Below, piece by piece: positions 1 through 64,000 of a DNA stretch of 64,000 bases (its first letter is position 1; every line of letters starts with the position of its first letter). Made by a program: the position numbers and the translations under genes. Location of the stretch: positions 1 to 64,000 of the forward strand of contig JANYHM010000028.1 in the NCBI GenBank assembly GCA_025359065.1, in the 5' to 3' direction. Source of the stretch: Synechococcales cyanobacterium GL140_1_metabinner_5_sub. GTDB taxonomy: Bacteria > Cyanobacteriota > Cyanobacteriia > Cyanobacteriales > Chamaesiphonaceae. Below the pieces are notes generated by a model, which made no database searches, was not told the DNA's origin, and was given only the letters and a program-made list of their open reading frames with translations.

Positions 1-105
1 CTGGCGATTCGTCACCCACCCCACTCACTCTTTGAGCAGTGGTCAAAATTGTTCGGGGGTGGGATTCCTCAACGCCCTGCTATCCCCCTCACCGCCAACC
101 GCTAA
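1..105 (+). CDS. possible 3' end of an unidentified protein (partial)
   Basis: One frame is open from the window edge to a TAA at 103-105 and ends in residues IPLTANR. I do not recognise the family. A second plus-strand frame is also open past this point, so coding is not certain. The support is that the stop codon sits inside a strong hairpin (92-119), as expected at a transcript end. The fragment is too short for a functional call. Confidence 0.3.
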   Translation: MAIRHPPHSLFEQWSKLFGGGIPQRPAIPLTANR

Positions 106-119
106 GAGCGGTCTGGCGG
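92..119 (+). terminator. strong hairpin at the end of the first frame
   Basis: The arms CCGCCAACCGCT and AGCGGT(C)TGGCGG pair over 12 bp, with a 3-nt AAG loop and one bulged C. The stop codon of the preceding frame lies at the top of the stem. There is no T-tract after it, so this may be a termination, processing or mRNA-stabilising hairpin, not a canonical intrinsic terminator. Confidence 0.45.
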
Positions 120-190
120 GAGTACCACGCAGTTTAGATGGAGTTTTGGGGCGATCTTGAGATCGATCGCCTAATGTTCATATTTAGATA

Positions 191-216
191 ATCGAGTTGA
201 TTTAGCTCAACTCGAT
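191..216. promoter_or_regulatory. perfect 10-bp inverted repeat upstream of the SLOG-like gene
   Basis: ATCGAGTTGA (191-200) and TCAACTCGAT (207-216) are perfect inverted repeats around a 6-nt TTTAGC spacer. The element lies 27 bp before the TTG at 244. It could be an operator or a leader hairpin; the sequence alone does not decide which. Confidence 0.4.
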
Positions 217-243
217 TGCGTCGATCGGCTAAGTTCTGGGCGA

Positions 244-795
244 TTGGGGCAAAAACTGCTAGAATGGCGGCATCGTCAACATTGTGATGTACTGAGTCTT
301 TTGGTTAACGTATCTAGCATTGACACTCTCGCCCAAGAATTGGCGAACATTCAGCAAACTAGCTCCAAGAAAGTTGCTCTCCTCGGCTCTCGGCATGTCC
401 CAATCATGCACCAGCACCTCATTGAGATGATGAGTTATGCCCTGGTGCTCTCTGGAAATCGCATTATTACTTCTGGCTCCTTTGGCACCAATTCGGCGGT
501 GATTAAAGGCGCTTTACGGGCTGATCAAGATTTATTGACGGTGATTTTGCCTCAGAGTCTGAGTCGCCAACCTCGTGAATCGCGGGAGCAGCTCGAAAAT
601 GTGATGCATTTGGTAGAAAACTCCCAAAATGATGATTTGCCTTTGGGTGAAGCGAGTTCTCTCTGCAATCATGAAATAATTTCTCGCTGTCAGCAATTGG
701 TGTGCTTTGCTTTCCACGATAGTCATACTTTGCTGCAAACCTGCCATGAAGCTGAAGAACAGCGTAAGTTAGTGACTTTATTCTATTTTGATTAA
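244..795 (+). CDS. DprA/SLOG-like DNA recombination-mediator protein
   Basis: This is a 183-residue protein with a single Rossmann-like SLOG domain of the type annotated as DNA recombination-mediator protein A in cyanobacteria. A glycine-rich segment (KKVALLGSRHVP, then SGSFGTNSAVIKGA) fits a nucleotide-binding fold. The C-terminus (EEQRKLVTLFYFD) matches what I recall of the cyanobacterial family. It is shorter than full DprA and lacks the SAM and winged-helix domains, so a role in natural transformation is not shown. The start is uncertain: TTG at 244 gives the longest product, but homology seems to begin near SIDTLAQELA, so TTG at 301 is an equally good start. It stands alone on this strand, ending tail-to-tail with crtD. 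Confidence 0.7.
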   Translation: MGQKLLEWRHRQHCDVLSLLVNVSSIDTLAQELANIQQTSSKKVALLGSRHVPIMHQHLIEMMSYALVLSGNRIITSGSFGTNSAVIKGALRADQDLLTVILPQSLSRQPRESREQLENVMHLVENSQNDDLPLGEASSLCNHEIISRCQQLVCFAFHDSHTLLQTCHEAEEQRKLVTLFYFD

Positions 796-834
796 AGATA
801 GAAACTCAGGCAATATTGCCTCTGGAACTCCTTT

Positions 835-2376
835 TTATCGATCGATCCACTGGTCAATTTGTCTCACCACAGTCAGAGCAGAATAGCTAACTCCGGCAGT
901 GCCTTCGCCGGGATGGGTCGAATCACCGACCAGCCATAAACCATTGATCGGAGTGCGGTTTGCTACTCCAAAGGGGCCAAAAGTTGCCACTCGCTGACCC
1001 ACTCCACCCACATAACCACGGTAGCGACCAGTGAACTTCTCGAAAGTCTGGGGTGTACCGGCTTCACAGACTTCAATGTTTTCAGGGCTGAGCTGGAAAA
1101 AAGTAGAGAGGTGATCGATCGCCCCCTTGGTATACTCTGCCTTCAAAGCCGCCACATCAACACTTTCTGCATACCATTTGTCGGGATCAGTGAAAGACGA
1201 AGCAATAATAGTGGCTTTGCCTGCCGGTGCTCGACCATCGCCTTCTTTGCTAACCGAGACAAACAGCGAATTGTTTTCGCCAATTATTCCCTGCTCGTCA
1301 TAGAGAAACTGAAGGTGGGGTGGACATTCTGGAGGGATGGCCGATCGATCTACTCCCAAATAAATCACAAAAGCCGCCGATGGGGTGGGTAACTTGGCAG
1401 TGCCGCGCTGATAGTTTTGCCAGCCCCAAGATTTTGCTGCTGGACGCTCGATCGAATTATTAGGATGGTTACTGGGAGCAACCATCTTGGCTAGATTCTG
1501 GATGGGTACATTGGCTACCACGTAGTCAGCAGATTCTACCCAGCTCTCGCCGGTTTTGCTGTTAGTAACTGCTACTCCAGTCGCGCCTTGGCTATTGGTT
1601 TGGATTTCGGTGACTTGGTGGCGCATCAAGAGCTTGCCGCCATCGCGTTCTAGCGAGGCTATTAATCGATCGACCAAAGTTTGCATACTGCCATTTAAGT
1701 GATAAAGACCTTGGGGTGCTTGAGAGACTCCTAAGGCAGTCGCTGCATACAATAAAGCTGTTTCTGAAGCTGTTACTTGAGAATATAGCTTGAGCTGTAG
1801 GTCTAAAAATAACCGGAGACGGCGATCGTTTCCTAGCCCTAGCCACTGCAGGGCATCGCCTACGGTGGCTAGGGTAAAAGGCACTGTCAGCAAAGTATCT
1901 GGGCGTACTGCTCCTAGAAGCTGACCAATATCCCATGGGTTGCGCGGTGGCAGTACTGGGTCACGGCTTTGGAATTGCCAGCTAATCTCGAATAGTTTTT
2001 GTAATAGATTCCAGAATGTCTCGGTGCCCGGAAACTGTTGCTCTCGTTCGGCTTGCCAGCGCTGCGGGTCACGCCAAACTGAGATGGGAATGGTTTCTCC
2101 TGGTAAAAATACGGCGCAGGCCGGATCGCATTCGGTGGCTGATGGTAGTTCTATTTCTAGTTCGCTGAAAATGCGGTGATGAATGCCGCCCGGTTCTAAT
2201 CCGGCTACTTGGGTAGCACCCACATCAAAGATATAGCCACGTCGTTGAAATGTGGAGGCGCAGCCACCGGGGACGATCGCCTGATCAAAAACCATTACTT
2301 GGTGTCCGCGTTTGGCCAATAGTGCTGCGGTGGTCGCGCCGCCAATTCCTGCTCCGACTACGACGATTTTTGCCAT
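835..2376 (-). CDS. crtD: FAD-dependent carotenoid desaturase, C-3',4' desaturase (CrtD) type
   Basis: This is a 513-residue phytoene-desaturase-family flavoprotein. The N-terminal dinucleotide-binding motif VVGAGIGGATTA (residues 5-16) is clear, followed by the PGGCAST segment typical of CrtI/CrtH/CrtD enzymes. The C-terminus contains GLWLVGDSTHPGEGTAGVS, the second FAD-contacting block. FDVGATQVAGLEPGGIHHRIF resembles the cyanobacterial CrtD family (Synechocystis slr1293), which introduces the C-3',4' double bond in myxol/myxoxanthophyll synthesis. The alternative is the carotene isomerase CrtH, which is close in sequence. No other carotenoid gene is nearby. The ATG at 2376 begins directly with the Rossmann strand, as expected. 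Confidence 0.75.
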   Translation of the reverse strand: MAKIVVVGAGIGGATTAALLAKRGHQVMVFDQAIVPGGCASTFQRRGYIFDVGATQVAGLEPGGIHHRIFSELEIELPSATECDPACAVFLPGETIPISVWRDPQRWQAEREQQFPGTETFWNLLQKLFEISWQFQSRDPVLPPRNPWDIGQLLGAVRPDTLLTVPFTLATVGDALQWLGLGNDRRLRLFLDLQLKLYSQVTASETALLYAATALGVSQAPQGLYHLNGSMQTLVDRLIASLERDGGKLLMRHQVTEIQTNSQGATGVAVTNSKTGESWVESADYVVANVPIQNLAKMVAPSNHPNNSIERPAAKSWGWQNYQRGTAKLPTPSAAFVIYLGVDRSAIPPECPPHLQFLYDEQGIIGENNSLFVSVSKEGDGRAPAGKATIIASSFTDPDKWYAESVDVAALKAEYTKGAIDHLSTFFQLSPENIEVCEAGTPQTFEKFTGRYRGYVGGVGQRVATFGPFGVANRTPINGLWLVGDSTHPGEGTAGVSYSALTVVRQIDQWIDR

Positions 2377-2490
2377 GGATTTTGCTTGTTACGTTTCTTT
2401 ACAAAGATTATAGTGCTTTGCTAAAATCCTTGCTACTTAAGGGCAAGAAATTATTTGTCGAATGATGGTAAAAACAGAAAGCCGCAGATT

Positions 2491-4155
2491 CTACGATGAT
2501 TTCTCATTGCCCGTAATCAAACAATCCAAAGCTTTAGACTTTTGACTAAAAAGAAAATTCTCCCGATAATCTACTGGGCAATCGATCACTGTGGGTACAT
2601 CCTGAGCCAACGCTTCCTGCAACGTCGGCAGCAGCCCCGCCGCTGTACTCACTCGATACCCCTTCAGCCCCATACTCTCTGCCAACTTCACAAAATCAGG
2701 ATTCCCAAACTTAATAAACGACGAAACCCCAAAATGCTGCATCTGCTTCCATTCAATTAACCCATAGCCCCCATCATTAAAAATCAACGTCACAAAAGGA
2801 GTATTCAACCGCAGCGCCGTCTCCAACTCCTGCATATTCATCATAAATCCTCCATCGCCCGTCGCTGCCACCACCTTGCGATCGGGATACACCAACTTAG
2901 CCGCGATCGCCCCTGGAATTGCAATACCCATCGCTGCAAAACCATTAGAAATTAAACAAGTATTGGGCTTTGCACAATGATAATGCCGAGCAATCCACAT
3001 CTTATGGGCACCCACATCCGAAATCAAAATATCGTCATCTCCCAACACCTGTCGCAGATCATAAATCAACTTTTGCGGACGAATCGGAAACCCCTGATCC
3101 TCTGCATACTGCTCATAATCCGCCCGAATCTCATTGCGTAAAGAAAGAGCATAGGGTTTAGTAGTAGGCACTGGCAACTTCTGACATCGTTGCAAAATCT
3201 CCTTCAGCGAATCCGCAATATCACCCACCACTTCCTCTAGGGGAATATAACTACTATCAATCTCTGCCGGAACTTCCGCAATGTGCACGATCGGAATATC
3301 CCCGTTCGGATTCCACTTCTTCGGCGAATACTCAATCAAGTCGTAGCCTACCGCAATTACTAAATCAGTCTGATCAAACCCACAGCTAATATAGTCACGC
3401 TGCTGTAAACCTACTGCCCACAGCGCCAAAGGATGAGTGTAAGGAATCACTCCTTTACCCATAAAAGTATTCACTACCGGCAAATTCAACGCCGTTGCCA
3501 ATTCCGTCAACATCTCACTAGCCTGAGAACGAATCGCCCCATTCCCCACCAGCACGATCGGGTTCTTAGCCTGAGCAATAATCTCCGCTGCTTGATCGAG
3601 ACTGGCAAAAGAAGCATAGACCCGATGGGAACCATTATTATGTAGTGGTTTCACCGTCACCGGCATTGCTGCTACATTTTCTGGCACATCAATATGTACT
3701 GCTCCCGGCTTCTCTGTTTGAGCAACCTGAAAAGCTCTGCGCACAATTTCCGCAGTACTATTTGGCTGGACAATTTGCTTGCTCCACTTGGTAATCGGCG
3801 CAAACATTGCTACTAAATCTAGATACTGGTGCGATAAAATGTGCATTCGATCGGTGCTTACCTGCCCAGTAATCGCAATCAATGGTGCCCCATCCAAATT
3901 GGCATCGGCCACCCCAGTCATCAAATTAGTTGCCCCTGGCCCCAAGGTAGATAGACAGACCCCAGCCTTGCCAGTCAAACGCCCATAAACATCTGCCATA
4001 AAAGCTGCACCCTGTTCGTGACGACAGGTCACAAACTGAATAGAGGAGTCTTTTAGTGCTTCTAAAATATGCAGGTTTTCTTCCCCTGGCAAACCAAAAA
4101 TATACTCTACGCCTTCATTTTCTAGGCATTGTACCAATAGTTCTGCGGTATTCAT
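2491..4155 (-). CDS. ogdA: 2-oxoglutarate decarboxylase (acetolactate-synthase-like ThDP enzyme)
   Basis: This is a 554-residue thiamine-diphosphate enzyme. The N-terminal PYR domain has GLPGEENLH (residues 21-29) with the activating Glu. The C-terminal PP domain has the GDG(X)nN Mg/ThDP motif (ATGDGGFMMN). Such acetolactate-synthase-like proteins next to an SSADH gene were shown in Synechococcus PCC 7002 (A2770/A2771) to decarboxylate 2-oxoglutarate to succinic semialdehyde, closing the cyanobacterial TCA cycle. Here too it follows the SSADH gene by 7 bp, so the assignment rests on context as well as family. I chose the ATG at 4155 because MNTAELLVQCLENEGVEYIF is the usual beginning and GAGAAG lies just upstream; a longer frame to 4254 would overlap the SSADH gene. 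A true acetolactate synthase large subunit is the alternative. Confidence 0.8.
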   Translation of the reverse strand: MNTAELLVQCLENEGVEYIFGLPGEENLHILEALKDSSIQFVTCRHEQGAAFMADVYGRLTGKAGVCLSTLGPGATNLMTGVADANLDGAPLIAITGQVSTDRMHILSHQYLDLVAMFAPITKWSKQIVQPNSTAEIVRRAFQVAQTEKPGAVHIDVPENVAAMPVTVKPLHNNGSHRVYASFASLDQAAEIIAQAKNPIVLVGNGAIRSQASEMLTELATALNLPVVNTFMGKGVIPYTHPLALWAVGLQQRDYISCGFDQTDLVIAVGYDLIEYSPKKWNPNGDIPIVHIAEVPAEIDSSYIPLEEVVGDIADSLKEILQRCQKLPVPTTKPYALSLRNEIRADYEQYAEDQGFPIRPQKLIYDLRQVLGDDDILISDVGAHKMWIARHYHCAKPNTCLISNGFAAMGIAIPGAIAAKLVYPDRKVVAATGDGGFMMNMQELETALRLNTPFVTLIFNDGGYGLIEWKQMQHFGVSSFIKFGNPDFVKLAESMGLKGYRVSTAAGLLPTLQEALAQDVPTVIDCPVDYRENFLFSQKSKALDCLITGNEKSS

Positions 4156-4162
4156 AAACTTC

Positions 4163-5536
4163 TCACTTAACCCAAATAGTTTTGATATTAACAAACTCCA
4201 GAATTCCAGGTCGCCCCAACTCCCGACCATACCCCGATCGCTTAATACCCCCAAAAGGCAAACGCGGATCGGACTTTACCATGCCATTGATAAAGACCGC
4301 ACCGGACTCCAATTCTTGAATAAAACGCTCTTGCTCGGCAGCATCCTGAGTCCAGGCACTGGCACCCAAACCAAAAGGACTATCGTTAGCCAAAGCGATC
4401 GCCCCATTTAAATCGGGCACAGTAAATAGCAAAGCCACCGGACCAAAAAATTCATCTTGGTAGGTAGCACAAGTCGGCGGGATATTCTTCAGAATAGTGG
4501 GCTCATAAAAATATCCCGGTAATCCAGACCACTTTTTGCCACCAATTAAACATTCCGCTCCCCCCGCGATCGAAATCTGTACCTGCCGATCTATCTCCTC
4601 ACAGCCTGCCAAGGTAGCCAAGGGGCCAACATCAGTAGTGGTCTGCAAAGGGTCGCCGATCTGGAGCTGACGAAATGCCTGCACAAACTTAGTAGTAAAA
4701 GCGGCAGAGATCGACTCCAGCACAATAAAACGTTTGGCCGCGATACAAGATTGACCATTATTGAGCAATCGCGCTTTCACCGCCACCGTTACCGCCTCAT
4801 CTAAATCTGCACTAGCCGTCACAATAAACGGATCACTACCGCCTAGCTCCAACACGGTTTTTTTTAAAACTTTCCCCGCCGCCTGAGCTAAACTGATTCC
4901 GGCTGGTTCACTGCCAGTCAAAGTAGCCGCTTTCACCTGGGGCGCACTAATCACCAGCTCCACCTGAGCTGCGGAAATTAACAGCGTTTGAAATACTCCC
5001 GCTGGAAACCCCGCTTTCAGGAAAATCTCTTCGATCGCCAGCGCACATTGAGGCACATTAGAAGCATGTTTCAGCAGCGCCACATTTCCCGCCATCAGGG
5101 TGGGAGCCGCAAACCGAAACACCTGCCAGAAAGGGAAATTCCAAGGCATCACAGCCAAAATTGCCCCCAGAGGCTGGTACTCCACCCAAGATTGACTGGC
5201 ATCAGTGGTGACTAATTCTGGCGCTAACAATTTGGCACCGTGCTCGGCGTAGTAATCGCAAACCGAGGCGCATTTTTGTACTTCGGCGATCGCCTGTTCG
5301 ATCGGTTTGCCCATCTCTAAAGTCATGAGCTGCGCCCATTTTAGTGACTGCTGCTCATCCCGCAGGAGTTCAGCAGCTCGATGCAGCCACATACTGCGCT
5401 GTACCCAAGAAGTATGGCGATATTTCTGGAACGCTTGATCGGCCTCTAAAATCTTGGATTGTAAGATCTCGCTGGTGAGAGCAGAGAAAGTTTTTAGCTG
5501 TTGACCGGTCGCGGGGCTAGTGCTGGCAATACTCAT
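4163..5536 (-). CDS. gabD: NAD(P)-dependent succinate-semialdehyde dehydrogenase
   Basis: This is a 457-residue aldehyde dehydrogenase superfamily member. Visible catalytic features are PWNFPFW (oxyanion Asn133), ELGGSDP (general-base Glu230) and GQSCIA (nucleophile Cys264). The C-terminal PFGGIKRSGYGRELG segment is typical of SSADH-type enzymes. It would oxidise succinic semialdehyde to succinate, the second step of the cyanobacterial 2-oxoglutarate bypass. The downstream 2-oxoglutarate decarboxylase gene starts 7 bp after the stop, so the two are almost certainly co-transcribed. A 100-bp gap separates it from the upstream kinase-like gene, so it probably has its own promoter. Substrate identity is inferred from the pairing. 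Confidence 0.85.
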   Translation of the reverse strand: MSIASTSPATGQQLKTFSALTSEILQSKILEADQAFQKYRHTSWVQRSMWLHRAAELLRDEQQSLKWAQLMTLEMGKPIEQAIAEVQKCASVCDYYAEHGAKLLAPELVTTDASQSWVEYQPLGAILAVMPWNFPFWQVFRFAAPTLMAGNVALLKHASNVPQCALAIEEIFLKAGFPAGVFQTLLISAAQVELVISAPQVKAATLTGSEPAGISLAQAAGKVLKKTVLELGGSDPFIVTASADLDEAVTVAVKARLLNNGQSCIAAKRFIVLESISAAFTTKFVQAFRQLQIGDPLQTTTDVGPLATLAGCEEIDRQVQISIAGGAECLIGGKKWSGLPGYFYEPTILKNIPPTCATYQDEFFGPVALLFTVPDLNGAIALANDSPFGLGASAWTQDAAEQERFIQELESGAVFINGMVKSDPRLPFGGIKRSGYGRELGRPGILEFVNIKTIWVK

Positions 5537-5636
5537 AGGTATAAATTACCGCTTAGAGATGACCTGAATGTTCTACTTTGATCGTGGCAAACTTTGGCAC
5601 CGTAATACCCAAATATCCGAGAAACATGACGAAAAT

Positions 5637-6356
5637 TTACATTGAACCAGAAGCGATCGGCAACAGCACCCGAAACCGAGAACCAGTATCAACTTGGCTC
5701 ACCACCGAAATCGAACCGCCACAGCGCAACAAAATTTTTTGTACCACCGTCAAACCCAAACCAGCACAGCTCACCTGATTTTCTGGCGGCAAATTGCGAC
5801 CACGATAAAACCGGTCAAATATCCTCGGCAAATCGGCACTGGGAATCCCCACCCCGTTGTCTCTAAACTCCAACTGTACATAGTTATTTTGTACAGCGCC
5901 ATAAATATAGATCGCTCCACCCCGCAACGTAAACTTCAGCGAGTTATTCAACAAGTTCATCACAATTTGCTTTAGCCCAGCCTCCGAGCAACTCACCAGC
6001 GGCAAATCGGCAGGTAAATTACAAGACAACGAAATGCCTCGCTCTCCAGCCAAAGGCTGAAAAGTCCCCACCACCGCTGGCAAAATATCAGCAACATTGG
6101 CCTGACCACTTTCCAATGACTGCTTCTCCACCTCCAACAACTTAGTAGTACCATCTAACAAAGCATTTTGTCGATTACACTCCCCCCGAATCATCTCCAA
6201 ATACTTCGATCGCTGTGTAGGCTTCAAATTTGGAGAATCTAGCAGCGACAAAGCAGTCTTAATAGTAGTAATTGGTGCCCGCAACTCCCTAAAGAGATCA
6301 TCGATTGATGACCCCTCCTCGGTAGGTTCAGCAGGTGAGGGAGTTAAATTACTCAT
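5637..6356 (-). CDS. sensor histidine kinase-like protein lacking the H-box His
   Basis: This is a 239-residue soluble protein with a HisKA-like dimerisation helix pair (residues about 18-75) and a HATPase_c domain (about 100-236). The ATP-binding boxes are intact: N-box NLLNNSLKF (134-142), G1 DNGVGIP (166-172), F-box FDRFYRG (180-186), and G2 GLGLTVV (199-205). In the H-box the canonical HELR is RELR, with Arg23 in place of the phospho-accepting His. There is no sensor domain and no membrane segment. Its start codon overlaps the murE stop (ATGA, 4 nt), so it is translationally coupled to a peptidoglycan gene. It may be a non-phosphorylating ATPase or scaffold, or a family that naturally uses RELR. 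No response regulator is adjacent. Confidence 0.8.
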   Translation of the reverse strand: MSNLTPSPAEPTEEGSSIDDLFRELRAPITTIKTALSLLDSPNLKPTQRSKYLEMIRGECNRQNALLDGTTKLLEVEKQSLESGQANVADILPAVVGTFQPLAGERGISLSCNLPADLPLVSCSEAGLKQIVMNLLNNSLKFTLRGGAIYIYGAVQNNYVQLEFRDNGVGIPSADLPRIFDRFYRGRNLPPENQVSCAGLGLTVVQKILLRCGGSISVVSQVDTGSRFRVLLPIASGSM

Positions 6357-7834
6357 GGTCTAGCAGATAAAGCGGCGCGGGCTTGCTCTCGATCGTCAAA
6401 GTGAATCTTTTCGGTACCAATAATTTGATAATCTTCATGACCCTTACCAGCAATCAGCACTCCATCTTCCGGTTTCGCTTCCCGAATCGCCTTCGCGATC
6501 GCCTCTGCCCGATCGGCGATTACCTGAATCGGTCGATCGCCCGGAATCCCCGCCACCACATCCGCCAAAATAGTCTCAGGGTTCTCGGTACGGGGGTTAT
6601 CGGAAGTCACAATCACCTGATCCGCCAAATCTGAGGCAATCTTACCCATCAAAGGCCGTTTAGTCCGATCTCGATCGCCACCACAGCCAAACACACAAAT
6701 CATTTGACCATTAATGAATGGACGAGCAGCTTTCAGCAAATTCTCTAAACTATCAGGGGTGTGTGCATAATCTACGATCACGCTAATTTGTTGAGTATCT
6801 GCAACTTTCACCTGCTCCATTCGCCCCGGTACACCAGGGAAATTAGCCACAGCAGCCACGATACTATCCAAGTCCATGCCTAAGTGCAGAGCACAACCCA
6901 CCGCCGCCAAAACGTTTGCTAAATTGTAGTCGCCAACTAAGGGGGATGTAAAAGGTCGATCTCCCAAGGGCGTATGCAGAGTCCCCGAAACCCCAGTAGA
7001 AGAATAGGTCAACTGATCAGTCCACAGATCCGCCTCCGAATTTTTAGCGCTATAGCTCCACACTCTTTCCTTTGGCAAACCAGCAATCAACTTTTTACCA
7101 TAGGCATCATCAAAATTGATAATTCCTCGTCCCTGCAAATATTCTGGAGAAAAAAGTAGAGCCTTCGCCTGAAAATAAGTCTCCATATCCTGGTGGTAAT
7201 CCAGGTGGTCTTGAGTGAGGTTAGTAAATACCCCAATCTCAAACAGACAAGACTTGGCACGGCCTTGATCGAGAGCATGGGAGCTGACTTCCATCAAAGC
7301 AACTTGACAGCCTGCTTTCACCGCCTCTGATAGCTGCTGCTGTAAATCCACCGCAAAAGGCGTGGTGTGAGTAGCCACTTTTTGATAGCCCTGCCAACGG
7401 GTATACAGAGTTCCGAGCAGAGCCGTGGATTGATGGTCAGCTAACAAAAATTCAATAATGTGAGTGGTAGTAGTTTTACCGTTAGTACCAGTCACCCCCA
7501 CCATTCTCAGGGTCTGAGCTGGGTAATTATAAAAAGCCGCTGCCAGATCAGCACTGGTTTGAATCATATTCTCGGCAGCAGCCACACAGGCATCTTTAAT
7601 CGGCTGCGTTTTGGCTGCTGCATTAGAAATCACTGCCGCCGTGGCTCCACTCTCGATCGCCCCTGGCCAAAATTCGCCCCCATCAACCCGCGTACCAGGC
7701 ATTCCAATAAACAGGTCTCCGGCTCCACAGGCATGAGAGTTGGTTTTGAGTCCGGTAATATCAGCATCTAGCGCTGGATGAGTAGGCAGATGCTGAATAT
7801 TGGGGACTTTCGAGAGAAGTTCACGCAGTTTCAT
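6353..7834 (-). CDS. murE: UDP-N-acetylmuramoyl-L-alanyl-D-glutamate--2,6-diaminopimelate ligase
   Basis: This is a 493-residue Mur ligase, the usual family length. It adds meso-diaminopimelate to UDP-MurNAc-dipeptide in the cytoplasm. The ATP-binding loop GVTGTNGKTTTTH lies at residues 113-125, the carbamylated-Lys region follows FTNLTQDHLDYH, and the DNPR tetrapeptide (412-415) that recognises meso-DAP is present, so this is the DAP enzyme and not the lysine type. It lies 34 bp downstream of a glutaredoxin-like gene and overlaps the following kinase-like gene by 4 nt, giving a grx-murE-kinase operon. Confidence 0.95.
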   Translation of the reverse strand: MKLRELLSKVPNIQHLPTHPALDADITGLKTNSHACGAGDLFIGMPGTRVDGGEFWPGAIESGATAAVISNAAAKTQPIKDACVAAAENMIQTSADLAAAFYNYPAQTLRMVGVTGTNGKTTTTHIIEFLLADHQSTALLGTLYTRWQGYQKVATHTTPFAVDLQQQLSEAVKAGCQVALMEVSSHALDQGRAKSCLFEIGVFTNLTQDHLDYHQDMETYFQAKALLFSPEYLQGRGIINFDDAYGKKLIAGLPKERVWSYSAKNSEADLWTDQLTYSSTGVSGTLHTPLGDRPFTSPLVGDYNLANVLAAVGCALHLGMDLDSIVAAVANFPGVPGRMEQVKVADTQQISVIVDYAHTPDSLENLLKAARPFINGQMICVFGCGGDRDRTKRPLMGKIASDLADQVIVTSDNPRTENPETILADVVAGIPGDRPIQVIADRAEAIAKAIREAKPEDGVLIAGKGHEDYQIIGTEKIHFDDREQARAALSARP

Positions 7835-7868
7835 AATTCTAAGAAGGCATTCCTGAATAACCTAGGGC

Positions 7869-8141
7869 TTATTGTGCCTTATTTTCGCCCCAATGTTGCT
7901 GTAGCATTTCTTGTAATTGTTTAATAGGAGCACGGGGCGAAAGCCGGGGCAAAATATTTTCTTGCTCGCCCTTGACCATGTATAAGACTGGAATTTCGTA
8001 CTGGTAGGTGTTCCACCAATCAGAATTGCTAGTGATCTCGCGGATTTCTAACTGGTCGGCAGTAGTGAGAATCGATCGAAGTTTTTGCTCTAGCCCTTCG
8101 CAGAGATGACAACCGACTTTACTGTAAAGAATTAGATGCAT
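7869..8141 (-). CDS. glutaredoxin/thioredoxin-fold small protein
   Basis: This is a 90-residue protein beginning MHLILYSKVGCHLCEG, with a CHLC redox motif at Cys11/Cys14 and a cis-Pro segment (EIPVLYMV), typical of the glutaredoxin-like DUF836 family. It is likely a thiol-disulfide reductant of unknown partner. A longer frame reaches 8336, but that extension would run through the tRNA-Leu and its terminator, so the ATG at 8141 is the start. It lies directly upstream of murE on the same strand, and a shared transcript is likely. Confidence 0.75.
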   Translation of the reverse strand: MHLILYSKVGCHLCEGLEQKLRSILTTADQLEIREITSNSDWWNTYQYEIPVLYMVKGEQENILPRLSPRAPIKQLQEMLQQHWGENKAQ

Positions 8142-8248
8142 ACTGTTTGGTAGGAAGAACCAGATCAGAGAGCGTAGTCTCTTGCTCCCTCTCTCCACTT
8201 CGGAGTGCAGGGCGAGGATATCAATGAATCCATCTAAGTCGATAGACA

Positions 8249-8269
8249 CAAAAATTCCCCTTTCGGGGA
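8249..8269 (-). terminator. intrinsic terminator of tRNA-Leu
   Basis: Read on the minus strand, TCCCC-GAAA-GGGGA forms a 5-bp stem closed by a stable GAAA tetraloop, then ATTTTT. It lies about 16 nt downstream of the tRNA 3' end and separates it from the glutaredoxin gene. Confidence 0.7.
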
Positions 8270-8284
8270 TCTTATTGCTATTAG

Positions 8285-8364
8285 TGGGCAGCGCCGGACT
8301 CGAACCGGCACGCTTTCGCGGATGATTTTGAGTCAACTGCGTCTACCAATTCCGCCAGCCGCCC
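8285..8364 (-). tRNA. tRNA-Leu (anticodon CAA)
   Basis: This is an 80-nt cloverleaf on the minus strand. The acceptor arms GGGCGGC and GCTGCCC pair with one G-T wobble, and the discriminator is A. The D-arm includes AATTGGTAGACGC, as in leucine tRNAs. The anticodon loop CTCAAAA gives CAA; one T-T mismatch is seen in the anticodon stem. The variable region is long (CCGCGAAAGCG), as expected for a class II tRNA. The T arm GCCGG-TTCGAGT-CCGGC is perfect. CCA is not encoded. The 5' 22 nt overlap the end of the upstream M48 protease gene. Confidence 0.95.
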
Positions 8365-9209
8365 TCACTCATAGCTTTGCCATTATAACCAGTACTTGGA
8401 CTTTTTAGCAAGGAATAATATTCATTTGTTTCCGACCATCGATCGATCTCTTTAGCCCGTAACACTGGCACTGGGTGACTAAGCTGGGCAGTCTGAGCAG
8501 TGCGGATCGCCTGACCCATCTCTGAAGCACTGACTTCTTCATAAGCTCTAGCCTGTGCCAGAAAGGCTTCTACGTTTAACAACGGAGCCAAAATCGGCGA
8601 ACCGCCCGAAAGCTTCATCAACACACTAGCCACTACTTTAGGGTCTTGCACTACCAGCAGAGCTGCTCGATCGCAAGAAAACTCCGCACAGCGCAACCAC
8701 TGAAGCATTTGCTGCTGAATCGACTGCCCCAAGCCTGGAATCAAACTACCAGCCGTCAGAATCATAATATTTGCCAGAGTTAAATATACTCCATGCTCGC
8801 ATTTTAAATGCCCCAACTCATGAGCCAGCACCGCTTGCAGTTCAGCCGGAGTCAGCAAATCTACCAGAGAAGTATGAACCACCACAAAAGGCTTTTTGCC
8901 CCGCATGGCCATCGTGTAAGCATTAGGAGCCGGATGCTGCTTTAAATAGAGCTGAGGAGTTTCTAAATCTAAAATCCGGCTGGCTTCCACCAATAGCTGA
9001 TAAATATCTGGAAGCTGCTGTTCGCCAAGCTGCACGCTCGAAGCAATGTTATTCATGTACATGGTGTCTTCTACCACCGGTCCTAGCAAGCTGCGCACCA
9101 AAAAATCTAATCCCGGTAACTGTTTAAGATTGGTGGTGGCTTCTCGATCGAAAGGATGACGAAAGCGATCGGCGTTCAAGCCGGTCAAAGAAAGTTTAGG
9201 AGTCAGCAT
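8343..9209 (-). CDS. M48 family metalloprotease
   Basis: This is a 288-residue zinc protease of the HtpX/Ste24-like M48 family. The HExxH motif HELGH is at residues 130-134, and the third-ligand region is EFSCDRAALL. There is one hydrophobic segment (about 142-160, LANIMILTAGSLIPGLG). A protein quality-control role is plausible from the family but no substrate is indicated. The last codons (EGGWRNW, then TAG) lie inside the tRNA-Leu gene on the same strand, so the stop codon is in the tRNA D-arm. The ATG at 9209 is the start; the frame upstream is divergent from the gene at 9320. Confidence 0.85.
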   Translation of the reverse strand: MLTPKLSLTGLNADRFRHPFDREATTNLKQLPGLDFLVRSLLGPVVEDTMYMNNIASSVQLGEQQLPDIYQLLVEASRILDLETPQLYLKQHPAPNAYTMAMRGKKPFVVVHTSLVDLLTPAELQAVLAHELGHLKCEHGVYLTLANIMILTAGSLIPGLGQSIQQQMLQWLRCAEFSCDRAALLVVQDPKVVASVLMKLSGGSPILAPLLNVEAFLAQARAYEEVSASEMGQAIRTAQTAQLSHPVPVLRAKEIDRWSETNEYYSLLKSPSTGYNGKAMSEGGWRNW

Positions 9210-9319
9210 CGCGGCAAAGTGAATGAAGAGCTGTGCTTATTCTAACTTAGAAGGAAAAGTGAATAAGTAATTCACAACTAAATTGGGTACAATCGGAAAA
9301 TGAGTTTCACAAAAATTCC

Positions 9320-10297
9320 TTGAACTTTGATCGCATCGATAAACTATTAAATGAGTGGCAGCAGAAGGCCGCAATGGTGAGCCAAAACCTGCTAGAACTC
9401 TATGAACTGTCAGCCTATCAGAGGCTGAGTGATGCTTCGGTGCGCCAACAGTTACCCAGTCCCATTCAGCAGCAAGTTGATGAGGCGATCAATCAAGTAG
9501 ATCGGCTATTTGAATATTTTCAATTACTCTGTGATGCTCTAGAGCAAGCTAAAGATTTGCGCAAACAGGCTGGATGTTTTGGAGCCAAAGACAATCTGTT
9601 GCCTAAAATTGAGAACTTACTAACCAATGAATGGATTGTCATGAACCAGCAACAGGTGCCTTTGGCACAGCGCAGCCTGGTTTCGCCGTTGATAGCTGGA
9701 GAAATGCTATCGCTCGATCGGCTGTTAGAAACTATGACCGATTTGTTTCAATCAGCCGTGGCCACTTTTTCCGAAATTGAACGAGTTGAACAAAACGTAG
9801 CAAAAGATCTACAGGTTGCCCGCCACAGCTTACAAGAAATCCAGGCACTGCATTTAATGACCATTACCACCCATCAAGAAGCCACTGAAAAATGTGGGGA
9901 GAAATGTGGTGAGACTAGTCAAAAGCTGATAAATCCTGTAGAAATCACCACTCTGGCTGACTGGTTGCAAAATCTGGAAACCAAGTTTGGTCAGGGATCA
10001 TTACAAACCGTGGCGATCGCTCTGCAAAATTGGTTAGTAAAAGCTGGTCAAATCCGGCAAGAAATTCAAGATAACCTAGACTATCAGCGTGGTAGACTAC
10101 AGCTTCGCCTAGAATTACGTGGGCGGTTACTAGCATTGAAATCCAAGGCAGTGGCTAAATGTCGATCAGAAGACCCCATACTAATCAACATTGCTCAACG
10201 GGCGGAGGCTTTATTACATCGCCGCCCGACACCAATTGATGTAGCGGCTGATTTGGTGGTGCAATACGAACGAAGGCTGAATAGCGATTTTGAATAG
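9320..10297 (+). CDS. coiled-coil protein of unknown function, paired with pknG
   Basis: This is a 325-residue, Gln- and Leu-rich, mostly alpha-helical soluble protein. It has no signal peptide, membrane segment or recognisable catalytic motif. Long heptad-like stretches occur around residues 50-75, 140-175 and 245-290. The stop is 12 bp before the PknG-type kinase gene, so the two form one transcription unit. That makes it a candidate scaffold, substrate or regulator of the kinase. The start is a TTG at 9320 preceded by only weak Shine-Dalgarno sequence; the next ATG (9374) would remove 18 residues. A Cys-containing duplicated stretch (EKCGEKCGE, about residue 193) is a small oddity. Confidence 0.7.
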   Translation: MNFDRIDKLLNEWQQKAAMVSQNLLELYELSAYQRLSDASVRQQLPSPIQQQVDEAINQVDRLFEYFQLLCDALEQAKDLRKQAGCFGAKDNLLPKIENLLTNEWIVMNQQQVPLAQRSLVSPLIAGEMLSLDRLLETMTDLFQSAVATFSEIERVEQNVAKDLQVARHSLQEIQALHLMTITTHQEATEKCGEKCGETSQKLINPVEITTLADWLQNLETKFGQGSLQTVAIALQNWLVKAGQIRQEIQDNLDYQRGRLQLRLELRGRLLALKSKAVAKCRSEDPILINIAQRAEALLHRRPTPIDVAADLVVQYERRLNSDFE

Positions 10298-10309
10298 GAT
10301 AACTAAACT

Positions 10310-12487
10310 ATGACTGACTTTAAATGCCAGCGTTCTGGTTGTACTGGATCGATCGAAGACGACTACTGCAATCTTTGTGGTCATGCAGCGGCCAAGGAAG
10401 CGCTATCTGCAACCCTGCCCAGTGCCATCACATCGGTCAGTGCTCTATCAGTGCCAATGCCAGTTAGTCGAGCTTCTACGGCTTCGCGGCGGACTTATGG
10501 CTCTAGACCCAGTGGTACTGCCAGTCGCGGACGGGTCTTGGGTGCCGGCTTAGTGACCATTAATGAATTGCCCTCGGCAGACCCCGAAAAATTGATATTA
10601 GCCAAGGCCGTGGTGCCCGAAAACAAGCGGTTTTGTAGTAAGTGTAATGCTAGTCTCATCCGTGAGACTGGCTTTTGTAATAAGTGTGGCCAAAAGTTTT
10701 CTTTTATTGCCGCTTTAGCTCCCGGAGATTTGGTAGCAGGACAATATGAAGTGCGGGGTGCGATCGCCTATGGGGGTTTGGGCTGGATTTATCTGGGGTT
10801 CGATCAAGTACTCTCCCGCTATGTAGTTTTAAAAGGATTGATGAATACCGCCGATCAGGCCAGTGCAGCGGTGGCGGTGGCCGAGAAACAGTTTTTGGCA
10901 GCGGTGAAACATGCCAATATTGTAGGAATTTATAACTTCGTCAATCACCAAGATACTGGCCTAATTATTATGGAATACGTAGGTGGCCAAACCCTCAAAG
11001 AGCTACGAAAAAGCCGAGGGGCATTGCCAGTACCAGAGGCGATCGCCTATATTCACCGGATTTTGGGAGCTTTTGGTTACTTACATCAACAGGGCTTGGT
11101 CTACTGCGATTTTAAACCCGACAATATTATGCTGGAAGGCAGCGATGTGAAACTGATCGATATGGGTGGGGTAAGGAGCATCAAAGATCAAGATGGAGAT
11201 ATTTATGGAACAGTGGGCTATAGTGCACCCGAAGCAGGAGCAGGGCCAACGATCACAACCGATTTATTTACGATCGCTAGAACTTTGGCAATTTTGGTAA
11301 CTACTATTCCAGATTTTAGCAGCAATAATCGCTATACATTACCAGGAGATTTACCGGTATTTATTAAATATGAATCACTCTATCGCTGTTTGATGAAGGC
11401 TACTGCCGAGCACCCAGATGATCGGTTTCAAACTGCCGAAGGAATGGCTTCCCAGCTTTTAGGCGTTTTGCATGAAGCCGTGGCGATCGATACCCAAAAA
11501 GCACAGCCGTTTAAAAGCCAGTTGTTTGGTGGTGATCTGCTGGCAAATACCGACAGTGGTGAGCTGTTAGCCAGAGTACTACCAAATCACCAGCAGTTGC
11601 CTCTGCATCAAATTCACCCGACCGATCCAGCATTTCAAGACTTGATGAATGCCACCAGTGATATGCGTGGTGATGTCCATCAGCAGCACAAAATCTGCAA
11701 AGAATTAGTCACGAAATATCCGCGATCGGTTGAGGCCAAGCTGCGTTTGGTTAAAACCGAGGCAGACCTGGGCTACATCGACTTTAAAGAAACTGACCAG
11801 CATCTCCAAGAAATAGAACAAGTCGATCCTTGGGATTGGCGGGTACCGTGGTATCGCGGTCGCATAGCCCTCGCCTGCCAAAATTATCAATTAGCGATCG
11901 ACTGTTTTAATTTTGTCTATGCCGATTTGCCCGGTGAAGTTGCCCCCAAATTAGCTTTGGCCATGGCCATGGAGTTGAACGGAGATCATGCAGTGGCGAA
12001 CCATTTATATCAACGAGTCTGTCAGATTGATCCGGGTTATCACACGGCGGTGTTTGGCTGGGCGCGCTGTTTATATGCCAATCAAAAGCGATCAGAAGCA
12101 GTGCAGGCGTTGAACTTAATCCCCCAAACGGCTAGTTTGTTTCCCAAGTCTAGGGTAGAGGCGGTGAATTTAATGATTGGCCAAGACTATGGAGCACCTA
12201 GCTTAAATGATTTGCAGACAGCTCGGGAGGCTTTGCCAGGAATACCAATTAGTGAGTTAGAGCGCTGTAAATTGTCAGAGCAGATCTTACATCGCGCGTT
12301 AGAGGTGAAACCTGCTGGGGCTATTTTACCGGCTGGTCATCCATTGCCACCTTGGTTGCACGAAGAAAAAAGCACTCGCCAAGAGTTGGAGGCGGTGCTG
12401 CGATCGATGGCCAGACTTACTAATGGTGAAGAAAGAATTGCTTTGGTCGATCGGGCTAACCGCATTCGACCACGCACTTGGCTCTAG
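10310..12487 (+). CDS. pknG: PknG-type serine/threonine protein kinase (zinc ribbons + kinase + TPR)
   Basis: This is a 725-residue protein with the same order as mycobacterial PknG: a regulatory N-terminus, a rubredoxin-like metal site (Cys109, Cys112, Cys123, Cys126), a kinase domain (about 145-400) and a C-terminal TPR region (about 430-725). An extra N-terminal zinc ribbon (Cys6, Cys11, Cys20, Cys23) is present. Kinase residues are the Gly loop GGLGWIYLG (155-163), Lys175, catalytic Asp267 in YCDFKPDN (no HRD arginine, as in PknG) and Asp284 in IDMGG. Segments such as AGQYEV, LGWIYL, MEYVGGQ and GEVAPKLALA match PknG closely. In actinobacteria PknG phosphorylates GarA/OdhI and so controls 2-oxoglutarate dehydrogenase. 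It overlaps the convergent hemW stop by 4 nt and follows a coiled-coil gene. Confidence 0.9.
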   Translation: MTDFKCQRSGCTGSIEDDYCNLCGHAAAKEALSATLPSAITSVSALSVPMPVSRASTASRRTYGSRPSGTASRGRVLGAGLVTINELPSADPEKLILAKAVVPENKRFCSKCNASLIRETGFCNKCGQKFSFIAALAPGDLVAGQYEVRGAIAYGGLGWIYLGFDQVLSRYVVLKGLMNTADQASAAVAVAEKQFLAAVKHANIVGIYNFVNHQDTGLIIMEYVGGQTLKELRKSRGALPVPEAIAYIHRILGAFGYLHQQGLVYCDFKPDNIMLEGSDVKLIDMGGVRSIKDQDGDIYGTVGYSAPEAGAGPTITTDLFTIARTLAILVTTIPDFSSNNRYTLPGDLPVFIKYESLYRCLMKATAEHPDDRFQTAEGMASQLLGVLHEAVAIDTQKAQPFKSQLFGGDLLANTDSGELLARVLPNHQQLPLHQIHPTDPAFQDLMNATSDMRGDVHQQHKICKELVTKYPRSVEAKLRLVKTEADLGYIDFKETDQHLQEIEQVDPWDWRVPWYRGRIALACQNYQLAIDCFNFVYADLPGEVAPKLALAMAMELNGDHAVANHLYQRVCQIDPGYHTAVFGWARCLYANQKRSEAVQALNLIPQTASLFPKSRVEAVNLMIGQDYGAPSLNDLQTAREALPGIPISELERCKLSEQILHRALEVKPAGAILPAGHPLPPWLHEEKSTRQELEAVLRSMARLTNGEERIALVDRANRIRPRTWL

Positions 12488-13671
12488 TCTTGATCAATTT
12501 CAAATAAATCAGCCAAAACAGTGTTGGAGTACAAAAAGCCCTCCGGATCCGTGAGTCGCAGATGTTCACCCTCCATCAACACCCAATGAGGGCAATATTT
12601 CTTCAGTCGGCCTTGAGCCTCTAGCCACAAATCCATCCCAAACTCATTGATCAATCTCGAAATCTGCAAGCCTTCAGCAGTCCTTAATCCCAACATCAAA
12701 GCCTCTAAAAACCGCTCCACAGTCCTCAGCACTTCTTTTGGATAAATCGCTCCCGCCGCCACCCAATCAAAATAGTCTTGAGTATATCGAGGCCGAGTAA
12801 ACCGCGTCCCCTCAATATAACTGGCTGCCCCCATGCCAAAAGCATAGTAAGCATCATTACGCCAATAAACCTGATTATGCCGACAAGTCATTAACGGTGA
12901 GTCAGCATCCGCCAGCGCATAATTAGAAATTTCATAGTGCTGATAACCCACCGCCGTTAAAGCAATCCGCGCCTCCCGATACATTTGCGCCGTAGTCTCA
13001 TCGCTTGGCAATGGCAAACAGTCTGGCTGGTACTGCTTGGCAAACGGAGTCTGAGCCTCCACAATCAAGTCATAAACCGAAATATGACTAGGATTTGCTT
13101 GGATCGATCGCGCCAAAGACTCCCGCCACATTTCCATGGTCTGCTGAGGCAAACCCGAAATCAAATCTAGACTCCAGTTAGTCACCGCAGACTGCCGAAT
13201 AATTTCGATCGACCTCTCAATATCCACCACATTGTGCGATCGACCACAAAGCTGCAATAGTTCATCCTGCCAAGCCTGTACCCCCATACTCACCCGGTTC
13301 ACTCCCGTGGCCGCATAAGCTTCGAGCTGCTCAAGATCAAAAGTCCCCGGATCAATCTCCATCGAAATCTCCGCATTGGGAGAAATTCCGATGTGTCGCT
13401 CGATCGCCGCCAAAATCTGCGCCAACTGAGCTGGACTAAGTAACGAAGGAGTCCCCCCACCCAAAAACACCGTTTGTAAAAGATCGTGTTTGCGATCCTG
13501 TCCCCCTTGAAGATCCACCAGCCCAATCTCCCGACACAAAACCTCCACATAGGTCTGCACCATCTGTGAATTCTCTCCTCTGCGACGATCACCCACCACA
13601 TACACCGGAAAATCACAGTAATAGCAGCGGCGACGACAAAAAGGAATGTGTATATAAGCGGCAGTAATCAG
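12484..13671 (-). CDS. hemW: radical SAM heme chaperone HemW, non-AUG start
   Basis: This is a roughly 395-residue radical SAM protein of the HemN-like HemW family, which carries heme to membrane respiratory enzymes. The [4Fe-4S] motif CRRRCYYC lies just after AAYIHIPF, and GGGTPS (SAM binding), NRVSMGVQ and HYEISNYA are present. No ATG, GTG or TTG precedes the cluster motif in this frame: an in-frame TAA lies at 13681-13683 and the only candidates are CTG (13671) or ATT (13668). The GTG at 13605 would delete the cluster ligands and is rejected. CTG overlaps the TGA of the upstream binding-protein gene (CTGA), so translation is probably coupled. The 3' end overlaps pknG by 4 nt on the opposite strand. 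Confidence 0.88.
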   Translation of the reverse strand: MITAAYIHIPFCRRRCYYCDFPVYVVGDRRRGENSQMVQTYVEVLCREIGLVDLQGGQDRKHDLLQTVFLGGGTPSLLSPAQLAQILAAIERHIGISPNAEISMEIDPGTFDLEQLEAYAATGVNRVSMGVQAWQDELLQLCGRSHNVVDIERSIEIIRQSAVTNWSLDLISGLPQQTMEMWRESLARSIQANPSHISVYDLIVEAQTPFAKQYQPDCLPLPSDETTAQMYREARIALTAVGYQHYEISNYALADADSPLMTCRHNQVYWRNDAYYAFGMGAASYIEGTRFTRPRYTQDYFDWVAAGAIYPKEVLRTVERFLEALMLGLRTAEGLQISRLINEFGMDLWLEAQGRLKKYCPHWVLMEGEHLRLTDPEGFLYSNTVLADLFEIDQD

Positions 13672-15104
13672 GTTAAATCCTTATCCATTTCAATATTGGC
13701 ACGTAGATCAAAACTGTTTATATAATTTACTGGCTGCCCAGGATCAAAGCTCACTTTATCAATGAAAGCTGTGGTGCTCTCTTTGCGGGAAGATTCTTGA
13801 GGAACACTCAAGCCCACTGCCTTAGCAACTTCTTTGTAAGCATCCATCCCATAAGCTGCATTGATCATATCATCAGCATTTTTAGGATACTCGGCCAAAT
13901 TTAATTGACCCCAGCGCACCATTTGAGTCAGCACCCACACCGCATGAGACTTCCAAAGGAAATTAGCGTGGTTTGGCCCACTCAAATAATTCGTTTTATC
14001 CACATAGTGAAAAATATTAAAATCAGTCAGATGCACCTTAACCGACTGTTTAGGATCGATCGCCTCATATTGATAAGTGCCGGTCAACAAAGCCTTCACA
14101 CTCTTCACATCAGCCCCAGGCAGGTATTCAGGCTTCGCCAACTGCTGCGCCAAATTAATCGGAGTCTTTTCTTCTTCCTTCCGGAAACGCTCCAAGTCAC
14201 AGAACTGACAAGCCGCCAATACTGAAGCAATTACCGCCTTAGTCCCGATCGGGTTTTGTTTTGCCCAAGCTGCTGTGGTAGTCAAAATTTTATCAGGATG
14301 CCCTCGCCAGATGTCCCGGTTCACATAGCTCGTAAAGCCTAACTTGGTCTTAATGAGCTGCTGCTGTACAGATTCTTCTGTGATGTATGCTTCTACCTTG
14401 CCAGACTGCAATCCCACCCGGAGGTCTTTTTCATTCATTACCTGAAACTTAAAAGATCGATCGGGAGCAATTTGCATAGTAGCTAACCAATAGCGCGCTA
14501 AATAGTGCGACATGCTGGCGGGGTGATCGATCGCAAAAATCGGCAAGCCAGTATCTTTCTCTTTGTCCTTTTCGCTCTTATCTTTTTCCTTATTATTCTT
14601 ATTTGGCTCCTTAGCCACATTTTTACGCCCACGCATGTAGCCGTTGTACAACTCGCTGTACTCCTGGCGGTAATTAAACTTGGTACTAGGTCGCAACCCC
14701 TTATCCCAAAGCTTTTTGCTCATACCCACACTACCGCCATTCAGGTTTAAACCCATCAAAGCAATCAATGGCGATTTATCTTTACTGATCTGCGACCACA
14801 GCGGCAAGGCAAAAGGCGCTTCGGCCACATCTACTTGGCCTTTGCTCAAACCTTCTTTGAGAGCATCCCAGGTGTCAAATTTAACCAATTTGACAGTCAA
14901 TCCTTGTTCTTTGAAAAAGTCTTTATCTTTGGCTACAATTAAGGGCAAGCATTCGATCGATGGCACAAAGCCAATACTAATATCTTTCTTTTCTGGCTGA
15001 CCAAAAGCCACTGGTTTAGCTTGATTAACAGTCTTGCTGCAAGCGGCAAAAACCAAACTAGCAGTGGAAAGGGTAACGTACTGTAAAAATTCTCTACGCT
15101 TCAT
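13668..15104 (-). CDS. orphan ABC substrate-binding lipoprotein, NrtA/CmpA-like
   Basis: This is a 478-residue periplasmic binding protein of the SsuA/NrtA/CmpA family (nitrate, bicarbonate, taurine type). The N-terminus begins MKRREFLQY (Tat-like RR) and ends its signal at the lipobox FAAC (Cys22). The fold is split into two lobes (about 40-160 and 190-330), with a long C-terminal part as in NrtA/CmpA. Between the lobes lies a strongly charged Lys/Glu/Asp insert (about residues 163-186). No permease or ATPase gene is nearby, so it is an orphan receptor or works with a transporter encoded elsewhere. Its stop overlaps the hemW start. The ligand cannot be read from the sequence. Confidence 0.75.
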   Translation of the reverse strand: MKRREFLQYVTLSTASLVFAACSKTVNQAKPVAFGQPEKKDISIGFVPSIECLPLIVAKDKDFFKEQGLTVKLVKFDTWDALKEGLSKGQVDVAEAPFALPLWSQISKDKSPLIALMGLNLNGGSVGMSKKLWDKGLRPSTKFNYRQEYSELYNGYMRGRKNVAKEPNKNNKEKDKSEKDKEKDTGLPIFAIDHPASMSHYLARYWLATMQIAPDRSFKFQVMNEKDLRVGLQSGKVEAYITEESVQQQLIKTKLGFTSYVNRDIWRGHPDKILTTTAAWAKQNPIGTKAVIASVLAACQFCDLERFRKEEEKTPINLAQQLAKPEYLPGADVKSVKALLTGTYQYEAIDPKQSVKVHLTDFNIFHYVDKTNYLSGPNHANFLWKSHAVWVLTQMVRWGQLNLAEYPKNADDMINAAYGMDAYKEVAKAVGLSVPQESSRKESTTAFIDKVSFDPGQPVNYINSFDLRANIEMDKDLT

Positions 15105-15271
15105 GAGTGGCTAGCTAGGCGCTGCTAGCATCGGTGATGGTTGATTTTCGCCACAACGAGCGAGTTCAAATCCTACCTTATTGCAGGCTCCACAATCAAG
15201 ACTACAATTTTGATGCTTAAATGTATCTTGGGTTAATGCCGTTTTTAGATAAAAGTTTTAGAGGTCAGGGA

Positions 15272-16969
15272 ATGCAGAGATATTGGTGGCTAGTCGGCAT
15301 TTGCCCAGTGGTCTGCTTGGCTGGCTGCTTAGCACTGTTAAATAGGCTGGCCTATGCAGTACCCGCCACTGGTCCATTATCCATACTAGATGCCGTTGGT
15401 ATCGATGCCCGCAGATTGCAGGGTTATCCTTTTTATTTAACTGGCAAAAAAATTGCGATCGGTCAAGTAGAGCTTGGTCGCCCAGCAGCGTTCCGTATAG
15501 ATAAGGCGGCTTCAAGTTTCACGGTGTTGCAGCTAGAACAAGTTTTCTTTCAAGATCAATCTGCCGAATCCAATTCTTCAGTAGACAAACATGCCACCAT
15601 GGTGGCTAATGTGATGATTTCTAAAGACAAAGCTCGGTCAGGGGTATCTCCAGATGCCCGCTTGTACTCCACCGCAGTAGGTTTGTCTCGCCAGACTAGT
15701 CAAGCCAAAGAATGCGTGGCCAGTCAGTTTATTGCTCAACAAAATGGTGGTGATGTGCGAGCGATTAACTATAGCTTTGGCGATCCTTTGGGCAAACCGC
15801 CCAGATCACGAGAAATACTTGATGGCAACGCTCTACTCACCCAATGTTTAGACTGGTCATCACGAGTTCACAATGTACTGCATGTAGTAGCTGGAAACCA
15901 GGGACGCGGCGGCATTCCGATTCCGACCGACAACTACAATGGGGTGAATGTGGCCTACTCCGCCCAGCGAGACGGGGTCTTTCGCAAAGTGGATTTTGCC
16001 AACCTCAGTGAACAGCCCGTGGGAACAGCAAAAAAAATCGGCGGTAAAGAAATTAATGCTAACGATCGGCGATCGATTGGAATATTAGCTCCCGGCACTG
16101 GCTTTACTCTCTATGACTTAGATGGCAAAGTCATTAAAATTAACGGCACCAGTTTTGCCACCCCCCAAGTAACCAGCACCGTTGCTCTCCTACAAGAATA
16201 TGGCGATCGACAGTTACGGACTGCCAGTAAAACCAATAGGTTGAGCATTGATCCTCTCCAGCCGATAACTGATAATCAACATTGGGGCTTAGCCGCTCGT
16301 CAGCATGAGGTAATGAAAGCAGTGATTCTCAATTCTGCTGATAAAATTCAAGATCTCGGCAACGGTCTGCGGTTGGGCATGACTCGCACGGTGTTGAGCA
16401 AAACCAACAAAACTTGGCTAGAAAGCGAAGCCTTTCAAGACCCAAAGCATCCTCTAGACTACCAAATGGGTACAGGGCATTTGAATGCTTTCCGTGCCTA
16501 TCAACAGTTTCAGCCCGGTCAATGGTCACCAAGTACGGCAGTACCGGCGATCGGCTGGGACTACAACCAAGTCACCACTTATCGTGATTACCAATTCGAT
16601 AGTTCATTACAAGCTGGCAGTTTCGTCTCAATTACCTTAGCTTGGGATAGACAGGTGGAGTTGTTAGATAGCAACAAAAATGGTGAATTTGATGAAGGCG
16701 AAAGTTTTCTTGATCGAGGCTTAAACAATCTAGATATTTACTTAATGCGCTCTACCGATAACGATATTCGTCAAAGTATTTGGTCTTCTACTAGCAACGT
16801 AGACAGCGTAGAACATATTTTTCGACAGATCCCTAGTAGTGGTAAGTATAAAATTCGGGTGCAGACAAGAGATCGATTAAATCTACCTAGCCAGCCCTAT
16901 GCCTTAGCTTGGTGGACTATGTCAGAAACAAAGCCAGCCGCATCTGTAACAACAGTATCTAAAAAATGA
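15272..16969 (+). CDS. subtilisin-like (S8) secreted or membrane-anchored protein
   Basis: This is a 565-residue peptidase S8-fold protein. The N-terminus (MQRYWWLVGI..., residues 1-30) is a signal peptide or signal anchor. Visible S8 landmarks are His107 in DKHATMVA, oxyanion Asn209 in VAGNQG and Ser294 in NGTSFATP. The block where the catalytic Asp should be reads IAIGQVELG, with no Asp (Gln65, Glu67). A C-terminal beta-rich region (about 400-555, with a DSNKNGEFDEGE acidic loop that could bind calcium) follows the protease domain. GAGG precedes the ATG at 15272 by about 8 nt, so this is preferred over ATGs at 15221 and 15236. It overlaps cobU by 4 nt. Confidence 0.8.
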   Translation: MQRYWWLVGICPVVCLAGCLALLNRLAYAVPATGPLSILDAVGIDARRLQGYPFYLTGKKIAIGQVELGRPAAFRIDKAASSFTVLQLEQVFFQDQSAESNSSVDKHATMVANVMISKDKARSGVSPDARLYSTAVGLSRQTSQAKECVASQFIAQQNGGDVRAINYSFGDPLGKPPRSREILDGNALLTQCLDWSSRVHNVLHVVAGNQGRGGIPIPTDNYNGVNVAYSAQRDGVFRKVDFANLSEQPVGTAKKIGGKEINANDRRSIGILAPGTGFTLYDLDGKVIKINGTSFATPQVTSTVALLQEYGDRQLRTASKTNRLSIDPLQPITDNQHWGLAARQHEVMKAVILNSADKIQDLGNGLRLGMTRTVLSKTNKTWLESEAFQDPKHPLDYQMGTGHLNAFRAYQQFQPGQWSPSTAVPAIGWDYNQVTTYRDYQFDSSLQAGSFVSITLAWDRQVELLDSNKNGEFDEGESFLDRGLNNLDIYLMRSTDNDIRQSIWSSTSNVDSVEHIFRQIPSSGKYKIRVQTRDRLNLPSQPYALAWWTMSETKPAASVTTVSKK

Positions 16970-17517
16970 GTATCCCTAACTTAATTTTAGTGACCGGTGC
17001 CGCTCGATCGGGTAAAAGCGAATGGGCAGAGCGAGTGGCAGTTAAATCTGGTCTCCATGTAGTCTATGTGGCTACAGCCAAGATTGATCCTACTGATGTT
17101 GAATGGCAAGTTCGTATCGGTCAACATCGCCAGCGTCGTCCTTTAGATTGGCAAATTATCGAAGGAGCCGAAAACTTGACCGAGATTATTACCACCGCTC
17201 GTCCTGGCCAATGTTTGTTAATTGATTCTTTGGGGACTTGGGTAGCAAATTTCTTAGAAGATGCTGATGAGGTGTGGTTAACAGAGCAAACCAAACTCTT
17301 AAATAGCCTGCAGTCTTCATCAGCCATGGTAATCTTTGTCGCCGAAGAAGCCGGTTGGGGCGTAGTGCCTGCTTATGCTTTGGGAAGGCTATTTCGCGAT
17401 CGACTGGGAACACTTACCAGAAAAATTGGCTCGATCGCTGATCCTGTCTATTTAGTGACTGCTGGCCGAGTATTAAATCTAGCTCAACTCGGAGAGTCAT
17501 TAGATCCACAGCATTAG
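16966..17517 (+). CDS. cobU: adenosylcobinamide kinase / adenosylcobinamide-phosphate guanylyltransferase
   Basis: This is a 183-residue CobU/CobP enzyme, full length for the family. It phosphorylates adenosylcobinamide and then transfers GMP in the nucleotide-loop assembly of cobalamin. The P-loop GAARSGKS is at residues 11-18, and the guanylylated-His region HRQRRP and the second nucleotide motif LIDSLGTWVAN are present. The start codon overlaps the stop of the S8 gene (ATGA), and the 3' end overlaps the convergent Wzy-like gene by 4 nt. No other cobalamin genes and no riboswitch lie upstream of it here. Confidence 0.93.
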   Translation: MSIPNLILVTGAARSGKSEWAERVAVKSGLHVVYVATAKIDPTDVEWQVRIGQHRQRRPLDWQIIEGAENLTEIITTARPGQCLLIDSLGTWVANFLEDADEVWLTEQTKLLNSLQSSSAMVIFVAEEAGWGVVPAYALGRLFRDRLGTLTRKIGSIADPVYLVTAGRVLNLAQLGESLDPQH

Positions 17518-18857
17518 GCTCGCAGTTGAGTATTTTTTTCATGCCAGCGTAACCCAATAACAGCAGCGGTATAAAACATATATCCCGGTTCTTCCATCTG
17601 GGTAAAGATAAAACCAAAGCCAGCCACGCTCAACAATAAGAAGCGAGAAAAATTATCCACACAAATATAGCGCCAAATAATAAAACCCAGCAGCAAATAA
17701 GCGCCCAACCCGACAAAACCCAAATCGCCCCAAATCCCCGCCCAGAAAAACAGCGGACAGAACATCGTGGATTCTAAAGCTAACCAACTGCCAAAGTACG
17801 CCTCTAATAAGGCGTTGCTAGCTGGATGAATACTAGCTCCTAATGGGCCTAAAATTGCCCAGTTTTCTTTCAGTAGCCAACCGCCCAAACGCCCTGCGGT
17901 ATGACCCGGGCCAAGCCCTAAAAACCAATTAAGCGATGAGTGATAAAAGGTAGGAATTAAATTGAAGGCGATCGGCTTGATACGGGTAGCTTCTCCATTC
18001 GGTCCATAGATGCCATCCTTATACAGATAGTTCTTGAAAGCACCAAAAGCTTCTAGATTTTGCACGCACCAAGAAAAAATGATCGCCGACAAAATAATTA
18101 AAATTATGTAGCCTAGAGTTTTTTCCAGACTTTTCATGGTTAGAATAATCAAAATAACAAAGCCAAATAACAAAGCAAAAAGCACCTGCTTTGAATCAGA
18201 TAACTGTAACTGAAGAAACGCTGCTATTACAGCTCCATAGCGCATCCAGACAGGAAACTCTTTGCCATACATTAAGTAGTAAATGCCAAAATAGATAGAG
18301 ACGGTTGCAGAAACATAGTTTCCAGCACCAGACACAAAAAATACTCCAGCCATTCCATCTGTTGCATCTAGATTACCCGCAGATATTTTATTGAATTTGA
18401 GCAAAGGCCATTGAATAAAGGCAAGTGCCATATTAATCCAAGAAGAATTAATCATCCATGTCCTAAAAGAATTGAAGCTTTTCATGGACATTGGTACACA
18501 GATGATCGACAGGAGCAGCATAAATGGCTCCCCTAGAAGCAAAAAATTAAAAATGATATTTACATACCCGCCATTATTAATCAAAGCACTAGCAGTCATT
18601 GATGCCAGAAGAATTAATAGCCCAGACAGCAACATCCAAACGATCGAAATCTGTCGAGGATCCTTCGGGCGAGAGGACGAAAGAATGATAAACGTTGTCA
18701 ACGGCACAACCAAAAAGTGCAAATGATTCAGCACCGATGGTAAGCGAGTCACAGAACAAATAATGCGAGAGTAAAAAGCCGAAGAGAATGCCGCAATCGC
18801 TAATATGCTCCCCTTGTAAAACCCTTTTTTACTTGATCGATCTGCTCTGGTATACAT
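17514..18857 (-). CDS. O-antigen polymerase/ligase-like (Wzy/WaaL) membrane protein
   Basis: This is a 447-residue polytopic membrane protein with about 10-12 hydrophobic segments. A large extracytoplasmic loop (about residues 275-365, containing HPASNALLEAYFG) follows the pattern of O-antigen polymerases and ligases, where such a loop binds the lipid-linked glycan. Sequence motifs in this family are weak, so topology and location at the distal end of a glycosyltransferase operon are the main arguments. It likely polymerises or transfers repeat units of an exopolysaccharide. The start at 18857 is ATG. Confidence 0.65.
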   Translation of the reverse strand: MYTRADRSSKKGFYKGSILAIAAFSSAFYSRIICSVTRLPSVLNHLHFLVVPLTTFIILSSSRPKDPRQISIVWMLLSGLLILLASMTASALINNGGYVNIIFNFLLLGEPFMLLLSIICVPMSMKSFNSFRTWMINSSWINMALAFIQWPLLKFNKISAGNLDATDGMAGVFFVSGAGNYVSATVSIYFGIYYLMYGKEFPVWMRYGAVIAAFLQLQLSDSKQVLFALLFGFVILIILTMKSLEKTLGYIILIILSAIIFSWCVQNLEAFGAFKNYLYKDGIYGPNGEATRIKPIAFNLIPTFYHSSLNWFLGLGPGHTAGRLGGWLLKENWAILGPLGASIHPASNALLEAYFGSWLALESTMFCPLFFWAGIWGDLGFVGLGAYLLLGFIIWRYICVDNFSRFLLLSVAGFGFIFTQMEEPGYMFYTAAVIGLRWHEKNTQLRA

Positions 18858-18938
18858 GCTAATTTATTTTTATTACTTGTTAAACAGCAACATAGCATTA
18901 CTTGTATGTTGATTTACTAGACTGTTGTTGAATTTTAA

Positions 18939-20123
18939 CTATGTTGTTTTAGCTGGCTTCTGATAATTAGGCAGACCTAATTCTGACTGACCTCGATTAG
19001 CATTGTTTATAATACTGGAATAAAATTGCAAATATTGATTGGTAATATTTAGCCTTGAGAACTTCATGGACTTGCTGACCACCGCTGGCCTTTGCATCAC
19101 AAAAGAAATGGCTTGAGCAAGATTTCCGATCGGGTTATCTTGCAGTGAAAAGTATACGCATTCTGCTGAGCCAATCTCTCTAAAGATCGGGATATCAGAA
19201 CAAACCACCTTACAAGACAAATGCATTGCTTCAGCCAGAGGCAAACAAAATCCCTCAATGGAAGATGGCATAATGAACAATTGACATTGCTGATACAGCC
19301 AATTTAATTCTCGATCATTAATTGAGGAAAGAAGATAGACACTATCTTGTAGCTTTAAGTCTTCAATCTGACGCATCAGATTTTCTGTTTCAGGTCCTTG
19401 ACTACCCACCAAAATTAGTTTAGTTGCAAGATCGATCTTTTTCATCCGCAGCAAAAACCCATAGGAAAAGATCAGCAAATTCAGATTTTTATTCTTCCGA
19501 TGTTGAGCTACGCTCAACAAAAATGGAATATTCTCCTGACCTCTAAAAAACTTGGGTACTTCTGACTGGACTCCTTTGAAATCTACAACATTATAAATCA
19601 CCGTTAACTTTTGTTGAGTAGGAAGCTGGGGAAAGAAAAATCCGAGTCTATTCAAGGTGGTTTGGGAAACACAAGTTAAAGCATCACTTTGCTCAACGCA
19701 CCGTTTCAAAAATAAACGATTAAAGTAAGCCTGAATCTTACCAAAATTTTCTGGGAGTTCATAAGGATATAAATCATGAATGGTAGAAATTACCTGGCAG
19801 GGAAACAGTGATCGCGTAAATGGCAGTGGAAAAGACAAGTGAACAAGATCTGGGCTTAATTGATGAGCTAATTTAGGCAATCTCAACAGAAACCAACTGT
19901 TTCTAGATAACGAGCTGTTTTCGATATCAACGCTAACTATGTTGATTTTGTTCAAGCAAAGATTAAAAGCAGTTGCAAAATATTCGCGCTGCCAAGATCC
20001 CACTATTAAAGTAACTTTAGTAACTTCCGAAGTATCAGCCAGACATTCAGCAAGATTGGCCGCATATCGGCAAATTCCAGTTGGCTTTGAGGCTCTATGT
20101 AAGGCCGAAATTAAAATGTGCAT
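18939..20123 (-). CDS. glycosyltransferase family 4 protein
   Basis: This is a 394-residue GT-B-fold enzyme. The N-terminal half has the SALHRASKPTGICRYAANL acceptor-side loop. The C-terminal donor-binding half contains the LLSVAQHRKNKNLN block and the family signature PSSIEGFCLPLAEAM (E-x7-E type retaining GT4). It probably adds a hexose during repeat-unit synthesis on the cytoplasmic face. It belongs to a minus-strand run of six glycosyltransferase genes with short gaps. Donor and acceptor are not predictable. Confidence 0.85.
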   Translation of the reverse strand: MHILISALHRASKPTGICRYAANLAECLADTSEVTKVTLIVGSWQREYFATAFNLCLNKINIVSVDIENSSLSRNSWFLLRLPKLAHQLSPDLVHLSFPLPFTRSLFPCQVISTIHDLYPYELPENFGKIQAYFNRLFLKRCVEQSDALTCVSQTTLNRLGFFFPQLPTQQKLTVIYNVVDFKGVQSEVPKFFRGQENIPFLLSVAQHRKNKNLNLLIFSYGFLLRMKKIDLATKLILVGSQGPETENLMRQIEDLKLQDSVYLLSSINDRELNWLYQQCQLFIMPSSIEGFCLPLAEAMHLSCKVVCSDIPIFREIGSAECVYFSLQDNPIGNLAQAISFVMQRPAVVSKSMKFSRLNITNQYLQFYSSIINNANRGQSELGLPNYQKPAKTT

Positions 20124-20156
20124 ACTACTATATTTTGTTGATATGGGGATTCAAAC

Positions 20157-21380
20157 CTAAGCTGCAATTTCTTCGTAAATGCGGGCAAACTGTTTACCCT
20201 TGGCCTCCCAGCTATAAAAGTCTTTCACCCGCTGCTGCCCTGCTCGCCCCATTTGCAAACACAAATGATGATTAGTGGCCAAATGCACCATTGCTGCCGA
20301 AAGTTCGTTGATCGATTGTGCGGGGTTAGAGGCTGATACTTTAACACCAGTTTCTGGATTGACCTGGGCTGCCGGACCACCTAAATCTAGGCAAATTACT
20401 GGCCGACCAGCAGCCATTGCTTCCAGGCAAACACCGGCACCTGAGTCATGCAAACTGGGATGAACTAAAACCGAACAGTCGCCCAATTTAGTCAGCACCT
20501 CTTCTCTGGGAAGCAAACCAAAAAACTTTACTTGATGGGCAATGCCCAAATGCAGTGCCAAATCTCTGAGGCGCTGCATTTCGGCACCTTCTCCCAAAAT
20601 CCAATATTCAGCAGCCGAAAGATTGGCCTCGGCAAAAGCCCGCAAGCCCAAATGCAAACCTTTCCAGTGCAGCAGTCGCGCAATACTAATAAATCTAACT
20701 GGCGAATTAGGAGGTGGTGGACATTTCGCCAGTTGTGAAATCTCTTCTGGCAACAGCCCGATCGCCGAATATATTTGCACCCAAGGAGCTTTCAGCTTAC
20801 TAACTCGATTGGCAGTATCTACAGTGGTTGCATAGGCAATCACACTACGTTGGGCAGTCAGATGAGTAAATATATCCAATTCTCCGAGCAATCTGGATAC
20901 TAGCCTAGCAACTTCATAGAGTTTATTTTTCCAATTGAAATCAGACCAAAATGACCAAGGAGCAGATTCGCCACCACCTACTGGCCCCCAGACAAAGGGC
21001 ACCGGTAACAAAGACAAAAAGCTGGGGCAGGAGTATTTAACAAATGTGACATGATGAACAGCCTCAAAGTTGATTTCTTGATGTAATTTCTTACCCACAA
21101 AATAGGCTTGAATTTGCCAAAAATAATAATGTAGCTGGATTGCCCCAGATTCTCCCCAACGCAAACTATCTTGCCAAAACGGCAATGTAAAGTAGACAAA
21201 ATGCAAATTAGGTACAGGCCGAATTGCCAGTTCTAATTCAATCGCTTCTTTGCTTTCATCTGGTCGAGTTAATACCCATACCTCATGATGTTGAGCAACT
21301 TCCCTCACCACATTCCAACCAACCCCTCGTTCAGAGCCTTTACCAGGTTCACAAGAATATGCCGACATCAAAATTTTCAT
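20157..21380 (-). CDS. glycosyltransferase family 4 protein
   Basis: This is a 407-residue GT4 enzyme starting MKILMSAYSCEPGKGSERGVGWN, a beginning typical of exopolysaccharide mannosyl- or glucosyltransferases. The donor-binding half has FISIARLLHWKGLHLGLRAF and the E-x7-E region SLHDSGAGVCLEAMAAGRP. The next gene in the operon starts 33 bp downstream. Codon and base use are closer to the flanking genome than to the AT-rich core of the island: CGATCG still occurs here. Confidence 0.88.
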   Translation of the reverse strand: MKILMSAYSCEPGKGSERGVGWNVVREVAQHHEVWVLTRPDESKEAIELELAIRPVPNLHFVYFTLPFWQDSLRWGESGAIQLHYYFWQIQAYFVGKKLHQEINFEAVHHVTFVKYSCPSFLSLLPVPFVWGPVGGGESAPWSFWSDFNWKNKLYEVARLVSRLLGELDIFTHLTAQRSVIAYATTVDTANRVSKLKAPWVQIYSAIGLLPEEISQLAKCPPPPNSPVRFISIARLLHWKGLHLGLRAFAEANLSAAEYWILGEGAEMQRLRDLALHLGIAHQVKFFGLLPREEVLTKLGDCSVLVHPSLHDSGAGVCLEAMAAGRPVICLDLGGPAAQVNPETGVKVSASNPAQSINELSAAMVHLATNHHLCLQMGRAGQQRVKDFYSWEAKGKQFARIYEEIAA

Positions 21381-21400
21381 AGCTCATTCTCTCCAAAATA

Positions 21401-22555
21401 TCAACTTATTACCTGATATTCACAAGCCTGTGCCGACTCATAAACTAAAGATTCGTAAACTTTAACCACCTGCTCTGTCGAGCTTCTCCAAGAAAATTGT
21501 TTAGTTCTATTGAGTCCTTTCTCAATATAGCTTTGACGCAATTTTTCATCACGTTGCAAAGCACAAACTGCATCAGCTATAGCTTGCACATCCAGCGGGT
21601 TTACTAAAATTGCTGCGTCACCAGCTACTTCTGGCAAAGAAGAAACATTAGCTGAAATTACCGGTGTCCCACAGGCCATCGCTTCCAAAATTGTCAAGCC
21701 AAAACCCTCATAAAGAGAAGGAGCCAGTAGAGCATCAGCGGCATTATAAAGTTTGAGTAAAGTAATTTTATCAGGAGTGCTAATGAATGTAATCATTGAT
21801 TCCAAGTCATGTGACTGAATCAGCTTTTGCTGTTCTGAGCTAAACTCAGATCCCACTTTCCAGAGTTTTACAGATACCCCTCGATCGCGCAATAGAATCA
21901 AAGATCTCAGAATATTATCTATGTTTTTGCGTTGATGATTTGTGCCTACATTTAACAAGCAAAAAGTATCTGGTGAACTTTCATAAATCTCTTTTATTTC
22001 GAGCACTTTCCCTGCTGGCAGTTGGTAAAACTTATCTTCCACCCCATTTGGAATAACTACAACTTTTTCAGCAGCAATTGGCAGCATACTAGTGATATCT
22101 TTGGCAGTATTGGTAGATACTGCAATTACCCGATCAGCTTGTTTCATACCCTGCACCGAATATTTCCATGATGCCATACTCAAAGTCGGAAAACGGGCTT
22201 GATCTTTGAGGATTTCTGGATACACAAACTGCACTAAGTCATGACAAGTCACCACGATCTTACAGCCTTTTTCTTTGAGCCAGTAAGCAACATGAGCATT
22301 ACTATGATCAATAATATGAAAAATGTCTCCTTTTAAAGCTTTAACGGCATGGGGATGTCGCCATAACCGCTCATAGTTTTTGCGAAACCCAGTGCCAGCT
22401 TTCCAGAGGTCTTTCTGTTTACTCCAAACCTCTGGCGCAATTTCGATTATTTCCCAATTAGGTCGCAATGCTTTGAGGTTAGTGACTAGGTTGTTAGCAT
22501 ATACATCCATACTCAAGGAAACAGTGGGTTCTCTCCGAATGACAATAATACGCAT
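21401..22555 (-). CDS. glycosyltransferase family 4 protein
   Basis: This is a 384-residue GT4 enzyme. It has CHDLVQFVYPE in the acceptor half, FCLLNVGTNHQRKNIDNIL at the start of the donor half, and the signature PSLYEGFGLTILEAMACGTPVI (E-x7-E) near residue 295. It sits 20 bp upstream of the following GT4 gene and 11 bp downstream of the GT2-like gene. Its role is inferred as one transfer step of the island's glycan. Confidence 0.9.
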   Translation of the reverse strand: MRIIVIRREPTVSLSMDVYANNLVTNLKALRPNWEIIEIAPEVWSKQKDLWKAGTGFRKNYERLWRHPHAVKALKGDIFHIIDHSNAHVAYWLKEKGCKIVVTCHDLVQFVYPEILKDQARFPTLSMASWKYSVQGMKQADRVIAVSTNTAKDITSMLPIAAEKVVVIPNGVEDKFYQLPAGKVLEIKEIYESSPDTFCLLNVGTNHQRKNIDNILRSLILLRDRGVSVKLWKVGSEFSSEQQKLIQSHDLESMITFISTPDKITLLKLYNAADALLAPSLYEGFGLTILEAMACGTPVISANVSSLPEVAGDAAILVNPLDVQAIADAVCALQRDEKLRQSYIEKGLNRTKQFSWRSSTEQVVKVYESLVYESAQACEYQVIS

Positions 22556-22566
22556 GATAAATACTA

Positions 22567-23451
22567 TTAAGATATTCCCTGAGCTAATAAAGTTGACTGG
22601 CTTTCATGCTCAAAAAAGTTGCTAGGCCAATTACCATCTTGAATATTTTGCGGTAACTCGTTGGTAGGAACAGAAACGGCTTTCATAGAATCAACCCATT
22701 CAGCGAAACTAGCATCCCATGTTTGAGGATGTCCCGAAATTGTCACTTTCCGTTTTAGTCTGTGATCGTCTCCTAACCAACAACCATGATGAAAAACTCC
22801 AATCTCTGGCGGACAATCGATAAAGCCATATAAAGCAGAACCGAGTGTCGGCAGCTTCATCATGGCGCAAAGCTTGTTGAGTCTGCGCTCATTAAAACTA
22901 ACAATGCGATTTTCCTTAAACAATACCCCAGGCTTGATAAATCCAAAGTGCTGGAAATACACAACTTCGGAGGGAACCCGCTTATTCCAACTTCGGACAT
23001 AGTTGTAACCTAAAACTCTCATTCCTCGCGGCTTATTAGCTTCCAGATAATCTATGATGTTCTTTAGAGTGCTGGTATCATAAATTTCATCAGCATCTAC
23101 AATCAAAAAATAATCTGGGGTTTTATAGACTTCTAAAATCTCTTCTTTTGATCTGCTGAATGGCACGATACCTTTAGTGAAATTGTCTACCAAAGACAGC
23201 ATTTCCTGATTTCTTGCAGCGGCTTCGTCTTGATGTCGCCGCACCACAAAATGAATTTTCCCCTCTGGGTCTGGAAAATCTAAAACCATACTTGCCGTTG
23301 AATCAGGAGCGATCGGCTTTCGATACCAATCCCGATCATACTGAGAAATAACACTAATTCCCGAACAAAAAGGATATAAAGATTTAAGGGTCTCATTAAT
23401 GAATGGCTCTTCATTCAAAGCCAGACAAATTGCATGGATACGTAAAGTCAT
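22567..23451 (-). CDS. glycosyltransferase family 2-like protein
   Basis: This is a 294-residue GT-A-fold protein: IHAICLALNEEPFINETLKSL at the N-terminus and a DxD-type metal motif in LIVDADEIYD near residue 120. The C-terminal part (FHHGCWLGDDHRLKRKVTISGH) is unlike common GT2 enzymes and may form the acceptor site. Its start overlaps the stop of the upstream GT4 gene by 4 nt, so translation is coupled. Confidence 0.75.
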   Translation of the reverse strand: MTLRIHAICLALNEEPFINETLKSLYPFCSGISVISQYDRDWYRKPIAPDSTASMVLDFPDPEGKIHFVVRRHQDEAAARNQEMLSLVDNFTKGIVPFSRSKEEILEVYKTPDYFLIVDADEIYDTSTLKNIIDYLEANKPRGMRVLGYNYVRSWNKRVPSEVVYFQHFGFIKPGVLFKENRIVSFNERRLNKLCAMMKLPTLGSALYGFIDCPPEIGVFHHGCWLGDDHRLKRKVTISGHPQTWDASFAEWVDSMKAVSVPTNELPQNIQDGNWPSNFFEHESQSTLLAQGIS

Positions 23452-24614
23452 ACTAGGTTGCTCCGCACAGAGTTAATTGCTTCAGAAAAAGATGAAATCG
23501 CCTGTGTAGGAAGATGCTTAGACATAATTTGCCGAGAAACCTCACCCATTTTTTCCACCAAATTAGGATCTTGAATCAGCTTCAACATCAGCTCTGCCAA
23601 TAGTTCGGGATGATCTGGATCAAAACTAAAGCCATTTTCTCCTTCCAAAAGCATTTCCACTGCGCCTGCTCCTTTAGAACAAATTATGGCATTACCAAAT
23701 GCCATCGCTTCTACTAACACCATTCCCCAGATATCATCGTAGGTAGGAAAAACAAAAACATCAGCCTGTTCAAAGTAGCTACCCAGTTGGCCGTAGGGAA
23801 CTTTGCCAATCCATTCTACTTGTTTAGTTAAACTATTATCGTTAACATATTTTTCCAATTCTGGACGCTTGTCACCATCACCTACCACCAATAAAGTATA
23901 GTTAGTAAATCCTTGAGACTTCAGAAGTATGCAAGCATCCAACAAAATCTTCAATCCTTTACGCGGCACCACCTGTCCCACATACAAAAAAATAGGGCTT
24001 TGGAATTTATGCTTCAAGTCCAAGGGTTTAGCTTGATGGAGTAAAGCCTCCACACTGGGAACTAAAAAAGGCTTAGAAAACACCTTCTTGGGGTTCACTT
24101 TTAAAGTATCAAGTAAGTAATTTTTTCCATTTTTGCTATTAACTACAAAAGCATCTGTTAGTCTAGCCATAAATCGCCGCACCTGATAGCGAACAGTTGA
24201 GCTAGTACTTTCATAGACAGAAGAACCGCCTTCATAAGTGATAATGACCTTCCATCGACAAACTGGCTTTAAAAGTAGGGCAATCATTGTCCAAGCAGTA
24301 AAAGCATTGGCAAAAATTATATGGGGCTTAAATTGTAAAAGATGACGAATTATTTGAGGCGAGGCCAAAGAAAAGCCGATCGTGTAACCATTCAATGCTT
24401 TGCCAAATTCTACATAGCGAGTTGTGCCCACCTCTTGCACCGTAAATAAGTTTTCAAAGCTAGGAGCATAACCAGGCCATTGGCCAGTGAAGGTAATCGT
24501 ATTAGGGAAGACTTGGCTAAACTCACTCAGAATATGCTGGAATGAAATGCCGCCTGTTCCCATTGAGGGAAGCAACCAGGCAACCCGATCATTTTGTATG
24601 TTATCTACTGACAT
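23448..24614 (-). CDS. glycosyltransferase family 4 protein
   Basis: This is a 388-residue GT4 enzyme beginning with a GTGGISF glycine-rich loop. The donor half contains FLYVGQVVPRKGLKILLDA and the acidic signature PTYDDIWGMVLVEAMAFGNAII near residue 295. It overlaps the next gene by 4 nt. It is a middle member of the minus-strand glycan operon; the sugar transferred is unknown. Confidence 0.88.
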   Translation of the reverse strand: MSVDNIQNDRVAWLLPSMGTGGISFQHILSEFSQVFPNTITFTGQWPGYAPSFENLFTVQEVGTTRYVEFGKALNGYTIGFSLASPQIIRHLLQFKPHIIFANAFTAWTMIALLLKPVCRWKVIITYEGGSSVYESTSSTVRYQVRRFMARLTDAFVVNSKNGKNYLLDTLKVNPKKVFSKPFLVPSVEALLHQAKPLDLKHKFQSPIFLYVGQVVPRKGLKILLDACILLKSQGFTNYTLLVVGDGDKRPELEKYVNDNSLTKQVEWIGKVPYGQLGSYFEQADVFVFPTYDDIWGMVLVEAMAFGNAIICSKGAGAVEMLLEGENGFSFDPDHPELLAELMLKLIQDPNLVEKMGEVSRQIMSKHLPTQAISSFSEAINSVRSNLV

Positions 24615-24653
24615 GAGCTTTCTTCATTTTATAGTGATTAATAAAATACCTCT

Positions 24654-25655
24654 CTAACCCTTATAAGGAATCAGCCGCTGGACTCCAGGTAGCAGTAAGA
24701 TAGTCTCCATCATTTGTTGAGAAAAGTTAGGTTTAGGGTTGTGTGCCTGTAAGTACTCATAAAGCCACTTATATTTTGGGGTCGATGTATCAAACTCTTT
24801 GATCATTTTTAATGTCTTTACCCAGGTTCTTTCCCGATATTGCTCCTTTCTAGGACGAAATAAGTGATCATGAATACAAATTATTTCTTCAAATCGACCT
24901 AACCTCTCAGTAGCTGGCATTAAATTATGAGAATGAACAGGGTAATTATAGCCAACAGAAAAGTTGAAAACTTTGTCAGTCATGGCACATATTGTGGCCG
25001 AAAGAGCTGACTGCTCATAATACCAATTTTCTTTATTAATGTCTGCACCTTCTTCTAAAAGCTGCTCTATCGTGTTTTTCCAAGCAGTGAATATTCCTAG
25101 CTTCCTTCTGACTGCAACCACCCCGGAGTTCCAAAAGGCTCTGATCTTTTGCTGGTCAACGGTTGTTGTAACAAATTTATCGATGTTCTCCACGCCAGCA
25201 ATACCATAAAGCCGTAACCAATACTCTTCATTGGGATCAGAAGAGCCTTCTGATCCAATCATTTTGTGGTGTTCAGGTCGAATACCCACATCATACTCTG
25301 TTGGCAGCAAGAACTCCTGCGGCTCCGAGAAAAACACTAAGTCACTGTCTAAAAACACCAAAATATCAGCATCGATCATCTGCTCAGCATACGCACAAAG
25401 CAAAGGCTTATTAGCAAGTGGGTAGTTAGGATACTTGGTATTTAAAACAACCTTTTGATGCTTGACATCCATAGCTGCTAACTTATCAATAGTTTCTTGC
25501 GAAACATCATTATTTTCCCGTACCTGAAAACTGTAGATCGATGAATCTTGAAAACTGCCAGCAAACTTGCGAAAACTTTCAACCATTAAAAGAGATTCTT
25601 TCTCAAGCTGCCCGCCACCCTCAGTACACATGACAAAAGCTATCAATTCGGACAT
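24654..25655 (-). CDS. GT-A-type glycosyltransferase-like protein
   Basis: This is a 333-residue soluble protein with a GT-A nucleotide-sugar fold. The metal motif is DILVFLDSDLVFF, with NSGVVAVRR and NWYYEQSALSA as later blocks like those of GT8-related enzymes. I placed the start at the ATG at 25655 because TAGGTGGT lies just upstream; a longer frame to 25709 adds only hydrophobic leader-like residues. It is the first gene of the minus-strand glycan operon and faces the divergent methyltransferase operon. Function beyond glycosyl transfer is not evident. Confidence 0.7.
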   Translation of the reverse strand: MSELIAFVMCTEGGGQLEKESLLMVESFRKFAGSFQDSSIYSFQVRENNDVSQETIDKLAAMDVKHQKVVLNTKYPNYPLANKPLLCAYAEQMIDADILVFLDSDLVFFSEPQEFLLPTEYDVGIRPEHHKMIGSEGSSDPNEEYWLRLYGIAGVENIDKFVTTTVDQQKIRAFWNSGVVAVRRKLGIFTAWKNTIEQLLEEGADINKENWYYEQSALSATICAMTDKVFNFSVGYNYPVHSHNLMPATERLGRFEEIICIHDHLFRPRKEQYRERTWVKTLKMIKEFDTSTPKYKWLYEYLQAHNPKPNFSQQMMETILLLPGVQRLIPYKG

Positions 25656-26093
25656 AACACCACCTAATAAATTGTTTCTTAACAAAATAGAGCAAAGGTA
25701 AACTAGCAAGCATTTTAAACATCACTTCAGTGACTGTGAAGTGAGATTGCCATAAATCAAGCGAAATAAAGGTGATGCAGTTAGATATGTTTTTTAAGTT
25801 CAACGAACATATTTGTATACTAACCTAGCCAGAAGAACCGAATTATATCATTTTATACAAGAAAGCTTATTCTTCAATAATTAGAACCGTGTCTGGATCT
25901 GAATATACCAAATTATATGATTATGTAACACAACGCACATAATATGAAAATACGCGTTTAATAGCCTCATTTAAACTTGAAAAAAAGCGTAAAGTAGCAT
26001 ACCAGACAGTTTTACGCAATCCAGTACAATACTCTTTTTAAAAGATATTGTTTTCATTACACAATCTTTACAGTAATAAAAAGGATCTAATTA
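25656..26093. promoter_or_regulatory. AT-rich divergent promoter region of the glycan island
   Basis: This 438-bp gap lies between divergent operons and carries no convincing gene. Visible elements are a 7-bp inverted repeat, GCGTAAA (25987-25993) and TTTACGC (26011-26017); a TACAAT hexamer at 26025-26030 that could be a -10 box for the plus-strand operon; and two similar AT-rich stretches, GAATTATATCATTTTAT and AAATTATATGATTATGT (about 25840-25855 and 25912-25930). These could bind a regulator that coordinates both arms. Promoter positions are inferred only. Confidence 0.45.
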
Positions 26094-26990
26094 GTGAAAA
26101 TATATAACTCCTCAATTGCTATGCTAGAGCCACTTTTGTCTCCAGACGCAACTGTTCACATCAATTCAAATGACCTCCCAGCAGCAGAAATCACCAGATT
26201 TACTTCTTCCATGGCGGCAAATAGCTACTTTTTCGGACATCCCATCTGGGGCAAGGAATACTTTGAGACTAGTCATCGCCATCATCTGTTCCGTGATCGC
26301 TGGCAGGCGGCAACTGGTAGTTGGGATGATAAAATCGTAATAGATATTGGTTGTGGCCCGGGCAACCTTTACGCAACAATTGGTGGTTCACCCAAAATGC
26401 TTATTGGAGTTGATATTTCACCTGGAGCGTTAAAAATGGCCAAAGAATGCGGATACATGCCCTTATTAGCCGATGCCCAAAACTTGCCTTTAGCTGATGG
26501 CTGTGCAGACCTAGTGGTTGCCAATGCTACTATCCATCACTGCGATGATATGGCTAAAGTCTTAGCCGAAGCAGCAAGACTAGTTAAGCCTGGAGGAATA
26601 TTGGTAACAGACAAAGATGCTCAAAGCACAGCACTAGATCTCAAAGGCATTGGACTGATCCTGCGTGAGATGCGTTTTTTTTTCTATTGGGCTATGGGGA
26701 GCGAATACTATCTCTCCCCAGAGTATCGTAATGCCAGACAAGCAACTGAGACTCACAATAACAAACCCGGTGATGGAATCACACCAGATGTTTACTATAA
26801 AACTCTTGAGCCACTTGGCTTTGAAGTGAATATTTTCCCTCATAACCACGATTTGGGTATTGAGGTATTAGCCGGAGCTATTGGCAAAATGCCTTGGAGA
26901 CGAAGATTGGCACAACGGCTTTCAGGAATAGATCCCGATACCCCAGAATCAGCACAATCAATTATGTGTGTTGCTAAAAAACCTCTTTGA
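26094..26990 (+). CDS. SAM-dependent class I methyltransferase
   Basis: This is a 298-residue Methyltransf_11-type enzyme. Motif I VIDIGCGPGNLYA is near residues 83-94, the acidic ribose contact is GVDIS, and motif IV is DLVVANATIHH. A GTG start at 26094 follows AAGGAT with good spacing. It opens the plus-strand arm of the glycan island and may O-methylate a sugar or the chain end, but a small-molecule or lipid substrate cannot be excluded. A 338-bp gap separates it from the next gene. Confidence 0.8.
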   Translation: MKIYNSSIAMLEPLLSPDATVHINSNDLPAAEITRFTSSMAANSYFFGHPIWGKEYFETSHRHHLFRDRWQAATGSWDDKIVIDIGCGPGNLYATIGGSPKMLIGVDISPGALKMAKECGYMPLLADAQNLPLADGCADLVVANATIHHCDDMAKVLAEAARLVKPGGILVTDKDAQSTALDLKGIGLILREMRFFFYWAMGSEYYLSPEYRNARQATETHNNKPGDGITPDVYYKTLEPLGFEVNIFPHNHDLGIEVLAGAIGKMPWRRRLAQRLSGIDPDTPESAQSIMCVAKKPL

Positions 26991-27328
26991 CGAAGGAGTA
27001 TTAGAACATAGGAAAAATCCCAAATTGTACCATAACTGTAATTCAGTCAAGCAACAGTGTCAGTGAGCAATTTGTTAAGTCTGATACTTTTTAAGTGAAA
27101 AAGTATCAATCAGGTACTATGTGATACGACAATTACTTAAACGTCAAGATAGAATTTGCGTACTCTGCTGAACTCTAAGATCTGAGTAATTGTGCTTATT
27201 TGCTACAAAGTCTTTTTCAAAGAGGTGTTTCTTTTTACTGAGGTGCAAAAATAGGCTTTAACATCAAATTACTTCAAAGCAGTCTGAAAAATATGCAGCC
27301 TTCCAACTATTTAAGGATTATTCTATAG
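26991..27328. other. intergenic region with a 10-bp perfect hairpin
   Basis: No gene is seen. GATACTTTTT (27083-27092) and AAAAAGTATC (27098-27107) form a perfect inverted repeat around a 5-nt loop, and GTGATAC recurs at about 27119. This may be a terminator for the methyltransferase gene or an operator. The remainder is AT-rich and probably holds the promoter of the kinase gene. Confidence 0.5.
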
Positions 27329-29671
27329 ATGAACACTGAAAGGAGACAAGGATTAAGTCCTGAGGAAAATAGTCAGCAATATGGTCAGATACAACATCAA
27401 ACACATGCCAATGCTTTAGATTTTTCAGCTCCCTCGACAATCACAGCAATTAATGTTGTAACCAGAAGCAACTCAGAGGAAGGGGGTCTAGATCTAGGCC
27501 GAGTCGCTAAGACTCTCCAAAGACAGGTTTGGATAATTATACTGGCTAATATTCTGATGGCGGGTGCAGCGATCGCTTGGAATAGAACTCGACCACCAGC
27601 TTATGAAGGCAGCTTTAAGATTTTGATTGAGCCTGCTACTGCAGAAGGTCAGGTAGTTTCAGCCTTAAAAGGTAATCAAACCAGTGTAGAAGAGCAAGAT
27701 CTTAGTAGTGCCAACTCCAAGGTTATCTTAGATTATCCAACACAGATTCAAATACTATTGAGCGACAAGACGTTAATGCCAGTCGTGCAACAGCTTCAAA
27801 CTTATTTCCCAGAAACTTCTTATGCAAATCTAAAAGGTGCCTTAACCATCGCCAGATTCAAAGAACAATCAGACACAAAGATCCTGGAGGTTAAGTATGT
27901 TTCTAGGACATCGAATGAGACAAAACAGGTGATGAACCTCGTTTCTCGTGCATATATCCAATATAGTTTAACTGAACGGCAAACCAACGTACGACGAGCT
28001 ATACAGTTTGTCGATTCTCAACTACCTAAGATCCAGACTCAAGTTCGTGAGTTAGAGATAGCTTTGCAGAGCTTCCGTGAGAGAAATCAGTTAATTGATC
28101 CTGTCACGATGGGTTCTCAGATCGGCTCTCAAAATGGAAGTGTTCAACAAGAAATAATTACCACCCAAATAGAACTAGCTAAAACCAGACAACTTTATAA
28201 TTCTCTTGAGAATCAGTTACAGCTTCAGCCTAATGATGTTGAAGCGGCATCGGTACTAAGCGAAGCACCTGGGTATCAACAGTTAGTCAAACAGTTACAA
28301 GATATTGATGTAGAGTTGCAAACTCAATCTGCAAATCTTACGGATGAAAACCCTAAAATAGTCTTATTGCGTGAAAAAAGAGCAAAACTGCTGCCACTGG
28401 TTCAACAGCAGGCTGGCGCAGCTCTGGGCGATAAATTGTCTCAAAGAACCACAAGTGTACAGACATTACCTTATCAAAATGGCCTTCGACAAGATCTGAG
28501 TAAGCAGTTTATAGGTGCTGCTACACAGGTGCAAGTTTTGGAAGCTAAATTAAATGGCTTGAGCTTGGCCAGCCAAAAGTTATCAATTCAAACTGGTCAG
28601 CTCCCAGTTATATCTCGTCAATACGAGAATTTACAAAGACGACTGAAAACGGCAACAGAACAGCTCAGTAAATTTTTGCAAAAGCGTGAGGAGTTAATGA
28701 TCAACGCTGCTCGGCAAGAAATACCGTGGGAATTAATTGCTCCTCCTTCGGTCAAAGCAGTGTCTTCACCTGGTTTAGCCAAAGACTTATTATTAAGTCT
28801 TTTTATAGGCTCTCTTCTAGGAGCCGGAATCGCTATACTTCGCGAAAAGATGAATGATGTGATTTATTCAGTCAAAGATATAAAAGAGGAATTGAACCTA
28901 TCTGTTTTAGGCACGATTCCTGATATCAATGAAGAGAGAAAAATACTGAACGCTAAAAAAGGTCACAAAGAGCAACTCACTGTCAGTTATCAGTTTTCCC
29001 CATTCACGGAATCTTTCAGAGCACTTAACTCCCAAATCCGTCTGCTGCGTCCAGATTTACCTATTAAATCTTTAGTAATCAGTTCATCCCTACCAAATGA
29101 AGGAAAGAGCACTATAGCACTGCACCTAGCTCAAGCTGCGGCAGCGATGGGTCAACGAGTGCTGCTAGTAAATGCGGACATGAGGAAAGTGAGTCCACAA
29201 CAATCAGCAAATAAAAATTCGATTGAAGGTTTAACTGATGTCATTGCCGGTACCACCCATTTAATGGATGCAATTCGATTATTACCAGGGGAAGACAATT
29301 TATATATTCTCCCTGCTGGTTCTACTGTAATGGATCCTACTAGCTTTTTAGGATCAAACAAAATGCGAAATTTAATGGAAATTTGTAAACACAACTTTGA
29401 TTTGGTTATTTATGATACTGTTCCACTAAGTTTTGCAGATTCATTACTGCTCATCCCCCAAACTGACGGGTTATTGATGGTAGCAAGGTTAAGCAAAGTC
29501 CACCGCGAAGATATTCGTAATTCATTAAATATGTTAGATGTATCTAGAGTTACGGTGTTAGGATTAGTTGTAAATATGGCTAATAGAGTTGGATCTCCGA
29601 ATAGGAAGTCCTACGATAGCACAGCACAATCGCATGGATCATTAAATGCTGCCACCACAGCAAAAGGATAA
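27329..29671 (+). CDS. Wzz/Wzc-like polysaccharide co-polymerase with BY-kinase domain
   Basis: This is a 780-residue fusion of a Wzz chain-length domain (transmembrane helix near 67-83, periplasmic coiled coils about 200-450, second helix near 485-505) and a cytoplasmic bacterial tyrosine kinase domain. Kinase motifs are Walker A SSLPNEGKSTIA (about 585-596), Walker A' LLVNADMRK and Walker B FDLVIYDT (about 690). It controls chain length and export of an exopolysaccharide. The C-terminal tail has only one Tyr (NRKSYDSTAQ) and not the Tyr cluster of Wzc. It has its own upstream region and precedes the initiating transferase gene. Confidence 0.9.
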   Translation: MNTERRQGLSPEENSQQYGQIQHQTHANALDFSAPSTITAINVVTRSNSEEGGLDLGRVAKTLQRQVWIIILANILMAGAAIAWNRTRPPAYEGSFKILIEPATAEGQVVSALKGNQTSVEEQDLSSANSKVILDYPTQIQILLSDKTLMPVVQQLQTYFPETSYANLKGALTIARFKEQSDTKILEVKYVSRTSNETKQVMNLVSRAYIQYSLTERQTNVRRAIQFVDSQLPKIQTQVRELEIALQSFRERNQLIDPVTMGSQIGSQNGSVQQEIITTQIELAKTRQLYNSLENQLQLQPNDVEAASVLSEAPGYQQLVKQLQDIDVELQTQSANLTDENPKIVLLREKRAKLLPLVQQQAGAALGDKLSQRTTSVQTLPYQNGLRQDLSKQFIGAATQVQVLEAKLNGLSLASQKLSIQTGQLPVISRQYENLQRRLKTATEQLSKFLQKREELMINAARQEIPWELIAPPSVKAVSSPGLAKDLLLSLFIGSLLGAGIAILREKMNDVIYSVKDIKEELNLSVLGTIPDINEERKILNAKKGHKEQLTVSYQFSPFTESFRALNSQIRLLRPDLPIKSLVISSSLPNEGKSTIALHLAQAAAAMGQRVLLVNADMRKVSPQQSANKNSIEGLTDVIAGTTHLMDAIRLLPGEDNLYILPAGSTVMDPTSFLGSNKMRNLMEICKHNFDLVIYDTVPLSFADSLLLIPQTDGLLMVARLSKVHREDIRNSLNMLDVSRVTVLGLVVNMANRVGSPNRKSYDSTAQSHGSLNAATTAKG

Positions 29672-30080
29672 GTGATTCATAATTTAAATAGAGAGGCTTC
29701 TTGGCCAAATTAGCTTTGATGTTAAGATGATAATCTCACCACGAAAATCAGTTGACACTGCTAAATACAAAAAAAAAGCAAAAAATCATAGTTGTGCCCT
29801 AATATACAACGAGCCTAAACCAAATCTTGTATTATTTTACATATATAGCTTTGATGAACCACCTAAGTTTAATAGCGGTTGTATACTAAGAGAGATCTGT
29901 GATGTTCCAAGGTATTTAATACTGATAATTTTATTTTATTGATTTGGCCTCGAAAACTGAGAAGCCGAAAAATTCCATTTCAAAAAGACTTAGGCAAATA
30001 GTTTCGTCCGTTTTATACTCCTACTTTAGAGTTAAGTTCGGCTGTTGATCAGCATTTATCCCCAAATCCTCACCTTGAGT
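29672..30080. other. AT-rich intergenic region, no clear gene
   Basis: This 409-bp gap lies between the co-polymerase and the sugar transferase. A short plus-strand open frame (29727-29942) is present, but its composition is low-complexity, it has no ribosome binding site and it resembles no family I know, so I do not call it. The region may hold a promoter for the downstream genes. Confidence 0.4.
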
Positions 30081-31604
30081 ATGAGAAATCGCATGAATGA
30101 TTTTAAAGAACCTGATCCTAATGGCATTTTTTGGCAAACCAAAGATATTGGTGCAGTTAATTTAGCTCTAGATATCAGCAAAGCAAACCTATCATTAGAT
30201 ATTCGTGCATCAAACCTGTCTTTGCGGTGGAGAACATTAATAATCGGTGTACAGTTAATAACTTTGATTGTCCTAGATATATCCATGCTCTTTACATCAT
30301 GGATCCTGGCAGACTTGCTTAATGGGGCAAAATCCGAGCCAAACATTTATAGTTCAATGTTACCAATATTAGCAGTAAATCTTGGCATTCTTACTGTTTC
30401 AGGGTTCTATGGCGCTGACGAAAAACTCAACAGATTTGCAAAATTATTCAGATCTCTTACTGTTGCTCAGATTGTCTTACTAACCATTGCTTTTTTCTAC
30501 AAGCCTAAACTTTGGGCTTTGCACTCAGTGATTTTTACTGCTTGGCCACTAAATTTCGTTTTTATTGGTGGGGCAAGATTTCTGTTCTGTATATCGATGA
30601 TGCAAATCCGCAAGCGGATACCACTCTTCCAACAGTCGATTGCACTCATCGGGCATCAAGTTGATATTGAGCGCGTCAGAAAGCTACTTCACCGATCACA
30701 GCAGTTTAAAATAGACAGCGTAATTGATTTAGCCACCTGGGATATGCAGAGCCAGTTAGAGCAAATTCTACATCAAGTGAGATTGCGCAAGGTCAGTGAA
30801 GTATTTGTTTGCTCACCAAATTCGATTGACAATCAAATAATCTTATTTTGGAATTTGAAAGCATCAGGGATCCATCTCCGAATTGTGCCTACTGAGTTGC
30901 AACTTCCCCAAAGAGCATCTGAGACCAAAATGATTGAGGAGATTCATACCACCCGTTTCAACTCTTTGCCTTTTGTAGGAATCAATTTTTGGTTGAAGCG
31001 AGCGTTCGATTTAACTGCTTCATTTATGGCTTTAGCACTGCTTTCACCGTTATTGCTCCTGATTGCTATGGTAATCAAATTTTCTTCTCCCGGACCAATT
31101 TTCTACAGACAATACCGGGTGGGCTTAAAAGGCAACCGTTTCCAAGTCTGGAAATTTAGAACCATGGTGAAGAATGCTAGTGAGCAGCAGAAACAGTTAG
31201 AGGCTCAAAATGAAGTTCAAGGCGGGGTATTATTTAAAATCAAAAATGATCCACGCATTACCAAAGTCGGCAAGTTTTTGCGCGACTATAGTTTGGATGA
31301 GCTGCCACAGCTCATCAATGTAATCCAAGGACAAATGAGTATTGTTGGACCACGACCTCTGGCGATCAGAGACTATGAACTATCAATGCAAGAGTCTGAT
31401 TTGTCGGATAGAAATCGTTTTCTGCGCTATGAAGTTCTACCCGGTATTACCGGGCTATGGCAAGTCAAAGGTAGAAAAAATATCAACTCTGGCGAGATTT
31501 TCTACTGGGATACAATTTATATTCTTCAGTGGTCTCTAGCCTTAGACATTAAGATAGTGTTTGAAACAATCAAGGTTGTACTATTCAAAGAAGGTGCTTG
31601 CTAA
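30081..31604 (+). CDS. polyprenyl glycosylphosphotransferase (initiating sugar transferase)
   Basis: This is a 507-residue WbaP/WcaJ/GumD-type enzyme. It has four N-terminal transmembrane segments, a CoA-binding-like middle domain, a fifth membrane segment (ASFMALALLSPLLLLIAMVI) and the C-terminal catalytic domain. Catalytic landmarks are WKFRTM, KNDPRITKVGKFLRDYSLDELPQ and SIVGPRPL. It transfers a hexose-1-phosphate to undecaprenyl phosphate and so starts repeat-unit synthesis. I chose the ATG at 30081; TTG at 30045 and ATG at 30093 are alternatives. No other initiating transferase is in the window, so it probably serves both arms. Confidence 0.9.
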   Translation: MRNRMNDFKEPDPNGIFWQTKDIGAVNLALDISKANLSLDIRASNLSLRWRTLIIGVQLITLIVLDISMLFTSWILADLLNGAKSEPNIYSSMLPILAVNLGILTVSGFYGADEKLNRFAKLFRSLTVAQIVLLTIAFFYKPKLWALHSVIFTAWPLNFVFIGGARFLFCISMMQIRKRIPLFQQSIALIGHQVDIERVRKLLHRSQQFKIDSVIDLATWDMQSQLEQILHQVRLRKVSEVFVCSPNSIDNQIILFWNLKASGIHLRIVPTELQLPQRASETKMIEEIHTTRFNSLPFVGINFWLKRAFDLTASFMALALLSPLLLLIAMVIKFSSPGPIFYRQYRVGLKGNRFQVWKFRTMVKNASEQQKQLEAQNEVQGGVLFKIKNDPRITKVGKFLRDYSLDELPQLINVIQGQMSIVGPRPLAIRDYELSMQESDLSDRNRFLRYEVLPGITGLWQVKGRKNINSGEIFYWDTIYILQWSLALDIKIVFETIKVVLFKEGAC

Positions 31605-31720
31605 TAGCTCACAGTGACGAAGATTTGATATTATCAGAGTGATAATCATGTATTTATTAAATAGCTGACTTAAATAACGCATTTCTCCATCCCCTCACTC
31701 TCATTTATTTGGTTTAATCT

Positions 31721-33520
31721 ATGCAAAAGCAGCTCGCAAAATCTTTCTATATTCTTGATGGAAGGCAAAGAAAGTTAATCCTAATGGTAATGCTCTTTCT
31801 ATTTGTCTCCATAATCGAAGTGGTTAGCACTGGGTTAGTTGGGCAGTTTATATCCCTGGCCACTGATTCTGATTTGATCGCTAAAAGCAGCTTTTTCAAC
31901 TTAGTTTATAAATGGTTGGACTTAAACTCTCAAAGCCAATTATTAATAGTATTTGGAGGTTTGGTAATTGCTGTATTTTACTTTAAATCTTTCCTGAGCT
32001 TCTTTTCGCAAAAGATTATTTTTGAGTTTGGATTCAAACTTCAGGGGGAACTAGCTGCTAAACTAATGAATCTGTATCTAGATGCACCATACACTTTTCA
32101 CCTAAATAGAAATAGTGCTTCTCTCATCCAAAATATTATTGGTGAGACTAGTCGTTTTACCCAGGGAGTAATATCGCCAGGTCTTACTTGTGTATCTAAT
32201 GCTGTAATCACAATTGCATTGGTAGGATTACTTGTAAAAGTCAATGTAATGGCTATGGTTGTAATCAGCGGTATTTTACTGCTCTCTTATGTTCTAATGC
32301 TTTCTCTCAAAAGTAAAATCTCTCTTTGGGGAAGGCAAGGTTCAGAGGCCAATACTGAAATGATACGAGTAATTAATCATGGTCTGGGAGGCTTGAAAGA
32401 AACTAAAGTAATTGGTTGTGAGTCATATTTTGAAAACCAGATGGAAACTCAAATAAAAAAGTACTCTAGTAGTGCAAGTTTAGCTTTAAGCTTTGGTAAC
32501 TTACCAAGATATATTATTGAAGCTTTCCTCATCAGCTTTTTAATAGGCTTTACTTTTTTATTCTTAGCTACTAATCAAGGAAATGCTAAAGGTTTGAGTG
32601 CGACCCTAGGAGTATTTGCTTTGGTATCAATAAGACTACTCCCAGCAGTAGGGAATTTGCTCACTTCGATCAATGGTATTAGGTATAGCGCTTATTCTAT
32701 AGATAAAATACACTTGGATTTAAAAGAGCTAGAAAATGCCAATATATCTAAAAAGATAAAGTTAGTATCCTCTGGGCTAAATACCAGGCCAATTCTACCA
32801 TTCACGAACGGCATTACGCTAGAAAATGTTACATACAGTTATCCTAATTCTCAGAGAAAATCCCTAGAAGGAATTTCTTTTTACATTAGAAAGGGTGAGT
32901 CTGTTGGTTTGATCGGTAAGTCTGGAGCCGGTAAAACAACTCTAGTTGATGTAATATTGGGGCTTCTAGAAACTCAGGTTGGAGATATCAAAGTAGATGG
33001 TACATCTATTTATACAGATTTAAGAGCTTGGCAAAATATGATTGGATATGTTCCTCAATCAATATTTTTAGTAGACGATACGCTTGAAAAAAATATAGCA
33101 TTTGGTGTTTCTGAACATTTAATTGATAGCCAGAGATTGAAAAAAGCCGTTCTAGCTGCTCAGCTTGAAGAGCTAATTGAGCAGCTACCTAATGGCCTTG
33201 ATACTATGGTTGGTGAGCGTGGCGTACTATTATCTGGTGGTCAGCGTCAAAGAATTGGCATTGCTAGAGCACTTTATCATGAGCGAGAAATACTAGTTTT
33301 TGATGAAGCAACTGCTGCTCTAGATAATGAAACAGAAGGCTTAGTGACAGAAGCCATTAAGTCATTGAGTGGTATTAAAACCATGATTATTATTGCCCAT
33401 CGCTTAAGTACGATCGAGCACTGCGACCACATATATCAATTAGATAAAGGTCGGGTAATAAATTCGGGTAGTTACAATGAAGTTGTTTTAGGTAAAAAGG
33501 TACAATATGAATCCATCTAA
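31721..33520 (+). CDS. ABC transporter, fused permease and ATPase (PglK/MsbA type)
   Basis: This is a 599-residue half-transporter with six N-terminal transmembrane helices (about 20-310) and a C-terminal ATPase. Motifs are Walker A GKSGAGKTT, Q-loop GYVPQSIF, signature LLSGGQRQRIGIARAL, Walker B ILVFDEATAALD and H-loop IIIAHR. Its place among glycosyltransferases suggests flipping or export of lipid-linked oligosaccharide, like PglK, as an alternative to a Wzx flippase, which I do not see in the window. Its 3' end overlaps the next gene by 14 nt. Confidence 0.9.
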   Translation: MQKQLAKSFYILDGRQRKLILMVMLFLFVSIIEVVSTGLVGQFISLATDSDLIAKSSFFNLVYKWLDLNSQSQLLIVFGGLVIAVFYFKSFLSFFSQKIIFEFGFKLQGELAAKLMNLYLDAPYTFHLNRNSASLIQNIIGETSRFTQGVISPGLTCVSNAVITIALVGLLVKVNVMAMVVISGILLLSYVLMLSLKSKISLWGRQGSEANTEMIRVINHGLGGLKETKVIGCESYFENQMETQIKKYSSSASLALSFGNLPRYIIEAFLISFLIGFTFLFLATNQGNAKGLSATLGVFALVSIRLLPAVGNLLTSINGIRYSAYSIDKIHLDLKELENANISKKIKLVSSGLNTRPILPFTNGITLENVTYSYPNSQRKSLEGISFYIRKGESVGLIGKSGAGKTTLVDVILGLLETQVGDIKVDGTSIYTDLRAWQNMIGYVPQSIFLVDDTLEKNIAFGVSEHLIDSQRLKKAVLAAQLEELIEQLPNGLDTMVGERGVLLSGGQRQRIGIARALYHEREILVFDEATAALDNETEGLVTEAIKSLSGIKTMIIIAHRLSTIEHCDHIYQLDKGRVINSGSYNEVVLGKKVQYESI

Positions 33521-34442
33521 TAACTCTCCGATTATGATCGCCTGTGCTGCTGACGAAGCGTTTTCCATGCCTATGGCAGTTATGCTTCGATCAGCTTTAA
33601 AAAATGTTGCCAATAACAAACAAGTTCGTATTTTTGCCATTGATGGAGGTATTAAAGAATCTAGCAAGAAAAAAATCTTAGCTTCATTGGCTAACCAATC
33701 TGTTACTTTTAACTGGATTCAAGCATCTGATTCCTTACCAGATAATCTCCCCATTGCTACACATGTGCTGCCACACATCAATAAATCTACTTACTACCGC
33801 TTGTTATTGGCTAGAGTTCTGCCACCTGAAATAGACAAAATAATTTACTTAGACAGTGATTTAGTCGTGCTTGGCGACTTAAATAAGCTATGGGAAATGG
33901 AAATTGCCGATAACTATGTATTGGCAGCCCAAGATTGTGGTATTCCATTTGTTTCAGCACCTTATGGAATCAAAAAGTATGAAGATCTAGGCATTCCTGC
34001 AACTCAGAAGTATTTTAATGCCGGGGTTTTAGTGATGAATTTAGCTAGATGGAGATCTGAAGATATTGATATTACGTTGTTTAAGTATCTTGAGACATAT
34101 CGAGAATACGTCCAACATCATGATCAAGAAGCAATGAATGCGGTATTTGCTGGAAAATGGGGAGAGATAAGTCCGCAATGGAATCAGACTCCTCTTTTAT
34201 TTACCTATTCTTCATGGAAAGAAAGTCCTTATCAAGAGTTAGATTACTCCAATGCTGTTAATAATCCTTGCATTGTACACTTTGCTAGCACTGCTAAACC
34301 TTGGAATAGTTTTGAGCAACATCCCCGTAGAAATTTATTTTTTGAATATCTTGATATGACAGCTTGGTCTGGTTGGCGACTTAATTTTCGTCGCAGATTA
34401 CAGAGGAAGGTTATTAGAACTCTTAAGCAATTTGCTGTCTAA
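33507..34442 (+). CDS. glycosyltransferase family 8 protein (copy 1)
   Basis: This is a 311-residue GT8 enzyme. Motifs are IACAADEAF at the N-terminus, the metal-binding IYLDSDLVV (about 113-121), YFNAGVLVMNL, HHDQEAMNAVF and the C-terminal IVHFASTAKPW. It retains the anomeric configuration and probably transfers galactose, glucose or galacturonate. It is closely similar to the next gene, so the two arose by tandem duplication. The usual HFxGxxKPW block has Ser in place of Gly here. Confidence 0.9.
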   Translation: MNPSNNSPIMIACAADEAFSMPMAVMLRSALKNVANNKQVRIFAIDGGIKESSKKKILASLANQSVTFNWIQASDSLPDNLPIATHVLPHINKSTYYRLLLARVLPPEIDKIIYLDSDLVVLGDLNKLWEMEIADNYVLAAQDCGIPFVSAPYGIKKYEDLGIPATQKYFNAGVLVMNLARWRSEDIDITLFKYLETYREYVQHHDQEAMNAVFAGKWGEISPQWNQTPLLFTYSSWKESPYQELDYSNAVNNPCIVHFASTAKPWNSFEQHPRRNLFFEYLDMTAWSGWRLNFRRRLQRKVIRTLKQFAV

Positions 34443-34495
34443 TGAAATCTTATGAATATTTTTAGTTGTTTAGCAAAACAAATAATTCAAGTAAA

Positions 34496-35443
34496 ATGAA
34501 CCAAATTAACAATTTGCCAATTACTATAGCCTGTGCTGCTGATGATGGATATGCCATGCATATGGCAGTAATGCTTCGTTCCGTGCTAGAAAATATACCA
34601 GTTAGTCAAAAAATTTGTATATTCGCGATCGATGGAGGGATTACAGAATCTAATAAGAAAAAAATTTTAGCTTCTTTAGGAAAAAGATCGGTTGATTTCA
34701 ACTGGATCTCCGAGCCGGTTGATCTACCTGATAATCTGCCCCTAGCTAAAAACATATTATCTCATGCCAGCAAAGCTTTATATTATAGACTGTTACTGGC
34801 TGACGTTTTGCCACCTAATTATGAAAAAGTTATTTATCTAGATAGTGATTTAATAGTAATTCAAGATCTAGAAAAACTGTGGCAGACAGACATTGGAGAC
34901 AATTATGTTTTGGCAGTGCAAGATAGTAGCATCCCGTTCGTTTCTTCACCATACGGCATTAAAAAATATCAAGATTTAAATATGTCCGCCGAAAACAAGT
35001 ATTTTAACTCAGGAGTGCTAGTAATTAACTTACGGAAGTGGAGAGCTGAAAATGTCAGTGCTAAGTTGTTCCAATACCTTGAAACATATAGAGACTGCGT
35101 TCAACATCACGATCAAGAAGCTATGAATGCTCTATTTGCCGGAAAATGGGGAGAAATTGAGCCACAGTGGAATCAGACACCTAATTTCTTTGACTATCCT
35201 TCCTGGAAAGAGAGTCCTTACCAAGAAATAGACTATTACAACGCAGTCAATAATCCATATATTGTCCACTTTGCTGGCACAGCTAAACCCTGGAATAGTT
35301 TTGAAAAACATCCCTTAAGGGAGATGTTTTTTCACTACTTAGATATGACGGCCTGGTCTGGTTGGCGATTTACTGTTTGGAAAAGGTTTAGGAGTAAACT
35401 GATCAGAATAATCAGAAGTTTTAACGCTTGGTCTTTCCCTTAG
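34496..35443 (+). CDS. glycosyltransferase family 8 protein (copy 2)
   Basis: This is a 315-residue GT8 enzyme parallel to copy 1 along its whole length: IACAADDGY, IYLDSDLIV, YFNSGVLVINL, HHDQEAMNALF, and HFAGTAKPW with the Gly intact. I placed the start at the ATG at 34496 by alignment with copy 1; a TTG at 34466 adds ten residues. Two adjacent paralogues in one operon suggest two successive transfers with similar donors, or a recent gene-dosage event. Confidence 0.88.
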   Translation: MNQINNLPITIACAADDGYAMHMAVMLRSVLENIPVSQKICIFAIDGGITESNKKKILASLGKRSVDFNWISEPVDLPDNLPLAKNILSHASKALYYRLLLADVLPPNYEKVIYLDSDLIVIQDLEKLWQTDIGDNYVLAVQDSSIPFVSSPYGIKKYQDLNMSAENKYFNSGVLVINLRKWRAENVSAKLFQYLETYRDCVQHHDQEAMNALFAGKWGEIEPQWNQTPNFFDYPSWKESPYQEIDYYNAVNNPYIVHFAGTAKPWNSFEKHPLREMFFHYLDMTAWSGWRFTVWKRFRSKLIRIIRSFNAWSFP

Positions 35444-35545
35444 TTTTTATAATAAGCCTTGCTATCATTTTCGCCAGAGGCTTTAGAATTCACAAATAAT
35501 TCCTGCTATTATACTCAGCATCAAGCTTCTTATCTGTACATTTAC

Positions 35546-36475
35546 ATGTTTTACTCCAAACCAATTGTATTTATTATCTTTAGGCGACCAGATGTCACGG
35601 CAAAAGTTTTTGAGTCTATTCGTCAGCTTCGACCCAAAAAGTTATTTGTTATTGCAGACGGCCCGCGCCCAGATAAGCCTGGAGAAGCCGAGCAGTGTGC
35701 AGAGACCCGAGCAATTATTGATCAGGTTGATTGGGATTGTGAAGTTTTCAAGCGTTATGCCGAACATAACCTAGGTTGTGGAGTAAACATCTCCCAAGGA
35801 ATTAGTTGGGTATTTGAGCAAGTAGAAGATGCCGTTATTCTTGAGGATGACTGCTTACCACATCCTGACTTTTATCATTACTGTGAGAATTTGCTGGACA
35901 AGTACAAAGATGATGAGCGAATCATGCACATATCTGGCAATCAGAACTTACTAAACTACAGTAAAGAAATCAAATATAGCTACTATTACTCGCGCTATCC
36001 AATCATTTGGGGCTGGGCAACCTGGCGACGAGCCTGGGAGAAATATAGTTTCACCATGGATAATTGGTTAGAGTGCTTAGAAGGAGAATGGCTCGATCGA
36101 TTTTTTGATGATAAAAGAGCTAGCTATGTGTGGCACAAAAACCTCAAAGATGTTTATTCAAATCAATATACATGGGATTATCAATGGTTTTTCACTTGCT
36201 GGACACAATCGGGTCTGGCTATTATGCCAAAAGTAAACTTGGTTACTAATGTGGGTTTTGGCGATGGAGCAACTCATACTAGCGATGGTAATAATCCTTG
36301 GGCAAACCTGCCGGTACAGTCTTTGTCATTTCCTTTAAAGCATCCGCCTTTCATTATCCGCGATACTTTCGCAGATCATCATCTGCAAAATACTCAATTT
36401 GATCCAAGTAAAATTAATAAGCTGTTCATGTCAATCAATCAGCTTCCAGTTGTTCGTTCCTTAGAAAAGAGATAA
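35546..36475 (+). CDS. GT2/GNT-I-like glycosyltransferase
   Basis: This is a 309-residue GT-A-fold protein: KPIVFIIFRRPDVTAKVFESIR at the N-terminus, HNLGCGVNISQGI, and the acidic metal motif AVILEDDCLPHPDF near residue 105. A conserved-looking aromatic segment, IIWGWATWRRAWEKY, follows. The family is sometimes annotated as a nucleotide-diphospho-sugar transferase of the HlpA type. The ATG at 35546 starts directly at the first strand; a TTG at 35459 gives an unlikely extension. Confidence 0.75.
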   Translation: MFYSKPIVFIIFRRPDVTAKVFESIRQLRPKKLFVIADGPRPDKPGEAEQCAETRAIIDQVDWDCEVFKRYAEHNLGCGVNISQGISWVFEQVEDAVILEDDCLPHPDFYHYCENLLDKYKDDERIMHISGNQNLLNYSKEIKYSYYYSRYPIIWGWATWRRAWEKYSFTMDNWLECLEGEWLDRFFDDKRASYVWHKNLKDVYSNQYTWDYQWFFTCWTQSGLAIMPKVNLVTNVGFGDGATHTSDGNNPWANLPVQSLSFPLKHPPFIIRDTFADHHLQNTQFDPSKINKLFMSINQLPVVRSLEKR

Positions 36476-36523
36476 GATAATTACTATAAGATTCTAACGT
36501 ATTAATAAGGAGCTTGTATTTCA

Positions 36524-37264
36524 ATGAGTGAATTAGTAGGTGAGCTTTTATCTCCTCTATTCTATAAGTCAAGATACTTCTATTATCGAGCAAAAAACCC
36601 CACATTATCTTTGAGCATCAGCTCAAAACTCAGGAGAAATTTGGTCTTCGGAAATAACGTCTCCCTAGGAAAGAATACTTTAGTAAGTGATACCACTATT
36701 GGTAACAATGTTACAGTCCAACATGATTGTTGCTTGATTAATGTACTGCTCGGAGACTTTAGCTATGTAGCCTCAGGAACCCAGTTAGATCTTACTCACA
36801 TAGGAAAATTTTGCTCTTTAGGCCCTCAAATATTGAGTGGATGTGGTGGTCACCCGATAAATCTAGTGAGCACTAATCCAGTATTTTTCTCGACTTTCAC
36901 ACAGTCTGGCATTACCTTTGCTGAAAAAGATTTTTTTCAAGACAGAGAAGATATTATAATTGGTCATGATGTTTGGATTGGGGCTAGGGCTTTTATCAAA
37001 GATGGTGTCAAAATAGGAAATGGAGCAGTTGTTGCTGCCGGAGCAGTTGTTGTCAAAGATGTTCCTGATTATGCAGTTGTTGGTGGTACTCCGGCTAAGA
37101 TTATTCGCTACAGATTTCCACCAGAAGTTATCCAACAACTGTTAATGATTCAATGGTGGGACTGGCCAGAGGAAAAATTACAGCAGGCCAGCTCCTACTT
37201 TATTAAAGATGATATTTATCTGTTTATAGAGTGGGTAAAAAGTATGGAATCACCTAGTAATTAA
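36524..37264 (+). CDS. hexapeptide-repeat (left-handed beta-helix) acyltransferase
   Basis: This is a 246-residue CatB/LbH-type acetyltransferase. Hexapeptide repeats run from about residue 45 to 200, with [23 protein letters not shown] and the typical ending [15 protein letters not shown] catalytic-type His occurs around GGHPINL (about 110). It probably O- or N-acetylates a sugar of the glycan using acetyl-CoA. A RBS-like AAGGAG lies upstream of the ATG. Confidence 0.88.
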
Positions 37265-37285
37265 TGTAAAAAGGAACTGTGATCG

Positions 37286-38602
37286 ATGATTAATTCAACG
37301 TCTCTCCCTTCGCAAATCACTTCGAATCAGTCTAGGTTAATGTTGTTTGATATGGCTTTAGGAGGACATCATGGCAATTATATTCAACACTTGATTGATT
37401 CTGCCTATGAAAAAAAAATTCTCGGCGAGATCGATATTGTAGTATTACCACAGTTTGCTAGTGTCCATCAGGATGCAGTAAAAGCTATTTCTGATTTTAA
37501 GCATCCGCAAATTAACCTAGTTTATATTTCAATAGCAGAAGAGGCAGCACTGGGTTCCCGCAAATCTGGTTTTGATCGAGCGATGCGTAATTTTCGTGAG
37601 TGGGAGATTTTTTGTAAATATGCCCAAAAACTACAAACAACATATGCTCTTATTATGTACTTAGATACTTATACTCTGCCTATAGCCTTTGGTAAAAAAT
37701 CACCTTGCTTTTTCTCCGGAATTTATTTTAGACCCACTTTTCATTACAGTACCTTTACCAACTATCAATCTTCTTGGCAAAAAAATATTCAGTACTGGCG
37801 AGAGAAAGTCACAATTAATCAGATTTTGCATCGTCCTCAATTACACAAATTACTCTGTCTTGATCCCTTTGCGGTTAAAGCGCTGCAATTTCATCAGCAC
37901 AACTCCAAGATGGTTCACTTGGCCGATCCAGTTAGCCCTAATCCTCCATTGCTTGATAATCTATCCAGTTTCCAAGCAAAGCTGGGTATCGAGCAACATC
38001 GTCGAGTATTTCTGCTGTTTGGAGCGTTAGATGAACGCAAAGGAATTTATCAACTTTTGGATGCGATCGAATTATTGCCTCCAGAACTTACTCAGAATTT
38101 TTGTTTGCTCATAGTGGGTAAAACTAATCTAGATGAACAAACCCGAATTCAGTCTAAAATAGCTGCACTACGCCAAACACATCCAGTTCAAATCTTAGAA
38201 TTGTATGATTTTATCCCTGAAAAGGAAGTTCCAAAATATTTTCAAGCGGCAGATGTGATTTTAGCACCCTATCAATGTCATGTGGGCATGAGTGGGATTC
38301 TCCTATTAGCTGCTGCTGCGGGCAAACCGGTATTGAGTTCTAGCTATGGCCTGATGGGCAAATTAGTCAGGCATCATCGGTTAGGTTTAGCAGTGGATTC
38401 CACAGTACCAGCAGAGATTACCCAAGCGCTTTCCCGTTATGTATTAGAACCACCAACAACATTTGGTGATCGCAATCAAATGAGTCTATTTGCTGAGCAA
38501 AACTCGATCAAGCTTTATTCCAGCACAATCTTTCAGTGCATAGCTGGCATTGACCAACAAGTTTCTTCAAATATTACTGTGGAGGTTGAACATGCTAGCT
38601 AA
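37286..38602 (+). CDS. glycosyltransferase family 4 protein
   Basis: This is a 438-residue GT-B protein. The N-terminal half has MLFDMALGGHHGNYIQHL, and the donor half has VFLLFGALDERKGIYQLLDAI with VILAPYQCHVGMSGILLLAAAAGKPV in place of the usual E-x7-E block, so the signature is divergent. It overlaps the following gene by 11 nt. Its place in the island suggests a glycan transferase. Confidence 0.75.
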   Translation: MINSTSLPSQITSNQSRLMLFDMALGGHHGNYIQHLIDSAYEKKILGEIDIVVLPQFASVHQDAVKAISDFKHPQINLVYISIAEEAALGSRKSGFDRAMRNFREWEIFCKYAQKLQTTYALIMYLDTYTLPIAFGKKSPCFFSGIYFRPTFHYSTFTNYQSSWQKNIQYWREKVTINQILHRPQLHKLLCLDPFAVKALQFHQHNSKMVHLADPVSPNPPLLDNLSSFQAKLGIEQHRRVFLLFGALDERKGIYQLLDAIELLPPELTQNFCLLIVGKTNLDEQTRIQSKIAALRQTHPVQILELYDFIPEKEVPKYFQAADVILAPYQCHVGMSGILLLAAAAGKPVLSSSYGLMGKLVRHHRLGLAVDSTVPAEITQALSRYVLEPPTTFGDRNQMSLFAEQNSIKLYSSTIFQCIAGIDQQVSSNITVEVEHAS

Positions 38603-39689
38603 AACCCTACAAATTATTCCTTCCCCACCGAACTGTGCCGACGGCGTAGCTGATTATGCTTTGCTATTAGCAACTCAAATGCTAGCAGATGCTCAGATAA
38701 AGACTCAGTTTTTGGTTTTTAGAATAGATCTGGAAGTGGAACCAACCATTATTAATGGTTTTCCTTTGATGCGCTTACCCGATCATTGCCCAAAGTCACT
38801 TTATTCATCGGTACCAGAAGATATTGACTCAATTATTCTTCATTTCAGCGCTTACCCTTATTTCAACACTAGCTTAAGAGGCGTGTTTGGTAAGGGAACT
38901 CCCTTTTGGTTTGCAAGTGATCTGAAATCATTAGTACAAAATCGTAAAATTAAGTTAATTGTCATGTTCCATGAATTGCCCAAATTACATTGGAAGCAGT
39001 TTTTCTTTTTTAATTTCTTAAATCCAATTCATAGCAATGTTTCTCGTCGTCTGGCCAAGATAGCCGATACGATCATTACAAACAGCACATATCAACAAAC
39101 AATGTTATCAAAATGGTCAGGTAAAAATGTCACTAAAGTCCAAATTTTTTCTAACATGGGCGAACCAGATACGGTACCTTTTATCACTGATCGCCAACGC
39201 AGATTAATAATTTTTGGTGGCTCAGCCCGCGCCCGTATTTATCAAAAGCACTTTGTGGCTCTCATAGAAAGCTGCAAACTTTTAGGAATCACTGAAATTT
39301 ATGATGTTGGCCCCCCGGTACCGATACCTGAATACAGTGATATAGACATAAAGTTAGTCCAAATGGGATTCCTTTCTCAGCCCGAAATTAGTGAGCTGCT
39401 ATTGACTTCTTTTGCGGGTTGTTTGGATTACTTTAGATGCCCTGGTGGCTTGGGCAAATCAGGTGTTTTTTCAGCATATTGTGCTTATGGCTTAGTACCA
39501 ATTCTCACTGAATATGATGCTTCAGAGGATGATGAAATATACATCAACCAAAATTATTTAGTGCTGGGTTCTCAACTAAGCGATTTGAGTTTGGATCAAT
39601 TACAAGCAGTTGCTCATAAAGCCCACAAATGGTACCAGAATCACGCTCTTCCAAAGATTGCAAAAATCTTTTCATCATCTATTTTATAG
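38592..39689 (+). CDS. GT-B-like glycosyltransferase family protein
   Basis: This is a 365-residue protein starting MLAKTLQIIPSPPNCADGVADYA, which resembles the N-terminal loop of GT4 acceptors (usually G-x-G). The C-terminal half (RRLIIFGGSARARIYQKH; GCLDYFRCPGGLGKSGVFSAYCAYG) fits a divergent donor domain. GGAGG stands about 8 nt before the ATG at 38592, which decides the start; the frame extends to 38550. It is translationally coupled to the preceding gene. Activity is inferred from context. Confidence 0.65.
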   Translation: MLAKTLQIIPSPPNCADGVADYALLLATQMLADAQIKTQFLVFRIDLEVEPTIINGFPLMRLPDHCPKSLYSSVPEDIDSIILHFSAYPYFNTSLRGVFGKGTPFWFASDLKSLVQNRKIKLIVMFHELPKLHWKQFFFFNFLNPIHSNVSRRLAKIADTIITNSTYQQTMLSKWSGKNVTKVQIFSNMGEPDTVPFITDRQRRLIIFGGSARARIYQKHFVALIESCKLLGITEIYDVGPPVPIPEYSDIDIKLVQMGFLSQPEISELLLTSFAGCLDYFRCPGGLGKSGVFSAYCAYGLVPILTEYDASEDDEIYINQNYLVLGSQLSDLSLDQLQAVAHKAHKWYQNHALPKIAKIFSSSIL

Positions 39690-39747
39690 ATTTCAAGCAT
39701 GTGTCATATCAAAATTTCAGATCTTAATTAGTTAAAAGGATAAAATC

Positions 39748-40668
39748 ATGCTTCCATCTTACGATGCTAATCTAACTAAAAAAGTCACATGGATAATTCC
39801 AATACTCAATGCGGCTCCTTATCTTGAAGAATGTCTAGAATCAATCTATAAACAGACTTATCAAAATTTTGAAGTCTTAGCTTGGGATAATGGCTCTATA
39901 GATAATAGTATAATAATCCTCAAGAAATGGATTCCTAATCTCATGCCTGGTCGGGTTGTTACTGACTGCCCATTACCTCTGAATGAATGCTTATCTGCAA
40001 TGGTTGAGATGTCTTCAACTCCATTTTGTGCCAGGATGGATGGAGATGATATCTGTGAATTAAATCGATTAGAGAAACAAGTTTTGTTTCTGGAATCAAA
40101 CCCAGATGTTGTTGCTGTTGGCTCACAGGTTAGAAAGCTCTCTTCTGATGGAATATTGGGAGATATTTATTTTGAACTACCTCAAACCCATGAAGCAATT
40201 GTACTTAGAATGATCAGATTGTGGTCGATGTGGCATCCTTCGGTGATTTTTTGCAGAGAAGCTGTAATTAAAGCTGGAAATTACTCAGATGAAAAACCTA
40301 TCGAAGATTATGGGCTATGGATGCGATTAGCAAGTATTGGTCGCTTAGCTAATTTACCAGATTCACTATTGAAATACCGTATTCATGAAAAAAGTATAAC
40401 TACAAGTTTTATCACTGATGGAAGCTTACAAAACCGAACTGTTGAATGTGTTTTAACCCATGGTAATTTGCTTTATGGTTGTGATCAAAGTGATCTGTCT
40501 TCATTGATCCACAGACAATTTCCAGTAGGATTTTTCGCGCTGGTGAAAATCATTATTTATTTATTTCGTAGTTCTAGAATTCGTAAATTTGACTTACTCT
40601 TTGAAGAGAGATGGCGTTACGAATTGATCTTGATGTTGAAAAGCTTTAGGGCACCTTTTTTTCCTTAG
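39748..40668 (+). CDS. glycosyltransferase family 2 protein
   Basis: This is a 306-residue GT2 enzyme. The WIIPILNAAPYLEECLESIYKQTYQNFEVLAWDNGS block and the metal motif ARMDGDDI (about 90-97) are classical. The later SMWHPSVIFCREAV and YGLWMRLA blocks match GT2 acceptor regions. A C-terminal hydrophobic stretch (FFALVKIIIYLFRSS) may tether it to the membrane. It is the last glycosyltransferase of the plus arm. Confidence 0.9.
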   Translation: MLPSYDANLTKKVTWIIPILNAAPYLEECLESIYKQTYQNFEVLAWDNGSIDNSIIILKKWIPNLMPGRVVTDCPLPLNECLSAMVEMSSTPFCARMDGDDICELNRLEKQVLFLESNPDVVAVGSQVRKLSSDGILGDIYFELPQTHEAIVLRMIRLWSMWHPSVIFCREAVIKAGNYSDEKPIEDYGLWMRLASIGRLANLPDSLLKYRIHEKSITTSFITDGSLQNRTVECVLTHGNLLYGCDQSDLSSLIHRQFPVGFFALVKIIIYLFRSSRIRKFDLLFEERWRYELILMLKSFRAPFFP

Positions 40669-40784
40669 ATTTTACCAGCAATATGCCTTTATTTTTTGAA
40701 TTGCAAAATTAAGAATAATGCACCAATAGTTCTTGGCTATTTTTGTTCAGTAATTTTTGCTATCGCTATCATAATTCTCAATAT

Positions 40785-41177
40785 ATGCTGCGACGGATTC
40801 ATCACATTGCCATCATCTGTGCAGATTACGAAAGATCCAAACATTTTTATACTAAAATTCTTGGCTTGCGCATTTTAGCTGAGAACTTTCGCGCTGATCG
40901 AAATTCTTACAAGCTGGATCTTTTATTACCAGATGGGGGACAAATCGAACTTTTTTCGTTTCCCAACGCTCCGTCACGGCCTTCTTATCCTGAAGCACAA
41001 GGACTCAGGCATCTGGCATTTGCTGTGGAAGATATTGTGTACTGGAAGAAAAAGCTAGAAAATATGAACATCTCAGTAGAAGAAGTCAAAATTGATGAAT
41101 ACACTGATCGTCGCTTTGTTTTTTTTGCAGATCCTGACGGCTTGCCTCTAGAGCTGTATGAAGAAACATTCGGATGA
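40785..41177 (+). CDS. VOC-family metal-dependent protein, YaeR (GloA2) type
   Basis: This is a 130-residue vicinal-oxygen-chelate protein very like E. coli YaeR/GloA2: MLRRIHHIAIICADYERSKHFY, IELFSFPNAPSRPSYPEAQGLRHLAFAVEDI, and DPDGLPLELYE. Metal ligands are probably His7, Glu55, His78 and Glu126. The true substrate of this family is unsettled; glyoxalase or dioxygenase activity is only inferred. The ATG at 40785 aligns with YaeR; the frame is open to 40743. It stands between glycan genes with its own spacing and may be unrelated to them. Confidence 0.8.
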   Translation: MLRRIHHIAIICADYERSKHFYTKILGLRILAENFRADRNSYKLDLLLPDGGQIELFSFPNAPSRPSYPEAQGLRHLAFAVEDIVYWKKKLENMNISVEEVKIDEYTDRRFVFFADPDGLPLELYEETFG

Positions 41178-41378
41178 TGATGTACTTTTACTAATTATTT
41201 TGAAATTTAGTAACAAATGTAGCAATCCTCCATTGGTCAAATCTGTTATCTTGAACTTTGATGTGGCTCATACAGAATACAGGAATTCATTGGCTCCCCA
41301 AAATTACTGAATAAAAAAGTAGCGGTTCTGAATAGAGCGCAGTCACTATCTATCACGTTCTCCCCTTATTGATTATTT

Positions 41379-42341
41379 ATGAAAATTCTAGTGACAGGCG
41401 GAGCTGGTTTTATCGGATCGCATCTGATCGATCGACTAATGAAGGAGCAGCATGAAGTGATCTGTTTAGATAACTTTTATACAGGCACCAAGCGAAATAT
41501 CCGCCACTGGATAGGTCATCCTAATTTCGAACTAATTCGCCACGATGTGACAGAACCCATCCGCCTAGAAGTAGATAAGATTTATCATTTGGCTTGTCCA
41601 GCTTCTCCTGTTCACTATCAATATAATCCAATTAAAACAACCAAAGTGAATTTCCTTGGGACTTTAAACATGCTTGGATTAGCAAAAAGAGTAAAAGCTA
41701 AATTCCTCCTTGCTTCTACTTCCGAGGTCTATGGCGATCCAGATATTCATCCACAGCCTGAAAGCTATCGTGGCAACGTCAACATGATCGGCATTAGATC
41801 TTGCTACGACGAAGGTAAACGCATTGCCGAGACTCTTACTTTTGACTACCACCGTGAACATAATGTAGATATTCACGTAGCGAGAATTTTCAATACCTAT
41901 GGACCAAGAATGCTAGAAAATGATGGCCGAGTAGTTAGTAATTTTATATCTCAGTCCTTACGGGGCGATCCATTAACAGTTTATGGAGACGGCTCCCAAA
42001 CGCGCAGCTTCTGCTATGTAGAAAATTTGGTAGATGGTTTGATCAAACTTATGGAAAGCGAACGAACGGGACCAATTAACCTAGGCAACCCTGAAGAATA
42101 CACCATTCTGGAACTAGCTCAGAAGATCCGCGACAGAATGAATCCCAGCCAAGAAATTATCTTCAAACCATTGCCTCAAGATGATCCGAAACAGCGCAAG
42201 CCAGATATTACTAAGGCAGAAAGCTGGTTGAATTGGCACCCTAATATTCCTCTAGAAGAAGGATTAACTAGAACCATTGCTGAATTCAAGCAGCGCACAG
42301 AAGTGAATTCAAATTCAGTCGAAGCTCTAACCACAGCGTAG
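41379..42341 (+). CDS. UDP-glucuronate decarboxylase (UDP-xylose synthase)
   Basis: This is a 320-residue extended SDR enzyme. The NAD-binding motif [11 protein letters not shown] is at residues 6-16, and the catalytic YxxxK is Tyr143-Lys147 in [23 protein letters not shown], and [19 protein letters not shown] are typical of UXS enzymes, which turn UDP-glucuronate into UDP-xylose. The UDP-glucose dehydrogenase gene that makes its substrate starts 66 bp downstream, which supports this over other epimerase/dehydratase options. It likely supplies pentose donors for the glycan island. Confidence 0.9.
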
Positions 42342-42407
42342 TACTAACCACGTTGAACCGTACAAATTTCATCGCTTAAACACAAAAAATATTGGAGGCA
42401 ATTAAAA

Positions 42408-43814
42408 ATGAGAGTTAGCGCAATTGGTACTGGTTATGTAGGTTTAGTAACAGGAGTTTGCTTGGCGCACATTGGTCACGATGTGTTGTGTGTAGACAAT
42501 AATTCTGCAAAAATTGAAATGATGCAGGCCGGTGAGTCTCCGATTCATGAGCCAGGACTTTCGGGGATGATGCAGGTAGCGATTAATGCTGGTAAACTAA
42601 AGTTTACTACTGACTTAGCTGCTGGAGTAAAACATGGTGAAATTCTGTTTATCGCCGTAGGTACTCCACCACTTCCGGATGGTTCTAGCGATACTCAGTA
42701 CGTAGAAGCGGTCGCCCGGGGCATTGGTCAGCATCTCAATGGTGGATATAAAGTAATTGTGAATAAGTCTACCGTCCCGATCGGTTCTGGTGACTGGGTG
42801 CGCATGTTGGTAATGGATGGGGTAAATGCCAGAACGCCCCAGCCAGTGCTGGTGAAAGTTGGTGCTAGCGCTCTTATATCTTCTTCCGAACCACAATTTG
42901 ATGTAGTTAGTAACCCAGAGTTTTTGCGGGAAGGTTCAGCAATCTATGATACTCTCAACCCCGATCGAATTGTACTAGGCGGTAATAGTAGCCAAAAAGC
43001 GATTAATCTGATGTTAGAGCTATACGCTCCTATTATTGAAAGAGAATATGTCACCGAGGATGCTTCACTACCACCTGTAAACGTCTTAATTACAGACTTG
43101 GGGTCGGCAGAAATGATCAAGTATGCCGCGAATGCTTTCTTGGCCACCAAAATTAGTTTTATTAACGAGATTGCCAATATCTGTGAGCGGGTTGGCGCTG
43201 ATGTTACTCAAGTTTCTAAAGGTATTGGTTTAGATTCTAGAATTGGTAATAAGTTTCTCAATGCCGGAATTGGCTGGGGTGGCTCTTGCTTCCCCAAAGA
43301 TTTGGCAGCCTTGATTCATACGGGTGAAGACTATGGCTATGATGCTCAATTGCTTAAAGCAACAGTAAGCGTCAATAAACGCCAGCGACTTTTAGTTGTA
43401 GAAAAACTACAGCAGTACTTAAAAATACTCAAAGGTAAAACGATCGGCTTACTGGGCTTAACTTTTAAGCCAGATACTGATGATTTGCGAGATGCCCCAG
43501 CGCTAGAGCTAATTCAACTGCTACAGAAGTTGGGTGCGAAGGTGAAGGCGTACGATCCGATTATATGTAGCAACTCCTCAACAATTCATAATGGCTTGCA
43601 CAATGTTCTGTTGTCAGCCACTCCAGAATCAATGTCTTCTGATTGTGATGCCATTGTATTGATGACTGAATGGCCGCAGTTCCAGTTTTTGGACTTCACT
43701 GAAATGGCAGAGGTGATGAGAACCCCACTAGTTATTGATTGCCGTAATTTTTTACCTATTCAAAATGTGACTAATGCTGGACTGAAATTAGTTGGAATCG
43801 GTGTTCCTAGTTAA
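42408..43814 (+). CDS. ugd: UDP-glucose 6-dehydrogenase
   Basis: This is a 468-residue enzyme, the typical length. It oxidises UDP-glucose twice to UDP-glucuronate. The NAD motif GTGYVGLVTG is at residues 7-16, the catalytic Cys is Cys294 in GWGGSCFPKD, and LGLTFKPDTDDLRDAPAL is the conserved C-terminal block. GGAGG precedes the ATG at 42408. It forms a pathway pair with the upstream UDP-xylose synthase (UDP-Glc to UDP-GlcA to UDP-Xyl). Confidence 0.95.
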   Translation: MRVSAIGTGYVGLVTGVCLAHIGHDVLCVDNNSAKIEMMQAGESPIHEPGLSGMMQVAINAGKLKFTTDLAAGVKHGEILFIAVGTPPLPDGSSDTQYVEAVARGIGQHLNGGYKVIVNKSTVPIGSGDWVRMLVMDGVNARTPQPVLVKVGASALISSSEPQFDVVSNPEFLREGSAIYDTLNPDRIVLGGNSSQKAINLMLELYAPIIEREYVTEDASLPPVNVLITDLGSAEMIKYAANAFLATKISFINEIANICERVGADVTQVSKGIGLDSRIGNKFLNAGIGWGGSCFPKDLAALIHTGEDYGYDAQLLKATVSVNKRQRLLVVEKLQQYLKILKGKTIGLLGLTFKPDTDDLRDAPALELIQLLQKLGAKVKAYDPIICSNSSTIHNGLHNVLLSATPESMSSDCDAIVLMTEWPQFQFLDFTEMAEVMRTPLVIDCRNFLPIQNVTNAGLKLVGIGVPS

Positions 43815-43893
43815 TTAAAGAAGCCGGAGCCGCTAAAAACAAAATAAGTAGCCACGGACATGCCACAATCTGAAGATCGTATTAGCCTCCATT

Positions 43894-45348
43894 ATGTCTT
43901 TAGCCTCATTGCCCGATATCTGTGGCCAAGAAGCCGTGATCGCTGCGGCCACCAACCATAGTAATCCTATTTTTCTGCATGACTCTAACCTCCATCTGGC
44001 CAATACCAGAGCCGGTTTTGCCTGTGCTTTGCACATGCACCAACCCACTATTCCATCTGGCGATCAGCTTATTGGCCATTTGCAATACATGTTTGAACAC
44101 CAAGGAGAAGGAGATAATCACAATGCGAGCGTTTTTGTTGATTGTTATGGTCGGATGGGTGACTTTATTCCAGATTTAGTTAATCAAGGCTGCAATCCTC
44201 GGATCATGCTGGACTATTCTGGAAATCTGCTGTGGGGTCTGCAACAAATGGGTCGCCAAGACGTTTTAGATAAACTGCGTCCTTTGGCTTGTGATGCCAA
44301 ATATCAGCCCCATGTAGAATGGTTAGGTACGATGTGGGGTCATGCAGTGGTGCCTTCTACGCCCATTCCTGATCTGAAATTACACATGCGGGCTTGGCAG
44401 CAACAGTTTGCAGCAATTTTTGGTATTGAGGCTCTAAAGCGAGTCAAGGGTTTTTCACCGCCAGAAATGCACCTGCCCAATCACCCTGATATGCTGTATG
44501 AATATATTAAAGCGCTGAAAGAATGTGGCTATCGTTGGCTATTGGTGCAAGAACATTCTGTCGAAAGACTTGACGGTGCTGAGCTGCATCATGATGATAA
44601 ATATTTGCCGAATCGATTGGTGGCCAAAAATTCTCAGGGGGAATCGATCGAGATTACCATCTTGATCAAAACCCAAGGCTCTGACACTAAGTTAGTGGCT
44701 CAAATGCAGCCCTATTACGAAGCCAAGAGTCGTGCAGAACAACAAGTTCGCCCAGAACTCAACGGTATCAAAGTCCCTTCTTTAGTTACCCAAATTGCCG
44801 ACGGGGAAAATGGTGGGGTGATGATGAACGAATTTCCTCGTGATTTCCCTCGTCCTTGGTCAGAAATTCAGAATAGTTCTAGCAAAGTCGCGGGCTATAA
44901 CGGCACTGAGTATCTTGACTTACTGGCCGCCGCTGGAGTAAAAGAGTCCGATTATCCAGTATGTCAGGCGGTGCAACAGCACAAAATTTGGCAGCGATTG
45001 GGACAAGAACAGATCACTACAGTTGTGGTGGAGAAAGCGATCAAAGAACTCAAAGCCACTGATCATCAGTTCCACATGGATGGAGCATCTTGGACAGATA
45101 ATTTAAGTTGGGTAAAGGGATATGAAAACGTGCTAGAGCCAATGTATCAGCTCAGTGCCCAGTTTCATCAAAAGTTTGATGCTTTGGTACAGGCTGATCC
45201 GGGTGTGACTAATCGATCGGATTACCGCGAAGCACTGCTATATAATTTGCTGGTGCAAACAAGCTGTTTCCGCTATTGGGGACAGGGAACCTGGACAGAT
45301 TATGCTCGGGAGTTACATCGGCGAGGCATGGAACTAGTCAAAAATTGA
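43894..45348 (+). CDS. glycoside hydrolase family 57-like protein
   Basis: This is a 484-residue protein with a GH57 (beta/alpha)7 barrel. The HMHQP motif is near residue 48, a likely nucleophile is Glu in SPPEMHLP (about 190), and an acid/base-region DGENGG follows near 307. GH57 members act on alpha-glucans as branching enzymes or amylases. Cyanobacteria carry this version near polysaccharide genes, but its substrate is not known to me. It ends convergently with recJ. It may belong to the glycan arm or be independent. Confidence 0.8.
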   Translation: MSLASLPDICGQEAVIAAATNHSNPIFLHDSNLHLANTRAGFACALHMHQPTIPSGDQLIGHLQYMFEHQGEGDNHNASVFVDCYGRMGDFIPDLVNQGCNPRIMLDYSGNLLWGLQQMGRQDVLDKLRPLACDAKYQPHVEWLGTMWGHAVVPSTPIPDLKLHMRAWQQQFAAIFGIEALKRVKGFSPPEMHLPNHPDMLYEYIKALKECGYRWLLVQEHSVERLDGAELHHDDKYLPNRLVAKNSQGESIEITILIKTQGSDTKLVAQMQPYYEAKSRAEQQVRPELNGIKVPSLVTQIADGENGGVMMNEFPRDFPRPWSEIQNSSSKVAGYNGTEYLDLLAAAGVKESDYPVCQAVQQHKIWQRLGQEQITTVVVEKAIKELKATDHQFHMDGASWTDNLSWVKGYENVLEPMYQLSAQFHQKFDALVQADPGVTNRSDYREALLYNLLVQTSCFRYWGQGTWTDYARELHRRGMELVKN

Positions 45349-45378
45349 TAAACCATAGTGTAGCCTGATGCCCGCCCT

Positions 45379-47739
45379 CTAAGGCATTATCGATATCGGG
45401 GATTTTTCTGAATCAGAGAATCCTCCGAGATGTGTTGCCCCGATCGAACGCAATAATTCCACCGGCACCTGCCAAAAATATTGCTCCACAAATAAATCTT
45501 CAGACACCCCAGCCAAGAATTCTTGCACCTCCTGAATATTTTCTAATTCTGCGCCGGTTAAAAGTTCTGCATCCAGCAACTTTACCTGAAACTCTTGGCG
45601 AATAGGAATCATTGTCACCTCAAACCCGATCGCATCTAAGCAATCTAAACCATTTCTGGTCGATCGAGCTGTTACTCCTAACTTACTTTGCAAATCTTTC
45701 AGAGCCAAAGATTGACCATTACGGGCAAGGAATTTGGCGATACCTATAAGTCTCTGAAGAATCTCTAAAGATTCTCTGGTTTGGGGAGCCGGATAATTGA
45801 GGGCTAATTTTTGATGATGGATAGTCGCGGCCTCATATTCCAACAGCAGCTCATCCCAACTGCGTGGACATTGATGAATCCAGCGGATGTCAGCTAGTAA
45901 GGGGATATTTTCTAGAGAGAGACCCGATCGGAAGTCCAAGATTTCTGGCTGAGGATTAGTTCTATTAATAGCAACCGTGGGTCTGAGATCTATAATTCGA
46001 GCCTCATAGCGTTTTTTATAGCTATTAAAATCCAGCTCTACCAAAGCATCACAGGGAACTGTGGGAACTTCTTCGACCTTTTTGCCCCACCAGACGGCGG
46101 TACAGCTACCAGTTGCATCGATCATTTGCACATCGGTTTTTAGGTAGCGGATGGTTTTACCCTGTAAATCTTTAATGTTGCGATTAATCGGATTTTCTAA
46201 CCGACAGTTGGTCACTAATAATTTGGGGACAGGATTGCCCATCCCACAGGGTTCTAGTAACCGTAGCTCATCAAATAAATCTTTATCCAGTTCAGCAATA
46301 GTTACCACTAAATCGATTTGCACTGTAGGAGCTGGTAAATCTCCCACTGCTTGGCGCAACTGTCGATCGATTCCCTCAGCAAACATCGGCAAATCGGCGG
46401 CTAACAAACTGAGTCCAGCAGCAAAAGGATGACCACCAAAGCCTTTCAATAAATGAGCCTGAGATTTGACTAATTGATATAGATCGATGTTTTGAGTCGA
46501 TCGGGCGGAACCTCTGGCTAAGACTGGGCTATCGGGATCAGTGGGGGCATTGTTCAACAAAATAGTTGGTCTGCCATATTCCTGAGCAATCTGACCAGCG
46601 ACGAGTCCCAAGACTCCTCCTGGCCAATTGGGGTCAGCTAAAACGATCGTGCCAGTGGTAGAAAGATCCAGGCTTTGGACGCGCTGTTGGACAGCAGCTA
46701 CTACTTCTTTTTGCACTTCTTTGCGGCGGGCATTGGCTTGCTCTGTTTTGATGGCCAGCTCATCACAAAGTTTTGGATCTTTGCTGGTTAGCAGATCTAC
46801 TCCAAATCGAGCATCGCCATAAATGCGGCTAATGGCGTTGATCCGGGGAGCAATGCCAAAGGAAATATCCATGGGTCGATCGCCGGTTTTACGACAGAGT
46901 TCTAATAATTTAGCTACTCCAGGTCGATAGCCTGGAAGATCGGGGTTTTTGGTACTTTGTTGTTGGAGTCTGGCGATGCCAATTTGGGCGAGATAGCGAC
47001 ATTCGCCACTAAGCTGCACCAGGTCGGCTACTAAACCAATGGCCACCAAATCTAGGAGGTATTCGATCGGTTGATTGGGCACATCTGGTAGGGCTGTGTA
47101 CAAAGCTTCGATGAGCTTGTAGGCTACTGCCACTCCTGAGAGATGGTAAAGGGGATGATTGGTATCTAAGTAGCGAGGATTGATGATAGCGACGACGGCG
47201 GGACGCTTTGGGGGTAGAGTGTGATGGTCGGTAACGATGGTATCGATGCCGATCGATTGAGCGTAAGCAATCTCTGTTTCGTTGGTGCTGCCGGTGTCGC
47301 AGGTAATGATCAGTTTTACGCCCTGCTGTTGCAGTCGATCAAGGCCGGGAATGTTCAGGCCATGAGATTCGGTAAGTCGATCGGGAATGTAGTAAATGAG
47401 ATTTTCGGGTAAAAAGAACTGACGTAAGCCGTCCCACAAAACGCTGGTGGCGGTGATACCGTCGGCATCGAAGTCGCCCCAAATAGCGATCGGAGTTTTT
47501 TCTTTGCGGGCAAGAAGTAAACGTTCGATCGCCAATTCCATCTCTTGGCCAAAGGCAGCGGCAGCCGTTGGCTGATAGGCTGAATACTGTAGGTAGCTGA
47601 GCAAATCATTTTCTGGGATTTGTCGTTGCCAGAGCAGCTTGCTAAGATAACGTCCATCAATGTGAGGAAATAATGCACGAACCTGCTGTTGGTAAGCTGT
47701 AGGTGGTGCTTCAAAATGAGGAAGTTTGAATTCAGCCAT
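45379..47739 (-). CDS. recJ: single-stranded-DNA-specific exonuclease RecJ
   Basis: This is a 786-residue DHH-family 5'-3' single-strand exonuclease used in recombination and repair. Motifs are DFDADGITATS (about 92-102), CDTGSTN, TDHHTLPP (DHH motif) and the GGHPFAAGLSL DHHA1 block. It is longer than E. coli RecJ (577), with the C-terminal extension seen in cyanobacterial RecJ. No operon partner is nearby; the upstream gap of over 200 bp faces the riboswitch gene. Confidence 0.93.
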   Translation of the reverse strand: MAEFKLPHFEAPPTAYQQQVRALFPHIDGRYLSKLLWQRQIPENDLLSYLQYSAYQPTAAAAFGQEMELAIERLLLARKEKTPIAIWGDFDADGITATSVLWDGLRQFFLPENLIYYIPDRLTESHGLNIPGLDRLQQQGVKLIITCDTGSTNETEIAYAQSIGIDTIVTDHHTLPPKRPAVVAIINPRYLDTNHPLYHLSGVAVAYKLIEALYTALPDVPNQPIEYLLDLVAIGLVADLVQLSGECRYLAQIGIARLQQQSTKNPDLPGYRPGVAKLLELCRKTGDRPMDISFGIAPRINAISRIYGDARFGVDLLTSKDPKLCDELAIKTEQANARRKEVQKEVVAAVQQRVQSLDLSTTGTIVLADPNWPGGVLGLVAGQIAQEYGRPTILLNNAPTDPDSPVLARGSARSTQNIDLYQLVKSQAHLLKGFGGHPFAAGLSLLAADLPMFAEGIDRQLRQAVGDLPAPTVQIDLVVTIAELDKDLFDELRLLEPCGMGNPVPKLLVTNCRLENPINRNIKDLQGKTIRYLKTDVQMIDATGSCTAVWWGKKVEEVPTVPCDALVELDFNSYKKRYEARIIDLRPTVAINRTNPQPEILDFRSGLSLENIPLLADIRWIHQCPRSWDELLLEYEAATIHHQKLALNYPAPQTRESLEILQRLIGIAKFLARNGQSLALKDLQSKLGVTARSTRNGLDCLDAIGFEVTMIPIRQEFQVKLLDAELLTGAELENIQEVQEFLAGVSEDLFVEQYFWQVPVELLRSIGATHLGGFSDSEKSPISIMP

Positions 47740-47977
47740 TAGTGATGACTCCCTTGATGCAATTGAAAAAGGTTGGAGTGAGTGTTGATTACCTCATAGT
47801 AACGTCATTACCTGCCGATCAATTATCTTAATGTTATTTATTCTGATTTTCTTTTGACTATCATCTGAATCATAGTTTGAGCCTCAATTAATTTTAACGT
47901 CAGTTCAAATTTGAAGTGCAATGCCCAGGAGTCTTCCTCAAAGGGACTCATAAGCTATCATCCCAAACATGCTAGTA

Positions 47978-48133
47978 TTGAGAACGAATTTCGGTTCTGA
48001 TGGGGATTCAGCCATCAGAGGAAAGGGGGAAAGCTTGGTGAAAATCCAACACTGTCCCGCAACTGTAAGAAGCTTGCTTCAAGTCAGAATGCCCGCCGAT
48101 CGCTCGCTTGCACCACAGGCGAGTATTGCTCAA
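47978..48133 (+). promoter_or_regulatory. cobalamin (adenosylcobalamin-class) riboswitch
   Basis: The conserved core is readable in order: TCTGATGG/CCATCAGA helix, AAAGGGGGAA, GGTGAAAATCC, ACTGTCCCGCAACTGTAA, then AGTCAGAATGCCCGCC. These match the B12 element consensus very closely. TTGAG (47978-47982) and CTCAA (48129-48133) can close the P1 stem. Immediately downstream CCTAT (48135-48139) is complementary to ATAGG (48156-48160), which contains the Shine-Dalgarno of the next gene, so a translational off-switch by SD masking is plausible. High cobalamin should lower expression of the downstream protein. Confidence 0.93.
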
Positions 48134-48166
48134 ACCTATAATCTGCGTGGTACAGATAGGAAAATA

Positions 48167-48553
48167 ATGAAAGATAAGCATACTATTTTTGTCTGCGAAA
48201 CCTGCGCCGGAGTCTGGAAAGACAGTCGCCAAGTAGGCAACAGCGGTGGCTACTTGCTGCTGTCAGAATTGGCCGAGAAAGCTATTGACTGGCCATTGGC
48301 TGAAGAATTTGAGATTGAAGGCGTAAAGTGCATGGGAGCCTGTAATCGCCCTTGTGCCATCGCCTTTGGTGCCCCAAATAAATCTACTTACCTCTTTGGT
48401 GACTTGAATCATAGCGAGTCTCTCTCTGATCTATCTGCCGATGTTTTAACTTGTGCAGCAATGTACCACCAAGATCCTGATGGTTCAATGCCTTGGTCTG
48501 CTCGTCCCGAACGGTTGAAGAAAGGATTGATTGGTCGAGTGCCAAGCTGTTAA
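48167..48553 (+). CDS. DUF1636 metal-binding (ferredoxin-like) protein under B12 control
   Basis: This is a 128-residue protein with Cys pairs CETC near the N-terminus and CMGACNRPC in the middle, as in thioredoxin-like [2Fe-2S] ferredoxins, and the DUF1636 family layout. It is preceded directly by a cobalamin riboswitch, so it should act in cobalamin or cobalt supply, uptake or sparing. The biochemical role is unknown to me. The ATG at 48167 follows TAGGAAAAT; a longer frame to 47969 would be translated through the riboswitch and is rejected. uvrC starts 59 bp further on. Confidence 0.85.
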
Positions 48554-48612
48554 GCAGGAATGAAGCTAATGTGCCAAGATGTTGCAAGGAACAGCATCGG
48601 CACATTCAGTCC

Positions 48613-50475
48613 ATGAGCAGCACCCTTCTTAGCCAACCCGAAAAACTTGAAACCCGTCTTAAAGAAATTCCACCAGAGCCTGGGGTTTACTTTATGCGAG
48701 ATGATCGCGACCATATTTTGTACATTGGGAAATCCAAAAAGCTGCGATCGAGAGTTCGATCCTACTTTCGGGAAGCTCAAGATCTGTCGCCACGTATTGC
48801 TTTGATGGTGCGACAGGTAGTAGAAATTGAATTTATTGTCACCGATACTGAAGCAGAGGCATTGGCTCTAGAGGCTAATCTGATTAAGCTCCATCAACCT
48901 CATTTCAATGTTTTACTCAAAGATGACAAAAAATATCCTTATGTGGTAATTACCTGGTCTCAGGACTATCCTCGAATTTTTATCACCAGAAATCGGCGAC
49001 TGGGTAAAGGGCGAGATAAATACTACGGGCCTTACACCGACTCCCGATTGTTGCGGGATACATTGAACCTGGTACGCCGCATATTCCCCATGCGTCAGCG
49101 ACCGCAGCCACTGCACAAAGATCGACCCTGCTTGAACTACGATATTGGTCGCTGTCCAGGGGTTTGTCAGCAAAAAATTACTCCTGAGGAATACCACAAG
49201 ACGATCGAAAAAATTGCTATGGTTTTTCAGGGGCGAGGCAGTGAACTGATCAGCACTCTCACTAAGCAAATGGAGCAAGCTGCTGAGAACCTAGAATTTG
49301 AGAGCGCAGCGGCCTTGCGCGATCGGATTACCGGACTCGGCTCTCTTACCGCTGGTCAAAAAGTTTCGTTGCCAGATGACACTGTTAGCCGCGATGCGGT
49401 AGCCTTGGCTGCCGGTGATAAAACCGCCAGCATTCAGCTCTTCCAGATCAGAGCGGGGAAACTAGTAGGCAGACTGGGTTTTATTGCTGACGTACCCGAA
49501 AATCATACTGACGTGGATCTGGGGATGATCTTGCAGCGGGTGTTAGAAGAACATTATCAATACGCCGATCCAGTGGAGATCCCCCCAGAAATCCTAGTCC
49601 AGCATCCTTTGCCAGACAGCGATATTTTGGCCACCTATTTGAGCGAAAAACGCGGGCGTAAAGTGGCGATCGATGCCCCTCAGCGTCAAGTCAAAGCTGA
49701 GACGATCGAGATGGTCGCTCGGAACGCTGAGTTTGAGCTAGCCCGCATCACCAAGCAAACCGAACGAGAAGCCGCCAGTCTCCAAGACCTAGCCGAAATC
49801 TTAGATCTACCAGAACTGCCTCGGCGGGTAGAATGCTATGATATTTCCCATATTCAAGGTTCTGATGCGGTAGGTTCGCAAGTGGTCTTTATTGATGGCT
49901 TGCCCGCCAAACAATATTATCGCCACTACAAAATCAAGAATCCTGATATTCATATTGGTCGCTCTGATGACTTTGCCAGTCATGCTGAAGTTATTGGTCG
50001 TCGATTTCGCAGGTATAACGGCGGTGTGAACCTAGATGACAGCGACTTGCCGAATGTAGTCATCATTGATGGCGGCAAAGGTCAGCTATCTGCGGTAGTT
50101 AAAGTATTAAGCGAAATGAACTTGATGGAGCATCTCTGCGTGGTGAGTTTAGCTAAACAGCACGAAGAAATATTCCTTCCTGGCGAAAGCACTGCTTTGC
50201 CAACCGAGCCAGAACAGCCCGGAGTACAGCTTGTTCGTCGCCTGCGCGACGAGTCTCACCGTTTTGCTTTGAACTTCCATCGGCAGCAGCGCAGTAAACG
50301 CATGACCAGATCTTACCTAGATGAGATTCCTGGATTGGGTGCGCACAAGCAAAAACAGCTCATGTCCCACTTCCACTCGATCGACTACATTCGGGCTGCG
50401 GACTTGGACGCACTACAAAAAGTTCCGGGTGTGGGTGAAAACCTCGCCAAATCTATCTATAATTACTTTCACTAA
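48613..50475 (+). CDS. uvrC: excinuclease ABC subunit C
   Basis: This is a 620-residue UvrC, which makes the two incisions in nucleotide excision repair. The GIY-YIG nuclease domain starts at PGVYFMRD...[18 protein letters not shown] (about 20-50), the UVR UvrB-contact motif is [11 protein letters not shown] (about 225), the second nuclease (RNase H-like) half includes [19 protein letters not shown], and a C-terminal helix-hairpin-helix ends [16 protein letters not shown]. The ATG at 48613 fits the family; an upstream in-frame GTG at 48493 would overlap the DUF1636 gene. Whether B12 status affects it by readthrough is unknown. Confidence 0.95.
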
Positions 50476-50552
50476 TATAAAATAGCCGATAAACCGACAT
50501 TAAGCTAAAATTAAATAGTCACTACCAGAGGCTGATGATCCTCTAAAAATCT

Positions 50553-51650
50553 ATGCAAGGCTATTCCGCAATGTTGGCAGTCATTGTCAGCACCAATATC
50601 GCAATCACTTCCCAGATGGGTTCAGCTTTGGCCAGCAATGTGCTTCAGCAAAACCAAGCAATCGCAGCAAAACCGGCTAGACCTGTAGTATCAGATGCTG
50701 ATAAATTGATAGCTTCTGCTACTGACAAAATTGAAAAAGGCAAATATAGAGAGGCTTTATCTGACTTAGACAAGGCGATTACCCTAGATCCAGAGTCTGC
50801 TCGCGCTTACAACAGTCGGGGAATTTTGAAGGATGAAAAACTAGAAGACGCTCCCGGAGCACAAGCTGACTTAAATCAGGCGATCGAGCTGGCTCCCAAG
50901 TATGCGGAGGCTTACAACAGCCGTGCCAATCTCAAAAAGAACCGCCTGGATGATACTACAGGTGCTTTAGCTGATTATACCAAGGCAGTTTTGTACTCTC
51001 CTAAGTACTCGTTGGCCTACTATAACCGGGCGAATTTGCGTAAAAGCAAGTTCAACGACTTTAAAGGAGCCTTGGCTGACTATACCAAAGCCGTGGAAGC
51101 TAATCCGCAATATGCTTTGGCCTACAACAATCGCGGCATTCTAAAATACGAAAAGCTCAATGACTCCAAGGGAGCTTTAGCCGATTATACTCAAGCCATC
51201 AGAGTCAATCCTAAATACTCTTTGGCTTATTACAACCGAGCACTATTGAAATCTTCAGAGAAAATCAACAATATCACTGGTGCTTTAGCGGACTACAACC
51301 GGGCGATCGAACTCAAGCCTGATTATGCTTTGGCTTACTTCAACCGAGCAAGTTTAAAAGATGAAAAGCTCAATGACCCCAAGGGTGCAGATGCTGATTA
51401 TACCTCCACTATTAAGCTCACGCCGCAAGATGCCGACTCTTATTACAACCGAGCAGTGTTGCGCCAGAACAAGCTCAAAAACAAGACCGGAGCAATCAGC
51501 GATTTTCGATTGGCCGCAAAGCTATATCGAGAGCAATCTAAGGAACAAGATTTGCAAGAAACTCTGGAGCGCCTGCAAAAACTTGGTGCCACTGAAAAAG
51601 GTTCAGCCCCTCTGATTCCGATCAAGACCCCTAAAAAACGCAATTCCTAA
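50553..51650 (+). CDS. exported TPR-repeat protein
   Basis: This is a 365-residue protein with a signal peptide or N-terminal anchor (about residues 1-35), a first TPR (about 48-83) and a block of highly regular units from about residue 84. The units are 35 residues long (six, with one of 36) and follow a Y(Y/N)NRA-x-L-x(5)-LND-x-KGALADYTKAI-x(3)-PKYALA pattern, one longer than the canonical 34. They end in a basic tail (KTPKKRNS). Such proteins are protein-binding scaffolds; the partner is unknown. A short hairpin (AGAGG/CCTCT, 50527-50542) lies just before the start and may affect initiation. Confidence 0.8.
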   Translation: MQGYSAMLAVIVSTNIAITSQMGSALASNVLQQNQAIAAKPARPVVSDADKLIASATDKIEKGKYREALSDLDKAITLDPESARAYNSRGILKDEKLEDAPGAQADLNQAIELAPKYAEAYNSRANLKKNRLDDTTGALADYTKAVLYSPKYSLAYYNRANLRKSKFNDFKGALADYTKAVEANPQYALAYNNRGILKYEKLNDSKGALADYTQAIRVNPKYSLAYYNRALLKSSEKINNITGALADYNRAIELKPDYALAYFNRASLKDEKLNDPKGADADYTSTIKLTPQDADSYYNRAVLRQNKLKNKTGAISDFRLAAKLYREQSKEQDLQETLERLQKLGATEKGSAPLIPIKTPKKRNS

Positions 51651-51783
51651 AAATTGTTTGGAAATTTTAACTCACAATTTTACCCCGGGCATTTTTCTCT
51701 GGAAAGAAGCTTAATCGCCATCTGCGCCGAATGGAAGCGCATGGGGTAGAATTGTGAAGTCTTGTTTACAATTTGGCAACCAC

Positions 51784-51831
51784 CTTTGGTGCAAGCGAAG
51801 CCATCATCTTTGGTGAAAGCGAAGCTATCAA
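51784..51831 (+). repeat. two tandem 24-bp units in the typA leader
   Basis: Units at 51784-51807 and 51808-51831 are directly adjacent and agree at 21 of 24 positions; the core is AAGCGAAGC. Because 24 is a multiple of three, the frame upstream of typA stays open through them. Confidence 0.7.
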
Positions 51832-51932
51832 CACTGCTAGAGTGCGCTCTTACCTTGTGGCGCGCCATTGTAACTTTGCTGGCCAGCGCCACACAAGCAA
51901 AACTTCACATACTGAGTTTTTTCTCTATTTTT

Positions 51933-53726
51933 ATGACGATTCCCATCCGTAACGTAGCCATTATCGCCCACGTAGACCACGGTAAAACGACCCTTGTCGA
52001 TGCGCTGCTCAAACAGTCCGGCATCTTCCGCGAAGGTGAAGATGTGCCTACCTGCGTGATGGACTCCAACGACATTGAGCGAGAACGTGGTATTACCATC
52101 CTTTCTAAGAATACCGCCGTTCGATATAAAGACACTTTGATTAATATTATCGATACCCCCGGACACGCCGACTTCGGCGGCGAAGTAGAGCGGGTATTGG
52201 GCATGGTAGACGGCTGTATTTTGATCGTGGATGCCAACGAAGGCCCCATGCCTCAAACTCGCTTCGTGCTAACTAAAGCCTTGGCTAAAGGTCTGCGCCC
52301 GATCGTGGTAGTTAATAAAATAGATCGGCCTTCCGCTGAACCTAACGCCGCGATCGACAAAGTGTTTGATCTGTTTATCGAACTAGGTGCAGATGATGAC
52401 CAGTGCGACTTCCCTCAACTTTTTGCCTCTGGGATCTCGGGCTTTGCTAAAGACAAGCTAGAGGAAGAGAGCACCACCATGGAGCCGCTCTTTAATGCGA
52501 TTTTGCGCCATGTGCCACCTCCAGTGGGCAACCCAGACAAGCCTCTACAGCTCCAAGTCACCACGATCGACTACTCCGATTATTTGGGTCGAATCATCAT
52601 TGGTAAAGTCCACAATGGCACCATCAAAATGGGTCAGCAGGCAGTACTACTCCGCGATGACGGCTCAGTTTTGAAGGGCAAAATCAGTAAGTTGATGGGC
52701 TTTGAAGGTTTGAAACGGATTGACATTGAGTCTGCTACAGCCGGTAACATTATTGCCGTAGCTGGGTTTGCTGATGCCAACATCGGAGAAACCATCGCTT
52801 GCCCAGATGAGCCATCGGCATTGCCCATGATCAAAGTAGATGAACCTACTTTGCAAATGACTTTCTGTGTAAACGACTCACCCTTTGCTGGTCAAGAAGG
52901 CAAGCTAGTAACATCTCGCCAGGTACGCGATCGGCTATTTAAAGAGCTAGATACTAACGTAGCTCTCAGAGTAGAAGAAACCGATTCACCTGATAGGCTG
53001 GCTGTGTCTGGCCGGGGTGAATTGCACTTAGGCATTTTGATTGAAACCATGCGCCGGGAAGGATATGAGTTCCAAGTATCTCAGCCGCAGGTAATTTACC
53101 GCGAAATCAACGGCCAAAAATGTGAGCCTTACGAGCTATTAGCTTTAGACGTGCCCGAAGAGGCCGTAGGCGGTTGCGTAGAGCGTCTTGGTCAACGTAA
53201 AGCCGAAATGCAAAACATGATGGCTTCCAACGGTCGATCAATCTTGGAATTTGTGGTGCCAGCTCGGGGATTGATTGGATTTAGAGGCGAGTTTATGCGC
53301 GCTACTAGAGGCGATGGAATTATGAACCACAGCTTCTTAGAATACCGTCCAACATGTGGCGATATTACTGCTCGTCGTAACGGCGTGCTGATTTCTTTTG
53401 AAGAAGGCGTAGCCACTTATTACTCGCTGCAAGGCGCAGAAGATCGCGGTACCTTCTTTATTGGTCCCGGCACCAAGGTTTATAAAGGCATGATCATTGG
53501 CGAAAACAACCGTGGTCAAGACATGGAGCTAAACATCTGTAAGAGCAAGCAATTGACTAACCACCGGGCATCTGGTGGAGAAGAATTGGTGCAGCTACAG
53601 ACTCCGATCGATATGAATCTAGAGCGCGCTTTGGAATACATCGGTCCTGATGAAATGGTGGAAGTCACCCCTGAATCGATTCGTCTGCGCAAGCTGGCGA
53701 AGAAACCAGTAGGCGGCAGACGCTAG
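51933..53726 (+). CDS. typA: translational GTPase TypA/BipA
   Basis: This is a 597-residue ribosome-binding GTPase. G1 AHVDHGKT is at residues 11-18, the switch I Thr lies in ERGITI, G3 is DTPGH and G4 is NKID. The EF-G-like domains III and V and the BipA-specific C-terminus ([13 protein letters not shown]) are present. It assists ribosome assembly and stress adaptation. The ATG at 51933 gives the family N-terminus [13 protein letters not shown]; the frame stays open upstream to 51762 through a 24-bp tandem repeat, but that extension lacks family support. Confidence 0.95.
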
Positions 53727-53773
53727 GTTCGCTGCCACCCACCGAGTTCCCTGTGAATTCTGAAAATACTGAT

Positions 53774-53840
53774 AATGCGAGGTTTACCCCGCCCATCTCA
53801 CAAATAATCGCGTGGGGTGAGCGGAATGGAACCCCGCATT
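53774..53840. repeat. nested inverted repeats downstream of typA
   Basis: AATGCGAGGTT (53774-53784) and AACCCCGCATT (53830-53840) can pair at 10 of 11 positions, and inside them CTCAC and GTGAG pair again. The element lies about 50 bp after the typA stop and could be a termination or processing structure or a small mobile repeat. No T-tract follows directly. Confidence 0.4.
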
Positions 53841-53921
53841 GTCGTTTGTAAATAAACAATAAATCGACCTTCTTCCTAGCAGCTCGGAGCTTTAGACTAA
53901 AGAAAAAAGAGATCGTGAAAT

Positions 53922-54695
53922 ATGCTGTCAACCACCAACATCGGCTCTACTGAGACGTTAGCTGCCAACATTGATCGACTGATCACCATTCAAGCTCAAG
54001 CCTGTCAACAGACTGTCCAAGAAATATTGTCTCCGATCTTAGCCGAAGCTGAAGCAGCACAGGCATCTCTTTTTCAGAGGATTGTGACCGATCGGCTGCA
54101 AGATGAAGGCACTTCCGGTCTACCGAATCATCATCCTTTGCACTGGTTTCAATCTCAGCTAGAGTTTCACCCCCAAGGAATCTTAGAATACTCTAGTTTA
54201 GAATCAGCTCAAGCTGGTTTTAAAGAAATTCTGGATCAGCTTAAGCCTCAAATTTTATCGCTTATCGAAAAACAGCAAACTCAAGTATCAGAGTACTTCG
54301 ATCGAGAAGTTTTGGCACTTCAGCAGTCTCTCCAGAATGCTCTGACCTCTCAACTGCAATCTAGACCGATTGTGATCAGTGAGTATATTAACAGTTTTGT
54401 CAATCTACCTCGACTTAAAATGCGATCAGTTGATCGGTTTCGTTATACCCTTGATGGCAAGCGCTGGGAGTCACCTTCTTTAATTGTTGAAACTCAAAAA
54501 AACACTGGTACGTGGTATTTACTTGGGCTAGATAAAAAAAATCGTCCTTGTTATCAAATATCAACCACTGCTGTTGCTGGAATGGTGGACGAATCTGTGG
54601 CAAGGGCTTTTAGACATATGCGAGAGCAGATTTCAGATTGTATTGCACCAGGGCTACAGGATGGAATTAATCGACTGTTAGTAGACATCACATAA
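53922..54695 (+). CDS. conserved-looking hypothetical protein
   Basis: This is a 257-residue protein with no signal peptide or membrane segment. The N-terminal two thirds (about 10-160) are helical and Gln/Leu/Glu-rich, suggesting a coiled-coil; the C-terminal third (about 170-245) has alternating hydrophobic residues with several aromatic ones (RFRYTLDGKRWESPSLIVE; GTWYLLGLDKKNRPCYQIS), suggesting a small beta domain. I do not recognise the family. It is followed by a clear intrinsic terminator, so it appears to be a single-gene unit. Confidence 0.65.
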   Translation: MLSTTNIGSTETLAANIDRLITIQAQACQQTVQEILSPILAEAEAAQASLFQRIVTDRLQDEGTSGLPNHHPLHWFQSQLEFHPQGILEYSSLESAQAGFKEILDQLKPQILSLIEKQQTQVSEYFDREVLALQQSLQNALTSQLQSRPIVISEYINSFVNLPRLKMRSVDRFRYTLDGKRWESPSLIVETQKNTGTWYLLGLDKKNRPCYQISTTAVAGMVDESVARAFRHMREQISDCIAPGLQDGINRLLVDIT

Positions 54696-54746
54696 TAGAC
54701 AAAATTACTAGTGGGGGTGCTTTTTCTAGTATCAAGTTTCGTTAAC

Positions 54747-54772
54747 AAATTGCCTATTTGGCAATTTTTTTT
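54747..54772 (+). terminator. intrinsic terminator
   Basis: AAATTGCC (54747-54754) and GGCAATTT (54760-54767) form a perfect 8-bp stem with a 5-nt loop, followed by a run of T to 54772. It lies 51 bp after the preceding stop codon. Confidence 0.85.
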
Positions 54773-54836
54773 GTTCATCTATCTAACTAAGTGGGAACAC
54801 TGAAGGCAATCGGAACTTTATGTAAGGAAGTCTGCC

Positions 54837-55826
54837 ATGGCTAGCTCTTTTCTCAATGAATCTCCAGCCAATAAATTCTGGAATCAAGGCAATGTAATAA
54901 AATATTCGATCGCCTGGTCAATTATCTCCATATTAATCTATGCAGTTTTTAGTGGTCCGATGAGTGGAGCTGATCGACCAACTTGGTATCGATTCTTAAC
55001 TGCTTACGGTCTGCAAATAACTCCAGTGATAATTTCTGGTTTTCTCTGTCTGCGTAACGGTTTAAGTAAAACCATGGTGAATGACAAAAAGCCTTGGATG
55101 ATCATGGGAATCGCTTTGCTGTGTTTTTCGATCGGCAACTTCTTCTTCTCTTCTTGGGAACTAATCTGGCATCTAAGTTCCACAGGCTGCTTGGGAGATC
55201 CATTTTTTGTTGCATTTTATATGCTGCTATTATTCGCGATGGCAATGGTGATGTGGCAGCGAAAAATTGTGCCGAATGCTTGGCAGTTCTTGATCATCGG
55301 TGTAATTGCTGCTTACACAATCGGGCTGGCAAACATTATTCTGGAGCCAGTGGCGATTTCCCCCAGCACAACAGCAGTTACTGAGGCCGCAAAAGAAGAG
55401 CCAGTAAAAGAAGCTGCGCCTGTGGTAGAAGTTCCAGCCTGGGTTCAATCAGTCGATCAGGCAATTAAGCCCTATGGCAAAAATCTGAACGTCTTTTATG
55501 TTTGGTGCGATGTTTGTCTATTTTGTCTATCCCTTGCAATACTGTTTTATTCCTGGGGTAGTCGGCTAGCCCGGTCTTGGCAGGTCACAGCTCAAGGAGT
55601 GTTCTTTATCTATGTTGCCGATGCTTGGTATGCCTATGCTGGCAACCGCATTGCCGATTACCAGGCCGGATTTACCTTAGAAGTCTGTTGGATTTTGGGA
55701 ATCTTGCAATTTGGAGTGGCTGCGGCGATCGAGTTCGAGCAGTCTCTTGATTTACGGGCTGCTATGAGAGATGCAGCGATGGAGAGAGCTAGAACAGCAG
55801 AAGCCGAAGCAGCACTGCATTCTTAG
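54837..55826 (+). CDS. polytopic membrane protein of unknown function
   Basis: This is a 329-residue protein with about eight hydrophobic segments. After the fifth lies an Ala/Glu/Pro-rich loop (about 180-205, EEPVKEAAPVVEVP). The C-terminus is a charged helix (MRDAAMERARTAEAEAAL). AAGGAAG precedes the ATG. The first half (TGCLGDPFFVAFYMLLLFAMAMVMW) resembles membrane sensor regions of some histidine kinases or diguanylate cyclases, but no output domain follows, so it may be a stand-alone membrane sensor domain. Function unknown. Confidence 0.65.
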   Translation: MASSFLNESPANKFWNQGNVIKYSIAWSIISILIYAVFSGPMSGADRPTWYRFLTAYGLQITPVIISGFLCLRNGLSKTMVNDKKPWMIMGIALLCFSIGNFFFSSWELIWHLSSTGCLGDPFFVAFYMLLLFAMAMVMWQRKIVPNAWQFLIIGVIAAYTIGLANIILEPVAISPSTTAVTEAAKEEPVKEAAPVVEVPAWVQSVDQAIKPYGKNLNVFYVWCDVCLFCLSLAILFYSWGSRLARSWQVTAQGVFFIYVADAWYAYAGNRIADYQAGFTLEVCWILGILQFGVAAAIEFEQSLDLRAAMRDAAMERARTAEAEAALHS

Positions 55827-55836
55827 CCAAGATCTA

Positions 55837-55870
55837 AAAAATCTCCAGTACTTTGACTGGGGATTTTTTG
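55837..55870. terminator. bidirectional terminator between convergent genes
   Basis: AAAAAATCTCCAGT and ACTGGGGATTTTTT are inverted repeats (55837-55850 and 55857-55870) with a 6-nt loop and A/T tails on both sides. It serves the gene ending at 55826 and the convergent gene ending at 55878. Confidence 0.85.
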
Positions 55871-55877
55871 CAGTTTA

Positions 55878-56264
55878 TTATTTTGTCCCAGGAGCCTGAG
55901 ACTTTTTGATAGCATCCAGCACTTTGACATATTCCTTGGTTCTTTTGGCCTCGGGGGCTGCTGCCAGAAGTTTTTCTAGGGATTCAACAGTTTTTTGTTT
56001 ATTGCCGGTATAGCCATAGTATTCCACCACTTGCTCCATACCTTCGATCGCTTTAGGATCTTTGGGGTTTTTCTTTAATACAGCCAAAAACTCGTTCTCT
56101 TTTGCCACTACCTGGGCATCCTGAGAAGAGAAAGAAGCTTTAGCTGGAGCAGGAGGCGATTGAGCCAAATTCCATGTTCCCAACAAGCTGCTAATAATCA
56201 CGCCGCCAGTGGCGAGGCTCACAGCCATCAAGACTATTTTTTTTGTTGCTTTTGACCTTTCCAT
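55878..56264 (-). CDS. small membrane-anchored TPR-like protein
   Basis: This is a 128-residue protein. The N-terminal anchor or signal (KIVLMAVSLATGGVIISSLLGTW, about 9-31) is followed by a Pro/Ala linker and two TPR-like helical hairpins (about 50-120; NEFLAVLKKNPKDPKAIEGMEQVVEYYGYTG). It probably faces the periplasm or lumen and binds a partner protein. No enzyme motif is present. It is a single gene with a terminator at the 3' end. Confidence 0.65.
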   Translation of the reverse strand: MERSKATKKIVLMAVSLATGGVIISSLLGTWNLAQSPPAPAKASFSSQDAQVVAKENEFLAVLKKNPKDPKAIEGMEQVVEYYGYTGNKQKTVESLEKLLAAAPEAKRTKEYVKVLDAIKKSQAPGTK

Positions 56265-56364
56265 AAAAATACTCCGATATCTACTTACTCTTTAACCTAC
56301 CAATTTTTTGGCCTGAACTATCAAACCTAAACAAATCCGAAATGTTGACTAGAGGAAACCTATT

Positions 56365-57171
56365 ATGACCCTTTCCATCTCACGATCTGCACCCCAAATT
56401 AAGTTGGTAACTTTTGCAGCCCTGATGTCAGTATTGGTGGTTGGAATGGCAGCCATACAGTCAGGTAAGCTCAAGAGTCTACGTGCAGTAGATAAATCCT
56501 TAGACCCGGTTGTGCTCCGACAAGAAAGTCAATTAAGAGCTAACCAGCTAGATCTGATGAAAAAAATTCCTAAGTTTGGTTTTAATAACCTGGCAGCCAA
56601 TACATCATTTATAAATTTTTTAGGCTATTTTGGAAGTACTGACGCTCGTAATATTAATGGATACAGCTTGGGCTTTGACTATTTTGATGTAGTTCTAAAG
56701 GAAGATCCCCGGTTTTTTCTGGCCTACTATTATCTATCTGGTACCGGTTCGAGCTATTTAGCAAATCCGGCTAGAACAGTTGAAATAATGAACGAAGGTT
56801 TTAAGTCAATTAAGCCTAACTCGCCAAAATACTCTTACTACCTATGGCGGCTGAAAGCTACTGACGAACTACTTTTTCTTGGAGAGTCCCAAATGGCGAA
56901 ATTATCTATGGAAAAAGCGGCTGATTGGGCACAGCAGGCGGGGGATGAAGAGGGACGGCGAGTTGCCAAAATATCAAGTAGTACAGCCAAGTTCTTGGCC
57001 AGAAACCCAGATAGCAAGCAAGCTAGATTTGGTGCTTGGGCATCAATACTAGATACTGCGATCGATGATAGTGCCCGAAAACTGGCCATTGCCAAAATAT
57101 TGGAACTCGGCGGTAAAGTAGAGAAAGATTCCCAAGGTAAAATAAGAATCACTTCACCCGCCACAGACTAA
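56365..57171 (+). CDS. membrane-anchored hypothetical protein with TPR-like helices
   Basis: This is a 268-residue protein with an N-terminal transmembrane anchor (about 12-32, LVTFAALMSVLVVGMAAI). A segment PKFGFNNLAANTSFINFLGYFG (about 70-90) looks like a conserved block, and the helical region at about 105-215 includes TPR-like pairs. I have seen similar domain outlines in cyanobacterial conserved hypotheticals but cannot assign a function. It is 13 bp upstream of the sucC-like gene, so co-transcription is likely. Confidence 0.65.
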   Translation: MTLSISRSAPQIKLVTFAALMSVLVVGMAAIQSGKLKSLRAVDKSLDPVVLRQESQLRANQLDLMKKIPKFGFNNLAANTSFINFLGYFGSTDARNINGYSLGFDYFDVVLKEDPRFFLAYYYLSGTGSSYLANPARTVEIMNEGFKSIKPNSPKYSYYLWRLKATDELLFLGESQMAKLSMEKAADWAQQAGDEEGRRVAKISSSTAKFLARNPDSKQARFGAWASILDTAIDDSARKLAIAKILELGGKVEKDSQGKIRITSPATD

Positions 57172-57184
57172 TGGATTTATCTTA

Positions 57185-58240
57185 ATGGATTTACTAGAGT
57201 ATCAAGCTAAAGACCTGTTCCAGGAGGTGGGAATTCCCACGCTGCCATCACAGCGGATTGATCGACCAACTGACATCAAGTTTCTCAAAATCCCCTATCC
57301 AGTAGTGCTGAAATCGCAAGTCAGTGTCGGCCATCGGGGCAAAGTTGGAGGAGTGCGGTTTGTGGAAAACACCATTGATGGGATTGCCGCAGCTCAAACC
57401 ATGTTTAACCTGCCGATTTTTGGTGAGGTGCCTCAAGTGTTGCTGGCTGAAGCTAAATATGATGTCAGCAAAGAGTTTTACTTGGCGGTGTTGATTGACT
57501 ATCGATCGCGGCGACCAGTGCTCTTGGGTTCAGAAAGAGGCGGTATGGATTTAGAGGCCGTGATGGATTCATTACAGCAAGTGATGATCAACGATACTTT
57601 CTCGCCTTTTTATGCCCGCAAACTGGCTATTTTAATGGGTTTGAGTGGTGAGTTATTGGTGCAGGTGAGCGGCATTATCGAAGCGATGTATCGACTGATG
57701 GTGGCTCATGATTTAGACTTAGTAGAAATCAACCCGTTGGGTGTCAGCAGTGATGGCAAGCTGATGGCGCTAGATGGAAAGGTCACTGTCAACGATCGAG
57801 CAATTATCCGTCATCCCAAGCTCCAAGAGCTGATGCGCCAAAGCACTGTACGCAGTTTGCCTAAGGCGTTAGCTACTGGCAGTGGGAGAATTGGACTGTT
57901 GGTGGAGGGTCGCGGATTAGCTGTATCCAGCGTTGTAGAATTGCAGCGAGCTGGAAGGCCGATTTTTCAATGTTGGTCGGTCGATCGATTCACTAGCAAA
58001 GAGATGATCGAAGCTTTGCATGGAATGGCTAAAAATATTGATGTATTACTAGTGAAGTGTCACAGCCTTAATACACCGTTGCAAGCGCTGGCCACCTTAG
58101 AGCCTTGGTCAGTAGCCGTGGTTTTGGATGCTCCACCAAATTTGCTAGAAAACATTGATTTAGAACGATTTTCCCCAGTAGTAGTGAGCAATTTAGAGGC
58201 GGCGATCGCTGCTTTAGTGCAAGCCACATCTTCCTTTTAG
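57185..58240 (+). CDS. sucC: succinyl-CoA ligase beta subunit-like (ATP-grasp) protein, divergent
   Basis: This is a 351-residue protein with the SucC N-terminus MDLLEYQAKDLFQEVGIP and ATP-grasp region (VVLKSQVSVGHRGKVGGVRF; LVEINPLGVSSDGKLMALDGKV). It is about 40 residues shorter than typical SucC. In the C-terminal CoA-ligase domain the usual VNGAGLAM and NIFGGI-RCD blocks read VEGRGLAV and LLVKCHSLN, so residues that contact the phospho-His loop appear lost. With the next gene it forms a pair 7 bp apart. Canonical SucCD makes succinyl-CoA/succinate and ATP; whether this pair is active is doubtful. Confidence 0.75.
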   Translation: MDLLEYQAKDLFQEVGIPTLPSQRIDRPTDIKFLKIPYPVVLKSQVSVGHRGKVGGVRFVENTIDGIAAAQTMFNLPIFGEVPQVLLAEAKYDVSKEFYLAVLIDYRSRRPVLLGSERGGMDLEAVMDSLQQVMINDTFSPFYARKLAILMGLSGELLVQVSGIIEAMYRLMVAHDLDLVEINPLGVSSDGKLMALDGKVTVNDRAIIRHPKLQELMRQSTVRSLPKALATGSGRIGLLVEGRGLAVSSVVELQRAGRPIFQCWSVDRFTSKEMIEALHGMAKNIDVLLVKCHSLNTPLQALATLEPWSVAVVLDAPPNLLENIDLERFSPVVVSNLEAAIAALVQATSSF

Positions 58241-58247
58241 TGACGTT

Positions 58248-59147
58248 ATGTTTGATTTACCAAAATCTTGTCGAGTATTAATTCAGGGCGTAGATCGACC
58301 AGCCGCTCTAGTTGCAGTCGAGACGATGTTGACCTATGGCACCAACATTGTGGCTGAAGTGGCCGCTGGACGAGGTGGTCAGTCTGGGGGGCGAATCCCG
58401 GTTTTTGATCTAGTAGAACAGGCTCAAACTGAACTAGGGCAGATGGACGTGGCGATTATTTTTAATTCGCCTTGGCAGGTTTTGGATGCGGCATTAGAAT
58501 CGATCTCTGCTGGTATTGAGCGTATTATTATTTGTTCGGGTGGGGTGCCGCCGTTAGATAGTTTAGAAATCTTGCGGCATAGTGCTGATGTAATGGTACT
58601 GGGTTCGGGCAGTGCGGGGATGATTGCACCCGATCGACTGCTACTGGGATCTTTTAACCCCGATTGTTTCCAGCTTGGTACGGTGGGCATTATTAGTCGC
58701 AGTAAAAGCTTGGCTTGTGAAACCGCCGACTTATTACGCCGTTATCAGCTTGGTCAATCTTTGGTCATTCATGTGGGCAGTGATGCGATTTTGGGTTCTA
58801 CGGGTAGTGAGTGGCTGAATATTCTCAGTCAAGACTCCCAGACCAGAGTCATATTACTACTAGGAAATATTGATCGAGATGACGAACTGCTGGCAGTTGC
58901 CCGATCGATTAAACAAAAGGTGATCGCCTATCGTCCGCAATTAACTAGTTCGATCGCTCCATTGAGTGATGCAGCAATGTTGCTTCGAGCGGGTCGTCGA
59001 TCGCAGCAGTCGCAAAATTTAATGGCCAATCACCAACAGGGCAAAAAAAACGGCGAGAAAATGGGGGAAGGAGTGACTGTTGCTGACTCAATTTTTGTTT
59101 TGCCCAAGTTGTTACAAGATAGTTTAACTAACGTTAGTTCGGGTTAA
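58248..59147 (+). CDS. sucD: succinyl-CoA ligase alpha subunit-like protein lacking catalytic residues
   Basis: This is a 299-residue CoA-binding/CoA-ligase protein. The N-terminal half aligns with SucD (TYGTNIVAEVAAGRGGQ; GIERIIICSGGVPPLD; GIISRSKSLACET for the usual GIISRSGTLTYE). Key active-site blocks differ: GPNCPG is GSGSAG (119-124), the GEIGG loop with the catalytic Glu is GNIDR (206-210), and the GHAGA phospho-histidine motif is absent, reading IAPLSDAAM (236-244). The C-terminus is low-complexity and basic (NHQQGKKNGEK). It may be a non-catalytic relative or act on another substrate. Confidence 0.75.
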   Translation: MFDLPKSCRVLIQGVDRPAALVAVETMLTYGTNIVAEVAAGRGGQSGGRIPVFDLVEQAQTELGQMDVAIIFNSPWQVLDAALESISAGIERIIICSGGVPPLDSLEILRHSADVMVLGSGSAGMIAPDRLLLGSFNPDCFQLGTVGIISRSKSLACETADLLRRYQLGQSLVIHVGSDAILGSTGSEWLNILSQDSQTRVILLLGNIDRDDELLAVARSIKQKVIAYRPQLTSSIAPLSDAAMLLRAGRRSQQSQNLMANHQQGKKNGEKMGEGVTVADSIFVLPKLLQDSLTNVSSG

Positions 59148-59264
59148 GCAGAACCCAGCAAGTGGTGTTTTATAGCAATAGGTTTTGAAATTCCGGTAAC
59201 AAGACTGCTGAAAGCTAATAATTAAAGATGCCATCAGACAGCCGCCAGTTGTTTATACTGGGTC

Positions 59265-59843
59265 TTAAAGTCTGCCCCAACGAGTTAGGGGAAAGAATCG
59301 CCAAACGGCTTTGCCAATTAGGTTCTGCATGGGTAGTGTGCCCCAATAGCGAGAGTCATTACTATTGTTGCGGTTATCACCCATCACAAAGATTTCATTG
59401 GCTGGGACAGTAATATTTTCGATATCTTCGGGTTTGGGAATAGCGGTTACATAGGGTTCTGACAGAGCGACATCATTGCGATAGACCCGACCATTTTTTA
59501 AAGAAATTCGATCGCCTGGTAGCCCGATCGCCCGTTTGATAAAAGCTTGATCAGCTTGATATCCTTCGGCTTGCAGTTGGGGTGGTACGGCAAAAACTAC
59601 GATGTCAGAATAAACTGGGGGATGGAATTTATAAGAGATTTTTTCTACTACTAGCCGATCGCCCAGTTCTAGAGTAGGCAACATCGAAGCCGAGGGAATG
59701 AAGCGCGGTTCGGCCACAAAGGTACGAATTACTAAAGCTAAGATGACGGCAGCAATCAAGATTTTGAGGTTTTCACCCCAGCTTTGCCAAAGCTTGGTCA
59801 GCAAGGGTGTGGGGGTTGAGGTGGAGTCGGATGGTTCGGGCAT
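59265..59843 (-). CDS. lepB: signal peptidase I
   Basis: This is a 192-residue type I signal peptidase. It has a single N-terminal transmembrane helix (about 27-43), catalytic Ser53 in IPSASMLPTL and general-base Lys103 in AFIKRAIGLPGDRI, and the conserved GDNRNNSNDSRYWG block (box E). It removes signal peptides at the outer face of the plasma or thylakoid membrane. It is a single gene; the start at 59843 is ATG. Confidence 0.95.
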   Translation of the reverse strand: MPEPSDSTSTPTPLLTKLWQSWGENLKILIAAVILALVIRTFVAEPRFIPSASMLPTLELGDRLVVEKISYKFHPPVYSDIVVFAVPPQLQAEGYQADQAFIKRAIGLPGDRISLKNGRVYRNDVALSEPYVTAIPKPEDIENITVPANEIFVMGDNRNNSNDSRYWGTLPMQNLIGKAVWRFFPLTRWGRL

Positions 59844-59974
59844 GATGAGAATAGAGAGTTGCAGTTCTTTTAGTATGGCATCATCTTCTACTTACTTTAA
59901 AAGGACAAAAGGCGGTTAGAGAGCTAATCCGCTCTAAGCACTAGCCTCCAGAGACTGAAAAAATTTCCTCAAAC

Positions 59975-60230
59975 TCATCCCGATGCTTGCTCTAGCAACG
60001 TTGCAAGATCATCGATCTCAGTGTCAACACAGCCATTGTCAAATTTTGGAGCTGCTCAAAATCCAGCAGTAGCAACCGATTAATCAAATCCACAGGCAGC
60101 TCACCAAACTTCGTTCGCTATAGCTTGGAGACACAAGCACGGATATCGCGGGCAGAAGAAGCATTGCGAAATGGCTCAAAGACAGTTGCGCGAGTGATGC
60201 AGCGACGCAGCAGGCCAAGATCTTCAATTT
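59975..60230 (-). pseudogene. relic of a DUF4351-type (Rpn/PD-(D/E)XK-associated) gene
   Basis: The 446-bp gap between lepB and the MFS gene contains a broken frame on the minus strand. It reads LLRRCITRATVFEPFRN, then SARDIRACVSKL, a TAG, then FGELPVDLINRLLLLDFEQL, and after a one-frame shift IDDLATLLEQASG with a stop at 59975-59977. The last two parts resemble the C-terminal DUF4351 helix repeat (…LP…LI…L…L…LxxLx…LL…) found behind Rpn-type nucleases. At least one stop and one frameshift separate the parts. No intact gene is seen in the gap. Confidence 0.4.
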
Positions 60231-60289
60231 TAATGTGTGTGTCTTCTGGGGTGATCACTATGTGGAAGCTCCGATTCAGCAGAGCTATT

Positions 60290-61600
60290 TTAATCTTCTA
60301 GTATCTTCCCCTTAGTTTCAAGCACCCACGGCATTAATAAAACTCCGACCAGCGGCACAAAACCGATCCAAAATAGAGCCTTAATTGCCGCATTCGCCGC
60401 ATTTGCTCCCCCCAAAGCCGAAATAGAACCGACCCAAAAAGGCCCGATCGAAGCCACAATACGTCCCGTGTTGTAGCAAAAACCCGCACCAGTAGCCCGC
60501 AGACGTGTAGGAAACAGCTCCGGTAAATAATAGGTAAAACTACCAAACACCCCAAATACCGTCAACCCTACTAAAAAGTACAGATATGGTCGCACCCCCG
60601 GATCCCAATCTGGCCCAAAGACAGAAAAAATAAAGATTGATGACAGTAAAAAGTACAGCGACAACATTCGCTTGCGCCCCAAAGACTTAGCCAGCGGAAT
60701 AGTCAACAAAGTCCCCACCAAACCGCCCGTGTTATAACAATTAGCGGCCAGAGTTTTGGCCTGCTCGATCGCCGCCGAAGTCGCCACTTTATCTAAACCT
60801 TTCTGCTGAGCGATCGATTGAGCCAACCCCGCCGAAATCACCAAAATAAACGCATTGCAACTCCACCAAGTAATTAACGCCGTAGTAGCCGTAACGATCG
60901 CACTAAAAGTAGCACGTCGATAAGCCGGACTAAAAATTTCTCTGAGCTTACCAGCCACCGGACGATCCTTCGACGACCACCGCTCTGGTTCCTTAGCTAA
61001 AGCCCGCACCGCAAAAGAAGCAAACGCCGGAATCAAACCGCAAGCAAACACATATCGCCAAGACACCTCTGGCTGCCCTTTGAACAAATTCCCGGCGATC
61101 AGCCAGTTCACAAAAGTTGCCAAAAATAACCCCATCGGTGCCGAAGTATATAGCAGAGCACCTGCCTCTACCCGATGCTTATCGGGCACCGTCTCGGCGA
61201 CCAACGTTGCTCCCGATGCCCACTCGCCACCAATACCCAAGCTAGCTAGCAAACGAAAACCAATCAGTGCCGGTAAACTGGGCGCAAAGGCACAGCAAGC
61301 AGTTCCTAACGAGTAGAGCAAAATAGTAATTGTCATTGTGCGCAATCGACCAATCCGATCGGCAATCTGGCCAAAAGCAATTCCCCCGATCGCCCAGCCA
61401 ATCAATAATAGAGAAGTCAAAATCCCCGTCCAATAGGCCGTAGCCGCTTTTGCCGCCGTCGAGCCCAATTCCAGATGTAGCAGACTGGGAATGCAGTTGC
61501 CCGACACATAGTTAAACAATAGGCTATCGAAAATATTAAATCCCCAACCTAACCAGGCGGCAAATAAGACGCTCCATTGATTTCGACTTAGCTTGATCAT
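60290..61600 (-). CDS. MFS transporter (AAHS/sialate-type)
   Basis: This is a 436-residue major facilitator with 12 predicted helices. The loop 2-3 motif GQIADRIGRLRTM and the GEWASGATLVAE block in helix 5 place it near the aromatic-acid/H+ symporter and sialate/hydroxybenzoate group; an Asp in helix 1 (NIFDSLLF) is typical of that group. The C-terminal PELFPTRLRATGAGFCYN block supports this. Substrate is probably an organic acid or sugar, but is not predictable. The gene stands alone between two gaps. Confidence 0.85.
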   Translation of the reverse strand: MIKLSRNQWSVLFAAWLGWGFNIFDSLLFNYVSGNCIPSLLHLELGSTAAKAATAYWTGILTSLLLIGWAIGGIAFGQIADRIGRLRTMTITILLYSLGTACCAFAPSLPALIGFRLLASLGIGGEWASGATLVAETVPDKHRVEAGALLYTSAPMGLFLATFVNWLIAGNLFKGQPEVSWRYVFACGLIPAFASFAVRALAKEPERWSSKDRPVAGKLREIFSPAYRRATFSAIVTATTALITWWSCNAFILVISAGLAQSIAQQKGLDKVATSAAIEQAKTLAANCYNTGGLVGTLLTIPLAKSLGRKRMLSLYFLLSSIFIFSVFGPDWDPGVRPYLYFLVGLTVFGVFGSFTYYLPELFPTRLRATGAGFCYNTGRIVASIGPFWVGSISALGGANAANAAIKALFWIGFVPLVGVLLMPWVLETKGKILED

Positions 61601-61718
61601 ACAAATAACTCAGATGTGGACAGGACGCTACAGACGTGATGATAATCGATGCTAGTAGCCAATATTTGGCATGGCTTATTATATATTGGGGAAGAGTTAG
61701 TCGTTTTGATCCAAGTTG

Positions 61719-62633
61719 TTAAGGAAAAACTCGATTTACTTCAGCTTCAGTGAAAGAAATATTACTTTTTTCTGCTGTATCTTGCAGAATTTTTTTAGCG
61801 ATGAGTTCATTAGCTGGTGCCAAAATGCCGAAATGGTCAGTATTTTTGGCTTCAATAAAGTTTATCTGATTACCATAAGACTCCTTGGCCATCGATCGCA
61901 GATCGGCAATATTGCCTCGCTTGGTGCCTTCAAACACCCAGGTCGGGGACTCGACCGAAAACAGCCAATGTATAGGCGATCTCAGTTCTGCTTCTCGTTG
62001 ATTGGAGAGATCAAACGGCAAAAAGCCAGAATCTTGGCCATATGTAGTCACATTTGCTACTGGGCCAAAAGAAAAGACTGCCCGAAATCGATCACTATAC
62101 TCAGCAGCAAGTAATGCCATCGTGCCACCGGTACTATGTCCACCCAAATAGATACGTTTAGGATCAACGTAATCTTGTTGCTCTAAATATTTGACCGCAG
62201 CTAAAATGTCATCAATTTCACCATAGAAACCCTCTTTGCTACCAGGATTATTGTTACCACCTCGTAAAGAAGGAAACATCATGACAATTCCGGCTTGGCG
62301 GAAAGCTGCTGCTGATTGGTCGTTATTGCGAGGCTGTGGTGTCCAGCTATCTCCAATGGAGTTACAGTCACCGCCAGTGATCCAGATAATTGCTGGGTGT
62401 TTTTTGGCTTTTCCTGGATTGGGAGAAAGATAAGCAGCTAATTCACCGCTAGCGGTGGGGTACTTAACAGTGCTGAAGATCTTCGCTGGTGCTATTGCCA
62501 GTGGTTCTTGGAGAGTATTTTGCTTTCGTATAACTGTTTTAAAAACATCTCTGGAGTTTTTCAAATTTGCACGTTGACAGCCAGTGAATAATATTGCTAT
62601 CACCAAGAGAGAGCAACTCAATTTCTTAATCAT
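61719..62633 (-). CDS. alpha/beta-hydrolase lipoprotein
   Basis: This is a 304-residue protein with a lipoprotein signal ending at FTGC (Cys19) and an alpha/beta-hydrolase domain of the prolyl-oligopeptidase/dienelactone type. The oxyanion loop is WITGGDC, the nucleophile is Ser167 in GGHSTGG, and a likely catalytic His lies in NTDHFGI (about 268). It is exported to the periplasm and may be an esterase or peptidase. Substrate unknown. A 118-bp gap separates it from the upstream MFS gene on the same strand. Confidence 0.8.
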   Translation of the reverse strand: MIKKLSCSLLVIAILFTGCQRANLKNSRDVFKTVIRKQNTLQEPLAIAPAKIFSTVKYPTASGELAAYLSPNPGKAKKHPAIIWITGGDCNSIGDSWTPQPRNNDQSAAAFRQAGIVMMFPSLRGGNNNPGSKEGFYGEIDDILAAVKYLEQQDYVDPKRIYLGGHSTGGTMALLAAEYSDRFRAVFSFGPVANVTTYGQDSGFLPFDLSNQREAELRSPIHWLFSVESPTWVFEGTKRGNIADLRSMAKESYGNQINFIEAKNTDHFGILAPANELIAKKILQDTAEKSNISFTEAEVNRVFP

Positions 62634-62666
62634 CTTTCGTTATCCATTACTTGTAAAGGTTACTCC

Positions 62667-62691
62667 AGCGAGTTAGGGGAAAAATCGCCAG
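62667..62691 (-). repeat. short echo of the lepB 3' end
   Basis: The plus-strand segment CGAGTTAGGGGAAAAATCGCC matches CGAGTTAGGGGAAAGAATCGCC at 59280-59301, which encodes the C-terminus of signal peptidase (WRFFPLTR), with one base missing. It lies in a noncoding gap. It may be a relic of a duplicated lepB tail or a gene-conversion scar. Confidence 0.35.
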
Positions 62692-62731
62692 AAATCTTTT
62701 CTATTACTATCTTTTAATATGACATCATTTT

Positions 62732-63178
62732 TTACCAATTCTCCACAATGCAAAACCGACAGACTGTCCAGCGCTCTATCTCCCATTGAGGAGTACAGGC
62801 ATTGCATTGGGGACACAGTACCCGATCATCCAGACTGTAATCTACTTGGTCAATAGTAGGAGTGGGCGGAGCCGGCAACTGCCAGCGACCGGTGCTGAAT
62901 CTGATATCAGTTAAGGGATCGGTGAGGGTGGCATTAAGAATTTTAAGGATCGATCGACGTTGCCAAGTGCAAAGATCAGCCAGAGCTGCACTGTGGGTAG
63001 CTACTTGTAGTACATCACCGCTACGAGTGCGAGGATAGATTTGTTCACTAGATTGAATTTGTAGGCTTTCCAACACTCTTGGCCAAGCGTTCATCACTTC
63101 TTGCCAAGCCCGAAAAGCATCCCAAGCGGGTTGTTGGGTGATATTGGTAATTACCTGATCGATCGAACTCCAAGACAT
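62732..63178 (-). CDS. DUF721 (DciA-like) protein with C-terminal zinc ribbon
   Basis: This is a 148-residue protein. The N-terminal DUF721 domain (about 10-95; WDAFRAWQEVMNAWPRVL, then DVLQVATHSAALADL and LTDIRFSTGRW) is related to the KH-like domain of DciA, the replicative-helicase loader of bacteria without DnaC. The C-terminus carries a zinc ribbon CPQC (122-125) and CRFC (140-143), which I recall from cyanobacterial versions. A role in DnaB loading is inferred from the family. It follows the J-domain gene by 7 bp. Confidence 0.85.
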   Translation of the reverse strand: MSWSSIDQVITNITQQPAWDAFRAWQEVMNAWPRVLESLQIQSSEQIYPRTRSGDVLQVATHSAALADLCTWQRRSILKILNATLTDPLTDIRFSTGRWQLPAPPTPTIDQVDYSLDDRVLCPQCNACTPQWEIERWTVCRFCIVENW

Positions 63179-63185
63179 ATTTCAC

Positions 63186-63869
63186 CTAAGAAATCATTTT
63201 GAACTGGCGCTTGGCATCTTTTTGCAGCTCAGCGGCAATTTTGAGCAGTTCTTGGCCACTAGATAAATATTCGTCGTTATAGCAGGTAGTATAACGAGTT
63301 AATTCTTCGATCGCGTCGCTCAATCTGTTTAAGCAGTGATAAAGACTGGCTGCAATCCCGGCGAGGTTAGCAGGATTAGGAAAAGAATGTAAGATTTTTT
63401 CGGCTTTCTTTAGATGGCGCTGACAGTCCAACAAATAAGCCTCGAAAGCACCAAGTAAATCGTCATCAAAAGGGTCGGCGGAAAGAGCCAGAACTTGGCT
63501 TTTAAAAGGCTTGATGATCGCAGTAACCGCGCGGTTGATGGGGGCATAGACTCCGTTCAGCCACTGTTCTATTTGGCTATCTACATCACTGCTGCGCTCA
63601 CTAGAGCGCTTGGCGCTAGGGCCTTTGCCTACTTTGATTTCTAGGTTCAGCGGTAGAGACTGCTGGAGCGATCGATCATAGTCTCGCTTACGACCAGGGT
63701 CATTCAGGACTTCGTAGGCAGCATTGATGGCCACCATCTGATCGATCGTGGCAGTGGCTGAGCCTTGGACATCGGGGTGATGCTGCTTGGCCAGTTCCCG
63801 ATAGGCGCGTTTGATTTCGCTGGCCGTGGCACGAGGAGTAACTTGGAGGGTCTGGTAATGAGTGGCCAT
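63186..63869 (-). CDS. J-domain (DnaJ-like) protein
   Basis: This is a 227-residue protein: an N-terminal J domain (about 3-68) with HPD at residues 31-33, then a basic linker and a helical C-terminal region (about 95-225) without the Gly/Phe or zinc-finger parts of DnaJ. It should stimulate an Hsp70 ATPase for a special client. It is the first gene of a pair with the DUF721 gene and follows cysK on the same strand by 4 bp, so a cysK-dnaJ-like-DUF721 operon is likely. Confidence 0.88.
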   Translation of the reverse strand: MATHYQTLQVTPRATASEIKRAYRELAKQHHPDVQGSATATIDQMVAINAAYEVLNDPGRKRDYDRSLQQSLPLNLEIKVGKGPSAKRSSERSSDVDSQIEQWLNGVYAPINRAVTAIIKPFKSQVLALSADPFDDDLLGAFEAYLLDCQRHLKKAEKILHSFPNPANLAGIAASLYHCLNRLSDAIEELTRYTTCYNDEYLSSGQELLKIAAELQKDAKRQFKMIS

Positions 63870-63873
63870 CAGT

Positions 63874-64000
63874 CTACGGCTTTACTTCAGGATCTTGGAA
63901 TAGTGGCGTACTGAGATAACGCTCACCAAAGCTGGGCTGGATCATTACAATCAGCTTGCCTTTGTTTTCGGGGCGACTGCCCACTTTGATTGCTGCGCAT
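63874..64000 (-). CDS. cysK: cysteine synthase, 3' end (partial)
   Basis: The last 42 codons of a gene whose start is beyond the window edge are present. [19 protein letters not shown] followed by [14 protein letters not shown] is the typical C-terminus of O-acetylserine sulfhydrylase (CysK), the PLP enzyme that makes cysteine from O-acetylserine and sulfide. The stop TAG is at 63874-63876. The next gene starts 4 bp downstream. Confidence 0.85.

Follow-up and report, generated by a model that had tools for sequence, protein, structure and literature searches.

A PknG-type kinase and a helical protein outside the known families belong to a conserved bacterial gene module, probably for signalling, in a relative of Chamaesiphon

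In the genome of a cyanobacterium related to Chamaesiphon, a PknG-type kinase adjoins a helical protein without known function (here the coil protein), both encoded within the stretch of 64,000 nucleotides that was analysed (the window). The two open reading frames lie on one strand (Table 1), the coil gene upstream, with 12 bases between its stop (10297) and the ATG of pknG (10310). The coil gene starts with TTG, at the same alignment column as the starts of its relatives. The NtcA box has the consensus GTAN8TAC; 13 exact matches occur in the window against 6.7 expected, none of them within 110 bases upstream of the coil gene. A promoter scan of the window returned 8 sites (5.6 in shuffles), none before the coil gene, and a terminator scan returned 5 (3.4 in shuffles), both numbers being close to those of the shuffled sequence.

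Table 1. Features of the coil-pknG pair, in positions of the window
Feature	Position	Strand	Basis or remark
Helical coil protein, 325 aa	9320..10297	+	Its family accompanies PknG in Cyanobacteriota, in Acidobacteriota and in a single actinobacterium
Coil protein C-terminal part, residues 260-321, ELRGRL...ED...RPTP	10097..10282	+	Best conserved in alignments; helical in model
PknG protein kinase, 725 aa	10310..12487	+	ORF, Pfam, PDB match, alignment
PknG extra N-terminal four-cysteine ribbon, C6 C11 C20 C23	10325..10378	+	Invariant in 9 aligned sequences
PknG rubredoxin domain, PF16919, residues 74-135	10529..10714	+	Pfam
PknG kinase domain, extent of the PF00069 match, residues 146-341	10745..11332	+	Pfam, PDB alignment
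PknG_TPR domain, PF16918, residues 428-723	11591..12478	+	Pfam

The preliminary description took the kinase for a PknG orthologue with the full mycobacterial layout, and this is borne out by Pfam, which assigns a rubredoxin domain (PF16919, E 2.5e-14; two CxxC pairs ahead of the kinase, CSKC...CNKC), a kinase domain (PF00069, E 2.5e-30) and a C-terminal PknG_TPR domain (PF16918, E 5.1e-53), and by the top match in the PDB, M. tuberculosis PknG (2pzi, E 3.2e-116, aligned over 75-723). The catalytic residues are retained, namely the Lys of VVLKG, the catalytic Asp of YCDFKPDN and the DMG Asp of LIDMG. The second N-terminal ribbon proposed in that description is also real: its four cysteines are invariant in all 9 aligned sequences (the window's being one of them), and they occur as well in Acidobacteriota and in Nonomuraea. 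The ribbon is predicted to bind zinc. A TGTGS stretch, present in 15 of 25 PknG N-termini, is missing from the window genus.

The partner of PknG had been described as belonging to no recognised family, and the searches agree: in Pfam and NCBIfam the coil protein finds no match near cut-off (best E 0.16 and 0.18), and its sequence has no match in the PDB up to E 1. None of its segments is strongly hydrophobic (Kyte-Doolittle maximum 0.85). The AlphaFold2 model is nearly all helix (mean pLDDT 83, pTM 0.63), with pLDDT below 50 at residues 110-126, and a Foldseek search of the PDB with this model gave no match at E 1e-3. The top fold match by VIA-align, EzrA (Z 11.3), falls within helical noise. 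Two other candidates were rejected: a DnaK-lid-like match over the final 65 residues (VIA-align, Z 8.2), which is at chance level for helical bundles, and eS17, the best PDB match of the coil profile (2.5e-4), which looks like a helical chance match.

The pair belongs to a conserved six- or seven-gene signalling module with relatives in three bacterial phyla. Among 386 genomes of Cyanobacteriota, PknG is found in 6 and the coil protein in the same 6 plus one weak match; among 297 of Acidobacteriota, PknG is found in 2 and the coil protein in the same 2, again with one weak match besides, so the pairing first seen in the window is conserved elsewhere. The larger cluster in relatives comprises genes for the coil protein, PknG, a zinc-ribbon PP2C phosphatase, a vWA protein, a zinc-ribbon FHA protein and a homologue of the actinobacterial sensor GlnX. 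The order coil-PknG-PP2C-vWA-FHA-GlnX occurs in 7 of 22 named loci, and in 14 of the 22 pknG follows downstream of the coil gene in the same orientation. Nonomuraea carries all six genes plus GlnH; the actinobacterial sample is a plasmid collection, in which the full cluster is represented by this one genome. One PknG copy on an actinobacterial plasmid has neither glnX nor glnH alongside. The cluster was not found described among the matches listed in searches of open-licence papers; Fig. 2B of PMC6069109 may show more of the neighbourhood in actinobacteria.

The genes are also present or absent together. In a panel of 20 genomes, GlnX and the vWA protein occur in all 15 that are coil-positive, a specific FHA match (E below 1e-49) in 14 and a specific PP2C match (E below 1e-60) in 12, and none of the four occurs in the 5 coil-negative genomes; weaker FHA matches are found in all 20. 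Chamaesiphon G003 retains all six genes though they are dispersed over four places. Coil and PknG are unlinked in Chamaesiphon and in L036, and G389 has an inverted coil gene, placed at the cluster's far end. G007 (89% complete) has the coil protein and no PknG match at 1e-60. PP2C was not found at E 1e-30 in the window's genome or in G001, and persists only as a remnant in G146, so that the module either works without PP2C or is decaying.

In the window's own genome (G000) the vWA-FHA-GlnX set lies on a different contig, C71, where the GlnX homologue occupies G000:C71:7210-8619. The pknG of the window is unlinked to glnX and glnH, and the preliminary description had contrasted it with the glnX/glnH-linked operon of actinobacteria; that contrast needs correcting, as GlnX lies inside the cluster in relatives and is here unlinked rather than missing. 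The profile of the cyanobacterial sensors matches GlnX of Tsukamurella, which is encoded in a glnX-glnH-pknG operon, at an hhalign E of 2.2e-9 and the Nonomuraea GlnX homologue at E 3.7e-36; as a control, the coil profile against the same Tsukamurella GlnX gave E 0.53. The sensor of the window's genome has no Pfam match. GlnX has four transmembrane segments; in this sensor a hydropathy scan passes the threshold of 1.6 at three places, and a possible fourth is read from the alignment by eye. A model of the sensor (the L044 protein) contains two four-helix bundles with fold matches of Z 18.1 and 14.2, the first bundle being closest (Z 18.1), at an rmsd of 1.4 over 121, to chain L of 5xsj, from the XylFII-LytSN complex, which we take to be a sensor domain in complex with a solute-binding protein. 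Two extracytoplasmic helical bundles fit GlnX as described in the available passages of PMC9769921. No GlnH-like match at 1e-5 was found in the 14 regions searched around cyanobacterial sensors or in the window.

The zinc-ribbon FHA protein on C71 (G000:C71:6545-7156), encoded beside the vWA protein, has an FHA domain (PF00498, E 9.6e-13), and all 8 aligned members of its family begin with a ribbon-like CPxxH...CxxCG motif followed by a second, CxxC...CxxCG-like motif. GarA and OdhI are small FHA proteins with a short phosphorylatable N-terminal tail and without a zinc ribbon. The search for a GarA/OdhI-like protein proposed at the outset therefore had a divided outcome: the module does include an FHA protein, but this is of the zinc-ribbon type, has a vWA protein for a neighbour and differs from a plain GarA/OdhI. 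Its profile matches ArnA (5a8i, 8s05_C) from the second ribbon to the FHA domain; the plant FHA protein 1uht scores higher than ArnA. The vWA profile finds first 4FX5 (caci_2163) of Catenulispora acidiphila, a full-length homologue (E 4.5e-147), and then 8s05_A (3.3e-14); similarity to Sulfolobus ArnB is seen only across the vWA domain (44-212), and the likeness to ArnA and ArnB may be that of FHA and vWA domains in general. The vWA protein ends in a tail of the form S-x-x-T-x-R-I/L in all 18 distinct tails that passed the filter. One of two copies in G089, dropped by the filter, keeps T-x-R without the S and the I/L, and the tail of 4FX5, STKTVRAKR, has A in place of I/L.

Besides 4FX5, three known systems bear comparison. 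With the GlnH-GlnX-PknG-GarA/OdhI system of Actinobacteria the module shares the rubredoxin, kinase and TPR parts of PknG, an FHA protein and a GlnX-type sensor whose extracytoplasmic part has two helical domains, but it adds the coil protein, the vWA protein and the zinc-ribbon PP2C, its FHA protein bears ribbon motifs, its PknG has an extra N-terminal ribbon, and no GlnH was found near the cyanobacterial sensors examined. The archaellum network of Sulfolobus, ArnA-ArnB(-ArnC/ArnD, PP2A), resembles it in that the gene of a zinc-finger and FHA protein adjoins a vWA gene. ArnA and ArnB are a phosphorylation-dependent pair, and the network also has a Ser/Thr kinase, ArnC, which includes a TPR-like stretch, as well as a phosphatase and a nutrient input; however, the kinase architecture differs and the available passages of PMC12852372 mention no GlnX-type sensor. 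In the GAP1-N2 neighbourhoods of Actinobacteria, as far as the available part of PMC7159879 describes them, genes for a kinase (often with a zinc ribbon), PP2C and a stand-alone vWA protein are likewise adjacent, but a GTPase stands at their centre and neither PknG nor GlnX is mentioned in that paper.

Directly observed are the families to which the genes belong, the clusters that they form in relatives, their occurring or lacking together, and a sensor homologous with GlnX. On these grounds we think it probable that the pair is half of a conserved Ser/Thr phosphosignalling module, with the vWA protein, the zinc-ribbon FHA protein and the GlnX-like sensor on C71 as its other half, operating as follows. 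The membrane sensor would detect an extracellular nutrient (amino acids in actinobacteria) through its two extracytoplasmic four-helix bundles and would signal inward to PknG, perhaps via a short conserved tail (G-x3-R-x2-E-Y/F). The coil protein might serve, as we purely infer, as a scaffold or adaptor linking the sensor, PknG and the substrate of PknG. That substrate would be the conserved Thr in the C-terminal tail of the vWA protein, and the FHA domain of the zinc-ribbon protein would bind the resulting phospho-Thr, the vWA-FHA complex toggling, in the manner of Sulfolobus ArnB and ArnA, between a loose and a tight state. In relatives the PP2C phosphatase would reset the switch, and in the window genus another phosphatase would have to serve. 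Several observations count against this reading: the exceptions to the tail motif, the TGTGS stretch missing from the window genus, the lack of a GlnH match near cyanobacterial sensors, the sensor on C71 with no Pfam match and three hydropathy peaks instead of four, the genomes where PP2C was not found or is a remnant, those where coil and PknG are unlinked or PknG has no match, and the possibly generic likeness to ArnA and ArnB.

The preliminary description had further linked PknG to a 2-oxoglutarate decarboxylase encoded nearby. The gene at 2491-4254 is an acetolactate synthase by NCBIfam, above cut-off, and overlaps an aldehyde dehydrogenase gene (4163-5536) whose best NCBIfam match, NADP-dependent succinic semialdehyde dehydrogenase, is below the model's cut-off; the cyanobacterial 2-oxoglutarate decarboxylase is presumably of the same enzyme family as the former and paired with that dehydrogenase. 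At E 1e-120 the decarboxylase is found in 22 of 30 coil-bearing genomes and has no match in the other 8; among these 8, a completeness of 90% or more with contamination of 5% or less is known for G005 and G009 only. Linkage was examined in 36 stretches, made up of 22 loci and 14 regions with fetched flanks that are often short; for the genomes behind L030-L050 it is these flanks that were searched (28 bases downstream in L046), and a 26% match in L105 to another TPP enzyme was left out of the count. Besides the window, the decarboxylase lies near the module in one of these stretches, namely in Phormidium LEGE 05292, where about 0.2 kb separates the end of the cluster from a 2-oxoglutarate-decarboxylase-like gene that is followed by an aldehyde dehydrogenase gene. 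In G003 a gene of the module and the decarboxylase gene share one contig, at 0.73 and 5.60 Mb. The two are on different contigs in G001, G002, G004, G012, G084, G146, G168 and G389, which does not always exclude nearness, least of all in G001, where both are near contig ends. The proposed link is thus weak and not supported, and the decarboxylase was set aside as an obligate target of PknG.

The same genes enter into an unlikely alternative, in which PknG phosphorylates the zinc-ribbon FHA protein itself, like GarA/OdhI, and the FHA protein acts on 2-oxoglutarate or glutamate enzymes by inhibiting or releasing them, with the vWA protein as an accessory scaffold. Kinase, sensor and FHA protein are all encoded in the genome, and the two enzyme genes near the module in Phormidium and the window speak in its favour, but the rarity of that linkage and the eight genomes without a decarboxylase match argue against it, as does the position of the ribbon-like motifs, which sit where GarA has its short N-terminal tail. 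Slightly less probable still, and drawn by analogy with ArnA-ArnB and the archaellum, is a module governing surface structures or cell aggregation (type IV pili, exopolysaccharide) instead of central metabolism. The matches to ArnA and ArnB would accord with this, together with the parallels in kinase, phosphatase and nutrient input given in the available passages of PMC12852372, yet the output in S. acidocaldarius need not carry over, and the recurrent neighbours that could be identified are the module's own genes, though several other groups, found in 3 or 4 loci, might include pilus or polysaccharide genes. We give very little credence to the coil protein being merely a stabilising chaperone of PknG, without a signalling role, and the other cluster genes hitch-hiking by coincidence: a protein without a recognisable domain, in a pair that stands as its own locus in the window, would suit this, but the vWA, FHA and GlnX genes accompany the coil gene in all or nearly all coil-positive genomes, even where dispersed, and occur in none of the 5 coil-negative ones.

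If the phosphosignalling module operates as we propose, it would connect a bacterial kinase pathway with the ArnA-ArnB switch of archaea. PknG has been studied intensively in mycobacteria, and for this kinase the cluster supplies three candidate partners (coil, vWA and zinc-FHA proteins) outside any pathogen, and it makes the question of a route from PknG through the vWA tail to the FHA reader specifically testable. A broader view, to which we would give somewhat less than an even chance, is that a seven-part nutrient circuit (GlnH, GlnX, coil adaptor, PknG, ArnB-like vWA protein, ArnA-like zinc-FHA reader and PP2C eraser) is common to Actinomycetota, Cyanobacteriota and Acidobacteriota; the mycobacterial GlnH-GlnX-PknG-GarA system would then be a stripped or re-targeted form of it, the archaeal Arn switch a cousin, and the coil protein the missing partner of PknG.

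A role in anti-phage defence was considered and set aside: of seven proteins scanned with the PADLOC models, only the kinase matched (33 families), via its kinase domain, and the coil, vWA, FHA and GlnX proteins had no match. The name pknG is also given, in the available text of PMC4284462, to a kinase beside the ferredoxins fed4/fed5, which creates a possible clash of names.

The PknG kinase encoded in the window and its helical partner, here called coil, belong to a conserved PknG module that includes a new protein family (coil itself) and that is present, though split, in the window's own genome. The coil and PknG genes are separated by 12 bases, and because the 5' neighbour of the coil gene, an M48 peptidase gene, is divergent and the 3' neighbour of PknG, a radical-SAM gene, is convergent, they form a unit of two genes alone. 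The preliminary description had proposed a PknG orthologue with a second N-terminal ribbon and a partner of no recognised family, and each of these proposals stands. The kinase has rubredoxin, kinase and PknG TPR domains (Pfam), retains the catalytic residues and finds its closest solved relative in M. tuberculosis PknG (2pzi, 3.2e-116, residues 75-723), while the four cysteines of the ribbon preceding the rubredoxin domain are invariant in nine of nine aligned sequences, the window's among them. The coil protein, searched with its own sequence, has no family in Pfam, NCBIfam or the PDB; it lacks strongly hydrophobic segments in a hydropathy scan, is nearly all-helical in an AlphaFold2 model (pLDDT 83, pTM 0.63), and is matched at 81% by the coil protein of the nearest relative.

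Genes of the module in the window and on a second contig (G000:C71) of the same genome
Feature	Location	Arrangement	Basis
Coil protein ORF, 325 residues	window 9320-10297	same strand as PknG	ORF calling
PknG ORF	window 10310-12487	same strand as coil gene	ORF calling and domain matches
vWA	G000:C71 ~5234-6523	first of three, in the order vWA, FHA, GlnX-like	sequence search
Zinc-ribbon FHA	G000:C71 6545-7159	after vWA	sequence search
GlnX-like protein	G000:C71, ends 8628	after FHA	sequence search

Conservation of the pair, on which the preliminary reading depended, was found at every scale surveyed. Of 60 relatives (own genome included) 10 encode coil and nine PknG (E 1e-60), the two sets being identical except for G007, a coil-positive assembly, 89% complete, with no PknG match at that threshold. 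Six of 386 genomes of the window's phylum encode PknG (E 1e-70) and the same six encode coil (E 1e-3), with an additional weak coil match in G111 (1.2e-4); in 297 Acidobacteriota both proteins occur in the same two genomes, with an additional weak coil match in G545 (2.3e-4), and in the acidobacterial genome G636 the two genes lie about 20 bases apart. Fisher tests of joint occurrence, optimistic given the kinship of the genomes, gave 2e-13 (phylum) and 2e-5 (Acidobacteriota) without the weak matches, and 2e-12 and 7e-5 with them. A coil-profile search supplied 22 named loci (21 cyanobacterial, one from Bryobacterales), in 14 of which PknG lies downstream of coil on the same strand. The gap is about 0.4 kb at most, apart from 2.7 kb in L033 and 4.2 kb, containing other ORFs, in L049. 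The remaining eight comprise five from Chamaesiphon, two cut by a contig edge right after the coil gene, and L036, where no PknG was found within 10 kb downstream.

Seven of the 22 loci (L031, L038, L039, L040, L044, L047 and L049, the final gene being truncated in L039 and L049) share the order coil, PknG, zinc-ribbon PP2C, vWA, zinc-ribbon FHA and membrane protein, with Pfam confirming the domains on L044 (Phormidium sp. LEGE 05292) and those of the FHA and GlnH proteins on Nonomuraea. All six genes are also found in G084 and G168, and in G389 the coil gene is inverted at the cluster's far end. Nonomuraea gerenzanensis, the sole actinobacterium with the full set among four examined of five PknG-bearing plasmid-collection records, adds a GlnH-type solute-binding lipoprotein to the six; Tsukamurella and Nocardia farcinica have a GlnX-GlnH-PknG arrangement, the names GlnX and GlnH being assigned from position and homology. 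In the literature searched, as far as its content was covered, no description of the PknG cluster appeared among the matches listed; a PknG homologue has been noted in Calothrix, its neighbourhood going unmentioned in the portions covered (PMC8546545), and GarA is called unique to Actinobacteria in the part consulted of PMC12321487.

Several variants were also seen. A distant genome of the same phylum, G089, has two coil-GlnX-FHA-vWA copies in altered gene order (L114, L115), one with PknG and PP2C. On the Nocardia NBC_00511 plasmid (L062 925-5814 and 8830-11211) PknG occurs without adjacent GlnX or GlnH, near genes for an NAD-glutamate dehydrogenase and an amino acid permease. In G146 a 46-residue match to the zinc-ribbon PP2C end (L106 8814-8951) lies between PknG and vWA, an apparent case of phosphatase decay in a second lineage, beside the non-detection in the window genus.

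That non-detection concerns the window's genome and its sister G001, neither of which yielded a zinc-ribbon PP2C match at 1e-30; G003, a nearly complete Chamaesiphon genome, retains all six genes, in four places (PP2C-vWA-FHA; GlnX; PknG; coil). In a panel of 20 genomes, the 15 coil-positive members encode GlnX and vWA without exception, the specific FHA (E < 1e-49) in 14 cases (absent from G004) and the specific PP2C (E < 1e-60) in 12, and none of these four proteins was found in the five coil-negative members, among which the completeness of G006 is just 82% and that of G008 just 77%. One of the panel searches also took in two Acidobacteriota, both positive. Weaker matches in the coil-negative genomes (FHA in all five, PP2C in two) are taken to be different FHA and PP2C proteins. 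Since the genes are kept despite being scattered, we argue that their products work together. Two genes upstream of the vWA-FHA-GlnX run in the window's genome lies a kinase-like ORF (3156-4262 of that contig, L102; Pkinase 2.3e-7, just under the Pfam cut-off).

By sequence comparison, the membrane protein of the cluster is a GlnX homologue, and nutrient sensing through it is probable. For a profile built from cyanobacterial proteins only, the match to Tsukamurella GlnX has an E-value of 2.2e-9 (312 columns) and that to the Nonomuraea protein one of 3.7e-36 (429 columns), against 0.53 for the coil profile with Tsukamurella GlnX as a control, and cyanobacterial and actinobacterial proteins share the C-terminal ending G-x3-R-x2-E-Y or F. 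The model of the L044 sensor (pLDDT 86, pTM 0.82) has two four-helix bundles. The first is matched by chain L of 5xsj, the XylFII-LytSN complex, at Z 18.1 (rmsd 1.4 over 121), and the second by PcaY (6s1a) at Z 14.2 (rmsd 1.9 over 135). This architecture agrees with GlnX as described in the part seen of PMC9769921 and with the four-helix-bundle domains reported in that of PMC6069109. The Pfam four-helix-bundle model reached L044 at 3.8e-4, under its cut-off, and gave no match to the sensor proteins of Nonomuraea, Tsukamurella and the window's genome.

The FHA and vWA proteins recall the Sulfolobus pair ArnA and ArnB. The FHA profile aligns with ArnA over a span that takes in the second ribbon and the FHA domain (5a8i, 1.3e-6; 8s05_C, 5.5e-7), with a plant FHA scoring higher still; the vWA profile has 4fx5 as its top PDB match (4.5e-147) and 8s05_A (3.3e-14), alike over the vWA domain, as its second. 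We read 8s05, labelled merely 'Conserved protein' in the PDB, as the ArnA-ArnB complex from chain lengths and the part consulted of PMC12852372, according to which the kinase ArnC drives a loose-to-tight switch and the phosphatase is PP2A. The bacterial vWA proteins end in S-x-x-T-x-R-I/L in 18 of 18 distinct filter-passing tails, including that of the window's genome (STVTTRI); as exceptions, G089 retains T-x-R alone and in 4fx5 the final residue is A. FHA domains favour a +3 residue such as I or L. We infer that PknG would phosphorylate the conserved threonine of this tail, which the FHA protein would then bind, with coil as an adaptor. In PknG itself, 15 of 25 distinct pattern-caught N-termini have the stretch TGTGS after the first ribbon and before the rubredoxin domain. 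It is found in Cyanobacteriota and Acidobacteriota, though not in the window genus, and may serve for autophosphorylation or for FHA docking.

The suggested link to 2-oxoglutarate decarboxylase fared less well. A decarboxylase-like enzyme (E 1e-120) is encoded in 22 of 30 coil-bearing genomes, with no match in the other eight (G005, G007, G009, G010, G089, G421, G429 and G433, several of them incomplete or of unknown quality), and, the window apart, only one of 36 stretches retrieved around the module has it in the flanks. This is L044, where the gene lies about 0.2 kb past the cluster end and is followed by an aldehyde dehydrogenase gene. That the linkage is so close in two distant lineages is curious, but because the window was picked for this very feature just one case is independent; with eight genomes unmatched as well, the enzyme does not look like a necessary target. 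The window gene at 2491-4254 bears the NCBIfam name acetolactate synthase, above cut-off, possibly a misnaming; it overlaps an aldehyde dehydrogenase gene (2491-5536 together), an arrangement to be expected where 2-oxoglutarate decarboxylase is paired with succinic semialdehyde dehydrogenase.
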